From Levilactobacillus lindianensis (GTDB lineage Bacteria; Bacillota; Bacilli; Lactobacillales; Lactobacillaceae): a stretch of DNA of 64,000 nt. The stretch spans positions 1 to 64,000 of the forward strand of contig NZ_RHOD01000002.1 of assembly GCF_003946095.1 (NCBI RefSeq), in the 5' to 3' direction. Under the pieces are notes generated by a model. That model did not search any database and was not told the DNA's origin. It saw only the letters and a program-made list of their open reading frames with translations. Positions 1-64,000 of this stretch are shown in pieces; positions within the stretch are counted from its first letter, which is position 1; every line of letters begins with the position of its first letter. The translations under genes were made by a program, and so were the position numbers.

Positions 1-450
1 TGGGAAGTAGATACGGTGCTTTCTAGTCGAAGTGAGTCACGATCATGTCTGGTTACATTCGTAGAACGTAAGACCCGACTTCTATGGGCCATCAAAGCCC
101 CTAATAGAACGGCTAAGGCTCTAAACACCGCCTTTGGCAAGTTTATGGGGGCCTTCGGTCCCCAAGTAAAATCCATTACTGTTGATCATGGTAAAGAGTT
201 TGCCAATTATCAGGCCTTAGAACAGGATTATCAGATCAAAGTTTATTTTTGCCATCCATATTCACCATGGGAGCGAGGTTCCAATGAATATTTTAATAGG
301 CGGTTACGCTGGTTCTTCCCGAAAAAGACCAATTTTAGCCAAGTAACGACTGATGAGATCCTAGCAGCACTTGAACTAATTAATCAACGACCATTAAAAA
401 TACATCATCAACAGACTGCCATTGAAAGATTCCGGGCTTGTTCGGATTAA
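1..450 (+). CDS. IS30-family transposase, 3' part (cut by window edge)
   Basis: The open frame runs in from base 1, so the N-terminal helix-turn-helix part lies outside the window. The visible 149 residues are the catalytic core: WEVDTV with the first Asp at the edge, VDHGKEF with the second Asp, and WERGSNEYFNRRLRWFFPK with the catalytic Glu. This is the IS30 DDE signature. No frameshift is seen in the visible part. The stop at 448-450 is followed directly by a likely right terminal repeat. Confidence 0.9.
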   Translation, partial: WEVDTVLSSRSESRSCLVTFVERKTRLLWAIKAPNRTAKALNTAFGKFMGAFGPQVKSITVDHGKEFANYQALEQDYQIKVYFCHPYSPWERGSNEYFNRRLRWFFPKKTNFSQVTTDEILAALELINQRPLKIHHQQTAIERFRACSD

Positions 451-470
451 ACTTGTAATTTGCCATCTCA
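441..470 (+). mobile_element. Probable right end (terminal inverted repeat) of the IS30-family element
   Basis: IS30-type elements end a few bases after the transposase stop. Here the stop overlaps TTCGGATTAAACTTG and AATTTGCCA, after which base composition changes. The exact boundary and target duplication cannot be fixed because the left end is outside the window. Confidence 0.45.
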
Positions 471-728
471 ATTAAATAAGGCTCGTCCGGCCCAAACGCC
501 ACCACCAACGACCAGTACCGCCACTAAGAAAAACCGAAACAAGGCGGCAAAGGCCACGAGAATGACGAGTCCAATCACCAGGGTGCCAACCAATCCTAAG
601 ACCCACCCCGCCAGGCCAAAAACCAGACGCAGGATTGGGAACAATAGAAGAAGTCCTAATAATAAAAGAATCACCGTCATCGCTCCATTCATTATAACTA
701 GGAGCCAGTTTACACTATTCTTCGCCAA
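468..728 (-). CDS. Small hydrophobic membrane protein, unknown function
   Basis: 86 residues, almost entirely hydrophobic, with three likely membrane segments at about residues 8-30, 34-58 and 62-82 and no charged domain. I do not recognise a family. The start TTG at 728 follows GTTGGCG only weakly. It lies 39 bp after the GGDEF gene on the same strand and may be co-transcribed. Its stop falls within a few bases of the IS30 right end, so the original C-terminus may have been replaced by the insertion. Confidence 0.5.
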   Translation of the reverse strand: MAKNSVNWLLVIMNGAMTVILLLLGLLLLFPILRLVFGLAGWVLGLVGTLVIGLVILVAFAALFRFFLVAVLVVGGGVWAGRALFN

Positions 729-767
729 CTTTCACGGCAAAGCCTTCACGTTTGATAAAAATTTTAA

Positions 768-1892
768 TTACTCGACCGTAATCTGTTTTCGGCCATTTTT
801 CTTAGATCGATACAAGTTAGCATCGACTCGTTTGTAGAAGTCCAAAGGGTTGTGATCCGCCTCCTGGAGCTCGGAGACGCCGACGGAGACCGTGACTTGA
901 ATATCGACGTCGTTGTAGGCAATATGTAAGTTCTTAACGCCATCGAACACCCGTTGAGCCACGGCCCTGCTCATTGCCAGATCATAGTCTGGGATAAGAA
1001 TGTTGAATTCCTCCCCACCAGTCCGGTAGAGCACCGCCTTCGGATCGTCCTTCTTTAACACCGTCGTGACTTGCATGGCGACCTGTTTCAGAACTTCGTC
1101 ACCCGCCAAATGGCCGTGAGTATCATTAACTTGTTTGAAGTGGTCAATATCAAACATGATCATCGCCAGACTGGTCTGATGCTTGGCACTATGCCGGAAG
1201 TGATGGCCAACCGCCCGATCATAGGCGGCAAAGTTCTGCACGTGGGTCAACGCATCCCAGTTAGCCGATTGGAAGAGCCGTTCCTTAATACGCCGATCGC
1301 GGTCCTGAATCTGAAAGTAGCCATACATCAAGACGACTAGGATCGTGTAGTTTCCCAGCTCCTCGGCATACGTGCGCCAGTCCAAGTGGAACCGTAAGCA
1401 GACAATTCCCCAAAGGGCCGCGGCAAAGATTAGAGCAATACCCAGGTAGCGTAAGAAGGGCCGTCGCCACAGATGAACGCTCTGCTGATACGAGACCACG
1501 TAAAAAAGCACAAAGAGAAGCGTGTAGGCCCATGAGAGCGGCTGGTTCACGTTACCATTTAGAAACATGAACCCGACCGCTGCAATGAAGATCAGCCAAT
1601 ACGGGATCCGTAGCTGCAGAAAGTACGCCACAAAAATTAAGAGTAAGAGTTGAAAAGTGGTAAAAGTCCACGACAGATGACTGTCCCGAACCAGGAGTTG
1701 TAAGGCAAAGACTGACCCGACCGCACAGAGCGTCCCCACGGCAATCTGAACTTTTTTGACATCGATCGGTTTATTCGATGCCTTCACGTGCGCCGTTGCC
1801 CAGTTGAAAATAGCCCAGTAAAGGGTAATGACGCCCAAAACGAAGAAGATACTGGTAATGATTGGCGGAACTAGCCAAAGTGACCAAGCCAT
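768..1892 (-). CDS. Membrane-bound GGDEF protein (probable diguanylate cyclase)
   Basis: About 374 residues. The first ~200 form six or seven membrane helices; the C-terminal ~165 are a GGDEF domain with NWDALTHVQN, FDIDHFKQVND (metal-binding Asp) and the active-site loop TGGEEF. GGEEF is an active variant of GGDEF, so synthesis of cyclic di-GMP from two GTP is expected. The RxxD inhibitory site usually just before the loop is absent (KKDDPKAV instead), suggesting no product inhibition. ATG at 1892 is used; a TTG at 1898 is an alternative, since AAGGAG lies between the best spacings for both. It is divergent from the EAL gene. Confidence 0.88.
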   Translation of the reverse strand: MAWSLWLVPPIITSIFFVLGVITLYWAIFNWATAHVKASNKPIDVKKVQIAVGTLCAVGSVFALQLLVRDSHLSWTFTTFQLLLLIFVAYFLQLRIPYWLIFIAAVGFMFLNGNVNQPLSWAYTLLFVLFYVVSYQQSVHLWRRPFLRYLGIALIFAAALWGIVCLRFHLDWRTYAEELGNYTILVVLMYGYFQIQDRDRRIKERLFQSANWDALTHVQNFAAYDRAVGHHFRHSAKHQTSLAMIMFDIDHFKQVNDTHGHLAGDEVLKQVAMQVTTVLKKDDPKAVLYRTGGEEFNILIPDYDLAMSRAVAQRVFDGVKNLHIAYNDVDIQVTVSVGVSELQEADHNPLDFYKRVDANLYRSKKNGRKQITVE

Positions 1893-2096
1893 ACTCAACG
1901 CGCTCCTTAATTAGTGATAGCCACAACCATCACTGGATTTCGGCTGAAAGATTCCAGCACTCCTCTATCATAAATCAGGATGATTGATAAATCCATAAAT
2001 CTTTACATAAGATAAACGACCCACCCGGTAACTAGTTAACTACTATCCCCCGGAAAGTTTTACCGCTTTACCCTACTTAAACCGCTCAAAATAAAG

Positions 2097-2102
2097 TATG
2101 AT
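2097..2102 (+). promoter_or_regulatory. Probable -10 element of the EAL gene
   Basis: TATGAT lies about 35 bp before the start codon in the 245-bp divergent GGDEF/EAL intergenic region; the -35 is poor (CTTAAA-like). Confidence 0.4.
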
Positions 2103-2137
2103 AGTCATAGAGCGTCTGTAAGGAGGATTGTAAAAAC

Positions 2138-2800
2138 ATGTATCGTTATTTTCTGCAGCCACAATTAGATGTTTCCAATAACTCATTGATTGGCTATGAA
2201 TTACTGATCCGCCAACAGGTTGATGGTAAATGGGTCCTCCCTCACGACTTCGCCTCAATTCCAATCGATGTCCAGGCCGATTTGATCCAACGGACAGCTA
2301 AGAAACTCATGCTAAAGATTGGTTCAGTATCATTTAACGTCAATCAAAGCCAGTTCGTTGATCCAACCATTGCCAAGGCAATTATCAATGCCCAACATCA
2401 GATTTATCCCATCAATCTGGTCCTTGAGGTCACGGAAGAAGTCACCGATGAACAGGTATCCCACCAACAAATCATCGATCAAGTTCACTACTTCGATGAG
2501 CATGGTATCCAGCTGAGTCTGGATGACATTGGCACGGGACTGAATACCTATGATCATCTCGAACCAATCCTGTCCTATGCCAGCGAGATCAAGTTTGCCA
2601 TGCAAAACTTTCGTCAAGAAAAGCGCGAAGATGAAATTCCGGAAGCCCTCGCCTTCTGGCAAAAGATCGCCACTCAGTATAAGTTGCGTCTGATCTTAGA
2701 AGGCGTCGAGAACCAGGCCGAACACGATATGGCCAACCGCATTGGAGTTGACCTCCGTCAAGGTTGGTTCTACGGCAAACCACATCTCTTTAAACTTTAA
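2138..2800 (+). CDS. Stand-alone EAL-domain cyclic-di-GMP phosphodiesterase
   Basis: 220 residues, a bare EAL domain without sensor. The expected catalytic landmarks are present: YELLIR (EAL Glu), FNVNQSQ (Asn), LVLEVTEE (Glu), LDDIGTG (Asp-Asp), EIKFA (Lys), LILEGVEN (Glu) and the closing QGWFYGKP. Hydrolysis of cyclic di-GMP to pGpG in the cytoplasm is therefore likely. SD AAGGAGG precedes the ATG. It probably forms a make/break pair with the divergent GGDEF gene. Confidence 0.88.
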   Translation: MYRYFLQPQLDVSNNSLIGYELLIRQQVDGKWVLPHDFASIPIDVQADLIQRTAKKLMLKIGSVSFNVNQSQFVDPTIAKAIINAQHQIYPINLVLEVTEEVTDEQVSHQQIIDQVHYFDEHGIQLSLDDIGTGLNTYDHLEPILSYASEIKFAMQNFRQEKREDEIPEALAFWQKIATQYKLRLILEGVENQAEHDMANRIGVDLRQGWFYGKPHLFKL

Positions 2801-2802
2801 CG

Positions 2803-2830
2803 AAACCATCTCTTGCGGGTGGTTTTTTGT
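2803..2830 (+). terminator. Terminator of EAL gene
   Basis: AACCATC pairs with GGTGGTT (one G-U in RNA) around TCTTGCG, followed by a T run. Confidence 0.7.
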
Positions 2831-2971
2831 TTGCCAAATTTTAATAGCCCCTATGTTGGACAAGACGGATGATCAGGCAAGGTAACCTATTACTTATTTG
2901 AAACCATGTCTTTTCAGAAAGCTTAGCCATTGTGTGAATCACCGCTGCCACCAACTCAATCGGTTGGTATT

Positions 2972-2998
2972 AAAAAAGCTACTATTCCTAGTAGCTTT
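2972..2998 (-). terminator. Terminator of the DUF1648-like gene
   Basis: On the minus strand AAAGCTACT / AGTAGCTTT is followed by T6; the stem overlaps the stop codon. Confidence 0.75.
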
Positions 2999-3365
2999 AT
3001 TTAAGATAAGCTGTAATCACAAGGTATAAGTAAGTCAGAGAATTAACTGTCAGTAACACCTGTACCAGAAAAAAGGCTATTTTCACCTCGTTACTAGTCG
3101 GACTTCCCTCACCATATCTCGCATCGATGAATTCTGGACTCAATAAAAAGCTAACAAACAGGCATGCTAGCGGTACTAGCAAAACAACGTACTTAGCGGT
3201 GGTCAAAGTAGCCACACCACTCATATTTAGTTGCAAGGGGACTCTACTCTTCAATCGTGGGTATGAAGCTAGTGAGAGCCCAAATTCAAGCAAGTAAACG
3301 ACCATAAACACGTGGCACAATTCCCTATATAAGGAACTAATCCTGTAACTCAAGGTTGTCATCAT
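2997..3365 (-). CDS. Small membrane protein, DUF1648-like
   Basis: 122 residues with three likely membrane segments (about 18-37, 56-78 and 93-118). The stretch RVPLQLNMSGVATLTTAKY resembles the DUF1648 pattern 'P-x-H/L-x-x-x-G' before a helix, found in SdpI-like immunity/membrane proteins. Match judged by eye only. Single-gene unit with its own terminator; SD AGGATGATG is weak. Confidence 0.55.
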   Translation of the reverse strand: MMTTLSYRISSLYRELCHVFMVVYLLEFGLSLASYPRLKSRVPLQLNMSGVATLTTAKYVVLLVPLACLFVSFLLSPEFIDARYGEGSPTSNEVKIAFFLVQVLLTVNSLTYLYLVITAYLK

Positions 3366-3475
3366 CCTTTATGATTTTTATCAAGACCCTTGCGTCTGCA
3401 CTTAAATCATTTTGGCCGAATAGTAGCAGAATAGCCAATAGATATCAAAACAAAAAATCCGTTAGTTAAAAATAC

Positions 3476-3518
3476 AAAAAAGCCGCCAGCGCAACGTTTT
3501 CACGTCACACTAACGGCT
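3476..3518 (-). terminator. Strand-specific terminator of tRNA-Gln
   Basis: A 16-bp stem (3482-3497 with 3502-3517), TTTC/GAAA loop, then T6 on the minus strand. Several pairs are G-U in the minus transcript but C-A mismatches in the plus transcript, so it works in one direction only. Confidence 0.85.
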
Positions 3519-3534
3519 ACCGAGTTGTTAATGA

Positions 3535-3607
3535 TTGGGTATACTGGACTCGAACCAGTAAATTACGGATTCAGAGTCCGCCGCCTTACCAATTTGGCTA
3601 ATACCCA
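3535..3607 (-). tRNA. tRNA-Gln (anticodon CUG)
   Basis: Read on the minus strand the gene folds as acceptor TGGGTAT/ATACCCA with discriminator A, D arm AGCC...GGC, anticodon stem GCGGA/TCCGT (one G-U) with loop CTCTGAA, hence anticodon CTG, and T arm ACTGG TTCGAGT CCAGT. The U1-A72 pair is typical of glutamine tRNAs. CCA is not encoded. It reads CAG only and is transcribed alone from its own promoter. Confidence 0.93.
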
Positions 3608-3641
3608 ATAAGCCTGTTTCTATTGTCGAAACAACTATTTA

Positions 3642-3670
3642 ATAGTAACTTGTTTGGCTATTAGTGTCAA
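3642..3670 (-). promoter_or_regulatory. Promoter of tRNA-Gln
   Basis: TTGACA (3665-3670), 17-bp spacer, TACTAT (3642-3647) on the minus strand: near-consensus vegetative promoter. Confidence 0.85.
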
Positions 3671-3740
3671 CAAATTTCCACGAAAAAGTTCGCTAAACTG
3701 TATGAATTCCCAGCACAATGTAATTTTATGCAGAGAAGGA

Positions 3741-3769
3741 TTGACATTTTTTGGCGAATAGCGTAAATT
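3741..3769 (+). promoter_or_regulatory. Promoter of tRNA-Glu
   Basis: TTGACA (3741-3746), 17-bp spacer, TAAATT (3764-3769), 22 bp before the tRNA 5' end. Confidence 0.8.
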
Positions 3770-3791
3770 AGATATTGCTAGTAAATGACAT

Positions 3792-3865
3792 TGCCCGCTG
3801 GTCAAACTGGTTTAAGACGTCGCCCTCTCAAGGCGGAGTTACGGGTTCGAGCCCCGTGCGGGTGA
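3792..3865 (+). tRNA. tRNA-Glu (anticodon CUC)
   Basis: Anticodon stem TCGCC/GGCGG encloses loop CTCTCAA, giving anticodon CTC; T arm is ACGGG TTCGAGC CCCGT. The body aligns with bacterial tRNA-Glu. The acceptor TGCCCGC/GCGGGTG has two wobble pairs at its end (U1-G72, G2-U71), which is unusual; glutamate tRNAs normally start with G1-C72. CCA is not encoded. It reads GAG only and would be a minor isoacceptor. Confidence 0.92.
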
Positions 3866-3871
3866 TACTAT

Positions 3872-3913
3872 AGCCCACAAGCGTTGATACATCAGCGTTT
3901 GTGGGCTTTTTGT
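3872..3913 (+). terminator. Terminator of tRNA-Glu
   Basis: AGCCCACAAGCG pairs with CGTTTGTGGGCT, followed by T5. Confidence 0.88.
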
Positions 3914-3987
3914 TTGTCCCAAAATTGTCGCTAAAATTAGTGTGCATTTTGCACTATATTCATTGATTTAGCACCCCTTAACAACCT

Positions 3988-4028
3988 AAAAAGCGCTGCA
4001 AAACCGACTGGGTTTTGTAGCGCTTTTT
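3988..4028. terminator. Bidirectional terminator after the YfhO gene
   Basis: AAAAAGCGCTGCAAAACC / GGTTTTGTAGCGCTTTTT: long stem with A and T runs on both sides. It serves the minus-strand YfhO gene and backs up the tRNA-Glu terminator. Confidence 0.85.
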
Positions 4029-4077
4029 GATTGAATATCTCACAAATCCAAACCATTTTTCAGAAGATTATGCTCAA

Positions 4078-7000
4078 TTAGTGTCGCCAGCGCCACAACC
4101 GATAGACGCCAGTGACTAGCAAGACCAGCAGGCCAACTAGTGTGGCCAAAAATCCCACCTTTAACCCAGGCGTCTGGTAAGTCAGCGTCACCCGATGCTG
4201 ACCAGCTGGTAGCTTAGCACCGACAAAGCCAACGTTCACGCGCGTCGTCGGTTGGGTCTTCCCATCCACGGTCAAGTGCCATCCCTTGGTGTAAGGAATC
4301 GAGGTGGTTAAGACACTAGCCGTTGTGGCTCGCGTGGTTCCTGTTACCCGATTATTCGCGACCTTCAAGCCCTGAAGGCCCTGCTGCTGTAATCGGTGCA
4401 TCCGTTGGTCATAGGACTTGCCGAATGGCACGGCAACAACCTTCGCCGACTTGAACGACAGACTCTTAACCCCACTAAAGGTCAACAGAACATGCTGTCG
4501 TTTCGTGGCAGAATAACCCAGGTTCAGCAACACGTGATCCTTCTTCTGATAGTTCGACAGGTTCGACTGACCAAACTGACTAAAGCTATTCATATTCCTA
4601 AACGTATTGGCCGTCACAACATACGCCCCATCACTCATATTCCAGAGCGATTGCCGTAAATTATTCAGCCGTTGAATCCCCGTGAACATCTGGTTCTTAT
4701 AAATGTTGTCGTTACGAGCATTCTGATACTTGTCCTTAACCGTGAACCGCTGGGCTTGTAACCCATCGAGTTCGAGGTAAAGTTCCGTTCCCCGCGTCTG
4801 TTCGGGATGGTCGAACTTCAAATCATAGCTAACCGGATTGCCTTGATTGTCACTGACCATCTTGGTTAACTGATGCCGGTTTTTCTGGGCATTGCGTTGA
4901 ATCGTCGCATGGTTCTGTTTAGTCAGGGTCGTCAAGCGTTTCTTATCCGTAGTAATGCTGACGGAACGGTCCAAGTTTCCCTGGTTGAGGGTTGCCTGCA
5001 TGGCTGCAATTGCCGCCGGGTCGGTTTGGTTGCCGGCTTGCCGGAAACTAGCCACCTTGGCTAAACTATCCAAGGCATTTGTGGTGTCCGGTACCGTCTG
5101 GTAGCTGAGCGTACGCTGATTACTCCGGTAAATCGTGGTTGGCACCCCAGTCACAGTAGATCCGTTAACCAGTGTCCCGTAGGTTAAGGCTTGCTCACGG
5201 TTGCTTCCATCCAAGTGTTTAAATTGTTTAGCCGATAACTGCTGCGTTTGCAAATAAGCCAGGGGCAAGGCGTTCTTAGACTTCAGGAGAATCGTGTCGT
5301 AATTATTCCCGAAGTGGTGGACCGGTTTGTCTTTGAATTTCAACGACTTGCCAGCCGCCGTCTCAATCGTTTGATAGTGATACGGAAAGACCTGCTGACC
5401 ACGCTGATTACTGCGGGCAAAGATGTAGCGCACCCCTAATAGATTGTTCATCGTGGTCCGACTATCTGCCTGATTGATGGGTTTGTTCATCTTGAACTGG
5501 GTATTACTCAGCTCCTGACTGAAGTCCCCCACCGCTTTGTTCTGAATAGAGAAATACGACATGATGTCGCGGGTTCCCAGATTCATCCCCAAGTTAGTCT
5601 GCGCCTCATTACTAAAGTAGTAAAAGTTGCTGGTGGCCGTGCGTCCAAAACCTGGACGCGCCTTCACGTATGACTCGGCGCCGTCATAGAAGTTTTTCTG
5701 ATATTTGGTGGCCACGCCCCGCGGTGTTAAACCAGCGCTGGCCCCACCGGAATTAGGACTGAAGTAGCCGTACCCGTTATTAATAATATTTAGACTGAGA
5801 ATCCCCAAAAGCACCGTCAATTGGCGACGAGTCGACCACTGATAGAAATGGCCGACTAAAAGGGCGCCCAGCGTGACCAAGAGCCAGCCATAGGTAACAA
5901 AGTCATGGCGACTATTGCTGAAGATGAAACCATTAGCTGCCCAGATCACAACCAGCCAGCCCACGGCACCTACCATTAATGTCGTCAGATCACCCTGTGT
6001 TAACTCACCCAGCCGATCGGTAAAGTTCATGAGTGCCAGACTAAAGACCAGACAGCCTAATAAAAGCCAGCGTTCAGATGGCGTAGTCAGTCCATTCATC
6101 ACCCCAGAAATTTCTGGCAAGAGTGACCCCACAGCCAACAGCAGAATACCAATATTCAACCACAGATAGCGGCGGAAATGGCGGAGCACGTAAATCAGTC
6201 CGAGAAAGGTCAGCCCAGCCATTCCCACATTGACCCAGAAGGCCATTGGGTTCCCCGTAGTCAAAATGGCATTGGGTAATTTCAAGTAGTAACTAAACGG
6301 ATAGACAAAGTAACCATTCGCAAATTGAGCCGTGGCCCGCGTCGAGTTCAGTACCCCGATCAATGACGGTACCAGGAGCACTCCGGCCAATAGGAAGCCG
6401 ACAATCCCGGCTCCTACTAGCTTGCCTAACGTCCGCCAGCCATTCAACTGACAGTCATTTCTCACCGACAGGTAGCGCAGGATCGCATAGGCGAGACTAC
6501 CGATCGCTAAAATGTAAGCAAAGTAGAAGTTACTGATCAACGCCAAACCAGTGAAAACAGCCAGCGGCACCCAGGACTTTTCCCGATAAATCCTGTCAAT
6601 TCCGTAGGCTAATAACGGAAAGAGAATCATCGGCAACAAGAAGAACGGATGACGAATGCTGACATACAGCGAATAACCCGTGAACGTATAAGCCAGTGTC
6701 CCGAGTAGCTGACTCCCCGGTTTGAACGACCGGTGTTGTGCGAACAGCATGAACGCCAAGCCACTCACATAGAGTCGGAGAAGAATTAACAGGTTGTAGC
6801 CCATCTCCAGATGACCCTTCGGACAAAGGGCAATTAGGTAGCTAAACGGGTCTCCCAGGACGTAATACGAGAAGGTTGTGAGTTTATCGGCTCCTAGCCC
6901 CAAATCCCATGACCAGCCCGTGAGACTCCTCTGATGGAGCCACGTGTAGAACTTCTCTAGAACCGGAAAATGTTGTGCCAGACCGTCGCCTTGCCAAATA

Positions 7001-7110
7001 AAGGACTTTCCCGTCAGGATAAAGATCCCATACAGGCAAATCGTGAGGACAATAAAGATAGCCGTATAGACTAAATAATTCTTTCGTGCCGCTTGTTTGT
7101 TCTCTCCCAT
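4078..7110 (-). CDS. YfhO-family polytopic membrane protein (glycosyl transfer to wall polymers)
   Basis: 1010 residues. About a dozen membrane helices fill residues 15-440, followed by a large extracytoplasmic region (about 450-975) and a last helix near residue 985. The N-terminal GDGLAQHFPVL and DLGLGAD signatures and the length fit YfhO, a GT-C-like enzyme. Family members work with CsbB/GtcA-type partners to transfer sugars from undecaprenyl phosphate to teichoic acids; no such partner is in the window. The annotated ATG lies 15 nt from the strong SD GGAGGAG, whereas in-frame ATC and ATT codons lie at better spacing. Confidence 0.88.
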   Translation of the reverse strand: MGENKQAARKNYLVYTAIFIVLTICLYGIFILTGKSFIWQGDGLAQHFPVLEKFYTWLHQRSLTGWSWDLGLGADKLTTFSYYVLGDPFSYLIALCPKGHLEMGYNLLILLRLYVSGLAFMLFAQHRSFKPGSQLLGTLAYTFTGYSLYVSIRHPFFLLPMILFPLLAYGIDRIYREKSWVPLAVFTGLALISNFYFAYILAIGSLAYAILRYLSVRNDCQLNGWRTLGKLVGAGIVGFLLAGVLLVPSLIGVLNSTRATAQFANGYFVYPFSYYLKLPNAILTTGNPMAFWVNVGMAGLTFLGLIYVLRHFRRYLWLNIGILLLAVGSLLPEISGVMNGLTTPSERWLLLGCLVFSLALMNFTDRLGELTQGDLTTLMVGAVGWLVVIWAANGFIFSNSRHDFVTYGWLLVTLGALLVGHFYQWSTRRQLTVLLGILSLNIINNGYGYFSPNSGGASAGLTPRGVATKYQKNFYDGAESYVKARPGFGRTATSNFYYFSNEAQTNLGMNLGTRDIMSYFSIQNKAVGDFSQELSNTQFKMNKPINQADSRTTMNNLLGVRYIFARSNQRGQQVFPYHYQTIETAAGKSLKFKDKPVHHFGNNYDTILLKSKNALPLAYLQTQQLSAKQFKHLDGSNREQALTYGTLVNGSTVTGVPTTIYRSNQRTLSYQTVPDTTNALDSLAKVASFRQAGNQTDPAAIAAMQATLNQGNLDRSVSITTDKKRLTTLTKQNHATIQRNAQKNRHQLTKMVSDNQGNPVSYDLKFDHPEQTRGTELYLELDGLQAQRFTVKDKYQNARNDNIYKNQMFTGIQRLNNLRQSLWNMSDGAYVVTANTFRNMNSFSQFGQSNLSNYQKKDHVLLNLGYSATKRQHVLLTFSGVKSLSFKSAKVVAVPFGKSYDQRMHRLQQQGLQGLKVANNRVTGTTRATTASVLTTSIPYTKGWHLTVDGKTQPTTRVNVGFVGAKLPAGQHRVTLTYQTPGLKVGFLATLVGLLVLLVTGVYRLWRWRH

Positions 7111-7280
7111 GGAAATGATGACTAACTCCTCCGCCTCATAAATATATTAATCGTTAAATTATTTTTCAGATAATGGCCAGGTTTGCTTAGTTGACCGCCA
7201 CTTTTCCAATAACCATCATGGTCTAGAGTGGTTCTAACGTCGCCAAGCCCGCGTTTAATTTTACCATAGCTTTTCCCGAC

Positions 7281-7317
7281 AAAAAACTCCCAACCCGTCA
7301 TTAGCGGATTGGGAGTT
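7281..7317 (-). terminator. Terminator of pgi
   Basis: AACTCCCAA / TTGGGAGTT with T6 on the minus strand. Confidence 0.85.
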
Positions 7318-7334
7318 CTCGATCGACCTTATTT

Positions 7335-8681
7335 TTAGAGACGGTCGTTTAATTCTTTACTGAGTTTTTCGAAGCCAGGCTTACCTAACAAGGCAAACAT
7401 GTTCGTCTTGTAAGCTTCAACCCCTGGTTGGTTGAATGGGTTAATTCCGTTCAGGTACCCAGAAATAGCAATCGCAACTTCGAAGAAGTAGATCAGGTAA
7501 CCTAAGGTAAATGGCGTCTGATCTGGAATGTGAACGCTCATGTTAGGCACGCCACCATCGGTGTGGGCTAACACAACCCCTTCGTAGGCCTTTTGGTTGA
7601 CGAAGCTCATTTGCTTGCCCTCCAAATACTTTAAGCCATCGAGGTCATCGTCAGCTGTTGGTACCGCCACGTCATGTTGTGGCTTGTCGACCGTAATCAC
7701 GGTCTCCATCAGCTTCCGTTGTCCTTCTTGGATGTATTGACCCAAGGAGTGCAAGTCGGTACTGAAGTTAGCTGAAGATGGGTAAATCCCCTTCTGGTCC
7801 TTCCCTTCGGATTCACCAGTTAATTGCTTCCACCATTCTGCAAAGTATTGCAGGCGTGGTTCATAGTTTTCTAGCAATTCAGTGGTGTAACCCTTCCGGT
7901 AAAGGATATTCCGCAGGGCGGCATATTGGTAGGCTTCGTTTTCGTTCAGATCTGGGTTGGTGTAATCCTTCTGAGCGGCAGCGGCCCCCTTCATCAATTG
8001 GTCAATGTCAGCGCCAGAAGCGGCGATTGGCAATAACCCAACGGCAGTCAAGACGGAGTAACGACCACCGACGCCATCAGGAATGACGAAGGTTTCGTAA
8101 CCAGCAGCATCTGCTTCGGTCTTAAGGGCCCCACGGGCTTTATCAGTCGTGGCGTAAATCCGGCTCTTGGCACCGTCTTCACCGTACTTCTTCACTAACA
8201 TGTCCTTGAAGAGGCGGAAGGCGATAGAAGGTTCCGTCGTGGTCCCAGACTTCGAAATGACGTTAACGGAGAAGTCACGGTCGCCGATCAAGTTGATCAG
8301 GTCATGCACATAGTCGGGGCTAATAGAATTCCCGGCAAAGAACACTTGGGGTGCCTGACGTTTGTCGGCTGGCAAGTAGTTGAAGAAGGTGTCGTTTAAG
8401 AAATCAACGGCCATCTTCGCACCGAGGTAAGATCCCCCGATACCGATAACAACTAAGACTTCAGAGTCCGACTGAATCTTCTTAGCAGCGGCTTGAATCC
8501 GAGCAAATTCATCCCGGTCAAAGTCCGTAGGTAACGTTAACCAGTCGCGGAAGTCGCTACCAGCACCGGTACCCTGACGTAATTCGGAATCCGCAGCCGT
8601 CACAAGCGCTTGCATTTCTCCGAGTTCATTGTCGTGAACAAATGGTTCAAGTTTGGAACGATCAAAGGCGATATGTGCCAT
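7335..8681 (-). CDS. pgi: Glucose-6-phosphate isomerase
   Basis: 448 residues, the usual Firmicutes length. It interconverts glucose 6-phosphate and fructose 6-phosphate in the cytoplasm. Signatures seen are [12 protein letters not shown] (sugar-phosphate binding), [10 protein letters not shown], and the C-terminal GVEAYK segment with the catalytic Lys. It forms a single-gene unit with promoter at 8720-8747 and terminator at 7281-7317. Fructose 6-phosphate is the substrate of the GlmS enzyme encoded further along. Confidence 0.97.
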
Positions 8682-8719
8682 ATTTAGATAACCTCACTTT
8701 TATTGTTATTGACGAGTTA

Positions 8720-8747
8720 ATTATAACGCATCCTGTTAAAATGTAAA
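8720..8747 (-). promoter_or_regulatory. Promoter of pgi
   Basis: TTTACA (8742-8747), 16-bp spacer, TATAAT (8720-8725) on the minus strand, about 38 bp before the start. Confidence 0.8.
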
Positions 8748-8768
8748 TGGCCTAGTCCAATTTAAAAT

Positions 8769-8803
8769 TTAAAACGGGACTGGCCGTTCCCGGTCAATCC
8801 CGC
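8769..8803 (-). terminator. Terminator of the GRP sugar transporter gene
   Basis: GCGGGATTGACC pairs imperfectly with GGCCAGTCCCG, followed by TTTT on the minus strand. Confidence 0.65.
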
Positions 8804-8810
8804 TAAATAG

Positions 8811-9683
8811 CTATTTCATAATTCCCAAGGTGACCCCACCTGCAACAACGAGTAGAGAGCCGATCGTGATGTAAACCATTTCGCGACCCGTCTTCTTTTC
8901 ACCTAATAACCAGATACTCCCGAACGTGGAAATCACAATTCCACATTGGGCCAGAGAATAACTGATAGCCAGGCCGACCCGTGGAATTGCCATGAACATG
9001 AAGAAGTTCCCGATTCCCCAGACAACCCCGGTCAAGATATTCTTAGCCGTGGCCTTGTGCCACACTTGTTGCCGAGAAAAGATCACGAAGATCAAGGCGC
9101 CCAAGACCATCCCGAGTGATTGTGGGAAGAGAATCGTTTCCGACTTGAGGCCGGAGAACTTCACGATGACCGTGTAGAGAATGTAACCCACCGTGGAAAT
9201 CACGAGGGCGACGGTCCCCTTACCTGCCTGAATCTGCTTGTCACCAACCGCCACCTTGGCGTTTGGATCCCGCAAGGAAGTCAAGACAGCGCCAGCAATC
9301 AGAATAATTACGGCAATGGTCCCAAGGGTAATCATCCGGGTCGTGTTCCATTCACCGAACAGAACGACCCCCGCCAACGCCGTCCCAGCCAGTTGTAACC
9401 CGGTCGAGATGGGCACCGTCCGTGAAATCCCGATGAACTTCATGGATTGGAATTGTTCAAATTGACCAACAGCCCAGCAGAGACCTGAGATGATCCCAAC
9501 TAGCAAGGACATACCAGTTAAGTGACTGTGGAAGTAGAACAGGGCAAATAGACTAAAGATTACCGCCCCGACCGTCATCCCTAATGTTTGTTGGTAAGAC
9601 GTTCCGCCTAGGCGACCACTGATTAATCCAATGCTTCCCCAGCAGATCGCGGGGATTAAAGCCATTAAAATATAGATATTCAT
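8811..9683 (-). CDS. GRP-family sugar transporter (glucose uptake protein GlcU-like)
   Basis: 290 residues with ten predicted membrane helices in two halves of five, as in the DMT-superfamily GRP transporters. Typical pieces are the N-terminal ALIPAICWGSIGLISG, ISTGLQLAGTALAGVVLFGEW and the second-half GIGNFFMFMAIPRVGLAISYSLAQ. Family members import glucose or ribose by proton symport; the sugar cannot be decided from sequence. It lies next to pgi but has separate terminators, so they are not one operon. Confidence 0.88.
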   Translation of the reverse strand: MNIYILMALIPAICWGSIGLISGRLGGTSYQQTLGMTVGAVIFSLFALFYFHSHLTGMSLLVGIISGLCWAVGQFEQFQSMKFIGISRTVPISTGLQLAGTALAGVVLFGEWNTTRMITLGTIAVIILIAGAVLTSLRDPNAKVAVGDKQIQAGKGTVALVISTVGYILYTVIVKFSGLKSETILFPQSLGMVLGALIFVIFSRQQVWHKATAKNILTGVVWGIGNFFMFMAIPRVGLAISYSLAQCGIVISTFGSIWLLGEKKTGREMVYITIGSLLVVAGGVTLGIMK

Positions 9684-9792
9684 TTTGTAAACCTCAACTC
9701 TCGTTTCAACTTAGTCCTGTATAATTGTAAGCCTTCTCAATTAGCATTAGTAAGTTTAATAGTTTCGATTCGAATTGTAAACTCAAACTCCT

Positions 9793-9842
9793 TAAAAAGA
9801 TCCCGAATGGTAAGTGGTCTATCTTACCAATCGGGATCTTTT
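9793..9842. terminator. Bidirectional terminator after the RlmI-like gene
   Basis: AAAAGATCCCGA and TGGTAAG pair with CTTACCA and TCGGGATCTTTT; A and T runs on both sides. Confidence 0.85.
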
Positions 9843-9865
9843 ACATTGTTTTCATTGAGCTTTCA

Positions 9866-11014
9866 TTAGTTAACGGTCAACAGTAAGCCCTTTAAAGCTT
9901 CACTGTGACGGTCAGCCTGATTCGTTTGGAAATCTACTGGTGAGAGGTAATTATTGGAAACACTTACATGACCGGTATAATTTTGCAAAGCATCCCCTAC
10001 CGTCTCCTTGAGACGCTTCATACCATACATTGGCGTCGTCGTGGTCAACACGATCTGCGTCCCCGTGTGTGCAACCTTGAGCGCCTGTTCGAGTAAGTCT
10101 TGCAGGTCTTGTTCTAAGGTAAAGGTGTGCTTCTTACCCCGAATGAATGCTGGTGGGTTGATGAAAATGGTGTCAAAGCTTAGATCATGCTTAATCGCAT
10201 AGTCCAAGTAGTTGGCAACGTCCATCGTCCGCATCTCAACGGCGGCTTGATCCAGGTTGTTGTCAGCCAGTTGGGCCTGTAAAGCCGTTGTGGCCCGATT
10301 CGTTGGGTCAACCGTTACGGCTTCGATTGCCCCACCAAGCATTGTTGCGGTCACAATCCCGGTCTCGGCACTAAACAGGTTCAAGATCCGGTGTTGTTCG
10401 CCATTTTCCTTGGCCCAGGTCCGAATGTCTCGGAATTCCAAGGCGAGTTGTTGGCGTCCTGCTAACAGGTCAACGGGATACGCAACACCATTTTCCATTA
10501 CTGTCAGCGGTTGCTTGCCTAAGTCGCCTTGGATGAGCTGACCACGTTCTTGGTCGGGAGTCGTCGCCACAATCGTTTGGTTCTTCCCGATGGCACGGGC
10601 AAAGCCAGCGTAAATCAACTTGGCCTGTTGCTTCAAGGCCGTGTTCTGCCAACGGAAGACGTACGTGCTGTCGTAAACGTCGACCACTAAGCCACCCAGA
10701 CCGTCACCGGTACCGTTAAACAAACGGTAAGCCGAGCTGCCCACGATAGCTGAACGCCGAGCCGCAGCGGCTCTAAACTTAGTTGCGAAAAAGCGATCAT
10801 CGATACTTTCATTTTCCCGTAGGCTCAGGACATACCCAATTCCTCGGGGTTGTTTAGCAAAATAAGCGGTCGCAACGAAGTGGCCGTGGTTTTCTAATTG
10901 CACCCAGGCGCCGTTTTCAAAATCGTTTTTATTTTCTAAATCGGTCGTAGACAAGATTGGATAGCCGTCCTCAAACTTACGGACAGACTTCCCTGTAATT
11001 TGTATTTGCTTCAA
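9866..11014 (-). CDS. RlmI-like 23S rRNA (cytosine-C5) methyltransferase
   Basis: 382 residues. An N-terminal PUA-type RNA-binding domain (about 1-75, beginning KQIQITGKSVRKFEDGYPIL) is followed by an RlmI-type linker with RLFNGTGDGLGGLVVDVYD and a SAM-dependent methyltransferase fold with RILNLFSAETGIVTATMLGGA. The DTIFINPPAF motif supplies the NPP-type catalytic loop. It probably methylates one cytosine of 23S rRNA; the exact position is not deducible. The SD at about 11021 is strong (AGGAGGAAAC). Confidence 0.85.
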   Translation of the reverse strand: MKQIQITGKSVRKFEDGYPILSTTDLENKNDFENGAWVQLENHGHFVATAYFAKQPRGIGYVLSLRENESIDDRFFATKFRAAAARRSAIVGSSAYRLFNGTGDGLGGLVVDVYDSTYVFRWQNTALKQQAKLIYAGFARAIGKNQTIVATTPDQERGQLIQGDLGKQPLTVMENGVAYPVDLLAGRQQLALEFRDIRTWAKENGEQHRILNLFSAETGIVTATMLGGAIEAVTVDPTNRATTALQAQLADNNLDQAAVEMRTMDVANYLDYAIKHDLSFDTIFINPPAFIRGKKHTFTLEQDLQDLLEQALKVAHTGTQIVLTTTTPMYGMKRLKETVGDALQNYTGHVSVSNNYLSPVDFQTNQADRHSEALKGLLLTVN

Positions 11015-11075
11015 AAGTTTCCTCCTTAATGATTCTTCTCATTGTATCACGGGAACACCTTGATTACCGGGCAAT

Positions 11076-12545
11076 TTACGAATTTGTCTTAGCTCTTTGC
11101 GAGTTTGTCTGGTGTTGGTCCGGGAAGATCACAGTAAATGTGGTCCCTTGATGTTCCTTACTCGTCACACTAATCTTACCATGATGAAGTTGAACCAGCT
11201 GATGAACGATAGACAGTCCCAGCCCCGATTCACCATACTTGGTATTCTTCCGGGAAGGATCGGCCTTGTAGTACCGTTCCCAGATGTTCTGGAGCTGTTC
11301 GTCGGACATCCCCATCCCAGTATCTGCCACCTTCACAATGGTTTCCTCGTACCCCCGCTGAGCAGAAATCGTGATAGTTCCTTGTTGCGTAAACTGGATG
11401 GCATTCTGCGTGATGTTAAACATGATCTGCACGAACCGGTCGTAGTCAGCGTAAACCGGAATATCCTGAGGCGCCTGTAACTCCAACTGGTCGCCACTGT
11501 CATCGGCCTTCTGCTTCAACTGTTCAACAATGTTATGCAGGGCATCAACCGCGTTGAACTCATGGAGATTGAGCGAGATTTGATTGGACCGAATCTTCTC
11601 ATAATCCAAGTTTTCGTTAACCAGCCGAATTAGCCGGCTAGTTTCACTCCGCATCAGGTCAATACTCTCTTCCTTACTCTCCTCGGGAATGGCATTGTAA
11701 GCCAGACCTTCGAGTAGTCCATTGATGGTGGTCAATGGCGTCCGCATTTCGTGAGAGGCATTGGCCATGAATTCTCGCCGTCGCTGTTCCTGGCGTTGAA
11801 TCTCTTCTTGTGAGTCTTTTAGCGATTGTGTCATCCCATTGAAATCATTAATCAAGTCATCAATTTCATCACGATTACGGCTAGCCATTTCGACATCATA
11901 GTTTCCTTTGGCAACTTGATTGGTCGCCTTTCGCAGCTGATTAATCCGCGACGTGTAGTAACGTGCCAACAGATAACTCGCCACGATCGCCACAACAATC
12001 GACACCAGCAAGGCCCGGATTAGGTTACGATTAATCTGATTAACACTAGTGTTAATGTCCGACACGAAGGCCCCCATCACCACGACCGCCACTAATCGGT
12101 GGTTGTAGAAGTAAGGCTTCATGACCTCGGTCATCGCGGGACTAATTCGGCCATTCTTGGTACGAACCCGTTTGTCGACAACTTTGTGAATAATTTTATT
12201 TTGTTTGAGCTTCTTCCAATCTGAGGAATTGATCGCTTGCTGATAGACGTTGGCGGGAAAAACCACCCGGTTATTTGCACTATAAATGGTTGTGCTCACC
12301 GCTTGATTTTGGAGTAACTGCTCGCTACTCTCCAAGGAATCCGTATCGAATTCCACGTCATGGCTATCCTCGGAATTAATCCGCAGCGACTGCTCGATCA
12401 GACTGTTGGAATATTTCTCGAGAGAATTCCAGGTGTTGCTGTAAACCATGTGCCGGGTCATCTGCGAATACGAGACTCCCATGATAATTAAAATAATCAT
12501 GATGGCCGCAAAGAACCCGAGCATTTGTTGATACATTAACTTCAT
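11076..12545 (-). CDS. Membrane sensor histidine kinase
   Basis: 489 residues. The order is membrane helix 7-29, extracellular sensor loop about 30-170, second helix about 173-195, HAMP (about 195-250, ARYYTSRINQLRKATNQVAKG), HisKA with the H-box ASHEMRTPLT, and an HATPase domain with N-box NITQNAIQF, DTGMGMS and ESGLGLS. It autophosphorylates on the H-box His and passes phosphate to the neighbouring OmpR-type regulator. The start codon overlaps the regulator stop (ATGA), so translation is coupled. The stimulus is unknown. Confidence 0.93.
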   Translation of the reverse strand: MKLMYQQMLGFFAAIMIILIIMGVSYSQMTRHMVYSNTWNSLEKYSNSLIEQSLRINSEDSHDVEFDTDSLESSEQLLQNQAVSTTIYSANNRVVFPANVYQQAINSSDWKKLKQNKIIHKVVDKRVRTKNGRISPAMTEVMKPYFYNHRLVAVVVMGAFVSDINTSVNQINRNLIRALLVSIVVAIVASYLLARYYTSRINQLRKATNQVAKGNYDVEMASRNRDEIDDLINDFNGMTQSLKDSQEEIQRQEQRRREFMANASHEMRTPLTTINGLLEGLAYNAIPEESKEESIDLMRSETSRLIRLVNENLDYEKIRSNQISLNLHEFNAVDALHNIVEQLKQKADDSGDQLELQAPQDIPVYADYDRFVQIMFNITQNAIQFTQQGTITISAQRGYEETIVKVADTGMGMSDEQLQNIWERYYKADPSRKNTKYGESGLGLSIVHQLVQLHHGKISVTSKEHQGTTFTVIFPDQHQTNSQRAKTNS

Positions 12546-13276
12546 CGCTGATCGGCTCCACTATCATCAAATTTATAACCCACCCCCCAAACAGTTTGGA
12601 TAATCTGAGGGCCAACCTTTTCTATCTTCTGCCGGAGTTTCTTAATGTGGGCGTCCACGGTGCGTTCATCCCCGTAGTACTCATAATCCCAAACCAACTG
12701 CAGGAGTTGTTCACGGGAGAAGACTTGCCGTGGCTTCTGCGCCAAAGTCTTCAACAAGTCAAACTCCTTGGGTGTCAGATCGTGAATTTGCTTGCCATTG
12801 AGGTAGGCTTCTCGGGTCTTGGTGTTCAACTTGAAGTTCTCCGTCACCACATCAAAAGATTCCGTATCGTCCAAAGACTCAGTTGGCGTGGCCTTCGCCG
12901 TGGCGCCCAGCTCTGCACGACGATGCAAGGCTTTGATCCGGGCAATTAGGGTAATCGGACTGAACGGTTTCGTCACGTAGTCATCCGCCCCCATCTCAAG
13001 ACCTAAGACCTGGTCACTCTCTGAATCACGAGCCGTCAGCATGATAATCGGCACAGTTGGCGACAATTTCCGAATCTCCGCACTAACCTGCATTCCATCT
13101 AGTCCGGGAAGGTTCAAGTCCAACGTGACCATGTCCCAGTCATTGGGCGAAGCGGCAAAGAGCTTCACGGCTTCATTACCATCATAGGCAAACTCCGCAT
13201 CCCATTGTTCCTTTTTAAAAAACATCGACATCATCTGTGATACCGAATGGTTATCTTCAATCATTAATAACTTCAT
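12542..13276 (-). CDS. OmpR-family response regulator
   Basis: 244 residues: receiver domain (about 1-120) with phospho-acceptor Asp in VTLDLNLPGLDG and the acidic pair IEDN, then a winged-helix DNA-binding domain (about 145-240) with RTVDAHIKKLRQK and VWGVGYKF. The start is ATG at 13276 because GGAGG sits 5 nt before it; the longer frame beginning with TTG at 13288 would start inside the SD. It is the first gene of a two-gene operon with the kinase, behind a long structured leader. Confidence 0.94.
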   Translation of the reverse strand: MKLLMIEDNHSVSQMMSMFFKKEQWDAEFAYDGNEAVKLFAASPNDWDMVTLDLNLPGLDGMQVSAEIRKLSPTVPIIMLTARDSESDQVLGLEMGADDYVTKPFSPITLIARIKALHRRAELGATAKATPTESLDDTESFDVVTENFKLNTKTREAYLNGKQIHDLTPKEFDLLKTLAQKPRQVFSREQLLQLVWDYEYYGDERTVDAHIKKLRQKIEKVGPQIIQTVWGVGYKFDDSGADQR

Positions 13277-13307
13277 TGTGACCTCCAAAGTTAGGGCTAC
13301 TAAATTC

Positions 13308-13413
13308 GGGGCCAGTAAAAGGTTGGTGCGTCATAGTGTCCTGAAATTACCAGGAGAATCAGAAGGCGTCATGACAGAACAATGAAGATTCTGTAACTTT
13401 TACCGGCAGTCCC
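13308..13413 (-). other. Structured 5' leader of the two-component operon
   Basis: In the minus transcript 13311-13321 pairs with 13397-13407 (11 bp, one G-U; only an A-C mismatch on the other strand). The closed region holds hairpins TCCTG/CAGGA (13339-13355) and ACAGAA/TTCTGT (13374-13394). The junction ends about 20 nt before the SD. It matches no riboswitch class I know. Confidence 0.5.
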
Positions 13414-13499
13414 TTAGCCATGTGGTTCCTTAACTACCTATTATACTATACCGGGAGATGGAAATTTTCCTTAAATTTGCCCCCGCCAAGTTAAATTGT

Positions 13500-13527
13500 T
13501 TGCAGCGAACCGACATTATGGTAGACT
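13500..13527 (+). promoter_or_regulatory. Promoter of ssrA
   Basis: TTGCAG (13500-13505), 16-bp spacer, TAGACT (13522-13527), 16 bp before the mature 5' end. Confidence 0.6.
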
Positions 13528-13543
13528 AGAACAGTATTGTCAT

Positions 13544-13911
13544 GGGGCCGTTCTGGATTCGACTGGTATAGGTTGAACCTGAGCTGCGCGCCGTAGCGGC
13601 ATCTACGTTAAAAGGTCCAGTTTATTATAACTGCAAAAAATAATAACAATTCTTACGCTTTAGCTGCTTAATAGGCGCTTAACGTAGATCCTCCTAGGCT
13701 TGCCCGCGGTCTAGATCTGGGTCCTAAATTTAACGGGCTTACGCTAACGACTCCCACCTGAAGCACGTTAGAAGAGATGAATCAGGTTAGCTGAGCATGA
13801 GGGCCCTGACAGGCGGCAAGTTGTTCAGCGAAACTTTAAATAGTCTGCCTATGCGTGTAGACGTTGAGGTGGCAATATGCTAGGACGCGGGTTCGATCCC
13901 CGCCGGCTCCA
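13544..13911 (+). ncRNA. ssrA: Transfer-messenger RNA (tmRNA)
   Basis: The ends form the alanine-tRNA-like acceptor GGGGCCG/CGGCTCC with discriminator A. TTCTGGATTCGAC follows the 5' end, and the T arm GGGTTCGATCCC lies before the 3' end. The mRNA-like part has resume codon GCA at 13633 and encodes the tag AKNNNNSYALAA, stop at 13669-13671. With SmpB (encoded at 59650-60123) it rescues ribosomes stalled on broken mRNA and tags the peptide for proteolysis. CCA is not encoded. The length of 368 nt is normal. Confidence 0.97.
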
Positions 13912-13945
13912 TAAAGCAACAAAGAAGGATTGTTATAACCGCTTG

Positions 13946-13975
13946 AAATGCCGGTAATACGGCATTTTTATTTTT
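13946..13975 (+). terminator. Terminator of ssrA
   Basis: AATGCCG / CGGCATT with a TTTTTATTTTT tail. Confidence 0.85.
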
Positions 13976-14002
13976 CTTGAATTTTACTAATTATCAAGAA
14001 AT

Positions 14003-14031
14003 GGTAACCTTTGGTAACCTTTTTGGTAACC
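14003..14031. repeat. Three spaced copies of GGTAACC behind ssrA
   Basis: GGTAACC occurs at 14003, 14013 and 14025, separated by TTT and TTTTT. Each copy is itself dyad-symmetric. It could be a protein-binding cluster or a scar, since ssrA 3' ends are frequent phage and island integration sites. Confidence 0.5.
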
Positions 14032-14062
14032 GGCATACAAAAATTTTATGCACGGGCGGTGG

Positions 14063-14095
14063 AAACTGTTAGTCAATTGGCTAGCAGTTTTTATT
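14063..14095 (+). terminator. Second terminator-like hairpin downstream of ssrA
   Basis: AAACTGTTAG / CTAGCAGTTT with T5. No gene lies directly upstream, so it may be a backup for ssrA. Confidence 0.5.
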
Positions 14096-14204
14096 TACTT
14101 ACATCTCTAATTACGAAAAACTATCTAGTTTGCTATATAACAATTGTGATACATTGAAGATATAAAAATGGGTTTGGAACATTGAGTTCACCAAAAGCCC
14201 TGAC

Positions 14205-14310
14205 TATGAAGTGAACCCCAAAAATTGGAGTGAATTTCTAGGCCGCTAACTGGGTGGTATGTTTCCGGTATTTTACCAGGAACATACCAGCCATTTTTGA
14301 TACGTTTGCG
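14205..14310. mobile_element. Possible insertion-sequence scar
   Basis: TGAACCCCAAAAATTGGA (about 14212) resembles the ends of IS3-family elements of lactobacilli. About 45 bp on is a palindrome with arms TGGTATGTT / AACATACCA (14256-14290). There is no transposase reading frame. The rest of 14032-14535 holds no ORF I can support. Confidence 0.3.
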
Positions 14311-14539
14311 TTCCTAAACGGGGGCTAACAGTCGCTTAAAGCTACCTGCGATGCTTGCGGTCTAATCAATCCGTAAACCAGGCGATGCGGAGGCCAACAA
14401 CCAGTATTTTGAAACATGCGCACTCACCTCCCCACCGTTGCTAGTGTGGGTTAGGCAACCTCCTCATTTTCCTTAAATAAAACTACAATGGCTACCGAAC
14501 AGGTGCTTGCCTAGATGCCTAAATTGGCCAAGACCTATG

Positions 14540-14566
14540 TTGCAATTACAACAAAAGTGTTATACT
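14540..14566 (+). promoter_or_regulatory. Probable promoter of the flavin-type oxidase-like gene
   Basis: TTGCAA (14540-14545), short 15-bp spacer, TATACT (14561-14566), about 65 bp before the start. Confidence 0.45.
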
Positions 14567-14632
14567 GATCATTGTCAACGACCACTCAGTACGACCGTTT
14601 GCTGACAATTAATGATCTTGGAGGAATCGCCT

Positions 14633-15112
14633 ATGTTTCGTGACATGCGTTTAGCTAAACAACAACTTTCAGCTGCCGATACGGCCCAGATTTTAAAGGA
14701 TGCCGACTATGGAACCCTGGCTCTATGGGGTGAGGAGTATCCCTACTCCGTCCCAATTAGCTACGTCTATGACGGCAAGAAAATCTACTTTCATGGCGCT
14801 ACCACGGGCCTCAAGAACGATCTGTTGACTCACCACCAGAAGGTCTCTTTATCTGTTGTCGGGAGCCACTCTGTTCAGCCCACCTCCTACACCATGTACT
14901 ACACCAGTGTGATCGCCTTCGGAACGGCAACCTTGGTAACCGATCCCAAGACTATGCAACACGCGATGGAAATGACTTCAGAAAAATACGCGCCTGGTTT
15001 ATTAAAAGGCGGCCGCGAATACATTACCTCTGAAAAGGGAAACTTCGCCGTTTACGAGATGTCATTGGACCACGTCACGGGTAAGCGTTCTAGTCACCTA
15101 TCCACCGACTAG
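14633..15112 (+). CDS. Pyridoxamine-5'-phosphate-oxidase-like flavin-binding protein (NimA-like)
   Basis: 159 residues, a split beta-barrel of the PNPOx-like superfamily. Typical pieces are YGTLALWGEEYPYSVPISYVYDGKKIYFHG and TSVIAFGTATLV followed by a C-terminal EKYAPG segment. Family members bind FMN or haem and act as small reductases; the substrate cannot be told. The start is ATG at 14633 because GGAGG (14620-14624) precedes it by 8 nt; the longer frame starting at 14612 contains the SD itself. Confidence 0.8.
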   Translation: MFRDMRLAKQQLSAADTAQILKDADYGTLALWGEEYPYSVPISYVYDGKKIYFHGATTGLKNDLLTHHQKVSLSVVGSHSVQPTSYTMYYTSVIAFGTATLVTDPKTMQHAMEMTSEKYAPGLLKGGREYITSEKGNFAVYEMSLDHVTGKRSSHLSTD

Positions 15113-15146
15113 TTCACTTATTTCAGGATTAATCCGAAAACAACCT

Positions 15147-15182
15147 AAAGCATGAGTGCCTTTTGGCGACTCATGCTTTTTT
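15147..15182 (+). terminator. Terminator
   Basis: AAAGCATGAGT / ACTCATGCTTT, then T run. Confidence 0.88.
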
Positions 15183-15342
15183 CGATCTAATGACTGAGTC
15201 CGTTACTAGTTTGTCACTACCGTCATACTTGGTAATCGAATTGTCTTCATTTGTCATCTCACCGCAACCCCCTCGCAAAATTCACGGGGTATACTGACTT
15301 TATCGTTAGTTAATCGCGATAACAAATTCTAAAAAAAGCGGA

Positions 15343-15912
15343 GTGAATATTATCAACACCACAACTGTAAAAGTCTTAATCGGCACCTTAGGAGCAGCGG
15401 CTATGTTACTTGCCGGCACGCAGACGGCTTCGGCCCACATGACGGCCACAACGCCACAAGCTCAAGCAACACAAACGACTCAAACGGCGGCAAACACGAC
15501 CACAACGGCCACGAACACGAGCTACAACCACACGAATAGTCAAGCCACTACGGCAACGACCAGCAACGCCTCTGGCGCTGTAGCCAAAGCCTTATCGGTT
15601 GCCAACAGCGGCGTGCCTTACGTCTACGGTGGAAGCAGCTTATCTGGCTTCGACTGTTCTGGCCTGGTTCAATATGCCTTTGGTCTGAATGCTCGGACGA
15701 CTTACCAACAAACGAATCTGGGTACCCACCACTACGATGTGGCTAACGCACCAGCTGGTGCCATCCTATTCTGGGGTTCCGAAAGCGCCCCTTACCATGA
15801 TGGGATTTCATTAGGAAATGGCCAGTACGTGGCTGCCCAAAACGAAAATGACGGGATTGGCGTCTTCAGCCAAACCTACTGGGCTCCTAGCTACTACATT
15901 ACCTTAAACTAA
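15343..15912 (+). CDS. Secreted NlpC/P60 peptidoglycan endopeptidase
   Basis: About 187-189 residues: signal peptide with cleavage after TASA (about residue 31), a Thr/Ala/Asn-rich linker (about 35-80), and an NlpC/P60 domain (about 84-189). The catalytic Cys is in FDCSGLVQYAF, the His in PYHDGISLGNG. It should cleave stem peptides of peptidoglycan outside the cell. The start is uncertain: GTG at 15343 lies inside the SD GCGGAG, whereas in-frame ATT (15349) and ATC (15352) lie at normal spacing. The next gene has an almost identical leader with ATG at the ATC place. Confidence 0.88.
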   Translation: MNIINTTTVKVLIGTLGAAAMLLAGTQTASAHMTATTPQAQATQTTQTAANTTTTATNTSYNHTNSQATTATTSNASGAVAKALSVANSGVPYVYGGSSLSGFDCSGLVQYAFGLNARTTYQQTNLGTHHYDVANAPAGAILFWGSESAPYHDGISLGNGQYVAAQNENDGIGVFSQTYWAPSYYITLN

Positions 15913-15923
15913 CCCTTAACTTA

Positions 15924-15957
15924 GGAGACGACTGACAGGTTCAGTTGTCTCTTTTTG
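15924..15957 (+). terminator. Terminator of the NlpC/P60 gene
   Basis: GAGACGACTGA / TCAGTTGTCTC, T5. Confidence 0.85.
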
Positions 15958-16087
15958 ATCTCCAATCTAGTCTGGCTACCCACCTAACTAATAAGGAACT
16001 GGATCGATCCCCTCCCCGCTAAAGGTGGTAAGTTATGGTCGTTGCCAGTAAAGAAGGGTTCCCAGATTTGACTGGAGGGTGAATATT

Positions 16088-16471
16088 ATGAAAAAATTCT
16101 GGCGCACTGGTATCGTTGCTGTAATTGGCTGCTTGGGGTTACTCATTCTGGCTTCGCCGGTGATAGGTCATGCCGACCGACTGCCAGTCAATGATAATCT
16201 CCCAATCGAGCGGCCCAAGTTAGTGGCCTCTGGATCAACGATTGCCACTGACTCCTACCGTTTAGCTCCGGTTTCTCACGGCGTGATCACACGGGCAGCG
16301 ACGATTCCACTCCGTTGGTCCGCGATTAAACAAGCCACTGGAGCCACCACAACCAGCTGGTCTCGCGTTTTGAATCGCCTTGGCATTGTTTTATTAGCTG
16401 CATTGGTTGCGACCACTGCCACCTATGCCCTCACCGACTGGCGGCGTTGGACACCTCGTGTGGGTCGTTAG
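16088..16471 (+). CDS. Small secreted or membrane-anchored protein, unknown
   Basis: 127 residues. It has an N-terminal signal segment (about 8-28, VIGHA before a likely cut), a 60-residue extracytoplasmic part without cysteines, and a C-terminal membrane helix (about 97-117) followed by WRRWTPRVGR, as a membrane stop. No family recognised. The ATG follows GGAGGGTGAATATT, the same leader motif as the preceding NlpC/P60 gene. Confidence 0.6.
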   Translation: MKKFWRTGIVAVIGCLGLLILASPVIGHADRLPVNDNLPIERPKLVASGSTIATDSYRLAPVSHGVITRAATIPLRWSAIKQATGATTTSWSRVLNRLGIVLLAALVATTATYALTDWRRWTPRVGR

Positions 16472-16491
16472 CTCTTTATAAATAGACTATT

Positions 16492-16527
16492 AAACGGCGC
16501 GAAGTTTTCTGACTTCACGCCGTTTTT
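16492..16527. terminator. Bidirectional terminator between convergent genes
   Basis: AACGGCGCGAAGT / ACTTCACGCCGTT with T run in the plus direction and a short one in the minus. Confidence 0.8.
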
Positions 16528-16536
16528 GTATGGCTT

Positions 16537-17493
16537 TTATCGATCAAGCTGAACCGGATCACGTGGGGCACTGTAGCCGAGCGAACTCGCCGCAATCCAG
16601 GTCGCCTGGTTGAGGGCCTTGAAGTCCTCCGTTCGGCCAGTCACAATAATTCCACTGAACTTGGCCGTACTCAGTTGTGGATTCTGCCGAATGAACGTCT
16701 GACTCCCCTTAGTCACACTCACGCCGTTGTAACGCCAATCAAGTCCCAGTTGGCCGATCTTCTTCACCGCCGACTTAAACTCGCGATAGTCATCAGCCGT
16801 CAACTTAGGTGTGGCTGTCCCTGGCACTGTTTCGGCATTCAGACCCACGAGATGATTTTGAAAGCTAGTCGGATCCATCTTGCCGGTGACCCCAGCCCAA
16901 TACCAGGTCGCATGAAGCTTGGTTGGCAACCTGGACAAGATCTGTTGAGACGTTATTGATCGTTTGAAGGTAATGGCGACTTCGACCACGGCTCCCTTGG
17001 CCTGTGACACTTGTTTCAGTTCCTGTGTCGGCTTGAGATTGGGTTTTCTCACCGCCAGATTGAAGAATTCTGGAATGCGCCGTTGTGTTTCTCGGTCAAA
17101 ACTAACCATCCCCTGTTTTGTCTCCGTCTCATCAACAGTGCCATCGCTCAGCTCACTGGCTCCTGGAAGCCAAGAATAATCACCCTGGCTGGTTGACCAA
17201 GGGACTCGCTGGCCCTCAATCGACTTGAATCGGTGACTCATCACCGTTCCTCCAAAGATCGTTGTGTTCGACAAGACACGATCGCTGACGTGGATATTCG
17301 GCGACATCATGGTATTCGTGGCCTCAAGAATCGCTGATATCTGGTTTGATTCTTTAGCCGCCTTCGACTGTGTCAGCTTGTAGGCAAGCGGCGTCACCAC
17401 CATTAAGACCCCCACGGCAATCACAATCATCAAGCCAATTCGCTTCACCCGACGCCATTTTGCTAAACGCTGAAACTTCTGTGCATCATTCAT
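16537..17493 (-). CDS. Membrane anti-sigma factor (sigma factor regulator family)
   Basis: 318 residues: cytoplasmic N-terminus of about 20 residues, one membrane helix (about 21-42, IGLMIVIAVGVLMVVTPLAY), then a large extracytoplasmic domain as in the Sigma_reg N/C families paired with ECF sigma factors. The start is ATG 17493, with GGGGAG 8 nt before it; it overlaps the sigma gene by 8 nt. It is expected to hold the ECF sigma factor at the membrane until an envelope signal arrives. Confidence 0.8.
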   Translation of the reverse strand: MNDAQKFQRLAKWRRVKRIGLMIVIAVGVLMVVTPLAYKLTQSKAAKESNQISAILEATNTMMSPNIHVSDRVLSNTTIFGGTVMSHRFKSIEGQRVPWSTSQGDYSWLPGASELSDGTVDETETKQGMVSFDRETQRRIPEFFNLAVRKPNLKPTQELKQVSQAKGAVVEVAITFKRSITSQQILSRLPTKLHATWYWAGVTGKMDPTSFQNHLVGLNAETVPGTATPKLTADDYREFKSAVKKIGQLGLDWRYNGVSVTKGSQTFIRQNPQLSTAKFSGIIVTGRTEDFKALNQATWIAASSLGYSAPRDPVQLDR

Positions 17494-17968
17494 GCCACTC
17501 ACTCCCCATTAATCTTTTTAATTTCTGATGAACCCGCCGCAATCGCATCTTCACTGCTCCCGGACGGCGACCTAGTCGCATCGCAATCTCCTTGATTGAT
17601 AATCCCTGATCGTAACGGAGAATCAAGAGGTCGCGTTCCTTTGGTCGTAGCTTCTGAAAGGGAAATGCTAATTGCCCCGTCGTCTGTTGGTTAACCTGTT
17701 CCCGCTGATTCGGTACGAGGTACTGCGCCACTAATTCGCGATATCGCCGCTCACGACGATAGTGATCCAGATAGGTCGACCAGGCGACACGATAGAGATA
17801 ACCGCGTGGCTTGTCTGGCGGCAACGCCAGGTCCATTTCAAGCGCCTTCACGAACACATCCTGGCAAATATCCGCCGCCGTTTCTGGTCGCGCTCCCCGA
17901 CTCACCAGGTATCGTTGGAGTTCCGTGGACAGTTCCACCAGAAACGCTTCATATTGGTCCAACCGCAT
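17486..17968 (-). CDS. ECF-type RNA polymerase sigma factor
   Basis: About 160 residues. Region 2 (about 20-85) includes ETAADICQDVFVKALE and GYLYRVAWSTYLDHYRRERRY; region 4 (about 110-155) has ERDLLILRYDQGLSIKEIAMRLGRRPGAVKMRL as helix-turn-helix. It redirects RNA polymerase to a stress regulon. The start ATG at 17968 lies only 2 nt after GGGGGAG; GTG 17986 or TTG 17962 are alternatives. A TATAAT lies upstream at about 18019-18024, so sigma-A probably drives basal expression. Confidence 0.88.
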   Translation of the reverse strand: MRLDQYEAFLVELSTELQRYLVSRGARPETAADICQDVFVKALEMDLALPPDKPRGYLYRVAWSTYLDHYRRERRYRELVAQYLVPNQREQVNQQTTGQLAFPFQKLRPKERDLLILRYDQGLSIKEIAMRLGRRPGAVKMRLRRVHQKLKRLMGSEWHE

Positions 17969-18065
17969 GTCTCCCCCAAAGGTCACGTTTTAATTTAAAA
18001 TTTTCTCGGTTTCCTAAATTATACGCAACGCAAACGTAGTAATTGCCTGACCCGCGACACACCTA

Positions 18066-18102
18066 AAAGGCCCCAAGTGACAAGTGCCATCACTCAAGGC
18101 CT
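18066..18102 (-). terminator. Terminator of fumC
   Basis: AGGCCTTGAGTGA / TCACTTGGGGCCT (three G-U) with TTTT on the minus strand. Confidence 0.75.
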
Positions 18103-18114
18103 CAATTCATTTTA

Positions 18115-19500
18115 TTAATTTTGCCGATCCACATTAGTCATTTTCAATGGATCAACCCAAGCCGCAAACTGATCGGCCGTCACTTGCCCCGATTGCAAGG
18201 CAACCTCCCGCAAGGTTTTCCCGGAGCGTTCAGCCTCCTGGGCAATGGCAGCGCTGGCGTGATAACCGATGTGCGGCGACAATGCCGTAACCAACATCAG
18301 TGACTGGTCCACTAACTCTGCCATCCGATCGGCATTAACGGTCAGTCCCTGAACGAGTTTCATGGTAAACCCTGCTATTGTTCCCGCCAGAATGTCGGTC
18401 GACTCTAAGAAAGTGGCAATCAAGACGGGTTTGTACACGTTCATCTCAAAATTTCCTTGAGATGCCGCCACGGTCATGGTGACGTCGTTTCCCATCACCC
18501 GTGTCGCCGCCATCGTCAGGGCTTCTGCCTGTGTCGGGTTTACCTTTCCTGGCATGATTGAAGAACCGGGTTCATTTGCTGGAATGTTCAACTCGCCATA
18601 GCCGGCCCGCGGGCCACTCGCCAGAAAACGAATGTCATTGGCAATCTTCATGAGATCACTGGCCAGCGTTGTCAGCGCACCATGCACGACCGTCAAACCG
18701 GAGTGGGCGGCCAACCCAAAGAACTTATTGGTTTTGGCGGTAAAGGTCAGATCGTAATCAGAAGCCAGTTGGGTCGCCACGGCGGTTGCAAATCCCGGTG
18801 CGGTGTTCAGTCCGGTTCCGACGGCGGTGCCACCAATCGGTAGCTCCAACAACGTTGGCGACAAGGACTTCAGATAATCCCGGTCGTGAGTTAGCATGCT
18901 TACCCACCCACTTACCTCCTGACCAAAAGTCAGTGGGGTAGCATCCTGGAGATGTGTTCGTCCCACCTTAACCACCTGTTGATACGCTACTTCTTTCTTT
19001 TGAAAAGCCGCAATCAAGTGATCAACCACAGCTAGCAAATCGCGTACAGCCACCGCCGCCGTGATCGTCATCGCTGTAGGAAACGTGTCATTAGAGCTCT
19101 GACTATGATTGACATCATCATTCGCCTGAACCCCACTGGTTACATCAAGCCGCTGGGTTTGGTGTGCAATAACTTCGTTGACGTTCATATTAGTCTGCGT
19201 GCCCGACCCCGTTTGGTAGACGTGAAGCGGAAAGTCCTGTTGCAGTTTGCCGTCATCTAAGGCCGATAAAGTGTCGACCGCCTGAATAATCAACTGGGCT
19301 TTCGGTTCCTGAATCTCCCCCAGATCGCGATTGGCCACCGCTGCCGCCCGTTTAATCCGCAAGAGGGCCCGAATGACTGGCAGGGGCATCAAGGGCCCCG
19401 TCGTAAAGTTATGGCGACTGCGCTCTGTTTGAGGCCCCCACAATGCCGTCGCAGGAACCTTCACCGTTCCAATGGTATCTGCTTCTTCTCGATATTCCAT
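18115..19500 (-). CDS. fumC: Fumarate hydratase, class II
   Basis: 461 residues, the normal length of the iron-free fumarases. The superfamily signature GSSIMPGKVNPTQ is present, together with the N-terminal TERSRHNF and TGSGTQTNMNVNEV that mark the FumC branch. It interconverts fumarate and malate. In lactobacilli this belongs to the incomplete TCA or malate-to-succinate branch. Single gene with its own terminator. Confidence 0.96.
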   Translation of the reverse strand: MEYREEADTIGTVKVPATALWGPQTERSRHNFTTGPLMPLPVIRALLRIKRAAAVANRDLGEIQEPKAQLIIQAVDTLSALDDGKLQQDFPLHVYQTGSGTQTNMNVNEVIAHQTQRLDVTSGVQANDDVNHSQSSNDTFPTAMTITAAVAVRDLLAVVDHLIAAFQKKEVAYQQVVKVGRTHLQDATPLTFGQEVSGWVSMLTHDRDYLKSLSPTLLELPIGGTAVGTGLNTAPGFATAVATQLASDYDLTFTAKTNKFFGLAAHSGLTVVHGALTTLASDLMKIANDIRFLASGPRAGYGELNIPANEPGSSIMPGKVNPTQAEALTMAATRVMGNDVTMTVAASQGNFEMNVYKPVLIATFLESTDILAGTIAGFTMKLVQGLTVNADRMAELVDQSLMLVTALSPHIGYHASAAIAQEAERSGKTLREVALQSGQVTADQFAAWVDPLKMTNVDRQN

Positions 19501-19583
19501 CTCATCATGCCTCTCTTCTAATCTCTTGATTCAGCATATCGACCCCAGCCGTCGGCGTCAAGCACCCCTAGCCGAATGCACAA

Positions 19584-19620
19584 AAAAAGCCACCTAGTTG
19601 AAGATGACTTGGTTTCGTTT
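19584..19620 (-). terminator. Probable terminator of the AP2-domain gene
   Basis: ACCAAGT / ACTAGGT stem with one mismatch, followed by GGCTTTTTTT on the minus strand. Confidence 0.5.
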
Positions 19621-19635
19621 CAACTCAGAACTGCC

Positions 19636-20130
19636 TTAACCCTCGACAGTTTCTTCCAGTTGAACCTGATTATTTTTCGCTAATTGTTGTTCAGCCCGCC
19701 GACGTGCGGCCACTGCATCATCAAAATCACTAAAAGTTTGATTCAACACATAGCGACCGTGGTAAAATAAGCGTGCAGCCCATTTACCTGAGCGTTTATC
19801 GAAGCTAACCCCGATAACCCCCGAAATGTTACGGGAACTAATCTTCGTTAAAGCCGCAACGTTAGAGCCATTAACTAATGGCAGGTTGGTGGCATTTCCA
19901 ATCTGCTTACGCGTCCGGGGATCCTGTGTCAACCGTGCCTTACTGATGTCGCGGCGGTAGCAACCACAACTGACAGTGATGCCGTGTCGCAGGCGGTAAC
20001 TATCAACCGTCACCAACCGGCCACAGCTACACTTACACAGCCAGGTGGCGTTTCCATTCTTTGCGGTTCCGTCACGACGAATAACCGTCAGTCTGCCGAA
20101 TTGTTGTCCGCTTAAATCTAGGAGTCTCAT
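19636..20130 (-). CDS. AP2-domain DNA-binding protein with N-terminal zinc ribbon
   Basis: 164 residues. Residues 5-62 match the phage-type zinc ribbon: SGQQFGRLTVIRR, then CKCSCG and SCGC, four cysteines. Residues 105-155 (SGVIGVSFDKRSGKWAARLFYHGRYV, DFDDAVAARRRAE) are an AP2/ERF-like domain. Such proteins often accompany HNH homing endonucleases in phages, but the HNH nuclease motif is absent here. The start is ATG 20130, 8 nt after GGAGG. No other phage genes are near, so it may be a domesticated regulator or a remnant. Confidence 0.78.
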   Translation of the reverse strand: MRLLDLSGQQFGRLTVIRRDGTAKNGNATWLCKCSCGRLVTVDSYRLRHGITVSCGCYRRDISKARLTQDPRTRKQIGNATNLPLVNGSNVAALTKISSRNISGVIGVSFDKRSGKWAARLFYHGRYVLNQTFSDFDDAVAARRRAEQQLAKNNQVQLEETVEG

Positions 20131-20344
20131 AAATAATTCCTCCATTCAATTAGTCATCAAGCCTGATATGCCGCAGATTAATCTGATCTCTTTCCGCTTT
20201 CCCCCGTTAACTTAACGCTTACAATACTATTCTACACATCAAACTAAAAACTAGCTTAAAGTCCCAACCTTTTTTGGTTTTATTGGTGACCCCTAACAAC
20301 TTGTTATTCTAACATGAACTTACTCTGGAAAGAAGGAATCACTT

Positions 20345-20716
20345 ATGGATATCATACTCACTTTTCTAATTTACTTTGTCGCCCTCGAACACCTGGCTAT
20401 TATGGGTCTGGAGATGTGGGGGCACCCAGAAACTCAAGCTAAAGCCTTTGGCATGCCACTCGAGTTCGTCCGCCAAGTTCCAGCCCAAAAAGCCTTGGCC
20501 AACCAAGGCATCTATAATGGAATGGTCGGGGTCAGCTTACTCATTAGCCAATGGGTCCTCAGTGGTCGTTCACAACTCATCACCACTGCAATTTTTCTGA
20601 TCTTCATCGTGGTCGTTGCCCTCTTCGGTAGCCTGACCGTAAAAAAAGAAATTTTTTGGCTTCAAGGAATGCCGTCCCTCGTCACGTTACTCGTTTTACT
20701 AACCCTGTTAATCTAA
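20345..20716 (+). CDS. DUF1304-family membrane protein
   Basis: 123 residues with four membrane helices. The family signature is clear: VALEHLAIMGLEMW at the start and ALANQGIYNGMVGVSLL in the middle. Function is unknown in the family. SD AAGAAGGAA before ATG. Confidence 0.85.
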   Translation: MDIILTFLIYFVALEHLAIMGLEMWGHPETQAKAFGMPLEFVRQVPAQKALANQGIYNGMVGVSLLISQWVLSGRSQLITTAIFLIFIVVVALFGSLTVKKEIFWLQGMPSLVTLLVLLTLLI

Positions 20717-20736
20717 CCAAACGTTTATGGGAAAGG

Positions 20737-20765
20737 TTTACAGTCGCGAGAACATAGGTTATAAT
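20737..20765 (+). promoter_or_regulatory. Strong promoter of an RNA unit without clear ORF
   Basis: TTTACA (20737-20742), 17-bp spacer, consensus TATAAT (20760-20765). Confidence 0.8.
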
Positions 20766-20771
20766 GACAGT

Positions 20772-20908
20772 ACATATTCAGGTTAAGACCTGCCACGGCA
20801 TTTCAATCGTTGGAGGAGTTAATTGACATTTAGCCATTATTAACACCGTTGAGGCCGTACACATACTTCTATTCTGCTGGTTGCGTTCATACGTAACTAG
20901 CTTTTTTT
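20772..20908 (+). ncRNA. Candidate small RNA or micro-ORF transcript
   Basis: A transcript of about 137 nt is delimited by a near-consensus promoter and a strong terminator. It begins with a small hairpin CAGGT-TAAG-ACCTG (20780-20793) and carries a full SD, GGAGGAG (20812-20818). The SD can serve only a six-codon frame from TTG 20823 (MTFSHY). No longer frame has a start codon. It may be a regulatory RNA that displays an SD, or a micropeptide mRNA. Confidence 0.5.
20876..20908 (+). terminator. Terminator of the small transcript
   Basis: GCTGGTTGCGT / ACGTAACTAGC, 11 bp with two G-U, loop TCAT, then T7. Confidence 0.88.
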
Positions 20909-20919
20909 ATGCCCAATTT

Positions 20920-20950
20920 AAAAAGCGGTCAGGACCAGGTCCTAACCGCT
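20920..20950 (-). terminator. Terminator of the 38-aa gene
   Basis: AGCGGT-AGGAC / GTCCT-ACCGCT with T5 on the minus strand. Confidence 0.85.
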
Positions 20951-20963
20951 ATATCTCGTCAAC

Positions 20964-21080
20964 TTACATGCGACTCGCTGCAATCCACAATCTCAGCATA
21001 TGATAAATGACAACACCCATTGCCCCCACAAAAAGTGTGCCACTTGCGTAATAAAGATAATACACCACTGGATGTTTCAT
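20964..21080 (-). CDS. 38-residue single-helix membrane peptide
   Basis: Starts MKHPVVYYLYYASG, has one hydrophobic helix (about 5-30) and ends LWIAASRM. ATG at 21080 is preceded by AAGGGGG at 8 nt, and a good terminator follows the stop, so translation is well supported despite the size. No family recognised. The helix and short basic tail suggest a membrane micropeptide. Confidence 0.65.
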   Translation of the reverse strand: MKHPVVYYLYYASGTLFVGAMGVVIYHMLRLWIAASRM

Positions 21081-21174
21081 GATTTTGCCCCCTTACTAGT
21101 TAAGCACAGCCTAACACGCCGTACAAAACTCGTCCGTGAGTTTCATCCAAAATCCAATGACTAATCTAATTGGC

Positions 21175-21354
21175 CTAACCAACTGGTGAGGCTTCCCGTC
21201 GACGTGCGGCTGCCACAATTGCCTCTTGTTGTGCAATTGTTGCCGTAAACTGGCGCATCAGATCACGCTCGATGACCTGGGCACCATGCGCTTGAGCCCG
21301 GCGCGACACCATTTGAAACTTCTTACGTTCACTCAATAAGTCTTCCGTTAACAT
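21175..21354 (-). CDS. 59-residue helical cytoplasmic protein, unknown
   Basis: Starts MLTEDLLSERKKFQMVSRR and ends ARRREASPVG; strongly helical, rich in Arg and Gln, with no membrane segment. ATG at 21354 follows GGGGGGAG at 4-5 nt, and a promoter with TATAAT lies at 21403-21431. It lies upstream of the 38-aa gene on the same strand, 94 bp apart, and the two may form one transcript. Confidence 0.65.
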   Translation of the reverse strand: MLTEDLLSERKKFQMVSRRAQAHGAQVIERDLMRQFTATIAQQEAIVAAARRREASPVG

Positions 21355-21402
21355 ATGGCTCCCCCCAAAAGAATTCGCCAGTGTTCTGTTACCGTTAAGT
21401 AC

Positions 21403-21431
21403 ATTATATACATTTGTTTCAAAGCGGTCTA
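21403..21431 (-). promoter_or_regulatory. Promoter of the 59-aa/38-aa pair
   Basis: TAGACC (21426-21431), 17-bp spacer, TATAAT (21403-21408) on the minus strand. Confidence 0.65.
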
Positions 21432-21720
21432 GTCTTATTTTGAATTTGATACAAAAATTTTACAATCGTCAATCCAGACGAATTACGTTGATACCTAGAC
21501 GTTTCAGGGGCGTGACAAATTTTAATTTTGCTCGTCATTAATCAGATTTTTCATAATTGGTCTAGTTGCCGTGTGCAACCGGTTGACAGCTAGCCAAGTC
21601 TTGGATCTCCGCAATGATTTAATCTATCAACGGTCAGTGGTTTGGGTCGGCCAGTGGCTCTGCATATTGATTGTCTTTCCCGGCTAAACAGGGTAACCTT
21701 AGGGTAAATTCAAAGGAGTG
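21432..21720. other. Intergenic stretch without recognised features
   Basis: About 290 bp between the promoter at 21403-21431 and the OsmC pseudogene. I see no ORF with an SD and no terminator; a promoter for the OsmC gene must lie here but is not obvious. Confidence 0.4.
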
Positions 21721-21727
21721 TTCGCCT

Positions 21728-22176
21728 ATGCCAATTGATCGTGAAAAGTTCCCACCCCTCTACCAAACTGTCGCGGCAAATGACGCGGGCCTGGCAGGTC
21801 AGCCTACATCACCAATGGCGGCCTCGATGTTTTAACCAGCGATCCCCTGAACGACCAGCCGGGAACCAACCCCGAACAACTACTGGGTCTCGCATTGAGC
21901 ACCTGTCTCAATGCCACCCTCGAAGCAATTGCGAAACGTGATCACCTTCCGCACACCTCTCGCGTTCACACTCGCGTCGAGTTTGCCCGTGATTATCGCG
22001 GATTTCAATTTTATCTGACGGCCCAAGTCGCTATCCCCGGTGTTGACACCCCCACTGCACAGCGCATGGTGGATCTCGCAGAACATCGGTGCCCTGTCGC
22101 CAAGCTACTGGCGGGAAACGCCAATGTTCAGATTAGTCTGGTCGACCAAATTGACTTCACGACCTCCCCGACTTAA
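21728..22176 (+). pseudogene. OsmC-family peroxiredoxin gene broken by a frameshift
   Basis: ATG 21728 follows AAAGGAG. The first frame gives MPIDREKFPPLYQTVAANDA and then a stop at 21833. The rest of the OsmC domain continues in another frame: PGTNPEQLLGLALSTCLNA with the first redox Cys and AEHRCPVAKLL with the second. One missing base near 21801-21803 (CAGCC where CAGGCC would restore the frame) explains everything. Once repaired, the protein has about 149 residues and both cysteines. It would reduce organic peroxides. A recent mutation or a sequencing error are both possible. Confidence 0.85.
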
Positions 22177-22197
22177 TGTCATCACGCCTCCCAACAA

Positions 22198-22243
22198 AAA
22201 TGGACCACACGCCCTGACAATTGTCAGGGCGTGTGGTCCATTT
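22198..22243. terminator. Perfect palindromic bidirectional terminator
   Basis: The 23-base arms 22198-22220 and 22221-22243 are exact reverse complements, with AAA at one outer end and TTT at the other. It lies between convergent genes. Confidence 0.85.
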
Positions 22244-22252
22244 ATCATTGAC

Positions 22253-22429
22253 TTAGTGCCGTGAAAAGCGTTGCTTGACGCGATCCCACCACGACTGATG
22301 GGTCCCCGGTTCGCTGTAAACAAACGACCGATTTTGCCGTGTCGACCGCTTGTCATCGTGGCCGTCTTCCATGAAGACAATCTTGCGCCAGCGCTTTGCC
22401 TCTTCATCACTCATGCGCTTTTTGCTCAT
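22253..22429 (-). CDS. Small charged protein, unknown
   Basis: 58 residues from ATG 22429 (MSKKRMSDEEAKRWRKIVFM), hydrophilic, with an aromatic C-terminal part WWDRVKQRF. AAGGAG lies 10 nt before the ATG; an upstream TTG at 22438 is too close to the SD. It shares the palindromic terminator and lies directly downstream of the MarR gene. No family recognised. Confidence 0.6.
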   Translation of the reverse strand: MSKKRMSDEEAKRWRKIVFMEDGHDDKRSTRQNRSFVYSEPGTHQSWWDRVKQRFSRH

Positions 22430-22489
22430 TGACTTCAATCTCCTTCTTACCCAGTGCTAGTCCACTGGTTCTCCGTAGCCGTCTGGAAG

Positions 22490-22933
22490 CTACTTTTTCA
22501 TGCGGGTAACCTGACTGAATTCACGAATGAAATCCAGCACTTCGTGAACCCGATCATCCCCGTACAGATCAACCCAGCCTTGAAAACGGCTATTGATCCG
22601 TTGGCGGATCACTCGTTCAGCACGGGTGCCAGCCGGGGTTGCTAACAAGTACAAGCGCCGCCGATCATTCTCGTCGGGCCGCTGTTGCAGGTAACCCTGC
22701 TTCAACAAAACTTTAATCTGCCGAGAGATCGCGCTACGCGTCACCTGCCGTTTACTGGCAATATCCATCAACGTGACGTTGGTATTCTGTGTGATATCAC
22801 GCAGAATGAGATACTGCTCAAAAGACAGGTGAAATTCCTTCGCGGGTTCAGATACGAACTCACCTAAGTACTTGATTGAATTCATGTAAACATCAATGAA
22901 GGCGTCCAACAGGGACTCTTCCTGTTCAGCCAT
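22490..22933 (-). CDS. MarR-family transcriptional regulator
   Basis: 147 residues. The winged helix-turn-helix (about 38-105) has TLMDIASKRQVTRSAISRQIKVLLKQGYL and the wing DENDRRRLYLLATPAG, typical of MarR. The start is ATG 22933 after GGTGGG. It probably represses its own operon or a neighbour in response to a small ligand or oxidant. The ligand is unknown; OsmC genes are frequent MarR/OhrR targets, but the canonical OhrR N-terminal Cys is not seen. Confidence 0.88.
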   Translation of the reverse strand: MAEQEESLLDAFIDVYMNSIKYLGEFVSEPAKEFHLSFEQYLILRDITQNTNVTLMDIASKRQVTRSAISRQIKVLLKQGYLQQRPDENDRRRLYLLATPAGTRAERVIRQRINSRFQGWVDLYGDDRVHEVLDFIREFSQVTRMKK

Positions 22934-23075
22934 GATTATCCCACCTACAATTCTCAAAATACGTTTTTTATATTAGCATTTACGCCTGACAAATACCAGC
23001 TTTTTCCGCCCGTTACGGCCTTGGCTAGGCCCAACCTATGCTAAACTAGAGTTGAACACAAAGGGGGAGTTATAT

Positions 23076-23639
23076 ATGAAACATTTTATGACATGTGTTC
23101 TTGCTCTAGGGACCTTAACGCTCCTAGTTGGCTGTGGTCAAACAACGACTGCAACCCACCAAAAATCCAGTTCCACGCAGTCTAGTCAAAAGATAGTCAG
23201 CCATGCCAAGCAGCCTGCAAGTTCATCGAGTCAACCGGTAACCGCAACCTTCAAGAATCAGGTGTTTACCAGTCAGCACGTGACTTTCAAACTCACCGGA
23301 CAACAGGTTACAGCCAGTTCGACGGCTAACCGCCAGTTATTCGTTCTCTATTATACCGTAACCAACGAACAAGGTAAGTCGATTGTGCCTAGTGATCTTT
23401 GGGAAGCGGCCGTCAGTGCCACCCAAGATGGCCACACGCTCACCACGGGAAATCTGGCCTTCACCACTGATCAGACTCAGGATAACAATCGCCTAAACCG
23501 AACCGTGATGCCACTAGACCCCGGGAAGTCTGTGACCGGCTTGGCCACCTTTGAACCTAAAAATCAGGATCCAATCACCGTGACCTTCAAGGATAGCAAC
23601 GGCCACACCGTCCATCAGAGTCGCTATCCCATGTCCTAA
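23076..23639 (+). CDS. DUF5067-like secreted lipoprotein
   Basis: 187 residues with lipobox LLVGC (Cys about residue 19), a Ser/Gln/Thr-rich spacer (about 20-55), and a beta-rich domain with LFVLYYTVTNEQGKSIVPSDLW, resembling DUF5067/DUF4352 Ig-like domains. It is anchored to the outer face of the membrane. The start is ATG 23076, 6 nt after GGGGGAG. It lies 24 bp before the LicD gene and may be its operon partner. Confidence 0.75.
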   Translation: MKHFMTCVLALGTLTLLVGCGQTTTATHQKSSSTQSSQKIVSHAKQPASSSSQPVTATFKNQVFTSQHVTFKLTGQQVTASSTANRQLFVLYYTVTNEQGKSIVPSDLWEAAVSATQDGHTLTTGNLAFTTDQTQDNNRLNRTVMPLDPGKSVTGLATFEPKNQDPITVTFKDSNGHTVHQSRYPMS

Positions 23640-23663
23640 ATTTGACGTCGAAAGGATCCCATT

Positions 23664-24485
23664 ATGACTGAACTTATTAAACGCATCCATCAGATTGAAC
23701 TGGGCAACTTGGCCCAATTCATTGACCTGTGTGACCACCTCGACCTGCCCTACTTTTTGATGGGTGGATCGTTGCTGGGCGCAGTTCGCCACCAGGGCTT
23801 CATCCCCTGGGACGACGATGTTGACGTCGGCATGCTAAGAACCGACTACGACCGCCTCTTAGCCGCCGCACCGGCGCTCCTAGCTGACACCCACTATTTC
23901 CTGCAAACGCCCGCTAGCGACGAAAATTACGGTCTCAGCTATGCCAAGTTGCTAGACCGCAACACTTACATTGAAGAAAAAAACAACGTGAACAGTGCGC
24001 GCAAGGGAATCTTCATTGATATCTTTCCCTTGGACCGTATTCCTGATGATCCCAACCAGCAGCGAGAGCAAATGGCTAAATTTCAATTATTAAATACCCG
24101 GTTGCTCTTCCAGCTCCGTTACCACCTGGTAGATACGCCGTTACGCAAGTTCCAGTCGGGACTTAATCCCGACCAGTTAGCCGACGCGCGTTCCTTGAAG
24201 GCTGAACGACAGGCCGTCATGACGCAATATGAACCCAACACGGCACTGCGACACGTTAAGAATCTGGCCTCCCAGTACGCCTATGCTAAAGAAACCTTTA
24301 CCGTTGCGGAGCTAACCAACTTAACCCCCCTGCCCTTTGAGCATTTGACTGTCCAGGTCCCGGCTAATTATGCTAACATTTTGACACGTATGTATGGGGA
24401 TTACATGACCTTACCGCCGGCTAATCAGCGGACGGAGAAACATCTGGAAAAAGTAATCATGGATAACCAAGTCTTTACCGACTAA
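23664..24485 (+). CDS. LicD-family phosphotransferase
   Basis: 273 residues. The signature MGGSLLGAVRHQGFIPWDDDVDVGM (here split: GGSLLGAVRH, then PWDDDVDV) is the nucleotidyltransferase-fold active site with metal-binding Asp residues at about 52-56. LicD proteins transfer phosphocholine or similar phospho-groups to wall or lipoteichoic acid or to surface glycans. No choline-activation genes are visible nearby, so the donor is unknown. Confidence 0.9.
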   Translation: MTELIKRIHQIELGNLAQFIDLCDHLDLPYFLMGGSLLGAVRHQGFIPWDDDVDVGMLRTDYDRLLAAAPALLADTHYFLQTPASDENYGLSYAKLLDRNTYIEEKNNVNSARKGIFIDIFPLDRIPDDPNQQREQMAKFQLLNTRLLFQLRYHLVDTPLRKFQSGLNPDQLADARSLKAERQAVMTQYEPNTALRHVKNLASQYAYAKETFTVAELTNLTPLPFEHLTVQVPANYANILTRMYGDYMTLPPANQRTEKHLEKVIMDNQVFTD

Positions 24486-24507
24486 ATTAGAAAAGGGTGA
24501 TGGGTTT

Positions 24508-26040
24508 ATGGCTGATAACTATTTTGGCGCCATGCTGGTAAACGTCTCCAGTATCGAGCTATCGATTGTTAACTTAAAAACGGGGACGCAGACGGAGCGA
24601 GTCCGCTCCACCGTCGCCATTGGGGAAAATATTTACAACCATGAGGCAATAAATTTTGAGAATGTCGCCGAAGCCGCTGAAGCTCTCCGGGGATTTCTAC
24701 AGATTATCAAGGACTACGGGATCACCAATTACCAACTCTGGGGGTCACAGGCCCTCTCAGCCGCACCAAATGCCGAGTTCATTCGTGACCAAATACTGAG
24801 TCGAACTGGCCTCAGTATCAAGTGGTTGTCGCTGGCTCAGGAGTCCTTCGTTCGTAACGAGGCGATCGCCCTGAAGTTCAAGCCTTATCCACAATTGGTG
24901 GCCAAGAACGCCGCCATCATCGGTCTTAATTCCGGGAGTACCACCTTTTCATTCTTCGCGAATAGCCAGCTAATTGCTTCGCACAATATGAAGTTAGGCC
25001 CCATCCGAATTAAAGAAGTCCTACAAAACCTTCGGGCCACGGCACCTAATCCCGTCGACGTCCTCGATGATTACATCAATAGTAAAGTCGACGACTTCTA
25101 CCGTTTCTTGCCAAAGACCCTGCGCACCACGACTAATCAGGTCATCTTAGTGGGGGCGGCACCGCTCAACAACTACTTCATCGCAACGGGAGAGAACAGC
25201 CGAACCTTGACGCGCAAACAATTTGCTGCCTTCACGCATCAGGTCATGGACGCCTCCAATCAATTTTTGATGGAAGAGCTTCATTTGACCGAAGAAAATG
25301 TTGAGCTCGTCTTGCCAGAAGTTCTTTTGATTCAAAAGCTTCTGACAGTGGTTCATGCGGACACCCTCCACCTGGTCAACCTGAACGTTTTGGATGGTCT
25401 CACGACCAACCAGCAGATCGCAGCAGGTTACCACCCTAATGAGCACTTCGAAGAACAAATCATCGCGGCGGCCAGTGACCTGGCTCACCGCTACCGAGTC
25501 GAGCCTCATCACATGGCGTTGGTCACCCATTTTTCCCTACACCTCTTTGACCAACTGAAGTCTCTCCACCATCTGACCAATCGCGACCGGCTGCTCTTAC
25601 AAGTTGCCGCCATCGTCCACGATATCGGCGGCTTCATCGACACTCATGAACACTACCTACACTCCGACTATGTCCTCAAGCAATCCGAAATCTTGGGACT
25701 ATCTGCGGAGGAAACCCAGATCATTGCAGCTGTATCGCGCTATCACAGCACGCGGACCCCAGCCGAGGATCTGGCGCACTTCCAGCAACTCACACCCGAT
25801 AAGCGGTTGATTGTGGCTAAGTTAGCCGCCATCTTACGTCTGGCCGATGCCTTAGATGACGCTCATCAGCAGACCATCAGCCGCATCTCCGTTTCCGTTC
25901 GGCCCAGCAAAGTGATCATCACCGCCTTTAGTGACGATGAGCTGTCGTTAATTCACTGGGCATTCAACTACAAAGCCCAATTCTTTACGGACGTTTTCGG
26001 ATTAAAGCCCGTACTTAAGCAGAGGAGGTCTCACAAATGA
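24508..26040 (+). CDS. Ppx/GppA-like protein with HD domain
   Basis: 510 residues. N-terminal ASKHA fold (about 1-290) similar to exopolyphosphatase, but the phosphate loops are degenerate: NVSSIELSI where active enzymes have D-x-GSNS, and GLNSGSTTF for DTGGGSS. The C-terminal part (about 300-500) is an HD-type phosphohydrolase domain with VHDIGGFIDTHEHYLHSDYV and RYHS. It is first in the operon and overlaps ppk by ATGA. It may be an HD-type hydrolase or a regulator of polyphosphate rather than an active Ppx. Confidence 0.85.
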   Translation: MADNYFGAMLVNVSSIELSIVNLKTGTQTERVRSTVAIGENIYNHEAINFENVAEAAEALRGFLQIIKDYGITNYQLWGSQALSAAPNAEFIRDQILSRTGLSIKWLSLAQESFVRNEAIALKFKPYPQLVAKNAAIIGLNSGSTTFSFFANSQLIASHNMKLGPIRIKEVLQNLRATAPNPVDVLDDYINSKVDDFYRFLPKTLRTTTNQVILVGAAPLNNYFIATGENSRTLTRKQFAAFTHQVMDASNQFLMEELHLTEENVELVLPEVLLIQKLLTVVHADTLHLVNLNVLDGLTTNQQIAAGYHPNEHFEEQIIAAASDLAHRYRVEPHHMALVTHFSLHLFDQLKSLHHLTNRDRLLLQVAAIVHDIGGFIDTHEHYLHSDYVLKQSEILGLSAEETQIIAAVSRYHSTRTPAEDLAHFQQLTPDKRLIVAKLAAILRLADALDDAHQQTISRISVSVRPSKVIITAFSDDELSLIHWAFNYKAQFFTDVFGLKPVLKQRRSHK

Positions 26041-28202
26041 CGGTTAATTTTGATAAACCAAAGTATTACACTAACCGGGAACTGAGCTGGTTAGACTTCA
26101 ATGACCGAGTATTGGAAGAAGCACGAGACAAGGCGAACCCGCTCTTGGCGCGTGTCCGGTTCCTCGGCATCACTCAAAGTAACGTCGATGAATTCTTCAT
26201 GGTTCGCGTGGCCTCCCTCTCCAAACTGGCAGCGGTTAACTATGCCAAACCCGATGCCTCTGGTTTAACGGTCAAAGACCAACTGATTGCGGTTAACCAA
26301 AAAGCCCACGACCAAGTGGTCAAGCAATATTCCACACTCAATCGGATGCTACTACCCTTGCTAGCAAACCTCGATATCCATTTGAAGGAACCTGCCGATC
26401 TCACCATGCAGCAGACCCGCTTCATTGAAAAGTATTTCAATGATGAAATCTCTCCGGCCCTAACGCCCATGGCCGTTGACAGTTCGCGGCCCTTCCCCTT
26501 CATTGGAAATAACACCTTGAACCTGGCACTCCGGCTCTACAAGAATGGCAACAAGAAGGACAAGCGCTTTGCCACCGTCCAAGTTCCCGGAATCTTTCCA
26601 CGAACCGTGCGGCTACCAGGCGCCGAGAACGATTTCATTCTACTTGAAGACATCATTAAAACCTACATTGGTAACCTCTTCGTAGGGTACGAAGTCAAAG
26701 AATCTGCGACCTATCGTGTCATCCGGGATATGGACTTGGACGTGGCCGAAGAAGATACCTCCGACCTCTTAAAGGAAGTTAAGCAACAACTGAAACGCCG
26801 GGAACACGGGAGTGCTGTGCGGCTGGAGGTTGAAGCGGGTATCACCAACGCTCTGCAACAGCGGCTGGCGAGTCTCATTAAGATCGACAACTATGCGGTA
26901 TATAACATCAGTGGTCCGATCGACCTCACCTTCCTAAGCAAGTGGACCAAGCAGATCAAAGGAACGGCCGATCTCAGCTATCCAGCTTTCAGCTCCGCCA
27001 AAATGGCCGGCGTCACCGCCGACGATGATATCTTCAAGACTATTCGGCAACATGACGTTCTGGTACACCACCCTTACGACAGTTTCTCTGCCGTTACCGA
27101 GTTCATCCGGCAAGCCGCTTACGACGACGAGGTCCTGGCCATTAAGATGACCCTCTATCGGGTGTCGGCTAACTCACCAATCGTGAAATATCTGGGCTCC
27201 GCTGCTCAAAACGGCAAACAGGTGACCGTACTGGTGGAAGTTAAGGCCCGTTTCGACGAAGAAAATAACGTCCACTGGGCGCAGCAACTCGAAAAGATGG
27301 GGTGTCACGTCATCTACGGTCTCATTGGTCTCAAGACGCACTGTAAACTCACGTTAATTGTCCGCCGTGAACCCGATGGTATCCGGCGCTACATGCATAT
27401 GGGAACTGGGAACTACAACGATGTCACCGCCCACTTCTATACCGACCTCGGGTTAATGACGACCAATACAGATATGGGGATCGACGCTTCCAACATTTTC
27501 AATATGCTGTCGGGGTACTCTGAACCCCCTTATTTCCACCAGTTGCACATGTCGCCCGACGGTATCCGCGAATTTATTGCCACGAAGATTGACCAAGAGA
27601 TCGCGAATGCCAAGGCGGGACAACCTGCCTGGATCGAAATGAAGATGAACTCACTGTCCGACTCCGATATGGTGGCCAAGCTCTACGAGGCTTCCCATGC
27701 TGGTGTTCACGTCAAGCTCATCGTACGTGGGATCTGTTGTCTAAACGTTGGCATTCCAAACATCAGCGACAACATCGAGGTTCACTCGATCGTTGGCCGC
27801 TACCTGGAACACAGCCGAATCTACGGTTTTGCCAACGCCGGTGACCCCCAAGTCTACCTGTCCAGTGCCGACCTCATGACACGGAACCTCAATCGCCGGG
27901 TCGAGTTACTCTTCCCCATCTTGCAAGAAAATCTGAAGCAACGGGTCTTTGACATTTTCGCAACGCTCTGGCATGATAACGTCAAGACTAGAGTGTTGTT
28001 GCCGGACCGGACGTATGCCCGGGTTGACCGGCGCGGCTTAGACCCGCTCAACGCTCAGGCGGACTTCATGGACCAGGCAACCGTGCGGAATCAGGCAGCA
28101 ACGGCGCGACCCGCTCAGGCGAAGAACGCCCCGCGGCAGTTCAAACCGATGCTCAGCCCGAAGAATCAACCAAAATCCCCCATTGATCGGAGTCCTCAGT
28201 AA
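26037..28202 (+). CDS. ppk: Polyphosphate kinase
   Basis: 721 residues, PPK1 type. The N-terminal RELSWLDFNDRVLEEA, GLKTHCKLTLIVRRE with the phospho-accepting His (about residue 434), and the C-terminal VGRYLEHSRIY are all present. It reversibly moves the gamma phosphate of ATP onto polyphosphate. It is translationally coupled to both flanking genes: ATGA overlap upstream and a one-base overlap with ppx downstream (TAATG). Confidence 0.96.
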   Translation: MTVNFDKPKYYTNRELSWLDFNDRVLEEARDKANPLLARVRFLGITQSNVDEFFMVRVASLSKLAAVNYAKPDASGLTVKDQLIAVNQKAHDQVVKQYSTLNRMLLPLLANLDIHLKEPADLTMQQTRFIEKYFNDEISPALTPMAVDSSRPFPFIGNNTLNLALRLYKNGNKKDKRFATVQVPGIFPRTVRLPGAENDFILLEDIIKTYIGNLFVGYEVKESATYRVIRDMDLDVAEEDTSDLLKEVKQQLKRREHGSAVRLEVEAGITNALQQRLASLIKIDNYAVYNISGPIDLTFLSKWTKQIKGTADLSYPAFSSAKMAGVTADDDIFKTIRQHDVLVHHPYDSFSAVTEFIRQAAYDDEVLAIKMTLYRVSANSPIVKYLGSAAQNGKQVTVLVEVKARFDEENNVHWAQQLEKMGCHVIYGLIGLKTHCKLTLIVRREPDGIRRYMHMGTGNYNDVTAHFYTDLGLMTTNTDMGIDASNIFNMLSGYSEPPYFHQLHMSPDGIREFIATKIDQEIANAKAGQPAWIEMKMNSLSDSDMVAKLYEASHAGVHVKLIVRGICCLNVGIPNISDNIEVHSIVGRYLEHSRIYGFANAGDPQVYLSSADLMTRNLNRRVELLFPILQENLKQRVFDIFATLWHDNVKTRVLLPDRTYARVDRRGLDPLNAQADFMDQATVRNQAATARPAQAKNAPRQFKPMLSPKNQPKSPIDRSPQ

Positions 28203-29140
28203 TGGAAAACTTAGTCGTCATTGACTTGGGTTCGAATTCGGTTCGTATGACTATCAGCGAAATCGATGGTGATGGCAACCATAAAACCATCGAACAAGTC
28301 AAACGTTACGTGCGTTTATCAGAAAATATGGGTGAAGAGCGTCTGCTCCAACCCGCTGCCATCGAACGAACCCTCGCCGCCCTGGGTGAATTTAAGGCGA
28401 TCTACAGTAAACTCAAGAGTCCCGACATCCAAGCGGTCGCCACGGCCGCTGTTCGGCAGGCTAGCAATCAGAAACAATTTCTCAAATTGGTTAAGGATCA
28501 GTTTGACCTGTCGTTTACGGTCATTTCTGGGGCCCAAGAGGCTCGTTACGACTACCTAGGGGTCGTTAATACCCTCCCGGTTGTCAATGGCTTACTGGTC
28601 GATACAGGCGGTGGGTCGTCCGAACTGATTTTAGTTCAGAACCGGCAAATGAAACACGTCGTCTCCATCCCCTTGGGATCGGTAACCCTGTCACAGGCCT
28701 ACCTCGAGAGTGACGTGGTCAAGGCCGATTCACTCTTCGCCGCCATGACCTTCGTTAACAACGTCTTCAACGATGTCTGGTGGTTACGAGAAGCTACAAA
28801 TCTCCCCGTCATTGGCCTGGGTGGCGCTAACCGAACGTTGGCCAAGATTAACCGCCGGCGTAAGAACTTCCTTAATTTCGAGGATGTTCACGGCTACAAG
28901 CTCACCGCCGATGACGTCTACGCCACCTTGACTCAGCTACTCGGCTTGGATCTCGCAGGCCGCAAGAAAGTCCCTGGGTTGTCCAAGGATCGGGCCGACA
29001 TCATCGTGGGGGGCCTCATCCCCGTGACTCTGCTGATGCGGTTGCTTGACTCGCGGCAGATTACCTTCTCCAATGCCGGATTGCGTGATGGCATTCTCTT
29101 TAACCGAATCAACGAAATCAAGAATGACGCTAAAAATTAA
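28202..29140 (+). CDS. ppx: Exopolyphosphatase
   Basis: 312 residues, the short Ppx/GppA form. Both phosphate-binding loops are intact: VIDLGSNSVRMTI and VDTGGGSSELIL. It removes terminal phosphates from polyphosphate and so opposes ppk. It is last in the ppx-like/ppk/ppx operon and followed by a strong terminator. Confidence 0.93.
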   Translation: MENLVVIDLGSNSVRMTISEIDGDGNHKTIEQVKRYVRLSENMGEERLLQPAAIERTLAALGEFKAIYSKLKSPDIQAVATAAVRQASNQKQFLKLVKDQFDLSFTVISGAQEARYDYLGVVNTLPVVNGLLVDTGGGSSELILVQNRQMKHVVSIPLGSVTLSQAYLESDVVKADSLFAAMTFVNNVFNDVWWLREATNLPVIGLGGANRTLAKINRRRKNFLNFEDVHGYKLTADDVYATLTQLLGLDLAGRKKVPGLSKDRADIIVGGLIPVTLLMRLLDSRQITFSNAGLRDGILFNRINEIKNDAKN

Positions 29141-29141
29141 C

Positions 29142-29181
29142 GTAAAAAATGTCCGAGACTTTTGTCTCGGACATTTTTTAC
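29142..29181. terminator. Bidirectional terminator between ppx and the NEAT operon
   Basis: AAAAAATGTCCGAGAC / GTCTCGGACATTTTTT with a TTTT loop. Confidence 0.92.
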
Positions 29182-29188
29182 ATTCGCG

Positions 29189-29941
29189 TTAATGGCGTCC
29201 AAAATACCACCAGGAACCGCCGAGAACCCCGATAACAATGGCTAGGCTACCGCCGATCAGGCTCATCCAGTGCGTCTTTTGCTTGGGAACTTGGTCAGCC
29301 GTATCGGCCTCCTGAGAGGCTGTCGCCGAGGAAGCCTTGGCCTGTGAACGACTAGATGACGCCGGAACGGTGGCAGTCGATGTTGCCTTTTTCTTGGTCG
29401 TCGGCTTCTGCGACGATTCACTGGCTGTCGCCGCCTGTGTTCGCTTAGTCGTCGTGGCCTTAGTTACTGGCTTTTGTTGTGTTGCTGGTGATTTAGGCTG
29501 TGACAACGCCGGCACGCCAGCCGTCTTGAAAGCAAAGGTCAGTTTATGTGTGGCCTTGTAAACCCCGAGAACATTTATCGCCAGCTTGGCTGTGATATCG
29601 CGATCCAGATGCGTCGTGGTAAACGTATAGAATAATAGATAGTTTCCCGCACTGTCTCGTGATTCTTGGACGTTCTGCGGCGTCTGGCCGGCCACCTTGA
29701 GGACCCGGACCGGCCATTTATTCAGATGCTTGGCTGTCTTAATCTCCATCGTAACCTGATAGGCATTCTGAGCGACCCGAACCTTGGCCGGATGGACGAA
29801 GTATTTACCTGCCATTGAGGTCTGTGTCGTCCCGTATTTCAGCGCCGTATAATTCAGGGACTGGGCGTGACCAATCACAGGCCACCCCAAACTAATCAGG
29901 AGCAGGAGCCCAATCAAAATCCAATGTTTAACGCCGTTCAC
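29189..29941 (-). CDS. NEAT-like surface protein with C-terminal membrane anchor
   Basis: 250 residues: signal peptide (about 1-27), one NEAT-like domain (about 30-150) with SMAGKYFVHPAKVRV and YQVTMEIKTAKHLNKW, a Lys/Ser/Thr/Ala-rich stalk (about 155-222) and a terminal membrane helix ending YFGRH. The SxxxxYF and strand pattern fit NEAT domains, which bind haem or haemoproteins; the haem-ligand YxxxY motif is not evident. GTG start overlaps the upstream gene by 14 nt, so the two are co-translated. Confidence 0.72.
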   Translation of the reverse strand: MNGVKHWILIGLLLLISLGWPVIGHAQSLNYTALKYGTTQTSMAGKYFVHPAKVRVAQNAYQVTMEIKTAKHLNKWPVRVLKVAGQTPQNVQESRDSAGNYLLFYTFTTTHLDRDITAKLAINVLGVYKATHKLTFAFKTAGVPALSQPKSPATQQKPVTKATTTKRTQAATASESSQKPTTKKKATSTATVPASSSRSQAKASSATASQEADTADQVPKQKTHWMSLIGGSLAIVIGVLGGSWWYFGRH

Positions 29942-31088
29942 GAGCCCAGCCTCCCCTCCAGATAAGACTCAAACTGAGTAAGCCTAATCCAACCAGTAGT
30001 CCCATTGGAGACGACTGGTCACCGGTAGCGGGCAATTTAGGTGACGATTGGTCAGGTGTGGCGGATGCCGTTGCGCTCGGTGTAGACCGCGTAGTCTTAT
30101 TCGGTAAGGCCGCTACCTGAGCAGCCTGTGCCTGATCCGCGGCACCACTGGCCGCAAACTGGAATCGAACCGGAAAAACCTGGCTCATGTTCAAGCTAGG
30201 TACCGTCACGTGAATCTGACCCGGAATTAATTTAGCTGTCAGTTGACTCAACTTTGAAATCTCGAACCAGTAGGTCATCGTTTCATTCTGTCCGGATTCG
30301 CCATACGTCACGTGACTTGCCGGAACCGATTGACCATCAATACTTTCTGGTACCACCGCACGGGCCCCTAATTTCAGGGACTTGGCGTATTGCACCTTCA
30401 ACGTGACCCGATAACCGGTTCCACTGGGCGTCACCGTGGCAACGTTCGTGTAATACCGGTTGGCCTGCGACGGACTCATCCTATCTCCCTGTAAGACCCG
30501 ATAGCGCCAGTACTGTCTCGTGGCGGGCGCCGAGGTTGTCGTCTTGGGCTCAGCAGTCACCGGAATCGCCGGACTAGCCGGGGCCGACTTAGCCGGTTGT
30601 TGGGCCAATGTCGTTCCCGCCGCTAATAGATCCGTCGTGGCGACACTGTCACTGAGTTGCTTGGCCTTGCTCCAATCTAACGCAACTCGAGCCGCCTCGG
30701 TCATCTTGCCCACCGGGGTCGTTAACTTAAAGCTCGCCGCGAGCGGACTCTTCTGGCCGTCGACGGTGACCTGGTAGAGGGCCTGCTTACCAACTGTCTT
30801 CACCACTGCGGCCGATTGGTCAGCCACCGTCATCGACGAGATAAACTGAGCGCCGCTACTGGTCAGAATCAATGTCGTCTGCGCCCCAGTAACTTGGGCT
30901 ACAGCTTGGGACCCGAAAAATTGATCCGCCGTCGAGGTTGTGTTCTCCTTTTCTTTTAAAATCTTGACTGGAACTTGATACAGGCCGTCCTTAACCGTGG
31001 CTGCTTTAGCCACGATGCTGGTCCCCAATAGCCAGGCACAACTCACTGTCAGCAGACCTAGGAGCAGCGTTCGCCAACTTTTTTTCAT
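29928..31088 (-). CDS. NEAT-like cell-wall protein with LPXTG anchor
   Basis: 386 residues: signal peptide (about 1-30), a first NEAT-like domain (about 33-150, DGLYQVPVKILKEKEN), an Ala/Pro/Thr linker, a second (about 195-325, SQANRYYTNVATVTPSG and YRVTLKVQYAKSL), a Ser/Thr linker and the sortase signal LPATGD followed by a hydrophobic helix and ARERR. It should be covalently attached to peptidoglycan. It is the middle gene of a three-gene NEAT cluster. Confidence 0.75.
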   Translation of the reverse strand: MKKSWRTLLLGLLTVSCAWLLGTSIVAKAATVKDGLYQVPVKILKEKENTTSTADQFFGSQAVAQVTGAQTTLILTSSGAQFISSMTVADQSAAVVKTVGKQALYQVTVDGQKSPLAASFKLTTPVGKMTEAARVALDWSKAKQLSDSVATTDLLAAGTTLAQQPAKSAPASPAIPVTAEPKTTTSAPATRQYWRYRVLQGDRMSPSQANRYYTNVATVTPSGTGYRVTLKVQYAKSLKLGARAVVPESIDGQSVPASHVTYGESGQNETMTYWFEISKLSQLTAKLIPGQIHVTVPSLNMSQVFPVRFQFAASGAADQAQAAQVAALPNKTTRSTPSATASATPDQSSPKLPATGDQSSPMGLLVGLGLLSLSLIWRGGWARERR

Positions 31089-31130
31089 GTCGACTCACTC
31101 CATTCTTTGTTAGTTAGCTCTTGATAGCCA

Positions 31131-31157
31131 AACGGCCACCGTATCGCGGTAGCCGTT
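31131..31157 (-). terminator. Hairpin between first and second NEAT genes (attenuator-like)
   Basis: AACGGCTACCG / CGGTGGCCGTT on the minus strand, followed only by a short T3; probably a partial terminator or mRNA stabiliser. Confidence 0.5.
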
Positions 31158-31162
31158 ACTGC

Positions 31163-31885
31163 TTATTTCACTTTGATCGTCTTGGTAACGGTCTTGTACC
31201 CGGCCTTGGATGCCGTAACTTTCAGCTTCCAGTTCTTCTTAACGGCGCGCTTCAACTTCACCTTGTAACTGGTCTTCTTGCTAGTCACCTTGCCTAAGGT
31301 TGTCTTGCCATGCTTGACGGTCACCTTGGCTCCCTTGGTCGTCTTACCCGTAACCTTCTTGGCTTTGGCCTTAATCTTCGACGTCTTAAGCGTAACCTTT
31401 GTCGTCGCCTTAAGCGCACTGGTCTTAAACGCCAGCTTGGCCGACTGGGTCATGGCCATCTCTTGACCATTCATGGGCACCACCAGGGTAAAGCCTAGGG
31501 TATGATTCGTTTTCAAGTTCACTTTACTAAACGTATAGGTATTCCCGGTACTGTGCGCGGTAACTTTGGCCGCATGACCATCCAACGTCATTGCCTTGAT
31601 AAACTGGTTCCCAGCTTTGGTCGTTGTCAAAGAAACCGTGGCCCGCTTACTCTTGACCGAGACTTTAGCGGTTAAATTAAAGTACTGTGCCGCTTCGGAC
31701 GCTGTTGTCGTGCCCGTCTTGTAGATATGTACGGGAACACTGTACTTCCCATTAGGTAACTTAGCAGCGTTCAACACTGCCGCCTGAGCAACCGTTGGTG
31801 TCGTGACCGCAGCTAATGGCACGCCACCACCAACACCGGCTAACATGAGGGCCGCACCCAACACTGTCATTGTTTTCTTCATCAT
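31163..31885 (-). CDS. Secreted NEAT-like protein with Ig-like C-terminal domain
   Basis: 240 residues: signal peptide (cut after QA about residue 35), a NEAT-like domain (about 40-155, PNGKYSVPVHIYKTG, SEAAQYF) and a very Lys/Thr-rich C-terminal domain (about 165-240) like bacterial Ig-type modules. No LPXTG or C-terminal helix, so it is secreted or held by charge. SD GGGAGGAATTA precedes ATG ATG. It is the first gene of the cluster, with an extended -10 (TGCTACGAT) upstream at about 31945. Confidence 0.7.
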   Translation of the reverse strand: MMKKTMTVLGAALMLAGVGGGVPLAAVTTPTVAQAAVLNAAKLPNGKYSVPVHIYKTGTTTASEAAQYFNLTAKVSVKSKRATVSLTTTKAGNQFIKAMTLDGHAAKVTAHSTGNTYTFSKVNLKTNHTLGFTLVVPMNGQEMAMTQSAKLAFKTSALKATTKVTLKTSKIKAKAKKVTGKTTKGAKVTVKHGKTTLGKVTSKKTSYKVKLKRAVKKNWKLKVTASKAGYKTVTKTIKVK

Positions 31886-32025
31886 TAATTCCTCCCAAAA
31901 TTTTTAAAAACTCAAACACTGAACACGCTTTCATCGTAGCACTGTTTTAAACCCTATTCCACGATTAGTACTTAACCTCTAAAATAGATTAACTATCCAT
32001 TCATTTATCAGGTGAACGGTGAGCG

Positions 32026-32069
32026 TAAAAAAAGACGCCTAGTCGATGTCTTCCCATCTACCAGGCGTT
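32026..32069 (-). terminator. Terminator of the 102-aa gene
   Basis: ACGCCTGGTAGATG / CATCGACTAGGCGT with T7 on the minus strand. Confidence 0.85.
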
Positions 32070-32079
32070 TAAAATGACC

Positions 32080-32388
32080 TTAACCAATATGATTTTCACG
32101 CAGAATTGCATTAACTTCCTGTTGCACCTCTTCTGGTTTCTTCCACTCGTCAAAGGTGGTAAAGTCCTCCTCCGGCATTACATAGTGCTCATTGACGTAG
32201 TCCTCGTAGGCCTGAACGTGTGGCGTATGCGCGATGTTTAATTGGAGAATCCGCACCTGTTTGATAAGCCCACGCTCGACAGCTAGCTCGGCTCGCCCAT
32301 TCTGGACCATGTTACTAATCTCCATGTACTTGCTACCGTCCAGCCGAGTGATTTCTTCAATCAAGGTAAATGTTTCGTGACTCTTCAT
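32080..32388 (-). CDS. Small acidic cytoplasmic protein, unknown
   Basis: 102 residues from ATG 32388 (MKSHETFTLIEEITRLDG). GAGGAGG lies about 7 nt before this ATG. The longer frame that starts with TTG at 32445 overlaps a TATAAT sequence (32445-32450) that is probably the promoter, so it is not used. Acidic, no membrane segment, family not recognised. Confidence 0.65.
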   Translation of the reverse strand: MKSHETFTLIEEITRLDGSKYMEISNMVQNGRAELAVERGLIKQVRILQLNIAHTPHVQAYEDYVNEHYVMPEEDFTTFDEWKKPEEVQQEVNAILRENHIG

Positions 32389-32464
32389 CCCAAATGCCTC
32401 CTCAGTCAACGTTAGGTTCTCATCCCCTAGCGCTATCTTCTCCAATTATACTAGGTCTGAGGGC

Positions 32465-32550
32465 AAAACAAAACCACTACCAGGGAATGGTAGTGGTCGG
32501 CATAAGAGAGAAAGAGAATTGATTAGAAGGTAATTATTAAATACCTTACG
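32465..32550 (-). ncRNA. Candidate CcpA-controlled small RNA (about 85 nt)
   Basis: A minus-strand transcript is bounded by promoter 32557-32585 and a terminator hairpin at 32473-32497 (ACCACTACCA/TGGTAGTGGT then TTTGTTTT). Its 5' part can form AAGGTA/TACCTT; the middle is an unpaired C/U-rich run with UCUCUUUCUCU (32517 to 32507). No ORF with an SD lies inside. A cre box overlaps the promoter. The layout resembles known catabolite-repressed, C/U-rich sRNAs of Firmicutes. Confidence 0.6.
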
Positions 32551-32556
32551 ACTAAT

Positions 32557-32585
32557 AATATACCGGTATTTGTAAGCGCTGTCAA
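32557..32585 (-). promoter_or_regulatory. Promoter of the candidate sRNA
   Basis: TTGACA (32580-32585), 17-bp spacer, TATATT (32557-32562) on the minus strand. The palindrome ATACCGGTAT (32560-32569) abuts the -10. Confidence 0.8.
32571..32584. promoter_or_regulatory. cre box (CcpA operator) overlapping the sRNA promoter
   Basis: TGTAAGCGCTGTCA fits the consensus TGNAARCGNNNNCA at every fixed position and covers part of the -35 and the spacer, where CcpA binding would repress. Confidence 0.7.
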
Positions 32586-32666
32586 TGCTTTCAAGGAAAT
32601 AATTATGACTTTTGACCATTATTCTTCTAAATGAGGCTGGCCGGTAACTAATCACGGTTAAAATCG

Positions 32667-32700
32667 TAAAAAAAAGAGACCGGGAAGCATGCCTTCCCGG
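32667..32700 (-). terminator. Terminator downstream of tagH
   Basis: CCGGGAAG / CTTCCCGG, then TCTC and T8+ on the minus strand, 146 bp after the tagH stop. Confidence 0.8.
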
Positions 32701-32845
32701 CCCCGCCATTTAGTCTTCACCAAATGAGAGATAGATCCTTTATTCGATTCATTGGGAAATCAGATAAAGGGGTAAATAAATGGTAACTTAAAGATACCAC
32801 GCTAAATGATAAAAATCTATCCCTTTTATCATTGATTTCTAATTT

Positions 32846-33931
32846 TTATTTAATGCTACTGGTGGCGTTCGGATCATTTAACACCGTTTCGGGGTGCACA
32901 ATGTGCCCTGGATGCGAGATGACATCGGATACCGAATGGCCAGAGATGTTGACAACACAGGCAAAGAGCAGGGCAACGATAGCGACACCCGTCACAATTC
33001 GGTTCGACCAGCTCATCTTTTCACTGATAACGGACCCATAGAAGTCCTTCTTCACCTGGTCGGCCACGTGCGGATCATCCGGTGCTTCTGCCTGACGTTC
33101 CTTAGTCACCTGAGCCTGATAAGCCTCAATGTCAAAGGACTTTTGGCCTTCCTTCATTTGACGTTGGAAGTGCTTCTTTTCCTTCTTGGTCTGCTTCTTG
33201 AACCACTTAGTAAAGTTACGGTAGTCCTGAACGATTTCATCGGTAGGTCCAATGGCCTTTAATGCCCCATAGTGAATCCAGGCAACCCGGTCACACAGAA
33301 TCTCAACTTGTTTCAGGGAGTGACTGACGAAGACAATGGTCTTGCCCAGATCCTTGAATTCAGCAATCTTGTCCACACACTTTTGATAGAACGTATCGTC
33401 ACCGACGGACAACGCTTCATCAATGATCAGAATGTCTGGATTGACGTGCACGGCAATCGCAAAGCCCAGTCGTGACTTCATCCCTGACGAGTAACTCTTG
33501 ACGGGTTGGTATAAGAAATCGCCAATATCCGCAAAGGCCACAATGTCATCCATCAATGAATCAATCTGCGGATTGGTCAGTCCCTGCATCAATGCCTTAA
33601 GCCGAATATTTTCAACCCCCGTCAAGTTGCCTCGCAACCCGGCACCAATGGCGATGATCGAGGTGTCCCCCTTCACATCCACCGTCCCCGTCGTTTGAGG
33701 GATAATCCCAGAAATGATATTGGATAGTGTCGACTTACCCGAACCGTTGACCCCGATCAAGCCCAGGGTTTCACCCGACTTGACCTCAAGTGAGATCCCC
33801 ATCAAGGACCAGAAATGAGGCACCTTGTTATTGCTCAGCGAAAAGAACGACCGCAACTTTTCGGATTGGGTCTTGTACAGGTCATACTCTTTTGTAACGT
33901 TTTGCACCTTAATTTTATATGAATTATCCAT
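32846..33931 (-). CDS. tagH: Teichoic acid export ATPase TagH-like
   Basis: 361 residues. ABC ATPase domain (about 5-250) with Walker A GVNGSGKST, signature SSGMKSRLGFA and Walker B DILIIDEALSVGD; the GxGxxxxLTGxENIR stretch is typical of polysaccharide and teichoic acid exporters. A charged linker (about 250-315) leads to a membrane helix (about 317-340) and an outside tail. It would energise export of wall teichoic acid or a similar glycan with a TagG permease, but no TagG gene is adjacent here. Confidence 0.86.
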   Translation of the reverse strand: MDNSYKIKVQNVTKEYDLYKTQSEKLRSFFSLSNNKVPHFWSLMGISLEVKSGETLGLIGVNGSGKSTLSNIISGIIPQTTGTVDVKGDTSIIAIGAGLRGNLTGVENIRLKALMQGLTNPQIDSLMDDIVAFADIGDFLYQPVKSYSSGMKSRLGFAIAVHVNPDILIIDEALSVGDDTFYQKCVDKIAEFKDLGKTIVFVSHSLKQVEILCDRVAWIHYGALKAIGPTDEIVQDYRNFTKWFKKQTKKEKKHFQRQMKEGQKSFDIEAYQAQVTKERQAEAPDDPHVADQVKKDFYGSVISEKMSWSNRIVTGVAIVALLFACVVNISGHSVSDVISHPGHIVHPETVLNDPNATSSIK

Positions 33932-34008
33932 GAATTAAACTTCCTAACTCAAATATTAACGCTATCTAACGCACCGAGGTTCCCCGGCCTAATCTGTTGT
34001 ATTATACC

Positions 34009-34047
34009 AAAAAAAGCTACCGAATTGGTGAAAATTCCGGTAGCTTT
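34009..34047 (-). terminator. Terminator of the glucosaminidase gene
   Basis: AAAGCTACCGGAATT / AATTCGGTAGCTTT with T7 on the minus strand. Confidence 0.9.
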
Positions 34048-34078
34048 ACCATTTTCTTATAACCAGGCAGCCAAACGC

Positions 34079-35479
34079 TTAGGATAAGGCGCGTGCGTCT
34101 ACCCAGTAATTGGTCTTACTGCCACTAAACCGAATTCGATACCAGGTTGACTTGTTGGAAGCCTTGAAGCCGCAAAGGTTCACGGTCACCTTGGTTCCCT
34201 TCTTGCTTCCCTTTGGCCACTTCAATGTCTGTTGATTGAAGTGCGTTGTGGTGACATGATTATAGACCTTATACTTATTGAACTTACTACTCAAAGTCTT
34301 TTTGCCACTCGCGGCGGTATAGAAAACTTGCGCATATTGCAGTTGGGCCGCAGTTCCAGCGATCCAAGTTTTCTTCTTACCTACCTTAATCCGATACCAA
34401 GTGCTCTTGACGCCGTCTTGGGTCTTCACGGCCTCACTATCTGCCGTGTAAGCTTTCGCCGTCAACTTCTTAATTGGTTCTTGTTCTTCCGCCAGATAAG
34501 GCGAGTTATACACGTGGTTGTAAGTACTTCCACCCGCCTTAGTAATCACCTTCAAAGTCGCCTTCCCATCGGTATACGTCACCTTGGGAAACGCAATGGC
34601 ACTGGTGTAAACCCAATAACGTTGCGACGACTTGCTCTTGGCAAATCGGATTCGATACCAGGTGGTCTTGTTCCCAGACTTGGTTGCCGTTCTCACGGCC
34701 CGCATGTCCAGATAAACCTTTTTCCCCTTGGCGGCCTTAACTTTGCTCCAAGCCGTCTTGGTAATGTTCGCACGCGTATCCTTCACGTGATTATACAGCC
34801 GCACAGAAGCATATGCTTTACTGAGCGTAGCCGTTTGATTACCCGAAGTCCCATAATACTTGGCTTTGGAATAAACCTTTGGCTTAGGCTTAGGGGCCGG
34901 TGTCGCCACATCGGGCGCGGACCCATCGAGTAAACTATCTAATTTATAGGTTTTAATAATACTGATCAGTGTGCTGCCATAAGTCGGTGCCGTCGCATAA
35001 ACACCTGTCAGCGCATTGGCGGCACTGACGTAGGTCTTGGCATTTTCCCGCCAGGTGCCACTATAGATCTTAGGATTATAACTGGTGCCTCCGCGAAGCA
35101 GCGTCGCATTATCCGTCATCGACGCCTTGGCATTAGGATATTTTCTAAAGTTAGCGTTCGTGTGATAGAGCTGACCGTTAGCATCGTACTCCGTCGTCGC
35201 CATTGAGACCGATTGACCCTTATAACTGCCCTTAACGCCAAAGTAATTGTTGGCCTGGGTCGTCAGGAGACTCGTTCCCCAAGCACTCTCTAACGCTGCC
35301 TGAGACATCATCACGGATGGATACAGTTTATACTGATTTGCAACCGACGTAACAGGACTCTTCAAATCACTGATAAATCCCTGGGGATTCGTCGTTGCCG
35401 CATGGGCAGTCCCACTGACGCTACCCAACGCACTCCCCAATAGGAGCGCGGCTAGTAGCCATCGTTTACTTCGCATCAT
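34079..35479 (-). CDS. Secreted GH73-type N-acetylglucosaminidase with GW-like repeats
   Basis: 466 residues: signal peptide (about 1-28, cut after AHA), glucosaminidase domain (about 32-190) with MMSQAALESAWGTS containing the catalytic Glu and NNYFGVKG, a short Pro/Lys linker, then three repeats of about 80 residues (about 210-466), each with YNHV and a W-YRI-F/V signature, as in GW wall-binding modules. It cleaves peptidoglycan glycan strands. The start is ATG 35479, because AAGGGGG precedes it and lies inside the longer GTG frame. Confidence 0.88.
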   Translation of the reverse strand: MMRSKRWLLAALLLGSALGSVSGTAHAATTNPQGFISDLKSPVTSVANQYKLYPSVMMSQAALESAWGTSLLTTQANNYFGVKGSYKGQSVSMATTEYDANGQLYHTNANFRKYPNAKASMTDNATLLRGGTSYNPKIYSGTWRENAKTYVSAANALTGVYATAPTYGSTLISIIKTYKLDSLLDGSAPDVATPAPKPKPKVYSKAKYYGTSGNQTATLSKAYASVRLYNHVKDTRANITKTAWSKVKAAKGKKVYLDMRAVRTATKSGNKTTWYRIRFAKSKSSQRYWVYTSAIAFPKVTYTDGKATLKVITKAGGSTYNHVYNSPYLAEEQEPIKKLTAKAYTADSEAVKTQDGVKSTWYRIKVGKKKTWIAGTAAQLQYAQVFYTAASGKKTLSSKFNKYKVYNHVTTTHFNQQTLKWPKGSKKGTKVTVNLCGFKASNKSTWYRIRFSGSKTNYWVDARALS

Positions 35480-35580
35480 TCTCGGTTTCCCCCTTAAAAT
35501 CGCTTTCACGTCAAGAATAACATAACTTGACTCTTTACTGGAAGTAAAAATGGGGATAACTCGCTCTAATTCAAGGTTCG

Positions 35581-36312
35581 TTAGGCTAGTTGACTAGCAG
35601 CAGCCTCATCGAGAATGACTTGCACATTTTGGTGGGTCTGGAGGTAACTGGCCGGAACATCGGGGGTCACGGGACCTTGAATCATCGCCGCAACGGCACC
35701 CGCCTTAGCTACTCCGTAAGCCACAATCAGGATCTCCTTGGCCTGCAGAATCGACCCAATTCCCATGGAGTAAGCGTAGCGTGGGACGTCGTTAACGTTG
35801 TCAAAAAATCGTGCATTAGCTTCGATAGTTGACGCTGTCAAGGCAACCTTGTGGGTAGTGGAGGCTGGATCGGTTCCCGGTTCGTTAAAGCCGATGTGTC
35901 CATTTTGTCCCAGACCTAATAATTGTAAGTCCACAGGATGTTGTGCAATCACGGCATCATAACGCCTAGTCTCAGCCGCGGCATCCGTATTCGTGCCATC
36001 TGGAACAAATGATTGTGCAAATGGCTTGTGACTGAATAAATGTTGTTGCATAAAGTAGTGGTAACTCTCTGGATGGTCGGCCCCTAAACCCACGTATTCG
36101 TCCAAATTCACCGACGTCAGGTGGCTAAAGTCTAAGTCACTGGCCACCAATTCATCATAAATCGTGACTGGGGTGCTCCCGGTCGCCAATCCCAGAACCT
36201 TGGCCCCTTGTTGTAAAGCCTGTTGAAAAATCTGGAACCCCGCCCGGCCACCTGCAGCCTGGTCTTTCACGATTTGTACGTTCATGTTTTTAATTGTAAG
36301 TTGTGTCATCAC
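35581..36312 (-). CDS. nagB: Glucosamine-6-phosphate deaminase
   Basis: 243 residues. [19 protein letters not shown] with the catalytic Asp/Glu, and [14 protein letters not shown] are the NagB signatures. It converts glucosamine 6-phosphate to fructose 6-phosphate and ammonia, opposing GlmS. GTG 36312 has the best spacing to GGGAG; ATG 36309 and an internal ATG (MNVQIVKDQ) are alternatives. Two dre-like operators overlap its promoter, and its SD can pair with the candidate sRNA. Confidence 0.95.
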
Positions 36313-36329
36313 CCGAAATCTCCCTCTCT

Positions 36330-36345
36330 AATGGTATAGTCCAAT
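36330..36345. promoter_or_regulatory. dre-like operator 1 at nagB (NagR-type)
   Basis: AATGGTATAGTCCAAT, close to the NagR/YvoA dre palindrome ATTGGTATAGACCAAT, at the presumed transcription start. Confidence 0.65.
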
Positions 36346-36372
36346 AATAAAAGATCTAGACCAATCTTGCAA
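36344..36372 (-). promoter_or_regulatory. Promoter of nagB
   Basis: TTGCAA (36367-36372), 17-bp spacer, TATTAT (36344-36349) on the minus strand. Confidence 0.7.
36352..36365. promoter_or_regulatory. dre-like operator 2 at nagB
   Basis: AGATCTAGACCAAT has one good dre half-site and lies inside the promoter spacer. Confidence 0.55.
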
Positions 36373-36405
36373 GTCTTTTGCTCAGAAAAAATCCTCGCAG
36401 GCCAA

Positions 36406-36442
36406 CAAAAAAGGACGGCCACTGCCCAAGCAGTGATCGCCC
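36406..36442 (-). terminator. Terminator of the 40-aa gene
   Basis: GGGCGATCACTGC / GCAGTGGCCGTCC with T6 on the minus strand. Confidence 0.8.
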
Positions 36443-36564
36443 TATTTCCGACGAATACCTCGCCGGTTAGCACTTAATTCATTCTGTTGTTTCCGGAATT
36501 TTTCGAACGTTGCGTCGCGTTGTTTTTGGTTCTTGTGAGAATCTACCCGTTTCGTATATTTCAT
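36442..36564 (-). CDS. 40-residue basic peptide, unknown
   Basis: Starts MKYTKRVDSHKNQKQRDATF and ends SANRRGIRRK; highly basic, helical, no membrane segment. ATG 36564 follows GAGGTG at 8 nt, and it has its own promoter (36603-36631) and terminator, so it is very probably expressed. The composition suggests nucleic-acid or ribosome binding; this is only inference. Confidence 0.68.
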   Translation of the reverse strand: MKYTKRVDSHKNQKQRDATFEKFRKQQNELSANRRGIRRK

Positions 36565-36602
36565 CGTTTTCACCTCGCATTTTCATAACTTTTCGTAAGT
36601 GT

Positions 36603-36631
36603 ACTATACAACGAAAACCTTCATTTCGCAA
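36603..36631 (-). promoter_or_regulatory. Promoter of the 40-aa gene
   Basis: TTGCGA (36626-36631), 17-bp spacer, TATAGT (36603-36608) on the minus strand. Confidence 0.7.
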
Positions 36632-36666
36632 GTTAGACGCGCTACGTCACTCCCCGTGAGACACCA

Positions 36667-36700
36667 CAAAAAAAGCGTTCGGAAAATTCCCGAACGCTTT
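36667..36700 (-). terminator. Terminator of glmS
   Basis: AAAGCGTTCGGGAA / TTCCGAACGCTTT with T7 on the minus strand. Confidence 0.9.
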
Positions 36701-36715
36701 CAAAAGTCATTTCAA

Positions 36716-38533
36716 TTATTCAACCGTGACACTCTTGGCTAAGTTCCGTGGCTTGTCAACATCCAGACCCTTGTTCAGGCTAGTGTAGTAAGCCAACAAT
36801 TGGGCTGGAACCACGCTCAGCAGTGGCATCAACATCTCGTCAACGTCCGGCAAGATCAGGTTGTCACCTTCGATAGCCAAGCTTTCGCGGACAATCGTTA
36901 AGGTCTTGGCTCCTCGCGCCATGGTTTCTTGCAAGTTACTCCGCGTCAATCCGGCGGTCTTAGCCTGCGTAATGAAACCAATCACCGGCGTGCCCTTTTC
37001 GATCAAGGCAATTGTCCCGTGCTTGAGTTCTCCGGAAGCAAATCCTTCGGCCTGAACATAGGAGATTTCCTTTAACTTCAACGCAGCTTCCAAAGAAACG
37101 GCATGGTCAATCCCGCGGCCAATGTAGAAAGCCTTGTCAGACTTCATCAGGTAGTCGTTGGACAACTGTTCCAACGTGCCCTTTTCGTCGACAATTGCTT
37201 GCATCCCCGTGGCAACTAACCCGAGTTGTTGGCGAATGTTGAAGTTCTGCGCCACGATTTGGCCAGTTGCTTCACCCAACGCCTTGGCCAAGATAGCTTC
37301 CAGCGCAATCTGGGCAGTGTAAGCCTTGGTCGAAGCCACGGCAATTTCTGGACCGGCATGGAGTAACAACGTGTAGGTTGCCTCACGGGACAACGTTGAG
37401 TTCTGCACGTTGGTAATCGTCAAGCTTGGGTAGCCAGCATCGTTAACGTTGACCAACACTTCACGACTGTCGGCCGTTTCACCGGACTGTGTCAAGAAGA
37501 TGAAGAAAGGCTTCTTCGATAGCATTGGTTGTTCGTAAGCAAATTCAGACGATACGTGAACTTCCGTTGGGATGTGGGCTAGGTTTTCAAATAACCGCTT
37601 CCCAACTAACCCCGCATGATAACTAGTTCCGGCACCCACGATGTACAGGCGATCGGCAGCTTCCATGGCTGCAATCAGCTTGTCATCGATCTGAGGTTCG
37701 CCGTGTTCTGACAAGTAAGTTTGGGCCAACTTGCGCATCACATTAGGTTGTTCGTCGACTTCCTTCAACATATAGAATGGGTAGGTTCCCTTGTCCGTTT
37801 CGTCGGCATTCATGTCAACGTGGAATGGCTGACGTTCAACGGCATTGCCGTCAGCGTCTTGAATGGCAACCTTGTCAGGCGTGATGGTCACGACTTCACC
37901 ATCCATCAATTCCAAGAAATCATGGGTTTCCTTGAGCATAGCCAAGGCGTCGGAACAAACGACGTTGAAACCATCACCGACCCCAATCAATAAGGGACTC
38001 TTGTTTTTCGCAACAAATAACGTGTCGGGTTGTTCGCGATCCATCATCAAAAAGGCGTATGAAGATCCCTTTAACAAGCTCAAGGTTTTCAAGAAGGCCG
38101 CCTTGGCATCCAGATCATCTTCAACGGCAAATTTGTCGATCAATTGAACCACAACTTCGGTATCGGTCTGGCTTCTGAACGGCACGTCACTCAAATACTT
38201 TGCCTTCAATTCTTGGAAGTTGTCGATAACGCCGTTGTGAACCAGGTAGAACCGGTCATCATTGGAGAAATGTGGGTGCGCATTAGCCACACTGACCACC
38301 CCATGGGTTGCCCAGCGCGTATGGCCGATCCCAGTTGACCCGTGAACGTCAGGTGTCACCTTAGACCGTAATTCTGAGATTCGGCCCTTGGTCTTGACTA
38401 AGTAATCCTGACCCTTTTGGTCGTTGACATAGATACCAGCTGAATCGTACCCCCGGTATTCCAACTTCTCCAGGCCGTTCAACAGAATCTTAACGGCATT
38501 GTCATTTCCAGTAACCCCAACAATTCCACACAT
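36716..38533 (-). CDS. glmS: Glutamine-fructose-6-phosphate aminotransferase
   Basis: 605 residues. Met1 is followed by the nucleophile Cys of the glutaminase domain (CGIVGVTGNDNA, residues 2-235), then two SIS sugar isomerase domains with GAGTSYHAG and SQSGETADS, and the C-terminal KPRNLAKSVTVE. It makes glucosamine 6-phosphate, the first step to UDP-GlcNAc and peptidoglycan. It is transcribed from its own promoter with a dre-like site in the leader. I see no glmS ribozyme in the leader. Confidence 0.97.
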   Translation of the reverse strand: MCGIVGVTGNDNAVKILLNGLEKLEYRGYDSAGIYVNDQKGQDYLVKTKGRISELRSKVTPDVHGSTGIGHTRWATHGVVSVANAHPHFSNDDRFYLVHNGVIDNFQELKAKYLSDVPFRSQTDTEVVVQLIDKFAVEDDLDAKAAFLKTLSLLKGSSYAFLMMDREQPDTLFVAKNKSPLLIGVGDGFNVVCSDALAMLKETHDFLELMDGEVVTITPDKVAIQDADGNAVERQPFHVDMNADETDKGTYPFYMLKEVDEQPNVMRKLAQTYLSEHGEPQIDDKLIAAMEAADRLYIVGAGTSYHAGLVGKRLFENLAHIPTEVHVSSEFAYEQPMLSKKPFFIFLTQSGETADSREVLVNVNDAGYPSLTITNVQNSTLSREATYTLLLHAGPEIAVASTKAYTAQIALEAILAKALGEATGQIVAQNFNIRQQLGLVATGMQAIVDEKGTLEQLSNDYLMKSDKAFYIGRGIDHAVSLEAALKLKEISYVQAEGFASGELKHGTIALIEKGTPVIGFITQAKTAGLTRSNLQETMARGAKTLTIVRESLAIEGDNLILPDVDEMLMPLLSVVPAQLLAYYTSLNKGLDVDKPRNLAKSVTVE

Positions 38534-38616
38534 AACTAGTCTTCCTTTTCTCGACGCCGCCCCCGTTAGTCGGGAGGGTCGGTTGATTTTTTAGAAATGT
38601 ATCAGCTTTCTTATAA

Positions 38617-38629
38617 ATTGGTATAGACT
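38617..38629. promoter_or_regulatory. dre-like operator in the glmS leader
   Basis: ATTGGTATAGACT matches the first 12 positions of the NagR dre motif; it lies about 30 nt downstream of the glmS start of transcription. Confidence 0.55.
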
Positions 38630-38662
38630 GAAACGCCTTTCATAACGTTTCCGGATGACTAT

Positions 38663-38691
38663 ACTTTACAGCCTTCCTTAGGGGTTGTCAA
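38663..38691 (-). promoter_or_regulatory. Promoter of glmS
   Basis: TTGACA (38686-38691), 17-bp spacer, TAAAGT (38663-38668) on the minus strand, giving a leader of about 120 nt. Confidence 0.8.
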
Positions 38692-38809
38692 CTATAAAAA
38701 CCGTAACTGGTCTATCGTCTTCTGGCGACCCCGTTTTCATGAAAATAATCATTTCTCACGAGCAACTGTGGGCATTTCCATGGGAACCCCAATTGGTCGG
38801 CAATCCCAG

Positions 38810-38841
38810 CAAAAAAGCGCTCCGAGTCAACCTCGAGCGCC
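38810..38841 (-). terminator. Terminator of cdaA-cdaR-glmM operon
   Basis: GCGCTCGAG / CTCGGAGCGC with one bulge and T6 on the minus strand; separates glmM from glmS. Confidence 0.75.
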
Positions 38842-38859
38842 TACTAGTTCTCACTTAAA

Positions 38860-40215
38860 TTACTTAATGCCCACTTCGGCACGAACCACATCCGCAATCC
38901 GATCGACATAGCCGGCAACAATTTCTTCCGTTGGAGCTTCTGCCATAACCCGAAGTAAGGGTTCGGTCCCGGAAGGCCGCACGAGTACCCGACCGTCACC
39001 GTTCATTTCCTTTTCAACGGTGGCAATCATCGCCTGTACTTGGGGATTGTTCAGGGCAGCTTGCTTGTCAGCAACCTTCACGTTAACCAACTTTTGTGGA
39101 TAGGTTTGCACGTCGGCTGCTAATTCAGAAAGCTTCTTCCCTGTGACCTTCAAGATGTGAAGCAGTTGAAGGCTCGTCAAGAGACCATCACCAGTCGTGT
39201 TAAAGTCCAAGAAGACAATGTGTCCAGACTGTTCGCCACCCAAGTTGTAGCCGGACTTTCGCATTTCTTCAACGACGTAACGGTCCCCAACCTTGGTCTT
39301 GACCGATTTCAAATCATGGGCTTCCATGGCCTTGTACATCCCCAGGTTACTCATAACCGTTGTCACGATCGTATCCTTTTTCAGGCGACCATGTTCGGCC
39401 AGGTACTTCCCACAAATGTACATGATCTTGTCACCGTCGACCAACTTACCAGTCTCATCGACCGCGATACACCGGTCACCGTCACCATCGAAAGCCAACC
39501 CAATCTCGGCACCTTGGTCAACCACGAACTTTTGTAATTGTTCGGGATGCGTTGACCCAACGTGGTCGTTGATGTTCAGCCCATTAGGCGTCGTCGCAAT
39601 CGTATCAAAGTCAACGTTCAGATCTGCATAGAGCCGTGAAACTAGGCCACTCGTGGACCCGTTCGCGGAATCGACCGCAATATGTAAGCCATCGAGATCG
39701 TCTGCAATCGTCTGTTCGAGGAATTGAATGTACTTTTGACTACCTTCAGAATAGTCCTCAACGGTCCCTAACCCATCAGTCGTTGGCCGTGGCAAGTGGT
39801 CATCAGGCGCATCTAACAGGGCTTCAATCTCTTCTTCCATTTCATCGGAAAGCTTGTAACCGTCGTTACCAAAGTACTTGATCCCGTTGTATTCAGCGGG
39901 ATTGTGGGAGGCCGTAATCATGACCCCGGCGGCAGCTCCCTGAGTCCGTACCAAGTAAGCAACGGCTGGGGTCGTAATCACACCCAACCGAAGAACTTCA
40001 ATGCCGACCGACAGAAGCCCAGCAACCAAGGCATTTTCCAACAATTGACCGGAGATCCGCGTGTCACGCGCCACTAAGACCTGGGGATGTGCATTTTCAC
40101 TATCAGCGTGTTGCGTTAAAACATAGCCGCCAAATCGGCCAACTTTAAAAGCTAATTCGGGCGTTAATTCTTGATTAGCAACGCCCCGAACACCATCAGT
40201 ACCAAAATACTTCAT
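38860..40215 (-). CDS. glmM: Phosphoglucosamine mutase
   Basis: 451 residues, starting [11 protein letters not shown]. The active-site serine is in [13 protein letters not shown], the metal loop is DGDGDR, and the phosphate-binding end is [10 protein letters not shown]. It converts glucosamine 6-phosphate to glucosamine 1-phosphate. ATG 40215 is used because TGAGGAG precedes it; the frame can be extended 5 codons to 40230. It is co-transcribed with cdaA and cdaR; CdaA and GlmM are known to interact in Firmicutes. Confidence 0.96.
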
Positions 40216-40247
40216 CGTCAAACTCCTCATTTCTAAAACAATTTTCG

Positions 40248-41216
40248 TTAACTTGCGCTGGCCTTAACCGTCACTTTAATTGTGGTGGGGTCAAAGGCCT
40301 CGACATCATTATCATTGGTATCCAGGGTCACCGTTTTGGTGGCCTGGTTCTTCACATCGCTAACATCAACATCCACGGCGACACTGGAAAGAGCCTTCAA
40401 CTGTGCGGCACTCCCATAGGCAGTCACCTTGGAAACGTTGCTGCTTAGTTTATACGTCGTTCCGGACGAGCCATTCTTGGCATTCAGGTCAACACTGACC
40501 TGCTTACTTTCCCCATCGGACGTGATTGGGAGGTTAACCGTGGTCGTCGACGGTGTCAGGATGACGTTCACTGTCTTCCCATTCTTATCCAGGGCTTCGA
40601 TGACCGCCTGACTGTTGACCGTCTTCTTCACGTTCTGAGCCAAGGTTAACTGTGCGACCATCTTGGTAATCCGCGAGATCTCATTGGCAGCACCGGTAGC
40701 CTTGACACTCGTAACATCGGATGTTGCCTTACCCGCAGAGTATCCGGGAGCAATGTTTTGATTGTTGTATTGGACCTTCACTGGGAAGGATACGGTCCGC
40801 CGTGGCTCAATATCCACCGTAATCTTAGCGGGAGAGATTGTAGACGAGATCTCGTGGTTAAGTCCTTCTTGATGGAGGGTCACCTTGTGTTTTCCCACAC
40901 CTAGATCACTCAGCGCGGCGTAGACTTTAAAATTTTGCGTATTTGCCGTGGTTGTGACTAGGGCTAACGGCCCCTGCAGTTTGACCTTAACCTTCTGCGG
41001 ATAACCGGTCACAAAGTATTTATTACTATTCACATTGAGTTGTAATGGAACGGACACGGTCACCGTCTTGGTCGCCGTGAGTGATGTCGCGCCTGTTGAG
41101 CTACTTGACTGTGAACTCGTCGCTGACTTCGTGCTATTCACATAGAAGAACAGGAGGATTGCCAAGATAAGCGCCAGAATACGGTAAAGCCAGGTCGTAT
41201 AACGTTGATTTTTCAT
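40248..41216 (-). CDS. cdaR: CdaA regulator, YbbR-domain protein
   Basis: 322 residues with one N-terminal membrane helix (about 10-28), a Ser/Thr spacer, and three YbbR-type beta domains outside the cell (for example [25 protein letters not shown]). CdaR binds and modulates the diadenylate cyclase CdaA. It overlaps cdaA by 4 nt (ATGA), indicating coupled translation. Confidence 0.92.
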
Positions 41217-42064
41217 TTACGGCGGCCTCCTCTAAAGCGTTGGTCAAACCAATCAAGAATCTTGACCAGCACGTTGTTCGTATCCGGCGTTTCTTCATTC
41301 ACCAGTTCGTTACGGAGAAACTTCAGGTAATCGGCCTGCGTCAATCCCCGAATCAGTTCATTGTTCTTGGTGATTGAGACATCCCCAGTTTCTTCGGAAA
41401 TGACGATTGTTAGGGCATCAGTCACTTCGGAGATGCCGACGGCTGCCCGGTGTCGTGTCCCCAGTTCTTTGGGAATCAGATTACTTTCTGACAGTGGGAG
41501 GTACGCCGCCGCCACGGCAATCCGATTATTCCGAATAATGACCGCGCCATCATGCAGCGGTGTATTGGGAATAAAGATGTTGATGAGGAGTTCACCAGTT
41601 AGTTCGGCATCCAGGTCAATTCCCGTTTCAATGTAATCTTCCAGACCAGTGTCGCGCTGAATCGTCATCAAGGCCCCAATTCGCCGTTTGGACATGTATT
41701 GAATCGCCTTGTCCAAGCCCTCAATCATGTGGTTGGCCGCCTCATTCTCATGGCGAATCCGCACGAAGAGTGACCCCCGACCCAGGTGCTCGAGTCCCCG
41801 CCGAATTTCCGGCTGGAAGATAATGATGATCGCGATAACCCCCCAGTTGATGACTTGATCCACCAACCAGGACACCGTGTTCAATCCAATATAGGCACTC
41901 ACGAACTTCACCAGTAGGATCAAAATAACTCCCCGGAAAAGCTGGATAGCCTTCGTTCCCCGGAGCATCACGATTAATTCATAAATGACAAACCAGACCA
42001 CTAAGATGTCTAGTAAATTGACTAAATTCCCCAACGTAAGGAGATTGCCCCAATCCAGGTTCAT
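41213..42064 (-). CDS. cdaA: Membrane diadenylate cyclase
   Basis: 283 residues: three N-terminal membrane helices (about 15-90), then the DAC domain with DGAVIIR and GTRHRAA, the catalytic DGA and RHR motifs. It makes cyclic di-AMP from two ATP, the second messenger for potassium and turgor control. First gene of cdaA-cdaR-glmM. The promoter carries an extended -10. Confidence 0.96.
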   Translation of the reverse strand: MNLDWGNLLTLGNLVNLLDILVVWFVIYELIVMLRGTKAIQLFRGVILILLVKFVSAYIGLNTVSWLVDQVINWGVIAIIIIFQPEIRRGLEHLGRGSLFVRIRHENEAANHMIEGLDKAIQYMSKRRIGALMTIQRDTGLEDYIETGIDLDAELTGELLINIFIPNTPLHDGAVIIRNNRIAVAAAYLPLSESNLIPKELGTRHRAAVGISEVTDALTIVISEETGDVSITKNNELIRGLTQADYLKFLRNELVNEETPDTNNVLVKILDWFDQRFRGGRRK

Positions 42065-42094
42065 GACTTTCCCTCCAAATCGAATTCAGATTTT

Positions 42095-42103
42095 ATTATA
42101 GCA
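42095..42103 (-). promoter_or_regulatory. Extended -10 promoter of the cdaA operon
   Basis: TGCTATAAT on the minus strand, 31 bp before the start; the -35 is weak. Confidence 0.65.
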
Positions 42104-42353
42104 CGGCCCCGCCAACATTGCGCCCCGATTACCGATATCCGGCCAATTCCAGTTTGTCATGTCACAAAACTTACAGAATTATTAAAGTCCCCGCTAGCGG
42201 CTACCTTCATGCGTTCATTCTGGTAAACTAGAAGTCATATTCTGTCCGTTTTGGATAAATGGGCGGTAAAATAAAGGTGAGTTCTGTCCTTCACTTTTTA
42301 ATAAGATAAAGACAAATGGACCACATCATTTTAACTTGAAAGGAGGGCTTGCG

Positions 42354-43019
42354 ATGAATCGGCGAGCACGTTGGGAAATCCGAATATTCTTTGCCGCTTG
42401 GTTGGTCTTTCTCTACTTCCGGGCCAAGGATCCCTTCTCGTTTCTGGTGCTCAACACCTTCCTGGGCTATCTCCCCATCGAGATCAGTTTTCATCTGGGA
42501 AAGGTAACGCCTCGTAGCGGTTGGCTCTTCTGGCCGATTGTGGTGTTGTGGCTACTCTTCTATCCCAATGCCCCCTACCTACTGACCGACCTCTTCCATT
42601 TATCACTCCTCCAGCCATATGCACTGAGCGGGCTTCTAAGGGCCACACCGCATCTCTGGATCTACTTTACCTATATGATGGTCAGCGCCGTTAGCTGTTC
42701 ATTTCTGGGCTTCTGGAGCCTTAATTACGTTAGTCAGACGATCAGCACCCGAGTTGCTAAGGGAAATCGTTGGATTCGGCTCACCATTGTGGTGCTACTG
42801 ACCTTCCTATCTTCGGTTGGGCTGTACATTGGCCGCTTTCTTCGGATTCACACCGTCTACCTCTTCATCAATCCGGAACAGTTCATCAATCCGATTCTCT
42901 CGATGTGGACGCCAAACATGTGGATCTTTGTGATTCTGATGACCTTCCTGCAGTTATTCAGCTACTGGATTCTCTACCTCATCATGAGTAACTCGGCCAT
43001 GCCTTCTAGTTCTAATTAA
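42354..43019 (+). CDS. DUF1361 membrane protein
   Basis: 221 residues with about seven membrane helices. FYPNAPYLLTDLFHL is the hallmark of DUF1361. Function unknown. ATG 42354 is chosen because AAAGGAGG lies 7 nt before it, inside the longer TTG frame. Confidence 0.88.
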   Translation: MNRRARWEIRIFFAAWLVFLYFRAKDPFSFLVLNTFLGYLPIEISFHLGKVTPRSGWLFWPIVVLWLLFYPNAPYLLTDLFHLSLLQPYALSGLLRATPHLWIYFTYMMVSAVSCSFLGFWSLNYVSQTISTRVAKGNRWIRLTIVVLLTFLSSVGLYIGRFLRIHTVYLFINPEQFINPILSMWTPNMWIFVILMTFLQLFSYWILYLIMSNSAMPSSSN

Positions 43020-43029
43020 AGCTTGTGTT

Positions 43030-43066
43030 GAAGGGCCCTAACGGCTTTGTCGTTGGGACCCTTTTA
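43030..43066 (+). terminator. Terminator of the DUF1361 gene
   Basis: AAGGGCCCTAACG / CGTTGGGACCCTT then TTAAAAT. Confidence 0.75.
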
Positions 43067-43086
43067 AAATCTCATAATGTGATAGT

Positions 43087-43263
43087 TTGGCCGCCTGCGG
43101 CTGCCAGGGATTACGCCTGCTGTGGGGGCGCTTCAGCCTGAGAATCGGGCTTCTCGCTCGATTTGAAGCCGCGAAGAACGCGCGTCTTTAAAGTCGCCCG
43201 TGATGTAAGGCCGAGAAAGCCACTCGGTCTAACATCACCACCACGGCCGGCTCCATCCCTGGC
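43087..43263. repeat. GC-rich structured intergenic repeat
   Basis: About 177 bp. An outer stem GCCAGGGAT (43103-43111) / ATCCCTGGC (43255-43263) encloses three hairpins: 43131-43168 (CTTCA and AATCGGGC arms), 43170-43182 (CGCG arms) and 43200-43238 (16-bp stem, one mismatch). It starts with TTGGCCGCCTGCGGCT, which recurs exactly at 48209-48224. No coding potential. It may be a MITE-like repeat or a structured RNA. Confidence 0.6.
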
Positions 43264-43371
43264 CCCCTCCGGCTAGGATCAATGGACTCTGCGACAATGA
43301 TTAATTATTTCTGCTCTGATCCTATCATCACTTCAGTCCCACCACTTAAGATTGGCCAAATTATCTGAATA

Positions 43372-43423
43372 CTAAAACAGTAGATACCGTATAGCTTATG
43401 CTAAACGATACCTACTGTTTTTC
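43372..43423. terminator. Bidirectional terminator
   Basis: AAAACAGTAG-TACCGTATAGC pairs with GCTA-ACGATA-CTACTGTTTT; A and T runs on both sides. Confidence 0.75.
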
Positions 43424-43431
43424 ACTATCTC

Positions 43432-43560
43432 TTAATTTTTAGTTTGTTGCCATTCATGCAACCATAACAGGAAGCCTTTCGCATTAGCCGTGAGGTCGAT
43501 TGAGCTGGGATCAGGTGAAAACCAAGCTTGTAGACTCGTGACTTTCGAGGCTTCAAGTTA
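43432..43560 (-). pseudogene. Possible C-terminal gene remnant
   Basis: On the minus strand a 41-codon frame ending at 43432 reads protein-like (WFSPDPSSIDLTANAKGF then LLWLHEWQQTKN), but an in-frame stop lies just upstream and there is no start. A second frame (62 codons, 43613-43425) has no SD. The stretch also forms an inverted repeat GGTCGA...GAGCTGG / CCAGCTC...TCGACC (43496-43592). Confidence 0.3.
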
Positions 43561-43652
43561 CGTTCGTTCCGTTCCAGCTCACCTCGACCGACCAGTAAGG
43601 CGAAAACCGCCATACTGTCAGCAACACTTACGCAAGTTTCAATTAGCGTTGG

Positions 43653-45791
43653 CTACTCGCCTTCCTCGTTACTGAGCGACATCACCAACACATTTTCAGC
43701 GTAGTTGACGTACTGACGGAGGTGGGTGGCCTTGGTCCAGCTGATGTTACCAGCTTCCAACAGCGTTTGAATTCCATTTCTCTCGGCCCCTAAGGCTCGC
43801 ACCCTGAGCTTGTTGAGTTGATGTTGATAATCATCCTCATGGCTCGGCCCTGTGGCGGCCTTGGCACGTTCAATTCGGTTACGGTAGTGGACAATCAGGT
43901 GATAAACCGCCTGGTTGTCGAACTGAGTCTCATCAACGTCAGTCCGCGCCAGATACTGTGACAGGGCCTTAATGGCATTCTTCGCCGTCTCACGTTCAAT
44001 AAGGTTGTTCTCAGCATGCAAGCGGTCGGTATCTTCCGAATGCAACCAGTAACGCGTATTCCGCCACATGTGCCGGAAGAAGAGTACCCAGTAATGCATG
44101 ACTCCCGGCATGGTGTGCCCAGAGACCTGCGTCAGCCGTGATTCTAACTTTTCAATTCGCCGCAAAGCCCCAACGTAACTGGTCTGGGTGATCTTCTCAC
44201 CCTCCAGTAGCGATTCCAAAGACTCACGTTCACCGGAAATCGCGACCTCACGCAATTTAATTTCATCGTCTAAGACTTTCTGCATTGCCGTATCGGCACG
44301 ATAACTCATTTCTAAACGTCGAATGATGAACTGGTAGTCTAAGATTAAATCGTAGGCTGCCCGTTGGTTGTTGGGCCGTCTGAGTTCTTCAATCTTCGAG
44401 ATCGCCAGTCGCATGATATAGGCTCGCGCTTCCTCTTCACTGACTTGTCGGACGGGTTCCTCGGGAAACTCTTCCTCCACTTCGTCGTCTAAATCAATCT
44501 CATTGGCAATCTCATCACTGACACTCGCCCGGGTCTGTAAGGGTTGTTTATCAGTTGAGATTAGCGGCAACATGATCGTTGCGGCAACCAAGCTAATGAT
44601 AATTACGCCGGAAGCTACGAAGAGCATCAGCGCCCGGGTGGGAAAACTCGCCCCACTCGCAATCGTTGCGGGTACCGACAAGACCCCGGCCATCGTTACA
44701 GCCCCCCGGACACCAGACAAACCGGATAGAACAGCCATCCGAAAGCTGGGTTTTTCTTGCGAACGACTCTTCGTCAGTCGTTGGAAGAGAATGTAGCCGT
44801 ATGTCCAGAACGTCCGGATGGCCACCAGGATGACCCAAGCCATGAAGGCAAAGAAGATGGCCTGACCCGTGTTAAATTGACCACCCTTGATCACTTGCGA
44901 CGTCGCGACTGGTAACTCAATTCCTAAGATCACAAACACAATCCCGTTTAAGGAGTAGATGATGATGTCCCACACCTTTTCCGTCACAAGCTTGAGCTCC
45001 GGCGTGTCCTCCACGATCCGGTTCTCTCTGGCGTGATACAGAACCCCGGCCGTCACGACCGCGATAACGCCAGAAGCATGGGTAATCTCTTCGGTGACCA
45101 GATAAATCACGAACGGTGTGGCAATCTGAAGCACAGTGTTAAAGATGACGTCGTCAATCCCCTGGCGGCGAAGAATATCCATCAGGAGTTGAATTGCCGT
45201 CATAAAAATCAATCCGGAAATGAACCCGACAATACTGATATAGATAAAGTCACCAGTTGCCGTTCCCATTGAAAAGGCACCGGTAACCGTGGCCGCTACC
45301 GCGTACTTAAACGCAATCAGCCCACTGGCATCATTGATCAGGCTTTCGCCACTGACCAGATGCATCAGACTGGCTGGGAGTTTAACCTGCTTGGCAATCG
45401 ACTGAACCGCCACCGGATCGGTAGGCGAAAGGATTGCAGCCAGGGCAAACGCCACGGTCAGCGGCATTTTAGGAATCAGCGCGTAGATCAAGTAACCACC
45501 CAGTAAGGTGGTCAAGAAGACCAGCCAGATGGCATTGGCAAAGATCGGCCCCCGAAGTCGCCAGAGTTCTCGGCGAGGAAAACGCCGCCCATCGTTATAC
45601 AGCAACGGCGCGATAAACAGGAGTAAGAACCAATCGGTCTCCAATGGCACTTCAAATTTCCACACTAGGGCCACGACTAGCCCCAGGACAATTTGAATCA
45701 GACTGACTGGAATAAACGTGAGGTAGTGACTGATAATATTGGACAAAAGAACCAAAACGATTAACAGAATCACTGCTTCAATTATAGGCAC
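43653..45791 (-). CDS. CPA1-family Na+/H+ antiporter
   Basis: 712 residues: 12-13 membrane helices (about 1-410) followed by a long cytoplasmic domain (about 430-712, with coiled-coil-like REEALISGERES-type helices). AAILSPTDPVAVQSI and LVSGESLINDASGLIAF are the ion-binding signatures of NhaP/NHE-type exchangers. It expels Na+ in exchange for H+ and helps pH and salt balance. SD GGGGGAA before ATG. Confidence 0.9.
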   Translation of the reverse strand: MPIIEAVILLIVLVLLSNIISHYLTFIPVSLIQIVLGLVVALVWKFEVPLETDWFLLLFIAPLLYNDGRRFPRRELWRLRGPIFANAIWLVFLTTLLGGYLIYALIPKMPLTVAFALAAILSPTDPVAVQSIAKQVKLPASLMHLVSGESLINDASGLIAFKYAVAATVTGAFSMGTATGDFIYISIVGFISGLIFMTAIQLLMDILRRQGIDDVIFNTVLQIATPFVIYLVTEEITHASGVIAVVTAGVLYHARENRIVEDTPELKLVTEKVWDIIIYSLNGIVFVILGIELPVATSQVIKGGQFNTGQAIFFAFMAWVILVAIRTFWTYGYILFQRLTKSRSQEKPSFRMAVLSGLSGVRGAVTMAGVLSVPATIASGASFPTRALMLFVASGVIIISLVAATIMLPLISTDKQPLQTRASVSDEIANEIDLDDEVEEEFPEEPVRQVSEEEARAYIMRLAISKIEELRRPNNQRAAYDLILDYQFIIRRLEMSYRADTAMQKVLDDEIKLREVAISGERESLESLLEGEKITQTSYVGALRRIEKLESRLTQVSGHTMPGVMHYWVLFFRHMWRNTRYWLHSEDTDRLHAENNLIERETAKNAIKALSQYLARTDVDETQFDNQAVYHLIVHYRNRIERAKAATGPSHEDDYQHQLNKLRVRALGAERNGIQTLLEAGNISWTKATHLRQYVNYAENVLVMSLSNEEGE

Positions 45792-45808
45792 ATAGGGTTC
45801 CCCCTTCT

Positions 45809-46717
45809 TTATTTGGCGGTAGGTTTTTCTCCAATAATGCGAACTTCGGTTTCGAGTTGAACATTATCTTCCTTCAAAATAACTTCCTGAATATGATGAA
45901 TCAATTCCAGGTAATCCGTGGCTGTGGCGTGGTCGATGTTCACAATGAACCCCGCGTGCTTCGTTGAAACCTGTGCGCCACCCCACTTCAAGCCTTGTAG
46001 CCCGGCTTCTTGAATCAATTGCCCGGTGTAGTGCCCCTTGGGCCGCTTAAAGACACTCCCACAGGATGGCAGATCCAGCGGTTGCTTGGCCGCTCGTCTG
46101 GCATTCAGGTCATCCATTTTAGCTTGAATGGCCTCGCCATCCCCCGGGGTCAACGCAAAGGTCGCCGTTAACACGATATCATGGTAGTCCTGAACCGAAC
46201 TGTGGCGATAACCAAAGTCGAGCTCTTGCTGATTCAGCGTCCGGATTTCACCTTCGGGGCTGAGCACCTCGGCGGAAACCGCGACTTCGCTGATTTCACC
46301 GCCATAGGCGCCGGCGTTCATGAAAATTGCCCCACCGACACTCCCGGGAATTCCCGCAGCAAATTCAAAACCAGTCAGGCTATGGGCCCGCGCTACCTTC
46401 GTTGCCTCAATCAAGGCCGCGCCAGATTCCGCGGTCACGGTCTGACCATCCGTGGTAATGTGATTCATTTTCGTTAAGATCATCACGAGGCCGCGAATAC
46501 CGCCATCACGGACGATGAGATTGCTGGCATTACCGACAACCGTTACCGGTAATTTCTCCTGATTGGCGTAGGCTAATAAGGACTTCGTTTCCTGAATATT
46601 GGTCGGGAAAGCCAAGTAGTCTGCTGGCCCGCCCGTCTTAGTGTGGGTATAGTGAGCCAAGGGCTCGTTCCGCAGAATGGTAACTGCTGGAAATACCGTT
46701 ACGATGTCTTCCATCAT
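45809..46717 (-). CDS. murB: UDP-N-acetylenolpyruvoylglucosamine reductase
   Basis: 302 residues, type II Mur[15 protein letters not shown] and [14 protein letters not shown] bind FAD, and [24 protein letters not shown] and SCGSVFKRP carry active-site residues. It reduces UDP-GlcNAc-enolpyruvate to UDP-MurNAc with NADPH. The start is taken as ATG 46717 (or the adjacent ATG 46714) after AAGGG; the frame extends to 46783 without an SD. Confidence 0.95.
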
Positions 46718-46889
46718 GATTATTCCCTTCGTTTCACAAAATTTATGTGCTCTCACGACATTAGTCATGAAAACAACAGTCATAAGATTATTTTAGCATG
46801 AAATGGACGTAAACGACACGGGGACGCGCCATTCACAGTCAAAACTTATTTTTCTGGTATACTAGAATTAGTCTTTTGGAGGTGCCGTC

Positions 46890-47654
46890 ATGAAATTTAT
46901 TTCTTGGAACGTCAATGGTCTCCGGGCCATCGTCAAAAAAGGATTTGTTGAGACATTTAACGAACTAGATGCCGATTTCTTTGGTATCCAGGAAACCAAG
47001 CTTCAAGCCGGTCAGATCGACCTTGACCTTCCCGGCTATTACCAATATTGGAGCTACGCCGAACGGAAGGGTTACTCCGGAACCGCGCTCTTTACCAAAC
47101 ACAAGCCTCTCAACGTGATCTATGGGATCAACGCCCCCGACTTCGATCACGAGGGTCGAACCATCACACTGGAATACCCAGACTTCTACGTTCTGACCTG
47201 TTACACACCGAATTCTGGAAGTGGCCTCAAGCGCCTTGACTTCCGCATGGGTTGGGAACAGGCTTTCCTGGCCTTTATTCAGAGTCTGGATGCCAAGAAG
47301 CCGATTATCTTCTGTGGTGACCTGAACGTCGCCCACACTGAAATTGACCTCAAAAATCCTAAGTCAAATCATCATAATGCCGGCTTTACCGACGACGAAC
47401 GGGAAAAGATGACAGCCCTCCTCGGGGCGGGCTACACCGATACTTTCCGCTACTTCAATCCGGAAGCTACCGGCCGTTACTCTTGGTGGAGTTACCGTTT
47501 CCACGCTCGCGACAACAACGCTGGCTGGCGGATCGACTACTTTATTACCAGCGATCGCTTGCAGAATCAGCTGAAAGACGCTAAAATACTAGACCAAGTC
47601 ATGGGTTCCGACCATTGTCCGGTGGAACTCAATGTGGCCGATCTAACCGTCTAG
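46890..47654 (+). CDS. exoA: Exodeoxyribonuclease III / AP endonuclease
   Basis: 254 residues of the ExoIII family: ISWNVNGLRA, FGIQETKLQ (metal-binding Glu), CGDLNVAHTEIDLKNP (catalytic Asp-Asn) and the final GSDHCPV. It cuts at abasic sites in base-excision repair. SD TTGGAGG is 7 nt before ATG. Confidence 0.95.
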   Translation: MKFISWNVNGLRAIVKKGFVETFNELDADFFGIQETKLQAGQIDLDLPGYYQYWSYAERKGYSGTALFTKHKPLNVIYGINAPDFDHEGRTITLEYPDFYVLTCYTPNSGSGLKRLDFRMGWEQAFLAFIQSLDAKKPIIFCGDLNVAHTEIDLKNPKSNHHNAGFTDDEREKMTALLGAGYTDTFRYFNPEATGRYSWWSYRFHARDNNAGWRIDYFITSDRLQNQLKDAKILDQVMGSDHCPVELNVADLTV

Positions 47655-47671
47655 GAAAGGAAGATGTCCTC

Positions 47672-48208
47672 TTGAACTTTGTCGCAATGGATTTCGAAAC
47701 CGCCAGTGGTAAACGCTACAGTGCCTGTTCACTAGCCCTAACCATCGTCCGTGATAGCCAGGTTGTCGATGAATTTTATACCCTGATTAAGCCCGACACG
47801 GATTTCTTCTGGCGCAACGTCCAAATTCATGGGATTCATGAACGCGACGTGGCGAATGCGCCGGCATTTCCAGAAGTTTGGGAACACATCTCGCCGCTGT
47901 TTCAGCGCGATCGTTTAGTCATCGCGCACAACGCGCCGTTCGACAACGGAGTGTTGCGGAGCACGTTGGAACATTACAATTTGCCCACGGCACGGTATCT
48001 GACACTCGACACGGTGAAGACAAGTCGTAAATTCTTCCCCGAGTTTCCTAATCATAAATTAAACACGGTTTGTGACGAACTGGATATCGACCTGCATCAC
48101 CATCACAACGCCCTCGACGACAGTCTAGCCTGTGCAAACATCCTGTTGTATGAAGCCAACCACTTCGGCACACAACCTTTGAAGAAATTTGTGACTGTGA
48201 ATGCTTAG
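47672..48208 (+). CDS. DnaQ-like 3'-5' exonuclease (DEDDh)
   Basis: 178 residues. AMDFETASG (exo I), IAHNAPFDNGVL (exo II) and HHHHNALDDSLACA (exo III with DEDDh His) match the DNA polymerase III epsilon family. The start is TTG 47672, 8 nt after AAGGAAG, just after the exoA stop, so it is probably co-transcribed for repair or proofreading. Stand-alone form without a polymerase domain. Confidence 0.88.
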   Translation: MNFVAMDFETASGKRYSACSLALTIVRDSQVVDEFYTLIKPDTDFFWRNVQIHGIHERDVANAPAFPEVWEHISPLFQRDRLVIAHNAPFDNGVLRSTLEHYNLPTARYLTLDTVKTSRKFFPEFPNHKLNTVCDELDIDLHHHHNALDDSLACANILLYEANHFGTQPLKKFVTVNA

Positions 48209-48224
48209 TTGGCCGCCTGCGGCT
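48209..48224. repeat. Second copy of TTGGCCGCCTGCGGCT
   Basis: Exact copy of the first 16 bp of the repeat at 43087. The rest of that element is absent here. Confidence 0.6.
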
Positions 48225-48249
48225 CTAACTTAATCATCGCTAACAACGA

Positions 48250-48301
48250 AATCGGTAAGTCTTACTCAGCATATGCTAAGTAGGACTTACCGATTTTTTA
48301 T
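48250..48301. terminator. Bidirectional terminator between convergent genes
   Basis: ATCGGTAAGTCTTACTCAGC pairs with GCTAAGTAGGACTTACCGAT around ATAT, then T6. The centre resembles that of the terminator at 43372. Confidence 0.85.
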
Positions 48302-48352
48302 TTTCTAAGTTCTAAAGATGTTGCCAACCGTGATTGACAACATGTCCTTCCG

Positions 48353-48886
48353 TTATTCAGCTTTATTCTTCGAAGTCATTCCTAAGCGATACACCATCTC
48401 AATGGCTTCAACACATTCGCCATCATCATCGGTGACCGTCGTGGGCGGTGTCGCCGTCTTAGCAAAGCCCATTTTTTCGTAGAGCTTCATCGCGGGTACG
48501 TTGCGGGTCTGGACAATGAGACCAATGGCTTGTAAGGCACTGGCGGTTTCTGCCCAATACAGGGCCTCGTCAACCAGGGCCGTCCCGATCCCCAGATGCC
48601 AATAGGCTTTCTCAACGGCAATCCCTAGTTCGCCAACATTCCCCTGTGGCGTGGGTGAAACAGACAGCACACCCAAGAGCTGGTCACCCAGACTGGCCAC
48701 TAACAACAGGTGCCGTGGGCTGTCCTTGATCTGTTCCAGCTGGTCTGCTTCCTGCGCGGCACTGATGGGATCGTCAGCATCGGCCAGGCTAAACGTGTCG
48801 CTTTCCTGTTGTAGCCGGCCCAATAGTCCTAACAGGTTGGGGGCATCCGCGGCATTGGGCATGCGAATCAAAACATCCTCACTCAT
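48353..48886 (-). CDS. GNAT-family N-acetyltransferase
   Basis: 177 residues with the acetyl-CoA site ELGIAVEKAYWHLGIGTALV and the C-terminal VPAMKLYEKMGF. The substrate is not predictable; neighbours and size resemble ribosomal-protein or amino-group acetylases. ATG 48886 overlaps the tsaE stop by 8 nt, so it is translated in the same operon. Confidence 0.85.
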   Translation of the reverse strand: MSEDVLIRMPNAADAPNLLGLLGRLQQESDTFSLADADDPISAAQEADQLEQIKDSPRHLLLVASLGDQLLGVLSVSPTPQGNVGELGIAVEKAYWHLGIGTALVDEALYWAETASALQAIGLIVQTRNVPAMKLYEKMGFAKTATPPTTVTDDDGECVEAIEMVYRLGMTSKNKAE

Positions 48887-49355
48887 GGTTAGCACCTGCC
48901 AACTGTTCGACCAGCTGGGTAAAGTGTTCTCCCCGTGGATCGAAACGCAGCGTCCGTTGATTTTCACCAGCGTCATCGTCGCGCTTGAAGATAATCCGCA
49001 GATAGTTTTCTGGCAATTCATCAGCGATGAATTTGGACCATTCCACCACGTTGACCCCATCACCATTGAAGTATTCGTCAAGGCCCAATTCATCCCCACT
49101 GCCATCTTCCAGACGATAAACATCCATATGGTAGAGTGGAATTCGACCCCCTTGGTACTCGCGAATAATGGTAAATGTGGGGCTCTTCACGTTACGCGTA
49201 ATGCCCAGACCAGCAGCTAATCCTTTGGTAAATGTCGTTTTACCAGCACCGAGATCGCCATCCAATAAAATCACGTCCCGCGGCCGAAGTTCTGGTGCTA
49301 GCTGTTTCCCCAGCGCCATCGTGGCTTCGGGACTCTTGACCGTGACAGTAAACAT
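48879..49355 (-). CDS. tsaE: tRNA N6-threonylcarbamoyladenosine biosynthesis ATPase
   Basis: 158 residues. Walker A GDLGAGKTTFTKG, followed by SPTFTIIREY and YHMDVYRLED, fits TsaE. It drives the TsaD-TsaB complex that puts t6A on tRNAs reading ANN codons. Operon order ung-pta-tsaE-GNAT. Confidence 0.95.
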   Translation of the reverse strand: MFTVTVKSPEATMALGKQLAPELRPRDVILLDGDLGAGKTTFTKGLAAGLGITRNVKSPTFTIIREYQGGRIPLYHMDVYRLEDGSGDELGLDEYFNGDGVNVVEWSKFIADELPENYLRIIFKRDDDAGENQRTLRFDPRGEHFTQLVEQLAGANHE

Positions 49356-49400
49356 TGTTCGTTCCCCTTTATCTAAAAAATCTCGTCGCTATAAATAATA

Positions 49401-49429
49401 CCCGGACTGCTAATAAATAGCAATCCGGG
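49401..49429 (-). terminator. Attenuating hairpin between pta and tsaE
   Basis: CCCGGATTGCTA / TAGCAGTCCGGG (12 bp, one G-U) with a weak tail TATTATTT; likely partial termination after pta. Confidence 0.65.
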
Positions 49430-49459
49430 CACTCTTAGTTTGATTTAAGTTTTAAATTT

Positions 49460-50437
49460 TTATGCCAAAGACTGAGCAGCGGTGATAATGGCCACCTTGT
49501 AGACATCTTCTTCGTTACACCCGCGTGAAAGGTCGGAGACTGGCTTGTTCAAACCTTGCAGGATTGGTCCAATGGCTTCGAAGCCCCCGAAACGCTGGGC
49601 AATCTTGTAACCAATGTTCCCAGATTGTAATTCAGGAAAGACAAAGACGTTCGCATGACCGGCTACCTTGGAGTCTGGTGCTTTCTGCGCGGCCACACTG
49701 GCAACAAAGGCAGCGTCAAACTGCAACTCACCGTCAACGGCTAAGTCGGGAGCGGCTTCATGTGCCAACTGGGTAGCTTCCTGAACTTTGGTAACCATGT
49801 CTCCCTTAGCGGAACCTTTAGTTGAGAAGCTCAGCAAAGCAACCTTAGGGTCAATATCGAAGACCTTGGCAGTGTGGGCACTTTCGACAGCCACCTCAGC
49901 CATCCCGGCAGCATCTAATTCGATGTTAATGGCACAGTCGGCAAAGACGTAACGCGCGTCACCCTTCTGCATGATGAAGGCCCCACTGATACGACGAACA
50001 CCGGGCTTGGTTTTAATGATCTGTAAGGCTGGCCGAACGGTATCCCCGGTTGGATGAACCGCACCAGAAACCATCCCATCAGCTTGGCCCATGTAAACCA
50101 TCATGGTCCCAATGTAATTGGGATCAGTCAGCATCTTTTCCGCTTGTTCCACGGTGTTCTTGCCCTTACGGCGTTCGACTAAGGCATCCAGCATGGCCTC
50201 GTGATCAGCTGTCGACATGTCGGCGGGATCAAGAATCGTCAGCGGCGTCAAATCAATCGCGTGATTCGTAGCCGTCGCCTGAATATCAAGCTTGTCTCCA
50301 AGTACAACCGCCGTAATTAAACCATCCGCTGCGAGGCGGCTAGCGGCTCCGAGAACTCGGACATCGGCACCCTCAGGAAAAACAATCGTTTTATTTTGAC
50401 CATTGATCTTTTGCTTAAGACTATCAAAAATTTCCAT
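49460..50437 (-). CDS. pta: Phosphate acetyltransferase
   Basis: 325 residues. It has the PTA core: VFPEGADVRVLGAASRL near the start, GTMMVYMGQADGMVSGAVH, SFSTKGSAKGDMV and the closing SRGCNEEDVYKVAIITAAQ. It interconverts acetyl-CoA and acetyl phosphate; in heterofermenters it links phosphoketolase acetyl phosphate to ethanol or acetyl-CoA. SD GGAGG precedes ATG at 11 nt. Confidence 0.96.
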   Translation of the reverse strand: MEIFDSLKQKINGQNKTIVFPEGADVRVLGAASRLAADGLITAVVLGDKLDIQATATNHAIDLTPLTILDPADMSTADHEAMLDALVERRKGKNTVEQAEKMLTDPNYIGTMMVYMGQADGMVSGAVHPTGDTVRPALQIIKTKPGVRRISGAFIMQKGDARYVFADCAINIELDAAGMAEVAVESAHTAKVFDIDPKVALLSFSTKGSAKGDMVTKVQEATQLAHEAAPDLAVDGELQFDAAFVASVAAQKAPDSKVAGHANVFVFPELQSGNIGYKIAQRFGGFEAIGPILQGLNKPVSDLSRGCNEEDVYKVAIITAAQSLA

Positions 50438-50469
50438 AGTTGAAGACCTCCATAAAATAATCCCACAAT

Positions 50470-51198
50470 TCAGTTCTGTTGCGACGTCTGGTTGGTTGTC
50501 CCTTTCGGGTCCTCAACCGTTACCTCTGCGGGTAATTGCCAATCGATGGGTGCCTCCCCCAAGGACTGTAAAGCGATGTTGGTTTTTGAAAACGGTTTGG
50601 ACCCAAAGAACCCCCGATTAGCCGACAGCGGACTCGGATGCGGCGATTGCAAGACGATGTTGGTCTTGGTATCAATCAACTTAATCTTGGATCGCGCCGC
50701 ATTGCCCCATAAGATAAAGACTACGGGTTCCTTACGCGCTGACAACTTGGCAATCGCCACATCCGTCAGACGCTCCCAACCATGGCCCTTATGCGAAAAG
50801 GCTTGCCCATAGCGGACAGTTAGGACGGAATTCAACAAGAGAACCCCTTGCTTCGCCCATTTCTCCAGATAGCCGTGGTTAACCGGAGCAATTCCCAGAT
50901 CGCTCTGAAGTTCTTTATAAATATTCTTAAGCGACGGTGGAATCGGCGTTCCAGGTAAAACCGAGAAGCTACAGCCATGAGCCTGGCCAGGATTATGATA
51001 GGGATCTTGTCCTAGGATAACAACCTTGACCTGACTAAATGGCGTCCACTCAAACGCTGTGAAGATATGATACATGTCTGGATAAATCTCATGGTGTTGG
51101 TATTCCTCGACTAAAAACTGGCGTAATTGTTGATAATACGCCTGCTCAAACTCGGGTTCCAACACCGGCCACCAATCATTGTGAATAAACGGTTTCAT
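50470..51198 (-). CDS. ung: Uracil-DNA glycosylase
   Basis: 242 residues, family 1. [18 protein letters not shown] contains the catalytic Asp and uracil-binding Tyr, and [14 protein letters not shown] is the minor-groove loop with the catalytic His. It removes uracil from DNA. ATG 51198 is used after GAGGTG. First gene of the ung-pta-tsaE-GNAT operon. Confidence 0.96.
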
Positions 51199-51313
51199 TC
51201 CCAACACCTCAAGGTTTATTTTAGCATAAGACCCTCACAAATGATATTGTCCAACCAGAACCACAAAACATGGTAGAATAGGTCTAGGAAATCTGGAGAA
51301 AGGAGGGGTCTCT

Positions 51314-51865
51314 TTGCGAACGCTCTATTTAAATGAGGCCGCACTGTCGGCTAAGGCTACGTCTGTCATTCGCGACGACCGGAATCAGTCCTGTTACCTG
51401 TTAGTCGGCAAGTGGGGACTACGCGCCGACGTCCTCTCCGTTTATACCATCGCGGGGGCCCTCGAGGCCGAAGTTAAACAAGAATCACTTGGCCTACTAC
51501 CCAAGTTTCGCTTGATCTACCATCGCCAAACCGTGGGCCGGGTCAGCAAAACCTTCGGCGTCATCCGCGAAGTTCTCTTCGTTCGCGGCCTCAACTGGGT
51601 CATCATGGGGAATCTCAATAGCGGCCATTTCCGCATCTTTCACGGCCGGGACCGCATCGCGACCATTACCACCGTATCCGGTTCCGGTGGGGAAACTGTC
51701 GAACTGGTCGTGGATCAAGCGGATAACGAACCGCTCATCATCTGCCTGGCAGCTATTCTCGATCGCTGGGCCAAGCATCAGCAGGGAGCCCTCCTCCCTA
51801 AGAAGGCTTGGGGACCCAAGCGCCTGCAGTCAGGCATTGTCCCCTTCACGTTGCGTAAAAAATAA
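51314..51865 (+). CDS. LURP-one-related (YxjI-like) family protein
   Basis: 183 residues, beta-rich. The order of YLLVGKWGLRADVLSVYTIAG, SLGLLPKFRLI and FHGRDRIATIT fits the LURP-one/scramblase-like barrel. Function is unknown in bacteria. Start TTG 51314, 5 nt after AGGAGGGG, so the TTG is well supported. Confidence 0.72.
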   Translation: MRTLYLNEAALSAKATSVIRDDRNQSCYLLVGKWGLRADVLSVYTIAGALEAEVKQESLGLLPKFRLIYHRQTVGRVSKTFGVIREVLFVRGLNWVIMGNLNSGHFRIFHGRDRIATITTVSGSGGETVELVVDQADNEPLIICLAAILDRWAKHQQGALLPKKAWGPKRLQSGIVPFTLRKK

Positions 51866-51873
51866 CCTACCCC

Positions 51874-51995
51874 GAAAGTACGACAAAAGACGGTCAGTCA
51901 ATGAGCATTAACGTCGATAGACGGCTAATCCTGGTCTTGGATTGTTTGTCTATCGGGGTTAAGCGAAGTTGACTGCCCTTTGTCACACGTTTCGA
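51874..51995. repeat. MITE-like imperfect inverted repeat
   Basis: Arm 51882-51931 (GACAAAAGACGGTCAGTCAA ... CGATAGACGG) is imperfectly reverse-complementary to arm 51939-51984 (ends in CTGCCCTTTGTC). A single arm recurs at 59552-59603. The sequence GGAACGCAAA followed by a terminator marks the right side at both places. No ORF inside. Confidence 0.6.
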
Positions 51996-52018
51996 CTATT
52001 GATATTCGGAACGCAAAC

Positions 52019-52052
52019 CGGACCTGAGACCTTTGTCCCAGGTCCTTTTTGT
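52019..52052 (+). terminator. Terminator of the LURP-one gene
   Basis: GGACCTGAGAC / GTCCCAGGTCC with T5 on the plus strand. Confidence 0.85.
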
Positions 52053-52072
52053 TTACCCAAATTTTGGCAAAT

Positions 52073-52103
52073 AAAAAGGTCAACACGCTGAACGCATTGA
52101 CCT
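52073..52103 (-). terminator. Terminator of BspA-like gene 3 (52110)
   Basis: AGGTCAA / TTGACCT with T5 on the minus strand. Confidence 0.75.
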
Positions 52104-52109
52104 CAGAGT

Positions 52110-53924
52110 TTATTTCGCTATAACTAATTTCTTGTTAGCCGTGACGTACTTGCCATTCGTTAATTGGTAACGCGTCGTCAAGTGGTAAGACACAATCTTC
52201 TTCACGTTCAAGGTTTGGCCCTTCTTGTAGTGCTTTACCTTGTGGGTCTTCAAAGCCTTGTTCTTGTAACTGTTGACCCCTTTAGGATTGATCACTTGAA
52301 TCTTCTTGTGCTTAACAGCGTAGTAAACCGGTGCCACGTAAGCGTGCTTCGTGGTGATGTAACCCGTCTTACCATCCGTCTTGGATTCATGGTTAACGTC
52401 TTTGACCTTGTAACGCTTGTAACCCTGCTTGGACTTAGCGTAGCCGGTAACTACAAACATTGGCCGGTTCGTCCGCTTCTGCTTGCTGTAAGTTACCTTG
52501 CGGGCCTTCTTGGAGAAGTTCTTGCTACTGTAAAGACTAATCTTCTTGGTCGCATAAACCACACTGGTCAACGGTGCAATCGTGTCGGCGTCCCCACCCG
52601 AAACTAAGTCTGGTGCATAGTGGAATGTCACGGATTGCTGGTTAGTCGTAAAAGTTCCCTTAGCTTGTCCATCGGTTGAAGCCAACTTATAACCAGAGAA
52701 GCCTAATTCTTCAGCTTGGTAACTTGCGCCTAACTTACCAGTTAAGGTCACATCGTCTGCAAGTTTCTTCCCGTCGTTATCAACATAGTGGACCGTGACT
52801 GGCTGGGCACTTTCGGTTGGTACCACTGGTGTTGCGGGATCAACATCCGGCGTCGTGGGTTCGATAACCGGTGTTACGGGTTCCCAAACGTAAGTTTCCA
52901 TGCCAGTAATCTGGTTGATTCGGTCACTAAAGACATCAGCCCCACTATCAAAGGTTTGCCCTAAAGGATTACCAACAGTCCCCTTGCCTACAGCCCGCCA
53001 CTTACCGGTATACTCATCAGTTGCTTTAACATTTGGGAGATTTCCAGTGGTTTGTGTGCTAGCACTAAAATCCATTGAAAATTGCTTGAGAGCACTCGCC
53101 TGGTTAAAAATACCTGACGTATTTCCGGCAAAATCCTTCAGACCGATCTTTTCAACACCCGTGTGGGCAATCAGTGAATTCAACACAACTGACTTAGAAA
53201 AAGTCGCCTTCGCAAAGTTGACTTCTTTGAGCGCGGCATCTCGATTAAACATATACCCTGCATTGATCAAATTAGGCGTTTCAAAGTTGCTGACATCCAC
53301 AGAACTCAGTATTTTATCACCAGAAAACATACTGGCAAGCGTTGTAACACGTGAGGTGTCAAATTTTGAAACATCAAGTGAGGTAACCTTTGGCAAACCG
53401 GCAAGCATATGATCCATACTAGTCACTTGAGTTGTATTCAACAGATTTAAATTATCAATCCCCGTTAAATTCGGTAAATTGTCGAATAAATTATTTGAAT
53501 TGACCGGTGCTGTTACCGGACCATCAAGCACAATTCGCGTAATTTTTTTTGCAGCGATTAAAGCGGCTTCATGGGTATTAGCACCCTTACCAATAGCAAC
53601 CCCATAATCATTGAGGTTCACACCATCATCAGTAACTAATACCCGTCCCATCTGAGATTCGTCCCCATAATTAGCGAAAAATCTGAGATCATCAAAAGTC
53701 CCAGCACCGAAGTGCAAGACCCCATCAGACTTCATGTAGAAGTGTGATGTTCCAAAACTCCCCTGAACTTCGTCGGCATCATCGGTATCCGTTGATGTCG
53801 TATCTGCATCCGCCGCAGCCTTCGCCGTAACTACCGGTGCAAAATTAGGTAAAACAACCGCACTAATCGGTTGTGCAACCCCCAGAGTTAATCCAAATAA
53901 TAGTGCCGTTGCTTGCCATTTCAT
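52110..53924 (-). CDS. BspA-like surface protein with MucBP and DUF5776 domains (paralogue 3)
   Basis: 604 residues: signal peptide (about 1-35), DUF285/BspA leucine-rich repeats (about 110-270; LDVSKFDTSRVTTLASMF unit), a Pro/Thr linker, a MucBP domain (about 380-445, VTVHYVDNDGKKLADD), and two Lys-rich DUF5776-type repeats (about 460-604) that probably hold it to the wall by charge. No LPXTG. ATG 53924 follows GGAGGAGG at 8 nt. The DUF285 part has diverged most from the two upstream paralogues. Confidence 0.88.
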   Translation of the reverse strand: MKWQATALLFGLTLGVAQPISAVVLPNFAPVVTAKAAADADTTSTDTDDADEVQGSFGTSHFYMKSDGVLHFGAGTFDDLRFFANYGDESQMGRVLVTDDGVNLNDYGVAIGKGANTHEAALIAAKKITRIVLDGPVTAPVNSNNLFDNLPNLTGIDNLNLLNTTQVTSMDHMLAGLPKVTSLDVSKFDTSRVTTLASMFSGDKILSSVDVSNFETPNLINAGYMFNRDAALKEVNFAKATFSKSVVLNSLIAHTGVEKIGLKDFAGNTSGIFNQASALKQFSMDFSASTQTTGNLPNVKATDEYTGKWRAVGKGTVGNPLGQTFDSGADVFSDRINQITGMETYVWEPVTPVIEPTTPDVDPATPVVPTESAQPVTVHYVDNDGKKLADDVTLTGKLGASYQAEELGFSGYKLASTDGQAKGTFTTNQQSVTFHYAPDLVSGGDADTIAPLTSVVYATKKISLYSSKNFSKKARKVTYSKQKRTNRPMFVVTGYAKSKQGYKRYKVKDVNHESKTDGKTGYITTKHAYVAPVYYAVKHKKIQVINPKGVNSYKNKALKTHKVKHYKKGQTLNVKKIVSYHLTTRYQLTNGKYVTANKKLVIAK

Positions 53925-54250
53925 GAATACTTCCTCCTCCATAATAATTCCCTAGTAAGAATTACTTCAAATAAGTATTTCGCTAATACGTTTCGATATG
54001 TATATAATAACACCTACAATCATAAAAGGGAAGGAATTTTTTCCACACTTATTCAAAAACGGCAGTTTGTTCATGCCGGTTAGCCTGCTTATTAGTTATA
54101 TAATCATCAAAATCCACTGTTTATGGCGTTTTCAAAGACGACAAAGCTTGTAATACACAGCCATTCATTCGTTTATATCATACACCAATTTTCGGTGCTA
54201 TATGTCATCCTTTTTTAGGATGTCCAGCTTTTTAGATAACCTGTAACATC
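53925..54250. other. Spacer between BspA-like genes
   Basis: AT-rich, 326 bp. Minus-strand TATTAT (about 54006-54011), in the context GGTGT, is a likely -10; an analogous GGTGT-TACTAT lies before the next paralogue. No ORF. Confidence 0.4.
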
Positions 54251-54300
54251 AAAAAATGCGTCCTCCAAATTGGTAATTAATCATTGGGAGGACGCATTTT
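54251..54300. terminator. Terminator of BspA-like gene 2
   Basis: AAAATGCGTCCTCC / GGAGGACGCATTTT with a T run on the minus strand. Confidence 0.85.
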
Positions 54301-54321
54301 GACGTTATTTAGTTAACACAA

Positions 54322-56142
54322 CTACTTCTGAGCAATCACTAATTTCTTATTGGCTGTGACATACTTGCCGTTAGTCAATTGGAATCGCGTCGTTTTCTTA
54401 TAGCCGACAATCTTCTTAACTCTTAGTGTCTGGCCCTTCTTATAATGACGGACCTTACCCTTTAAGGACTTTTGCTTATAAGCATTAACCCCTTTGGCAT
54501 TCAGGACCTTTACTTTACTCTGCTTCTTAGCGTAATAGACCGAAGAAACATAAGCACTCTTGGCCGTGATATAGCCTGTCTTGCCAGCCGTCTTGGAGTG
54601 ATGGTTGACGTCACGAACCTTGTAACGACGGTAACCCTGCTTAGACTTGGCATTTCCGGTCACCACAAACATGGGCCGGTTAGTCCGTTTCTGCTTACGG
54701 TAAGTAACCTTCTTGGTCTTCTTCGAGAAATTCTTGCTGCTATAGAGGTTGATGGTCTTCTTGGCGTAAAGCACACCCGTGATTGGGACGACCGTTGCCC
54801 CAGAACCACCAGTTGAGAGATCAGTGGCGTAGTGGAAGGTCACCGTTGTCGGCGTGCTTCCGAAAGTCCCACGCTCATCCCCTGTCACTTTGTCCAACTT
54901 ATAGCCGGTAATTGCCAGCCGTTCAGCGGTATAGGTGGCCCCAAACGTTCCCGTTAAGATTTGATCGTTGGCGAGTTTCTTGCCTTGGGCGTCCACGTAT
55001 TTCACAGTAACGGGTTGCCCCAGCGTGACTGGTGGATTCACCGGTGGCGTCACCGGTTCAATGACTCGCTCCGTTGGCTCCCAGACGTAAGTCTCTACGG
55101 CTGCTGGATTGTGGTCACCCTTATAGAGCGCCGCAACTTCAGCTCCCTTGGCATAACGCTCACCCAATGGATTCTGAACCGTCCCTTCACCGACAGCTTC
55201 CCAACTGTGAAGAAATTCATCGTCGTCCATGGTGTTGGGATCGTTAAGATAAGTGTTATCCTTCGTAAAAATTGTCTTGGGTCCCAGAGTCAGTTGCCAA
55301 ATAGTCGATTTCCCATTAAACATCGAGCTTCCACCAAAGTCAGCTGGTGGCGCAAACGAGTCAAGCCGCAGGATTTGAATATTACTGCCACTAAACATGT
55401 AGGCCGCATTCTTAAGACTGGCGAAAGTGAGTTTGGACATATCCAATTCCTGCAAAGCAGCATCATTTAAAAACATTGACGTGGTATTGGTGACATTATC
55501 CGTATTAAAGTGCGAAAAGTCCAAATTGGCAACTTTTCTGAGTTGATAGAACATAAACGACATGTCGGTCACGTGACTCGTATCAAAATGAGAGATGTCC
55601 AGTGACTGTAAGACGTTGTTTCCAGTCCGACCACCGGTTGCACCGACATAAGATTGCCCCGAAAGAAACATCCCTTTCATGGTCGTTGCTGCGGACGTAT
55701 CCAACTTATCAAGATTGACATATTCGCTGACAAAGCCAAATTGGGCAAAGAGGTTGGTGGCATTCGACGAAGTGGCTACCGGTCCATCCAGGACAACTTT
55801 GGTCACTTGCTCCCCAACCTCGTTCAGGTCTGCTTCGGTCGGCGCCGAGTTTCCTTCTTTAAGCGCAATCTGCGAGACCAATTGTCCCCTATTCCCAGCA
55901 ATTTCAGAACTTGTCGGCTCGGCCAATGTCCCGGCTTCCAAATGAAGTTCGCCAGAGGTCGTCAAATACCAATGAACCCCATAGTCCCCTTCGACGGCAA
56001 TGTCTGACTTAGTCGGGTCAGATGTCGTGGCTGCCTTTGCTGTCACCGCTGTCCGCACACTTGGGCCAACCAATGTGGCCAATGGCTGCGTCACCCCTAA
56101 GGTAAGACTCGCGAGTAAAATTGTTGCTTGCCATTTTTTCAT
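54322..56142 (-). CDS. BspA-like surface protein with MucBP and DUF5776 domains (paralogue 2)
   Basis: 606 residues, same plan as its neighbours: signal peptide, BspA repeats (about 150-275; LDISHFDTSHVTDMSFMF), MucBP (about 375-445, VTVKYVDAQGKKLAND) and two DUF5776 repeats with YSSKNFSKKTKKVTYRKQKR. It is closest to the gene at 56514. Likely an adhesin for mucus or other host or plant glycans; the ligand is unknown. ATG 56142 follows GAGGAG. Confidence 0.88.
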   Translation of the reverse strand: MKKWQATILLASLTLGVTQPLATLVGPSVRTAVTAKAATTSDPTKSDIAVEGDYGVHWYLTTSGELHLEAGTLAEPTSSEIAGNRGQLVSQIALKEGNSAPTEADLNEVGEQVTKVVLDGPVATSSNATNLFAQFGFVSEYVNLDKLDTSAATTMKGMFLSGQSYVGATGGRTGNNVLQSLDISHFDTSHVTDMSFMFYQLRKVANLDFSHFNTDNVTNTTSMFLNDAALQELDMSKLTFASLKNAAYMFSGSNIQILRLDSFAPPADFGGSSMFNGKSTIWQLTLGPKTIFTKDNTYLNDPNTMDDDEFLHSWEAVGEGTVQNPLGERYAKGAEVAALYKGDHNPAAVETYVWEPTERVIEPVTPPVNPPVTLGQPVTVKYVDAQGKKLANDQILTGTFGATYTAERLAITGYKLDKVTGDERGTFGSTPTTVTFHYATDLSTGGSGATVVPITGVLYAKKTINLYSSKNFSKKTKKVTYRKQKRTNRPMFVVTGNAKSKQGYRRYKVRDVNHHSKTAGKTGYITAKSAYVSSVYYAKKQSKVKVLNAKGVNAYKQKSLKGKVRHYKKGQTLRVKKIVGYKKTTRFQLTNGKYVTANKKLVIAQK

Positions 56143-56471
56143 GGTAGTCTCCTCAACTTTCAAAAAATGATATTGTGAAATCGCTTACTTTTCCCCTAAA
56201 CATAGTAACACCGTTAATTTATTTTTGCCAGCATTTTATTGCACACATTTCAAAAAAGTTCCCATTCTTTTCCTTTCATTATCTCATACATTTTAATATT
56301 CATTGATTTATATCACCTGTTATCGCCTTGGTTGCGGGGCTTCTGGTGATAAGGCGTCCTGATTTGAATTTTCTAGGATGGCCTCTGGCCTTATGCAACA
56401 GAGTAAACGAAATCAGCAATTGTCAAAGGCTGAACTCTCTTATTGACGGGACCGACCTCACTTTTATATGT
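56143..56471. other. Spacer between BspA-like genes
   Basis: 329 bp, AT-rich. A minus-strand -10-like TACTAT lies about 65 bp before the gene. No ORF or RNA gene recognised. Confidence 0.4.
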
Positions 56472-56506
56472 AAAAAGCATCGTGAGCTATAACACTCACG
56501 ATGCTA
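56472..56506 (-). terminator. Terminator of BspA-like gene 1
   Basis: AGCATCGTGAG / CTCACGATGCT with T5 on the minus strand. Confidence 0.88.
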
Positions 56507-56513
56507 AATGTTA

Positions 56514-58349
56514 CTATTCGGCAATAACTAACTTCTTGTTACCAGTGACGTATTGGCCATTGGTCAATTGGAAGCGGGTAATCTTGTTGTTACTGATGAT
56601 TCGTTTAACTTTGAGCGTTTGGCCCTTCTGGTAGTGACGGACCTTATCCTTCAAGTTCTTTTGCTTGTAGCCGTTGATACCTTTAGCTCCTAGCACTTTC
56701 ACTCTCTTCTGGTTTAACACGTAGTACGCCGAGGAAACATAGTCGTATTTTGCCGTGATGTAACCCGTCTTACCAGCTGTCTTGGAGTTCTGGTTCACGT
56801 CACGAACCTTGTAACGCTTGTAGCCTTGTTTACTCGTTGCGTATCCGGTCACCACAAATACTGGTCGGTTGGCCCGTTTCTGCTTGTGGTAAGTGACCTT
56901 AGGTGTCTTATCCGTAAAGTTCTTGTTACTGTGCAAGTTGATGGTCTTCTTGGCGTAAACAATCCCGTTCACTGGCACGGACCCATCGGATTCTCCGCCG
57001 GTCGTTTGGTGTGGAATGTAATGGAAGGTCACCGTGGTTGGTGTGCTCGTAAAGGTTCCTTTGGTATCACCGGCAACCTTGTGGAGCTTGTGGCCGTTGA
57101 TGGCGAGACACTCTGCCTTATAAGCTTCTCCGACATTCCCCGTCAACACTTGATCAGCTGCGAGGCGCTTGCCCTTGGTATCTAAATGCTTCACAGTCAC
57201 CGGTTGTCCTTGCTCTACGGGCGCTGGGGTTGGTTCAACTTCGCGCTCGACTGGCTCCCAGACATACGTTTCAACTGCACTTGGCTTATCTTCACCGGCA
57301 TACAGTTTGGTCACAGCTCTTCCGGTTTCATACTTATCACCTAACGGGTTCTTAACCTTCCCGCTACCCACGGCCTGCCAGTTGTCAAGAAAGGCCTCAT
57401 CTTCGATAGTATTGGCATCATTCAGGTAGGTGTCCCCAGTTAGGGTCGTCTTCGGTCCCAAGGTTAACTGTTGGAGCGTTGATTTACCACCAAACATTGC
57501 CCAGCCAGTAAAGTTAGCCGGTGGTGCGAATGAGTCGAGTCGTAGCACTTCTAGGTCACTCCCACTAAACATGAAGGCCGCAACCTTCAAATTGGCGAAA
57601 GTCAGGTGTGACATATCGAGTGATTTCAATGATGAGTTTCCAAAGAACATCGACCCAGCACTCGTCACCTGGTCAGTGTTGAAACTCGATAAGTTATAAT
57701 TAGAAACTTTTCGTAACTGAGTGAACATGTTCGTCATGTCTGTCACGTGACTCGTATCAAAGTGCGAAACATCCAATTCGGTCAGCACGTTATTGCCATT
57801 TTTCGTTTCGTTATCTTCCGGGTCCACGTAGGCTTGGTCCGAATAGAACATCCCCTTCATCGAGGTTGCCGCCGACGTGTCCAATTTATCAAGGTTAACA
57901 TATTCGCTCACATGACCAAACTGGGCAAAGAGGTTAACTGCATTGGCTGAAGTTGCCACTGGTCCGTCCAAGACCACTTTGGTAACTTGTTCACCGACCT
58001 CTTGTAATTGTGGTAGTTTGGGGTCGGTAATCCCCTGTGCTTCAGCAATCTGTGTCGATAACTGCCCATTGTTTGAGCCGTCACCCGTGGTTGGTGGAAT
58101 TGGTGTATCCTCTAATGTTCCTGCACCTAAATGTAATTCGCCCGCGGCCGTCAAGTACCAATGCACACCGTAGTCCCCTTCAGCGACAATATCGCCTTTA
58201 GTTTCGTCGGAGTGGCTCGCTTCAGATTCCGTGGTTGCGGCCTGAGCCGTTACAGTTGTTTGTGCGCTAGGTGTAGCTAATACAGCAATAGGTTGGGTAA
58301 TTCCAAGGACGAGACTCGTGAATAGGAGCGTTGCTTGCCATTTCTTCAT
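56514..58349 (-). CDS. BspA-like surface protein with MucBP and DUF5776 domains (paralogue 1)
   Basis: 611 residues, first of the tandem trio in transcription direction. Signal peptide (about 1-38), BspA repeats (about 155-285; LDVSHFDTSHVTDMTNMF), MucBP (about 385-450, VTVKHLDTKGKRLAAD) and two basic DUF5776 repeats ending NGQYVTGNKKLVIAE. Each trio member has its own terminator, so each may be switched separately. SD GAGGAAACTACC before ATG. Confidence 0.88.
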   Translation of the reverse strand: MKKWQATLLFTSLVLGITQPIAVLATPSAQTTVTAQAATTESEASHSDETKGDIVAEGDYGVHWYLTAAGELHLGAGTLEDTPIPPTTGDGSNNGQLSTQIAEAQGITDPKLPQLQEVGEQVTKVVLDGPVATSANAVNLFAQFGHVSEYVNLDKLDTSAATSMKGMFYSDQAYVDPEDNETKNGNNVLTELDVSHFDTSHVTDMTNMFTQLRKVSNYNLSSFNTDQVTSAGSMFFGNSSLKSLDMSHLTFANLKVAAFMFSGSDLEVLRLDSFAPPANFTGWAMFGGKSTLQQLTLGPKTTLTGDTYLNDANTIEDEAFLDNWQAVGSGKVKNPLGDKYETGRAVTKLYAGEDKPSAVETYVWEPVEREVEPTPAPVEQGQPVTVKHLDTKGKRLAADQVLTGNVGEAYKAECLAINGHKLHKVAGDTKGTFTSTPTTVTFHYIPHQTTGGESDGSVPVNGIVYAKKTINLHSNKNFTDKTPKVTYHKQKRANRPVFVVTGYATSKQGYKRYKVRDVNQNSKTAGKTGYITAKYDYVSSAYYVLNQKRVKVLGAKGINGYKQKNLKDKVRHYQKGQTLKVKRIISNNKITRFQLTNGQYVTGNKKLVIAE

Positions 58350-58635
58350 GGTAGTTTCCTCAGCTTTCGTTTTTTTATATTATGTGAAGTTTTGTACTTC
58401 ATATCTTGGAAATGATAATACCATCGTTCGGTCAGACCTGGCTACCCTTCTCAGTTCTCACTGGCAAAAAACGACCCATTTGGTTCGGCATCTGCACCAT
58501 AAATTCTAAAATTCACAAAGTCGACGTTCCCGCAGCCGCCCCACGTCAGGTTTCTTCATGGGTTAAATTTAAAGTTTAATTTTCGAATAGTTATCATTGC
58601 TTTTTTCTGATATTTTTTGGTGAATCTACAACACG
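58350..58635. other. Spacer upstream of BspA-like gene 1
   Basis: 286 bp with a minus-strand TATTAT about 65 bp before the gene as probable -10; nothing else recognised. Confidence 0.4.
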
Positions 58636-58672
58636 AAAAAGCCGCTACCCACGTTGAACGAGGATAACGACT
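58636..58672 (-). terminator. Terminator of the FusB-type gene
   Basis: AGTCGTTATCC / GGGTAGCGGCT (three G-U) with T5 on the minus strand. Confidence 0.8.
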
Positions 58673-58698
58673 CTATTTAAAGTTTAAATTTAATTAGA

Positions 58699-59346
58699 CT
58701 AGCGTTTTGAACGCACGGTCTCGATGAACTCTGCTAAGGCCTGCGGATCGGTCAACTGCCGATTACACTGGTCACTGTCACGGCAAATATAATTGCCGTT
58801 ACGTGTGTAGGTCCCCAGCCCCGACTTCTTCGTCGTGGAGACAAAGAGCGAGACATTCCCAATCGTGTGGCAAATGGCACACAGATTTTTAACGGTCTTG
58901 GGACCCATATCACCCTGAATACCGATCAATTTGCCTTGATACGGCGCCACCAGATATTTCTTCTGATTACCCCCATCATTCCAGCCCAGATACGTGAGCT
59001 GATGTCGGTTGACCGACGCCCATTCGGGCTGTTTCAGTTTCTTGACCTTCCTAAACAATTTACTCAATTGCTTCGGCGTCAGATCTGGAAAGGGGTCGAC
59101 TAGCGGTTCCAGCGTCGGAAGTAAGGCTGCGGCAGCCTCACGTGTCAATCGATCCGGCTTCAGACGCTCTAAGAACGCTTCGGTAATCGGATTGTCAGTC
59201 GGTAGAATCGCCTGAATCTCGGCAATGGTGCTGTCGCGAATGACTCGCCGCATGCGGCTGTCGTTGACCGAGAGATAGGCGCTAACGAGCGTATTGACCT
59301 TCTGGGTGATATCACTATAGTTGTATGCAGTTATTGTTGTTTCCAT
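58699..59346 (-). CDS. FusB/FusC-type elongation factor G-binding protein
   Basis: 215 residues, the usual FusB length. N-terminal helical domain (about 1-85); C-terminal domain with KLFRKVKKLK, YLGWND and a treble-clef zinc finger: CAIC, NVSLF and GNYICRDSDQCNRQLTD with four cysteines. FusB-type proteins bind EF-G and release it from ribosomes, and can protect against fusidic acid. It lies downstream of smpB/rnr but has its own promoter and a leader that looks like a translational attenuator, so inducible expression is likely. Confidence 0.93.
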   Translation of the reverse strand: METTITAYNYSDITQKVNTLVSAYLSVNDSRMRRVIRDSTIAEIQAILPTDNPITEAFLERLKPDRLTREAAAALLPTLEPLVDPFPDLTPKQLSKLFRKVKKLKQPEWASVNRHQLTYLGWNDGGNQKKYLVAPYQGKLIGIQGDMGPKTVKNLCAICHTIGNVSLFVSTTKKSGLGTYTRNGNYICRDSDQCNRQLTDPQALAEFIETVRSKR

Positions 59347-59357
59347 GAATAAAGTTT

Positions 59358-59429
59358 CCTTTCAGATTTAAACCTGACACTTCTCTGAAAGGTAATGCAG
59401 AAAAGTGTCGCTAACAGCCAGCACTCTTC
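59358..59429 (-). promoter_or_regulatory. Four-segment translational attenuator of the FusB-type gene
   Basis: Segments on the minus transcript: S0 GAAGAGTG (59429-59422), S1 GACACTTTTCTG (59409-59398), S2 CCTTTCAGA...GTGTC (59392-59376), S3 TCTGAAAGG (59366-59358, contains the SD). S0 pairs S1 (8 bp) while S2 pairs S3 (9 bp), hiding the SD; alternatively S1 pairs S2 (12 bp), freeing it. Confidence 0.7.
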
Positions 59430-59452
59430 CGTACAAATAACGATGCCATCAT
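59411..59452 (-). CDS. Leader peptide of the attenuator (13 codons)
   Basis: Encodes MMASLFVRKSAGC then TAG. AAGGAG (59468-59463) lies 10 nt before the first ATG. The last seven codons cover segment S0, so a ribosome on them would prevent S0-S1 pairing. Small but well placed; translation is predicted, not shown. Confidence 0.6.
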   Translation of the reverse strand: MMASLFVRKSAGC

Positions 59453-59499
59453 CGTCGATCATCTCCTTGCATTCAGTTTTTTTAGCTGAATTGTTTACT

Positions 59500-59528
59500 A
59501 GTGTACCGAATCTACCAGCGGATTGCAA
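59500..59528 (-). promoter_or_regulatory. Promoter of the FusB-type gene
   Basis: TTGCAA (59523-59528), 17-bp spacer, TACACT (59500-59505) on the minus strand; predicted leader of about 147 nt. Confidence 0.7.
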
Positions 59529-59544
59529 CTCCAAAGCAATCAAA

Positions 59545-59612
59545 AGAAGCGAGTGTGGCAAAAGGCAGTTAGTCAATGCGTATTAACCGCCGATAGACGT
59601 TTGGAACGCAAA
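59545..59612. repeat. Single-arm copy of the 51874 repeat
   Basis: Carries GGCAAAAGGCAGTTAGTCAA, CCGATAGACG and GGAACGCAAA in the same order as the copy at 51874-52017. Confidence 0.55.
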
Positions 59613-59642
59613 AAGTGCCTAAGACATTTGTCTCAGGCACTT
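59610..59642 (-). terminator. Terminator of the secG-rnr-smpB unit
   Basis: AAGTGCCTGAGAC / GTCTTAGGCACTT with T5 on the minus strand. Confidence 0.88.
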
Positions 59643-59649
59643 CCTTTAT

Positions 59650-60123
59650 CTAATAGCGTTTCATCACACGTGCAATCTGGCGGTCTTGCTCTCGTCGTTT
59701 GATGGTCTCACGCTTGTCATACTCCCGTTTCCCTTCGGCAACGCCAAGGAGAACCTTCGCAAACCCATGCTTGAGATACACCTTCAACGGAATCAAAGTG
59801 ACCCCTTTGTTCTGTGCCGCCAGTCCTAACCGGTGAATCTGCTTCTTATGCAGGAGCAGTTTCCGGTTACGAAGCGGATCATGGTTAAACCGATTACCTT
59901 GAACGTACTCACTGATGTGAATGTTCATTAGCCAGGCTTCACCATTGCGAATCTGAGCGAACCCATCTTGCAAGTTAATCCGCCGCTCACGTACCGATTT
60001 GATTTCGGTCCCAGTCAAAACCAGGCCAGCCTCAACCGTTTCGGTAACTCGGTAATCATGCCGAGCCTTACGATTTTGCGCCAAAAGATTATCTGGTGTT
60101 TTCTTGGATTTTGTTTTAGCCAA
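59650..60123 (-). CDS. smpB: tmRNA-binding protein SmpB
   Basis: 157 residues. [38 protein letters not shown] and the basic C-terminal tail [21 protein letters not shown] are diagnostic. It carries tmRNA to stalled ribosomes. It follows rnr by 15 bp, the common Firmicutes arrangement. Confidence 0.97.
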
Positions 60124-60138
60124 GTCTCGTCACCTCGT

Positions 60139-62541
60139 TTAGTGCCGACCACCTTGCGAGTTATTACGGTGTTGACCACCGTTGTTGTTCTGGCGGTGAC
60201 TGCCGTTATTGCCTCGCTGATTAGTTGATCGTTGATTCCCATTGCGGTGGTTGCCATTACGGTTACCACCGCCGTGGTTATTGCTATGGTTATTACTCCC
60301 ACCACGGTTGTTGGAACGGCCATGGTAGTTACCAGCACGTGAACGGTGTTCGCGATGTGGCAACAGATCACTGACCGGGGCAGCTTCCGGATTGAGTAAT
60401 TCAAAATCAATTTCACTTTGTTCCTTGTCGACGTGGATTAACTTAACGCAAATCTCTTGGCCGATTCGGTACGTCCGCCGCGTGTTCCGACCGACTAGGG
60501 CCATGAACTTTTCGACGTATTCGTAGTAGTCATCCTTCATCCGACTGATATGAATCAAACCTTCGATGGTGTTTGGTAATTCAACAAACATCCCGAACTT
60601 CAAGACTGAAGCCACAACCGCATCGAACTCTTCACCAACGTGATCGGCCATGTATTCGGCCATCTTCATGTCGTTAGTGTCCCGTTCGGCATCGATTGCC
60701 CGCCGTTCGGCTTCGGAGGTATGAACCCCAATTTCTTCCAAAATTGGTGCAAACTTTTCCTTGCTGGCGGCATTAATCCCATGGTCTTCGTAATAGTGAA
60801 TCATCCGGTGAACCATGGTATCTGGGTAACGACGAATTGGGGACGTGAAGTGGGTATAGAACTCTGCACCCAGTCCAAAGTGACCCAGTGATTGGTCTGC
60901 ATAACGGGCTTGCTTCAAGCTCCGCAACATCATCACTGAAACCATGGTTTCTTCCGGTTGACCCGCAACCTGCTTTAAGACACCTTGCAACATCTTGGGC
61001 CGTAAGTGGTTCGGATCACCCTTAACGTTAATCCCAAAGGCCGTTAAGAATTCGAAGAAACTCTTCACCCGATCGCCATCTGGCGTTTCGTGAACCCGGT
61101 AAAGGAATGGTGCCTTAGCACGGAAGTAGTGTTCCGCAACCGTTTCGTTGGCAGCCAGCATGAAGGATTCGATCATCCGTTCAGCCATCCCCCGTGTCCG
61201 CAACTTCACGTCAATAGCGTGACCCTTGTCGTCCACGATGATTTCAGCTTCGCGGTCATCAAAATCAATGGCCCCACGACGCTTCCGTTGCTTAACCAGG
61301 ATACGGTGAAGTTCGCCCATGGCTTCAAACATTGGGACCAATTCATCGTAACGCTTCATAGTAACGGGATCGTGAGCTTCCAAGATCTGGTTAACCGCCG
61401 TATACGTCATCCGCGCCTTAGAACGCATGAATGACGGGTGAATCCGGCGCTTGATCACATGACCTTCTTGGTCAATTTCCATGTCACAGCTCATGCACAA
61501 ACGCAATTCGCCCTCGTTAAGAGAACAGATCCCGTTGGATAAGCGCCGTGGCAACATTGGGATAACCCGGTCGGTCAAGTAGACACTGGTCCCACGCTTG
61601 TAGGCTTCCTTGTCGAGAATTGAGTCTTCCTTGACGTAATGGGAAACGTCGGCAATGTGGACCCCTAAATGGTAGTTCCCATTAGGTAATTTCCACACCG
61701 TAACGGCGTCATCCAAGTCTTTAGAAGATTCGCCATCAATCGTGACCAGGTTTTGCTTAGTCACATCTTCACGGCCCTTTAATTCCTCAGGTAAGACGTG
61801 GTCTGGAATCTCATCGGCGGCCTGCATGACCTCTTCTGGAAATTCTGATGGAATATTGTGTTGGTAGACAATCTGCAGGATATCAATCCCAGGATCGTCA
61901 ACACTCCCGATCACTTGCTTGGCAATCCCCACCATGGCATCGGGGTGCGCTTCATTCGGAAACTCCGTAATTTCAGCGGTAACCACTTCACCTGGTGTGG
62001 GGTTCAAGCCCACGTTAGTCACGTAGAACTTGTACTTCATGATCTTCTTGTCGGTTAGACGCACTTGTCCCAAGTATCCAGCATCGTCATCGGTCTGCAT
62101 GAACTCACCCACGACTTGTTCGTAGTGGTGTTCTACAATTTCCGTAACTTTACCTTCGGGGCCCTTACCCGTACGCGGATCACCGGCACGAACGATTTCA
62201 ATCTTGACGGTATCGCCATTTAAAGCACGTAACGTATTGTTAGGAGCAATGTAGGCATCTGGTTCAATCTTGTCTTCGTCATAAGCCACGAAGCCAAAGC
62301 CCTTGTCATTCCCATGGAAAATCCCAGTCAACGTGCGTTGGCTCGGGTCAAGTTGAAAATGGCCGTGTTCAGTAACCTGAACTAAGCCGTCTCGTTCTAA
62401 CTGTGCCAGCTCCTGTACGATCAGCTTAAAGGCAGCTGATCCATGGTAATGGAGCGCGTCAGAAATATCTTCTACTGTGTAGCTCTCATCCGAGTGTGCC
62501 CGGAAGAACGCGGTTAAATCATTCTTTAAATTATCTTGCAC
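60139..62541 (-). CDS. rnr: Ribonuclease R
   Basis: 800 residues: winged-helix (about 1-70), cold-shock domains (about 75-230), RNB catalytic domain (about 255-580) with TIDGESSKDLDDAV (metal Asp residues), S1 domain (about 630-710), then a C-terminal tail of about 70 residues made almost only of Asn, Gly, His, Arg and Ser. RNase R degrades structured RNA and the mRNA released by tmRNA. The tail differs from the usual Lys-rich tail. Confidence 0.96.
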   Translation of the reverse strand: MQDNLKNDLTAFFRAHSDESYTVEDISDALHYHGSAAFKLIVQELAQLERDGLVQVTEHGHFQLDPSQRTLTGIFHGNDKGFGFVAYDEDKIEPDAYIAPNNTLRALNGDTVKIEIVRAGDPRTGKGPEGKVTEIVEHHYEQVVGEFMQTDDDAGYLGQVRLTDKKIMKYKFYVTNVGLNPTPGEVVTAEITEFPNEAHPDAMVGIAKQVIGSVDDPGIDILQIVYQHNIPSEFPEEVMQAADEIPDHVLPEELKGREDVTKQNLVTIDGESSKDLDDAVTVWKLPNGNYHLGVHIADVSHYVKEDSILDKEAYKRGTSVYLTDRVIPMLPRRLSNGICSLNEGELRLCMSCDMEIDQEGHVIKRRIHPSFMRSKARMTYTAVNQILEAHDPVTMKRYDELVPMFEAMGELHRILVKQRKRRGAIDFDDREAEIIVDDKGHAIDVKLRTRGMAERMIESFMLAANETVAEHYFRAKAPFLYRVHETPDGDRVKSFFEFLTAFGINVKGDPNHLRPKMLQGVLKQVAGQPEETMVSVMMLRSLKQARYADQSLGHFGLGAEFYTHFTSPIRRYPDTMVHRMIHYYEDHGINAASKEKFAPILEEIGVHTSEAERRAIDAERDTNDMKMAEYMADHVGEEFDAVVASVLKFGMFVELPNTIEGLIHISRMKDDYYEYVEKFMALVGRNTRRTYRIGQEICVKLIHVDKEQSEIDFELLNPEAAPVSDLLPHREHRSRAGNYHGRSNNRGGSNNHSNNHGGGNRNGNHRNGNQRSTNQRGNNGSHRQNNNGGQHRNNSQGGRH

Positions 62542-62558
62542 TATCGATTCCTCATTAT

Positions 62559-63302
62559 TTAAAAGATTGTGTGTAAAAACGTCAGTAAGTCAGTTTCCAA
62601 AGCGTGGTGCGCGCTGTTCACGGTTAAAACGTGACTCGCACCTACATACTCGTGAAAATCAACTTGAGTCGCCGGATAGGCCGCCGCTAACCATTGGCCC
62701 GATCGGGGGTCAATCATCTCATCAGCCGTTCCTTGGGCGATGAACACGGGTTGCTTAATCCGGTTTAAATGCGTTGCGGTCGTATCCGCAAACGCTTGAA
62801 TTGCCATTAGTTGCGCTGGCAGATGGTCCTGAATCCAGGTCATCTTTGCCTGCAGATCCGCCGCAGGAAGCTTCTCCTGCCGATAAACTGTCTGTGCCAT
62901 CCGAACGAACGCGGCTGGAACGTGAGTCGTTCCCCGAAAGATAACGGGAGAAGCAAACGTGCCACCCCCCACCAACGTAGGATCCTCGCGTAAAGCCCGG
63001 GTCGCAAACAGCCCACCAAGTGATAGTCCAAAGATAGCAATGCGTTGATAGCCACGTTGGCGTAACAATGCTATCGCATCCTGGGTATCTTGCCACCACT
63101 GCTGCGGTGAACCGTCACGTAAAATATCCGCGGGGTCCCCGGTCGCGTGGCCCGTAAAGATCGGTGCCAGAACCGTATAGTTCTGACCCTGAAGATAGCG
63201 TGCTAGCAGGCGCATATCGTTAGAGCTACCCGAATAGGCGTGGAGCAGAATAACTGCTTGTGGTCCCCCTTCAAAGAAGAGTGGGACTGGTTTTCGAATC
63301 AT
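62559..63302 (-). CDS. Carboxylesterase (alpha/beta hydrolase, EstA/Est30-like)
   Basis: 247 residues. Nucleophile elbow GLSLGG (Ser about 94), acid in ADEMIDP (about 194) and His in GASHVLT (about 224); the oxyanion piece is LLHAYSGSSND. It hydrolyses short-chain esters. It sits between secG and rnr, the position of the Est30-type carboxylesterase gene in many Firmicutes. The SD is weak (GGTGG). Confidence 0.9.
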   Translation of the reverse strand: MIRKPVPLFFEGGPQAVILLHAYSGSSNDMRLLARYLQGQNYTVLAPIFTGHATGDPADILRDGSPQQWWQDTQDAIALLRQRGYQRIAIFGLSLGGLFATRALREDPTLVGGGTFASPVIFRGTTHVPAAFVRMAQTVYRQEKLPAADLQAKMTWIQDHLPAQLMAIQAFADTTATHLNRIKQPVFIAQGTADEMIDPRSGQWLAAAYPATQVDFHEYVGASHVLTVNSAHHALETDLLTFLHTIF

Positions 63303-63340
63303 GTCAAACCACCACTTTCCACGATGTTGAGATAGTCTGT

Positions 63341-63376
63341 AAAAAAGCCCCCTGTAACGAACAAACAGGAGGCTTA
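63341..63376 (-). terminator. Terminator or attenuator after secG
   Basis: AGCCTCCTGT / ACAGGGGGCT with T6 on the minus strand. Confidence 0.8.
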
Positions 63377-63380
63377 ATCT

Positions 63381-63617
63381 CTAGTGTGAAGATAGATATA
63401 CTAAAGCCAATGCCAGTCCGAAGAAGATGGCTCCCAAAATAACCGTTACTTTTTGCATGAAGGCTTCAAAGCCACGGGGTTTTTGTTTGGCAAATAAATC
63501 ATCGGCACCACCAGATAACGCGGACAACGCATCATTGGTCTTAGCGGGTTGCATCATTACAGCGATGATGATCAACACACTGACAATTAAGATACAGGTC
63601 ATTAAAAAATTATACAC
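63381..63617 (-). CDS. secG: Protein-export translocase subunit SecG
   Basis: 78 residues with two membrane helices (about 3-22 and 53-75) and the typical MMQPAKTNDALSALSGGADDLF loop. It assists SecYE in secretion. The start is GTG 63617, 7 nt after GGAGG. Confidence 0.94.
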   Translation of the reverse strand: MYNFLMTCILIVSVLIIIAVMMQPAKTNDALSALSGGADDLFAKQKPRGFEAFMQKVTVILGAIFFGLALALVYLSSH

Positions 63618-63721
63618 AAATTTGCCTCCTACCTATCGAATAGGTCTAATAGGTCTAACTATACTCTGTCTAATTTATCATAGTCGCCGGATTTTTACCA
63701 GTCTCCGGCCTAATCTCACGA

Positions 63722-64000
63722 TCATTCAGGCAAATCGTTCAATCTTCCTAACCGCTGTCGGACATAGGCGCGGTTACGATGATAAGTCAGCACGATTAGC
63801 GTGTCCCCTGCCCGCAGGAGCGTATCCCCATGGGGAATGACTTCGCGTTCACCACGACGGACCGCAACCAATAAGGAACCTGTTGGCCAGGAGAGATCCC
63901 GGACTTGTTTATCCACAAAACCAGAATTCTCACCAATCGAATACTCTACCCGATCGGTAATTCCCGCAGCGTTGGGTTTAGCTGGCGTGACCAGTTGCTG
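63722..64000 (-). CDS. C-terminal RCK_C (TrkA-C) domain of a transporter, cut by window edge
   Basis: The 92 visible residues read QLVTPAKPNAAG, then VRDLSWPTGSLLVAVRRGER, HGDTLLRAGDTLIVLTYH: an RCK_C regulatory domain. Such domains end ClC-type chloride/proton exchangers and some K+ or dicarboxylate carriers; the membrane part lies beyond the window. The frame is open to base 64000, so the GTG at 63916 is not the real start. Confidence 0.8.
   Translation of the reverse strand, partial: QQLVTPAKPNAAGITDRVEYSIGENSGFVDKQVRDLSWPTGSLLVAVRRGEREVIPHGDTLLRAGDTLIVLTYHRNRAYVRQRLGRLNDLPE

Follow-up and report, generated by a model that had tools for sequence, protein, structure and literature searches.

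The DNA analysed here is a stretch of 64,000 nucleotides (the window), and all features of the locus described below lie on its minus strand. A gene for a FusB-type EF-G-binding protein of 215 amino acids with an ATG start (58699..59346), recognised by its Pfam domains and by cysteine alignment, is located directly downstream of smpB (59650-60123; Pfam SmpB). The leader lies between smpB and the gene, and leader and gene together form what looks like a separate transcription unit. A terminator-like hairpin 3' of smpB (59610..59642; 13-bp stem, dG -20.6, a U run at its end) should separate smpB from the leader transcript. It is followed by a putative -35 box TTGCAA (59523..59528) and, after a 17-nt spacer, a putative -10 box TACACT (59500..59505), which share 8 of 12 letters with the consensus. 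With 8/12 letters the promoter fell below the threshold of the promoter scan, and the hairpin was missed by the terminator scan; both were found by reading the sequence and by pattern. The promoter pattern, TTGNNN-17/18-TAYACT, was present at 39 of 39 loci (L001-L039).

The leader itself begins with a 5' hairpin near the presumed RNA 5' end (59471..59491), followed by a Shine-Dalgarno (SD) sequence AAGGAG (59463..59468) and an open reading frame of 13 codons plus stop, MMASLFVRKSAGC (59411..59452). A second hairpin (ACGAUG / CAUCGU, 59440..59455) spans the start codon of this frame, and segment S0 (59422..59429) lies within the frame, from the third position of codon 8 to the first position of codon 11. 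The segments S1 (59398..59409), S2 (59376..59392) and S3 (59358..59366) follow 3' of the leader stop in this order, with the SD of the gene, AAAGGA (59357..59362), overlapping S3. Two mutually exclusive folds can be drawn: in the OFF fold S0 pairs with S1 (8 bp, one G-U) and the 5' part of S2 pairs with S3 (9 bp), while in the ON fold S1 pairs with S2 (12 bp, one G-U). An earlier sequence-only reading of this DNA had described the promoter, the leader SD and reading frame, the four segments with these pairings and the AAAGGA, and all of them are present as described; the 5' hairpin and the start-codon hairpin come in addition. The leader length of 147 nt given in that reading holds only with a putative transcription start assumed about 7 nt after the -10 box.

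A search with Rfam models at gathering scores returned only the tmRNA and two tRNAs in the 64-kb window. On the minus strand the terminator scan listed nothing within the leader; its sole terminator-like site is on the other strand, inside the gene. As the same scan had also missed the smpB hairpin, the region was checked by eye, and no U run was found 3' of S3. The control therefore looks translational, and transcription attenuation was rejected since no terminator was seen in the leader.

The protein matched both parts of its family past the cut-off: the N-terminal EF-G-binding domain (EF-G-binding_N, PF07299, E 7e-20) and the C-terminal treble-clef zinc domain (FBP_C, PF16571, E 2.5e-10). 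The cysteines C156, C159, C188 and C194 were invariant in an alignment of 14 sequences that included FusB of pUB101, with which the protein shares 34% identity. F156 and Y187 of FusB are reported to be needed for EF-G binding (PMC12008383); in the alignment the tyrosine is kept, and the F156 position is occupied by leucine. The scores against the NCBIfam models for FusB, FusC, FusD and FusF (119-141 bits) were far below all of the cut-offs (375-450). The closest named loci belong to L. humaensis, L. paucivorans and L. huananensis (94-96% protein identity), and a homologue from L. plantarum is listed among proteins with evidence for a resistance role or from inherently resistant species (PMC3352095). 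The protein of the window presumably acts as FusB does, by freeing EF-G from the ribosome.

On the 3' side of the gene lie two adjacent, similar minus-strand reading frames of 613 and 611 amino acids (54322-56163 and 56514-58349), which probably arose when a gene for a surface protein was duplicated in tandem; DUF285, MucBP and DUF5776 domains were found in the first, the only one of the two that was scanned.

Conservation of the leader and its linkage to the gene

The FusB-type gene is present in 25 of 35 genomes of the genus Levilactobacillus. A covariance model of the leader (R1), built from 22 sequences (alignment A3), matched these same 25 genomes and none of the other 10. The alignment A3 misplaces three members at the 5' end (L016, L018 and L024), which nonetheless are still found with lower scores (99-103 bits). 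Across the family Lactobacillaceae, R1 matched 33 of 397 genomes, in all 33 cases at 3-8 bases 5' of a matched FusB-type gene and nowhere else. The gene was matched in 56 of the 397 genomes and in none of the remaining 341; 23 of the 56 (some of them partial gene matches) had no R1 match. Many of these R1-negative genomes that were looked at have unrelated leaders, and weak copies could have been missed because of the strict filters in the family search. A gene that stands behind a switch and is absent from 10 of 35 genomes of its genus looks like an inducible accessory protection gene, which does not support its description as a housekeeping copy in the sequence-only reading.

Conservation within the class of the window was followed in an alignment (A2) of 39 distinct sequences, i.e., the window and relatives chosen by protein match. 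All 39 keep the leader element, and pairing is retained in 97.8% of the cells for S0-S1, 99.7% for S2-S3 and 97.6% for S1-S2. The mean pairwise identity reached 0.955 in S1, 0.980 in S2 and 0.995 in the ten bases of S3 and the SD, against 0.578 in the spacer between S1 and S2 and 0.526 in the stretch from the SD to the ATG. For the SD region of the leader it was 0.967, for the arms of the 5' hairpin 0.510 and for codon positions 1, 2 and 3 of the gene 0.759, 0.868 and 0.416, respectively (39 loci). The leader reading frame is intact in 39 of 39 sequences (37 by script, L020 and L029 read by eye), and its stop codon lies 6-8 nt 5' of the S1 core in all of them. In L024 and L025 a base has been gained near the end of the leader, together with a new stop codon at the same spot. 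Within the class, therefore, no relative was seen that keeps the gene and loses the pairing or the leader frame; farther out the sequence of the leader changes, as in the R1-negative genomes.

The sequence-only reading had also pointed to compensatory changes in S0-S3 as a way of checking the folds. The pairing is indeed conserved, but not one S1-S2 pair is changed on both sides among the 39 sequences, as most bases of S1 and S2 must fit two partners and are conserved by invariance. Two-sided changes were found at five of the six pairs of the 5' hairpin (74.3% of cells paired) and at two of the six pairs of the start-codon hairpin (87.9% of cells paired).

These data bear on the possibility that the leader frame is a relic within a constitutive 5' UTR, whose conserved pairings only protect the mRNA. 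The presence of two extra hairpins would fit with this, and erm leaders also affect mRNA stability. However, an intact frame in all 39 sequences with a stop fixed at 6-8 nt before the S1 core, a new stop at the same place where a base was inserted, and identities of 0.955-0.995 in S1, S2 and S3 against 0.510 in the arms of the 5' hairpin make such a relic very unlikely.

The position beside smpB and rnr, to which the sequence-only reading had drawn attention, is particular to this lineage and not conserved: smpB was near only 2 of 79 other named loci, counted in flanks of up to 2 kb, some of which were ended by contig ends. The gene neighbourhood differs between species, and the longest upstream reading frames of 14 loci, judged by eye, were EamA-like, acetyltransferase-like, permease-like and others. 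A tie of the unit to trans-translation through smpB was rejected on the basis of these two observations. Staphylococcal fusB islands are reported to insert downstream of smpB as well (PMC12561750). Secundilactobacillus oryzae (L123) has the leader class of the window and a protein 67% identical to that of the window, and S. odoratitofui (L152) has a leader of another class (MIRxVSS, see below) and a protein with 38% identity. This pattern suggests that leader and gene travel together, and they may have been transferred as a unit.

Ribosome position and access to the Shine-Dalgarno sequence

The cost in free energy of opening the gene SD was computed for the RNA without a ribosome and with the P site on each codon of the leader, under the assumption that the RNA is free from 16 nt past the first P-site base. 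For the window this cost was 4.3 kcal/mol without a ribosome; it fell to 1.9-2.5 when the P site was placed at codons 4-11 and rose to 5.1-6.1 at codons 12-13. A ribosome that finishes the leader closes the switch because S1 is then covered. The earlier proposal that a stalled ribosome on the last codons of the peptide would release the SD thus held in silico for codons 4-11 (SLFVRKSA), and not for the last two codons, on which the SD stays hidden. A base change inside S3 (UCUGGAAGG) was observed in L100 (L. parabrevis) and in L006; the modelled sequestration of these leaders is weak, with an OFF cost of 0.3 without a ribosome, and the change might be a natural variant with raised basal expression.

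In the predicted sequence of events, the transcript would start at its own promoter, with the 5' hairpin formed first, and ribosomes would translate the 13-codon leader. Without a ribosome, S0-S1 and S2-S3 would form and the gene SD would be hidden; it would likewise be hidden after a fast passage to the stop codon, when S1 is covered and S2-S3 pairs. With the P site stalled or slowed on approximately codons 4-11, S0 would be covered, S1 would pair with S2, S3 would be left free and the FusB-type protein would be made, which would then free EF-G from the ribosome. Stalling would in this way switch the expression of the gene, and the natural cue is presumably EF-G held on the ribosome by fusidic acid or a similar inhibitor. 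Induction by fusidic acid itself would be expected by analogy with the plasmid-borne fusB.

Shuffled sequences gave an estimate of how unusual this behaviour is. The bulk folding energy of the leader was only modestly unusual (z -2.0, 9 of 200 shuffles), whereas none of 60 shuffles attained its switch statistic (10 of 500 when codons were sampled more finely) and none of 60 its end-versus-middle statistic, which was chosen after the first profiles had been seen. Both statistics were then applied to loci hand-picked for a plausible leader (57 of the 80 named loci plus the window in the equilibrium test). The mark was set at no more than 3 of 60 shuffles reaching the value of the real leader. 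On the equilibrium drop, with L122 and L142 dropped, only 26 of 56 loci passed. On the end-versus-middle difference, with L142 dropped and L122 shifted by one codon, 46 of 54 loci passed, including 28 of 29 in the class of the window. The eight loci beyond this mark were L124, L126, L133, L135, L144, L147, L150 and L151, among which Weissella confusa L126 had a D of 0.0. Three Mammaliicoccus leaders (L154, L161 and L165) failed the equilibrium statistic, and the end-versus-middle statistic could not be assigned to them. A chance origin from repeats by the gene start that happen to pair could appeal to the bulk folding z of only -2.0. It is hardly credible, as the element is conserved across 39 distinct sequences and linked exclusively to the gene, and in view of the shuffle tests and the scan of control reading frames (see below). 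The comparison of relatives carries far more weight here than the shuffle tests.

The stretch of productive stalling raises the question of whether the switch senses a drug-specific arrest of the nascent peptide, e.g., by macrolides as in ErmCL, with the FusB-type protein being part of a broader ribosome-rescue response. Macrolide resistance typically involves short leaders that contain arrest motifs, and codons 4-11, which make up the predicted productive stretch, have a DNA identity of 0.81-0.89 compared to 0.743 for the codons past S0. Part of this codon conservation is, however, explained by S0 and the start-codon hairpin. Moreover, residues 6, 8 and 9 of the leader vary within the class (F/L/S, R/Q/K and K/M, respectively), so that the leader does not evidently encode an ErmC-like arrest peptide, and a peptide of this type was rejected for this reason. 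The leaders of other genera (MIRxVSS, VSYLK, NATLLIQS, MQTKLHCS) are unrelated, a poor fit to a single drug-peptide arrest, and the known target of FusB-type proteins is EF-G. Overall, a drug-specific arrest is unlikely. The anatomy, the conservation, the exclusive linkage to the gene and the switching in silico support the earlier claim, and we consider it very probable that an erm-type translational attenuator controls this chromosomal FusB-type gene.

Leaders outside the genus

A wider set of loci was covered by an automatic scan with a single rule, i.e., a leader in which the position of the ribosome shifts the opening of the SD by at least 2 kcal/mol. It took 79 of the 80 named loci (L175, having no gene start, was left out), with the start moved in 12. 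Of the loci from Lactobacillales 51 of 68 passed, as did all 4 from Listeria; 6 of 6 Staphylococcaceae loci (Macrococcus and Mammaliicoccus) and the single Bacillus locus failed. Among the 17 failing Lactobacillales loci, six had no candidate leader, and several others had a leader of a known class with too small a change. As a control, 0 of 42 other reading frames of the window passed, only six of which had any candidate leader.

Another 65 loci outside the Lactobacillales, drawn from 158 matched genomes, consisted of the 30 best class-search matches (L060-L089, with L084 dropped for want of a start) and 36 loci hand-chosen across families. Eight of them passed, seven in a Staphylococcus-like group (g57) in which 11 genomes were matched and 7 of 8 fetched loci passed; the one that failed, L209, shares its score with three sister genomes. 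The g57 leaders are related to ML[HQ]xNATLLIQS, exactly so in four of seven, and the four g57 genes that were scanned had FusF or FusD as the best NCBIfam match, below the cut-off. An initial view of the Staphylococcus-like homologues as mostly leaderless, which came from a scan with a strict SD threshold, was rejected with this like-for-like result. Outside g57, 56 of 57 non-Lactobacillales loci failed, so that most FusB-type genes there seem to have no switch of the scanned geometry, beyond which leaders would be missed. Bacillus changyiensis L173 and four loci of group f8 (L074, L078, L085 and L086) have a strong-SD upstream reading frame with an [ST]HAK[PS] motif approximately 175-190 nt 5' of the FusB-type gene; lying farther from the gene than the attenuators do, these frames are possibly another kind of leader.

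The leaders of other Lactobacillales genera are unrelated in sequence to that of the window. MIRxVSS leaders occur in Weissella, Ligilactobacillus, Tetragenococcus, Secundilactobacillus and some enterococci, VSYL[KA] leaders in other enterococci, GSLSVR in Weissella confusa and, outside this order, MQTKLHCS in Listeria. In the MIRxVSS class (alignment A4, 10 sequences), two-sided changes were found at four S0-S1 pairs and two S1-S2 pairs, although the S1-S2 measures are weak on their own (reached by 33 of 500 shuffles). There was one clean triple change, in L059 at columns 26/54/83 (S0 A to G, S1 U to C, S2 A to G), the kind of change to be expected where both of the exclusive folds are in use. 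Columns 23/57/80 were rejected as a second triple change: L050 alters S0 and S1 there but has the majority base in S2, and in the majority S1 and S2 form a C-A mismatch at this place. A record of E. faecalis in a plasmid collection has a FusB-type gene (43% identity to that of the window) with a MIR-type leader 5' of it, for which the switch test was weak (29 of 200 shuffles). In L128 (record titled Weissella confusa DSM 20196, JAAOED010000021.1) a leader variant, MPVFGSLSQQLLV, lies 229 nt 5' of the gene with no similar one nearer, unlike in L127; the record may stem from another species or contain a rearranged leader.

A hairpin over the start codon is shared by otherwise unrelated leaders, i.e., those of the window class, MIRxVSS, VSYLK, pUB101, Listeria and the Staphylococcus-like group (e.g., L158, L132, L090, L160 and L213), and may limit initiation on the leader. 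The hairpin of the window was matched or beaten by 23 of 500 shuffles, and the fold of 10 of 22 representatives ranks with the top 5% of their shuffles, a count that is descriptive since the representatives were hand-chosen, some of them are related and the idea came from viewing the folds.

Two broader readings concern unrelated leaders with a common layout. Tentatively, stall-dependent attenuation could be ancestral or have evolved repeatedly for FusB-type genes in Lactobacillales and staphylococci, with the start-codon hairpin as a shared part of the sensor; the leaders would be unrelated in sequence because they sense the loss of EF-G turnover and not a peptide-specific arrest. If so, the genes would be an inducible defence against EF-G trapping by fusidic acid or natural inhibitors rather than housekeeping, and they might account for the low-level resistance to fusidic acid that is intrinsic to enterococci and lactobacilli. 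The second reading is a general sensor of slow translation (starvation, cold or any elongation inhibitor) that controls a housekeeping EF-G release factor. In keeping with it, the leader peptides are unrelated between genera with the layout kept, the toiL leader of E. coli answers several antibiotic classes (PMC12121999), and some chromosomal homologues may be housekeeping proteins (PMC12008383). Against it, no gene match was obtained for 10 of the 35 genus genomes and 341 of the 397 family genomes, and the neighbourhoods differ, as for an accessory gene. Overall, the general sensor is rather unlikely.

Comparison with known systems

One question for the chromosomal FusB-type genes is how they are controlled. 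A 2025 review states that the regulation of FusB homologues is unknown, and among the matches listed in the open-licence literature no paper dealt with leaders in front of such chromosomal genes in lactic acid bacteria. The attenuator proposed here gives a concrete, testable answer for one genus, which the survey extends to 51 of 68 Lactobacillales loci and to Staphylococcus-like chromosomes, and it argues for chromosomal FusB-type genes as inducible protection genes. PMC11611940 describes the fusidic acid resistance of enterococci as intrinsic and reports that fusB, fusC and fusD were not found in their genomes; a switch-controlled FusB-type gene is a possible cause of this resistance. The unrelated leaders also provide a set for asking whether fusidic acid stalls ribosomes without sequence preference.

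Erm attenuators of the ermC type consist of four segments, which pair 1:2 and 3:4 in the OFF state and 2:3 in the ON state. The leader of the window resembles them in its four segments, in the exclusive OFF and ON folds and in the control by ribosome position: it has an SD-bearing leader frame, exclusive pairings, an SD within 3:4 that is released in silico by a ribosome on segment 1, and no intrinsic terminator. It differs in having no established arrest motif of the ErmC type, a different gene and an extra hairpin over the leader start codon. In toiL-topAI of E. coli, a stalled leader ribosome also alters the RNA structure at the ribosome-binding site of the next gene; that system, in turn, has a toxin-antitoxin target, Rho-dependent termination and a response to several drug classes (PMC12121999). 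The FusD/FusF-type genes of the Staphylococcus-like group g57 show the same switch behaviour behind leader frames, albeit with leader and stem sequences unrelated to those of the window.

The closest parallel is fusB on the staphylococcal plasmid pUB101, for which translational attenuation has been reported, in line with the sequence-only reading (O'Neill & Chopra 2006, cited in PMC3352095, PMC12008383 and PMC12493156; also stated in PMC12190993). Both belong to the same gene family and share a leader frame with a strong SD, a gene SD hidden until the ribosome is in the middle of the leader, and a start-codon hairpin. The 20-codon leader of fusB, MLKDITYLKLLDLEYKMLCS, is unrelated to MMASLFVRKSAGC, yet its profile of SD opening costs is similar to that of the window (5.3 without a ribosome, 1.6-2.3 on codons 5-10, 4.0-6.0 on codons 11-18 and 4.9 on codon 19), except for a low cost again on the last codon, 20 (2.3); the drop was reached by 7 of 200 shuffles. 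The fusB of pUB101 is a plasmid resistance gene, and induction by fusidic acid is known only there, whereas the gene of the window is chromosomal. Attenuation is thus known for the plasmid-borne fusB, and the probable chromosomal case in Levilactobacillus is new.
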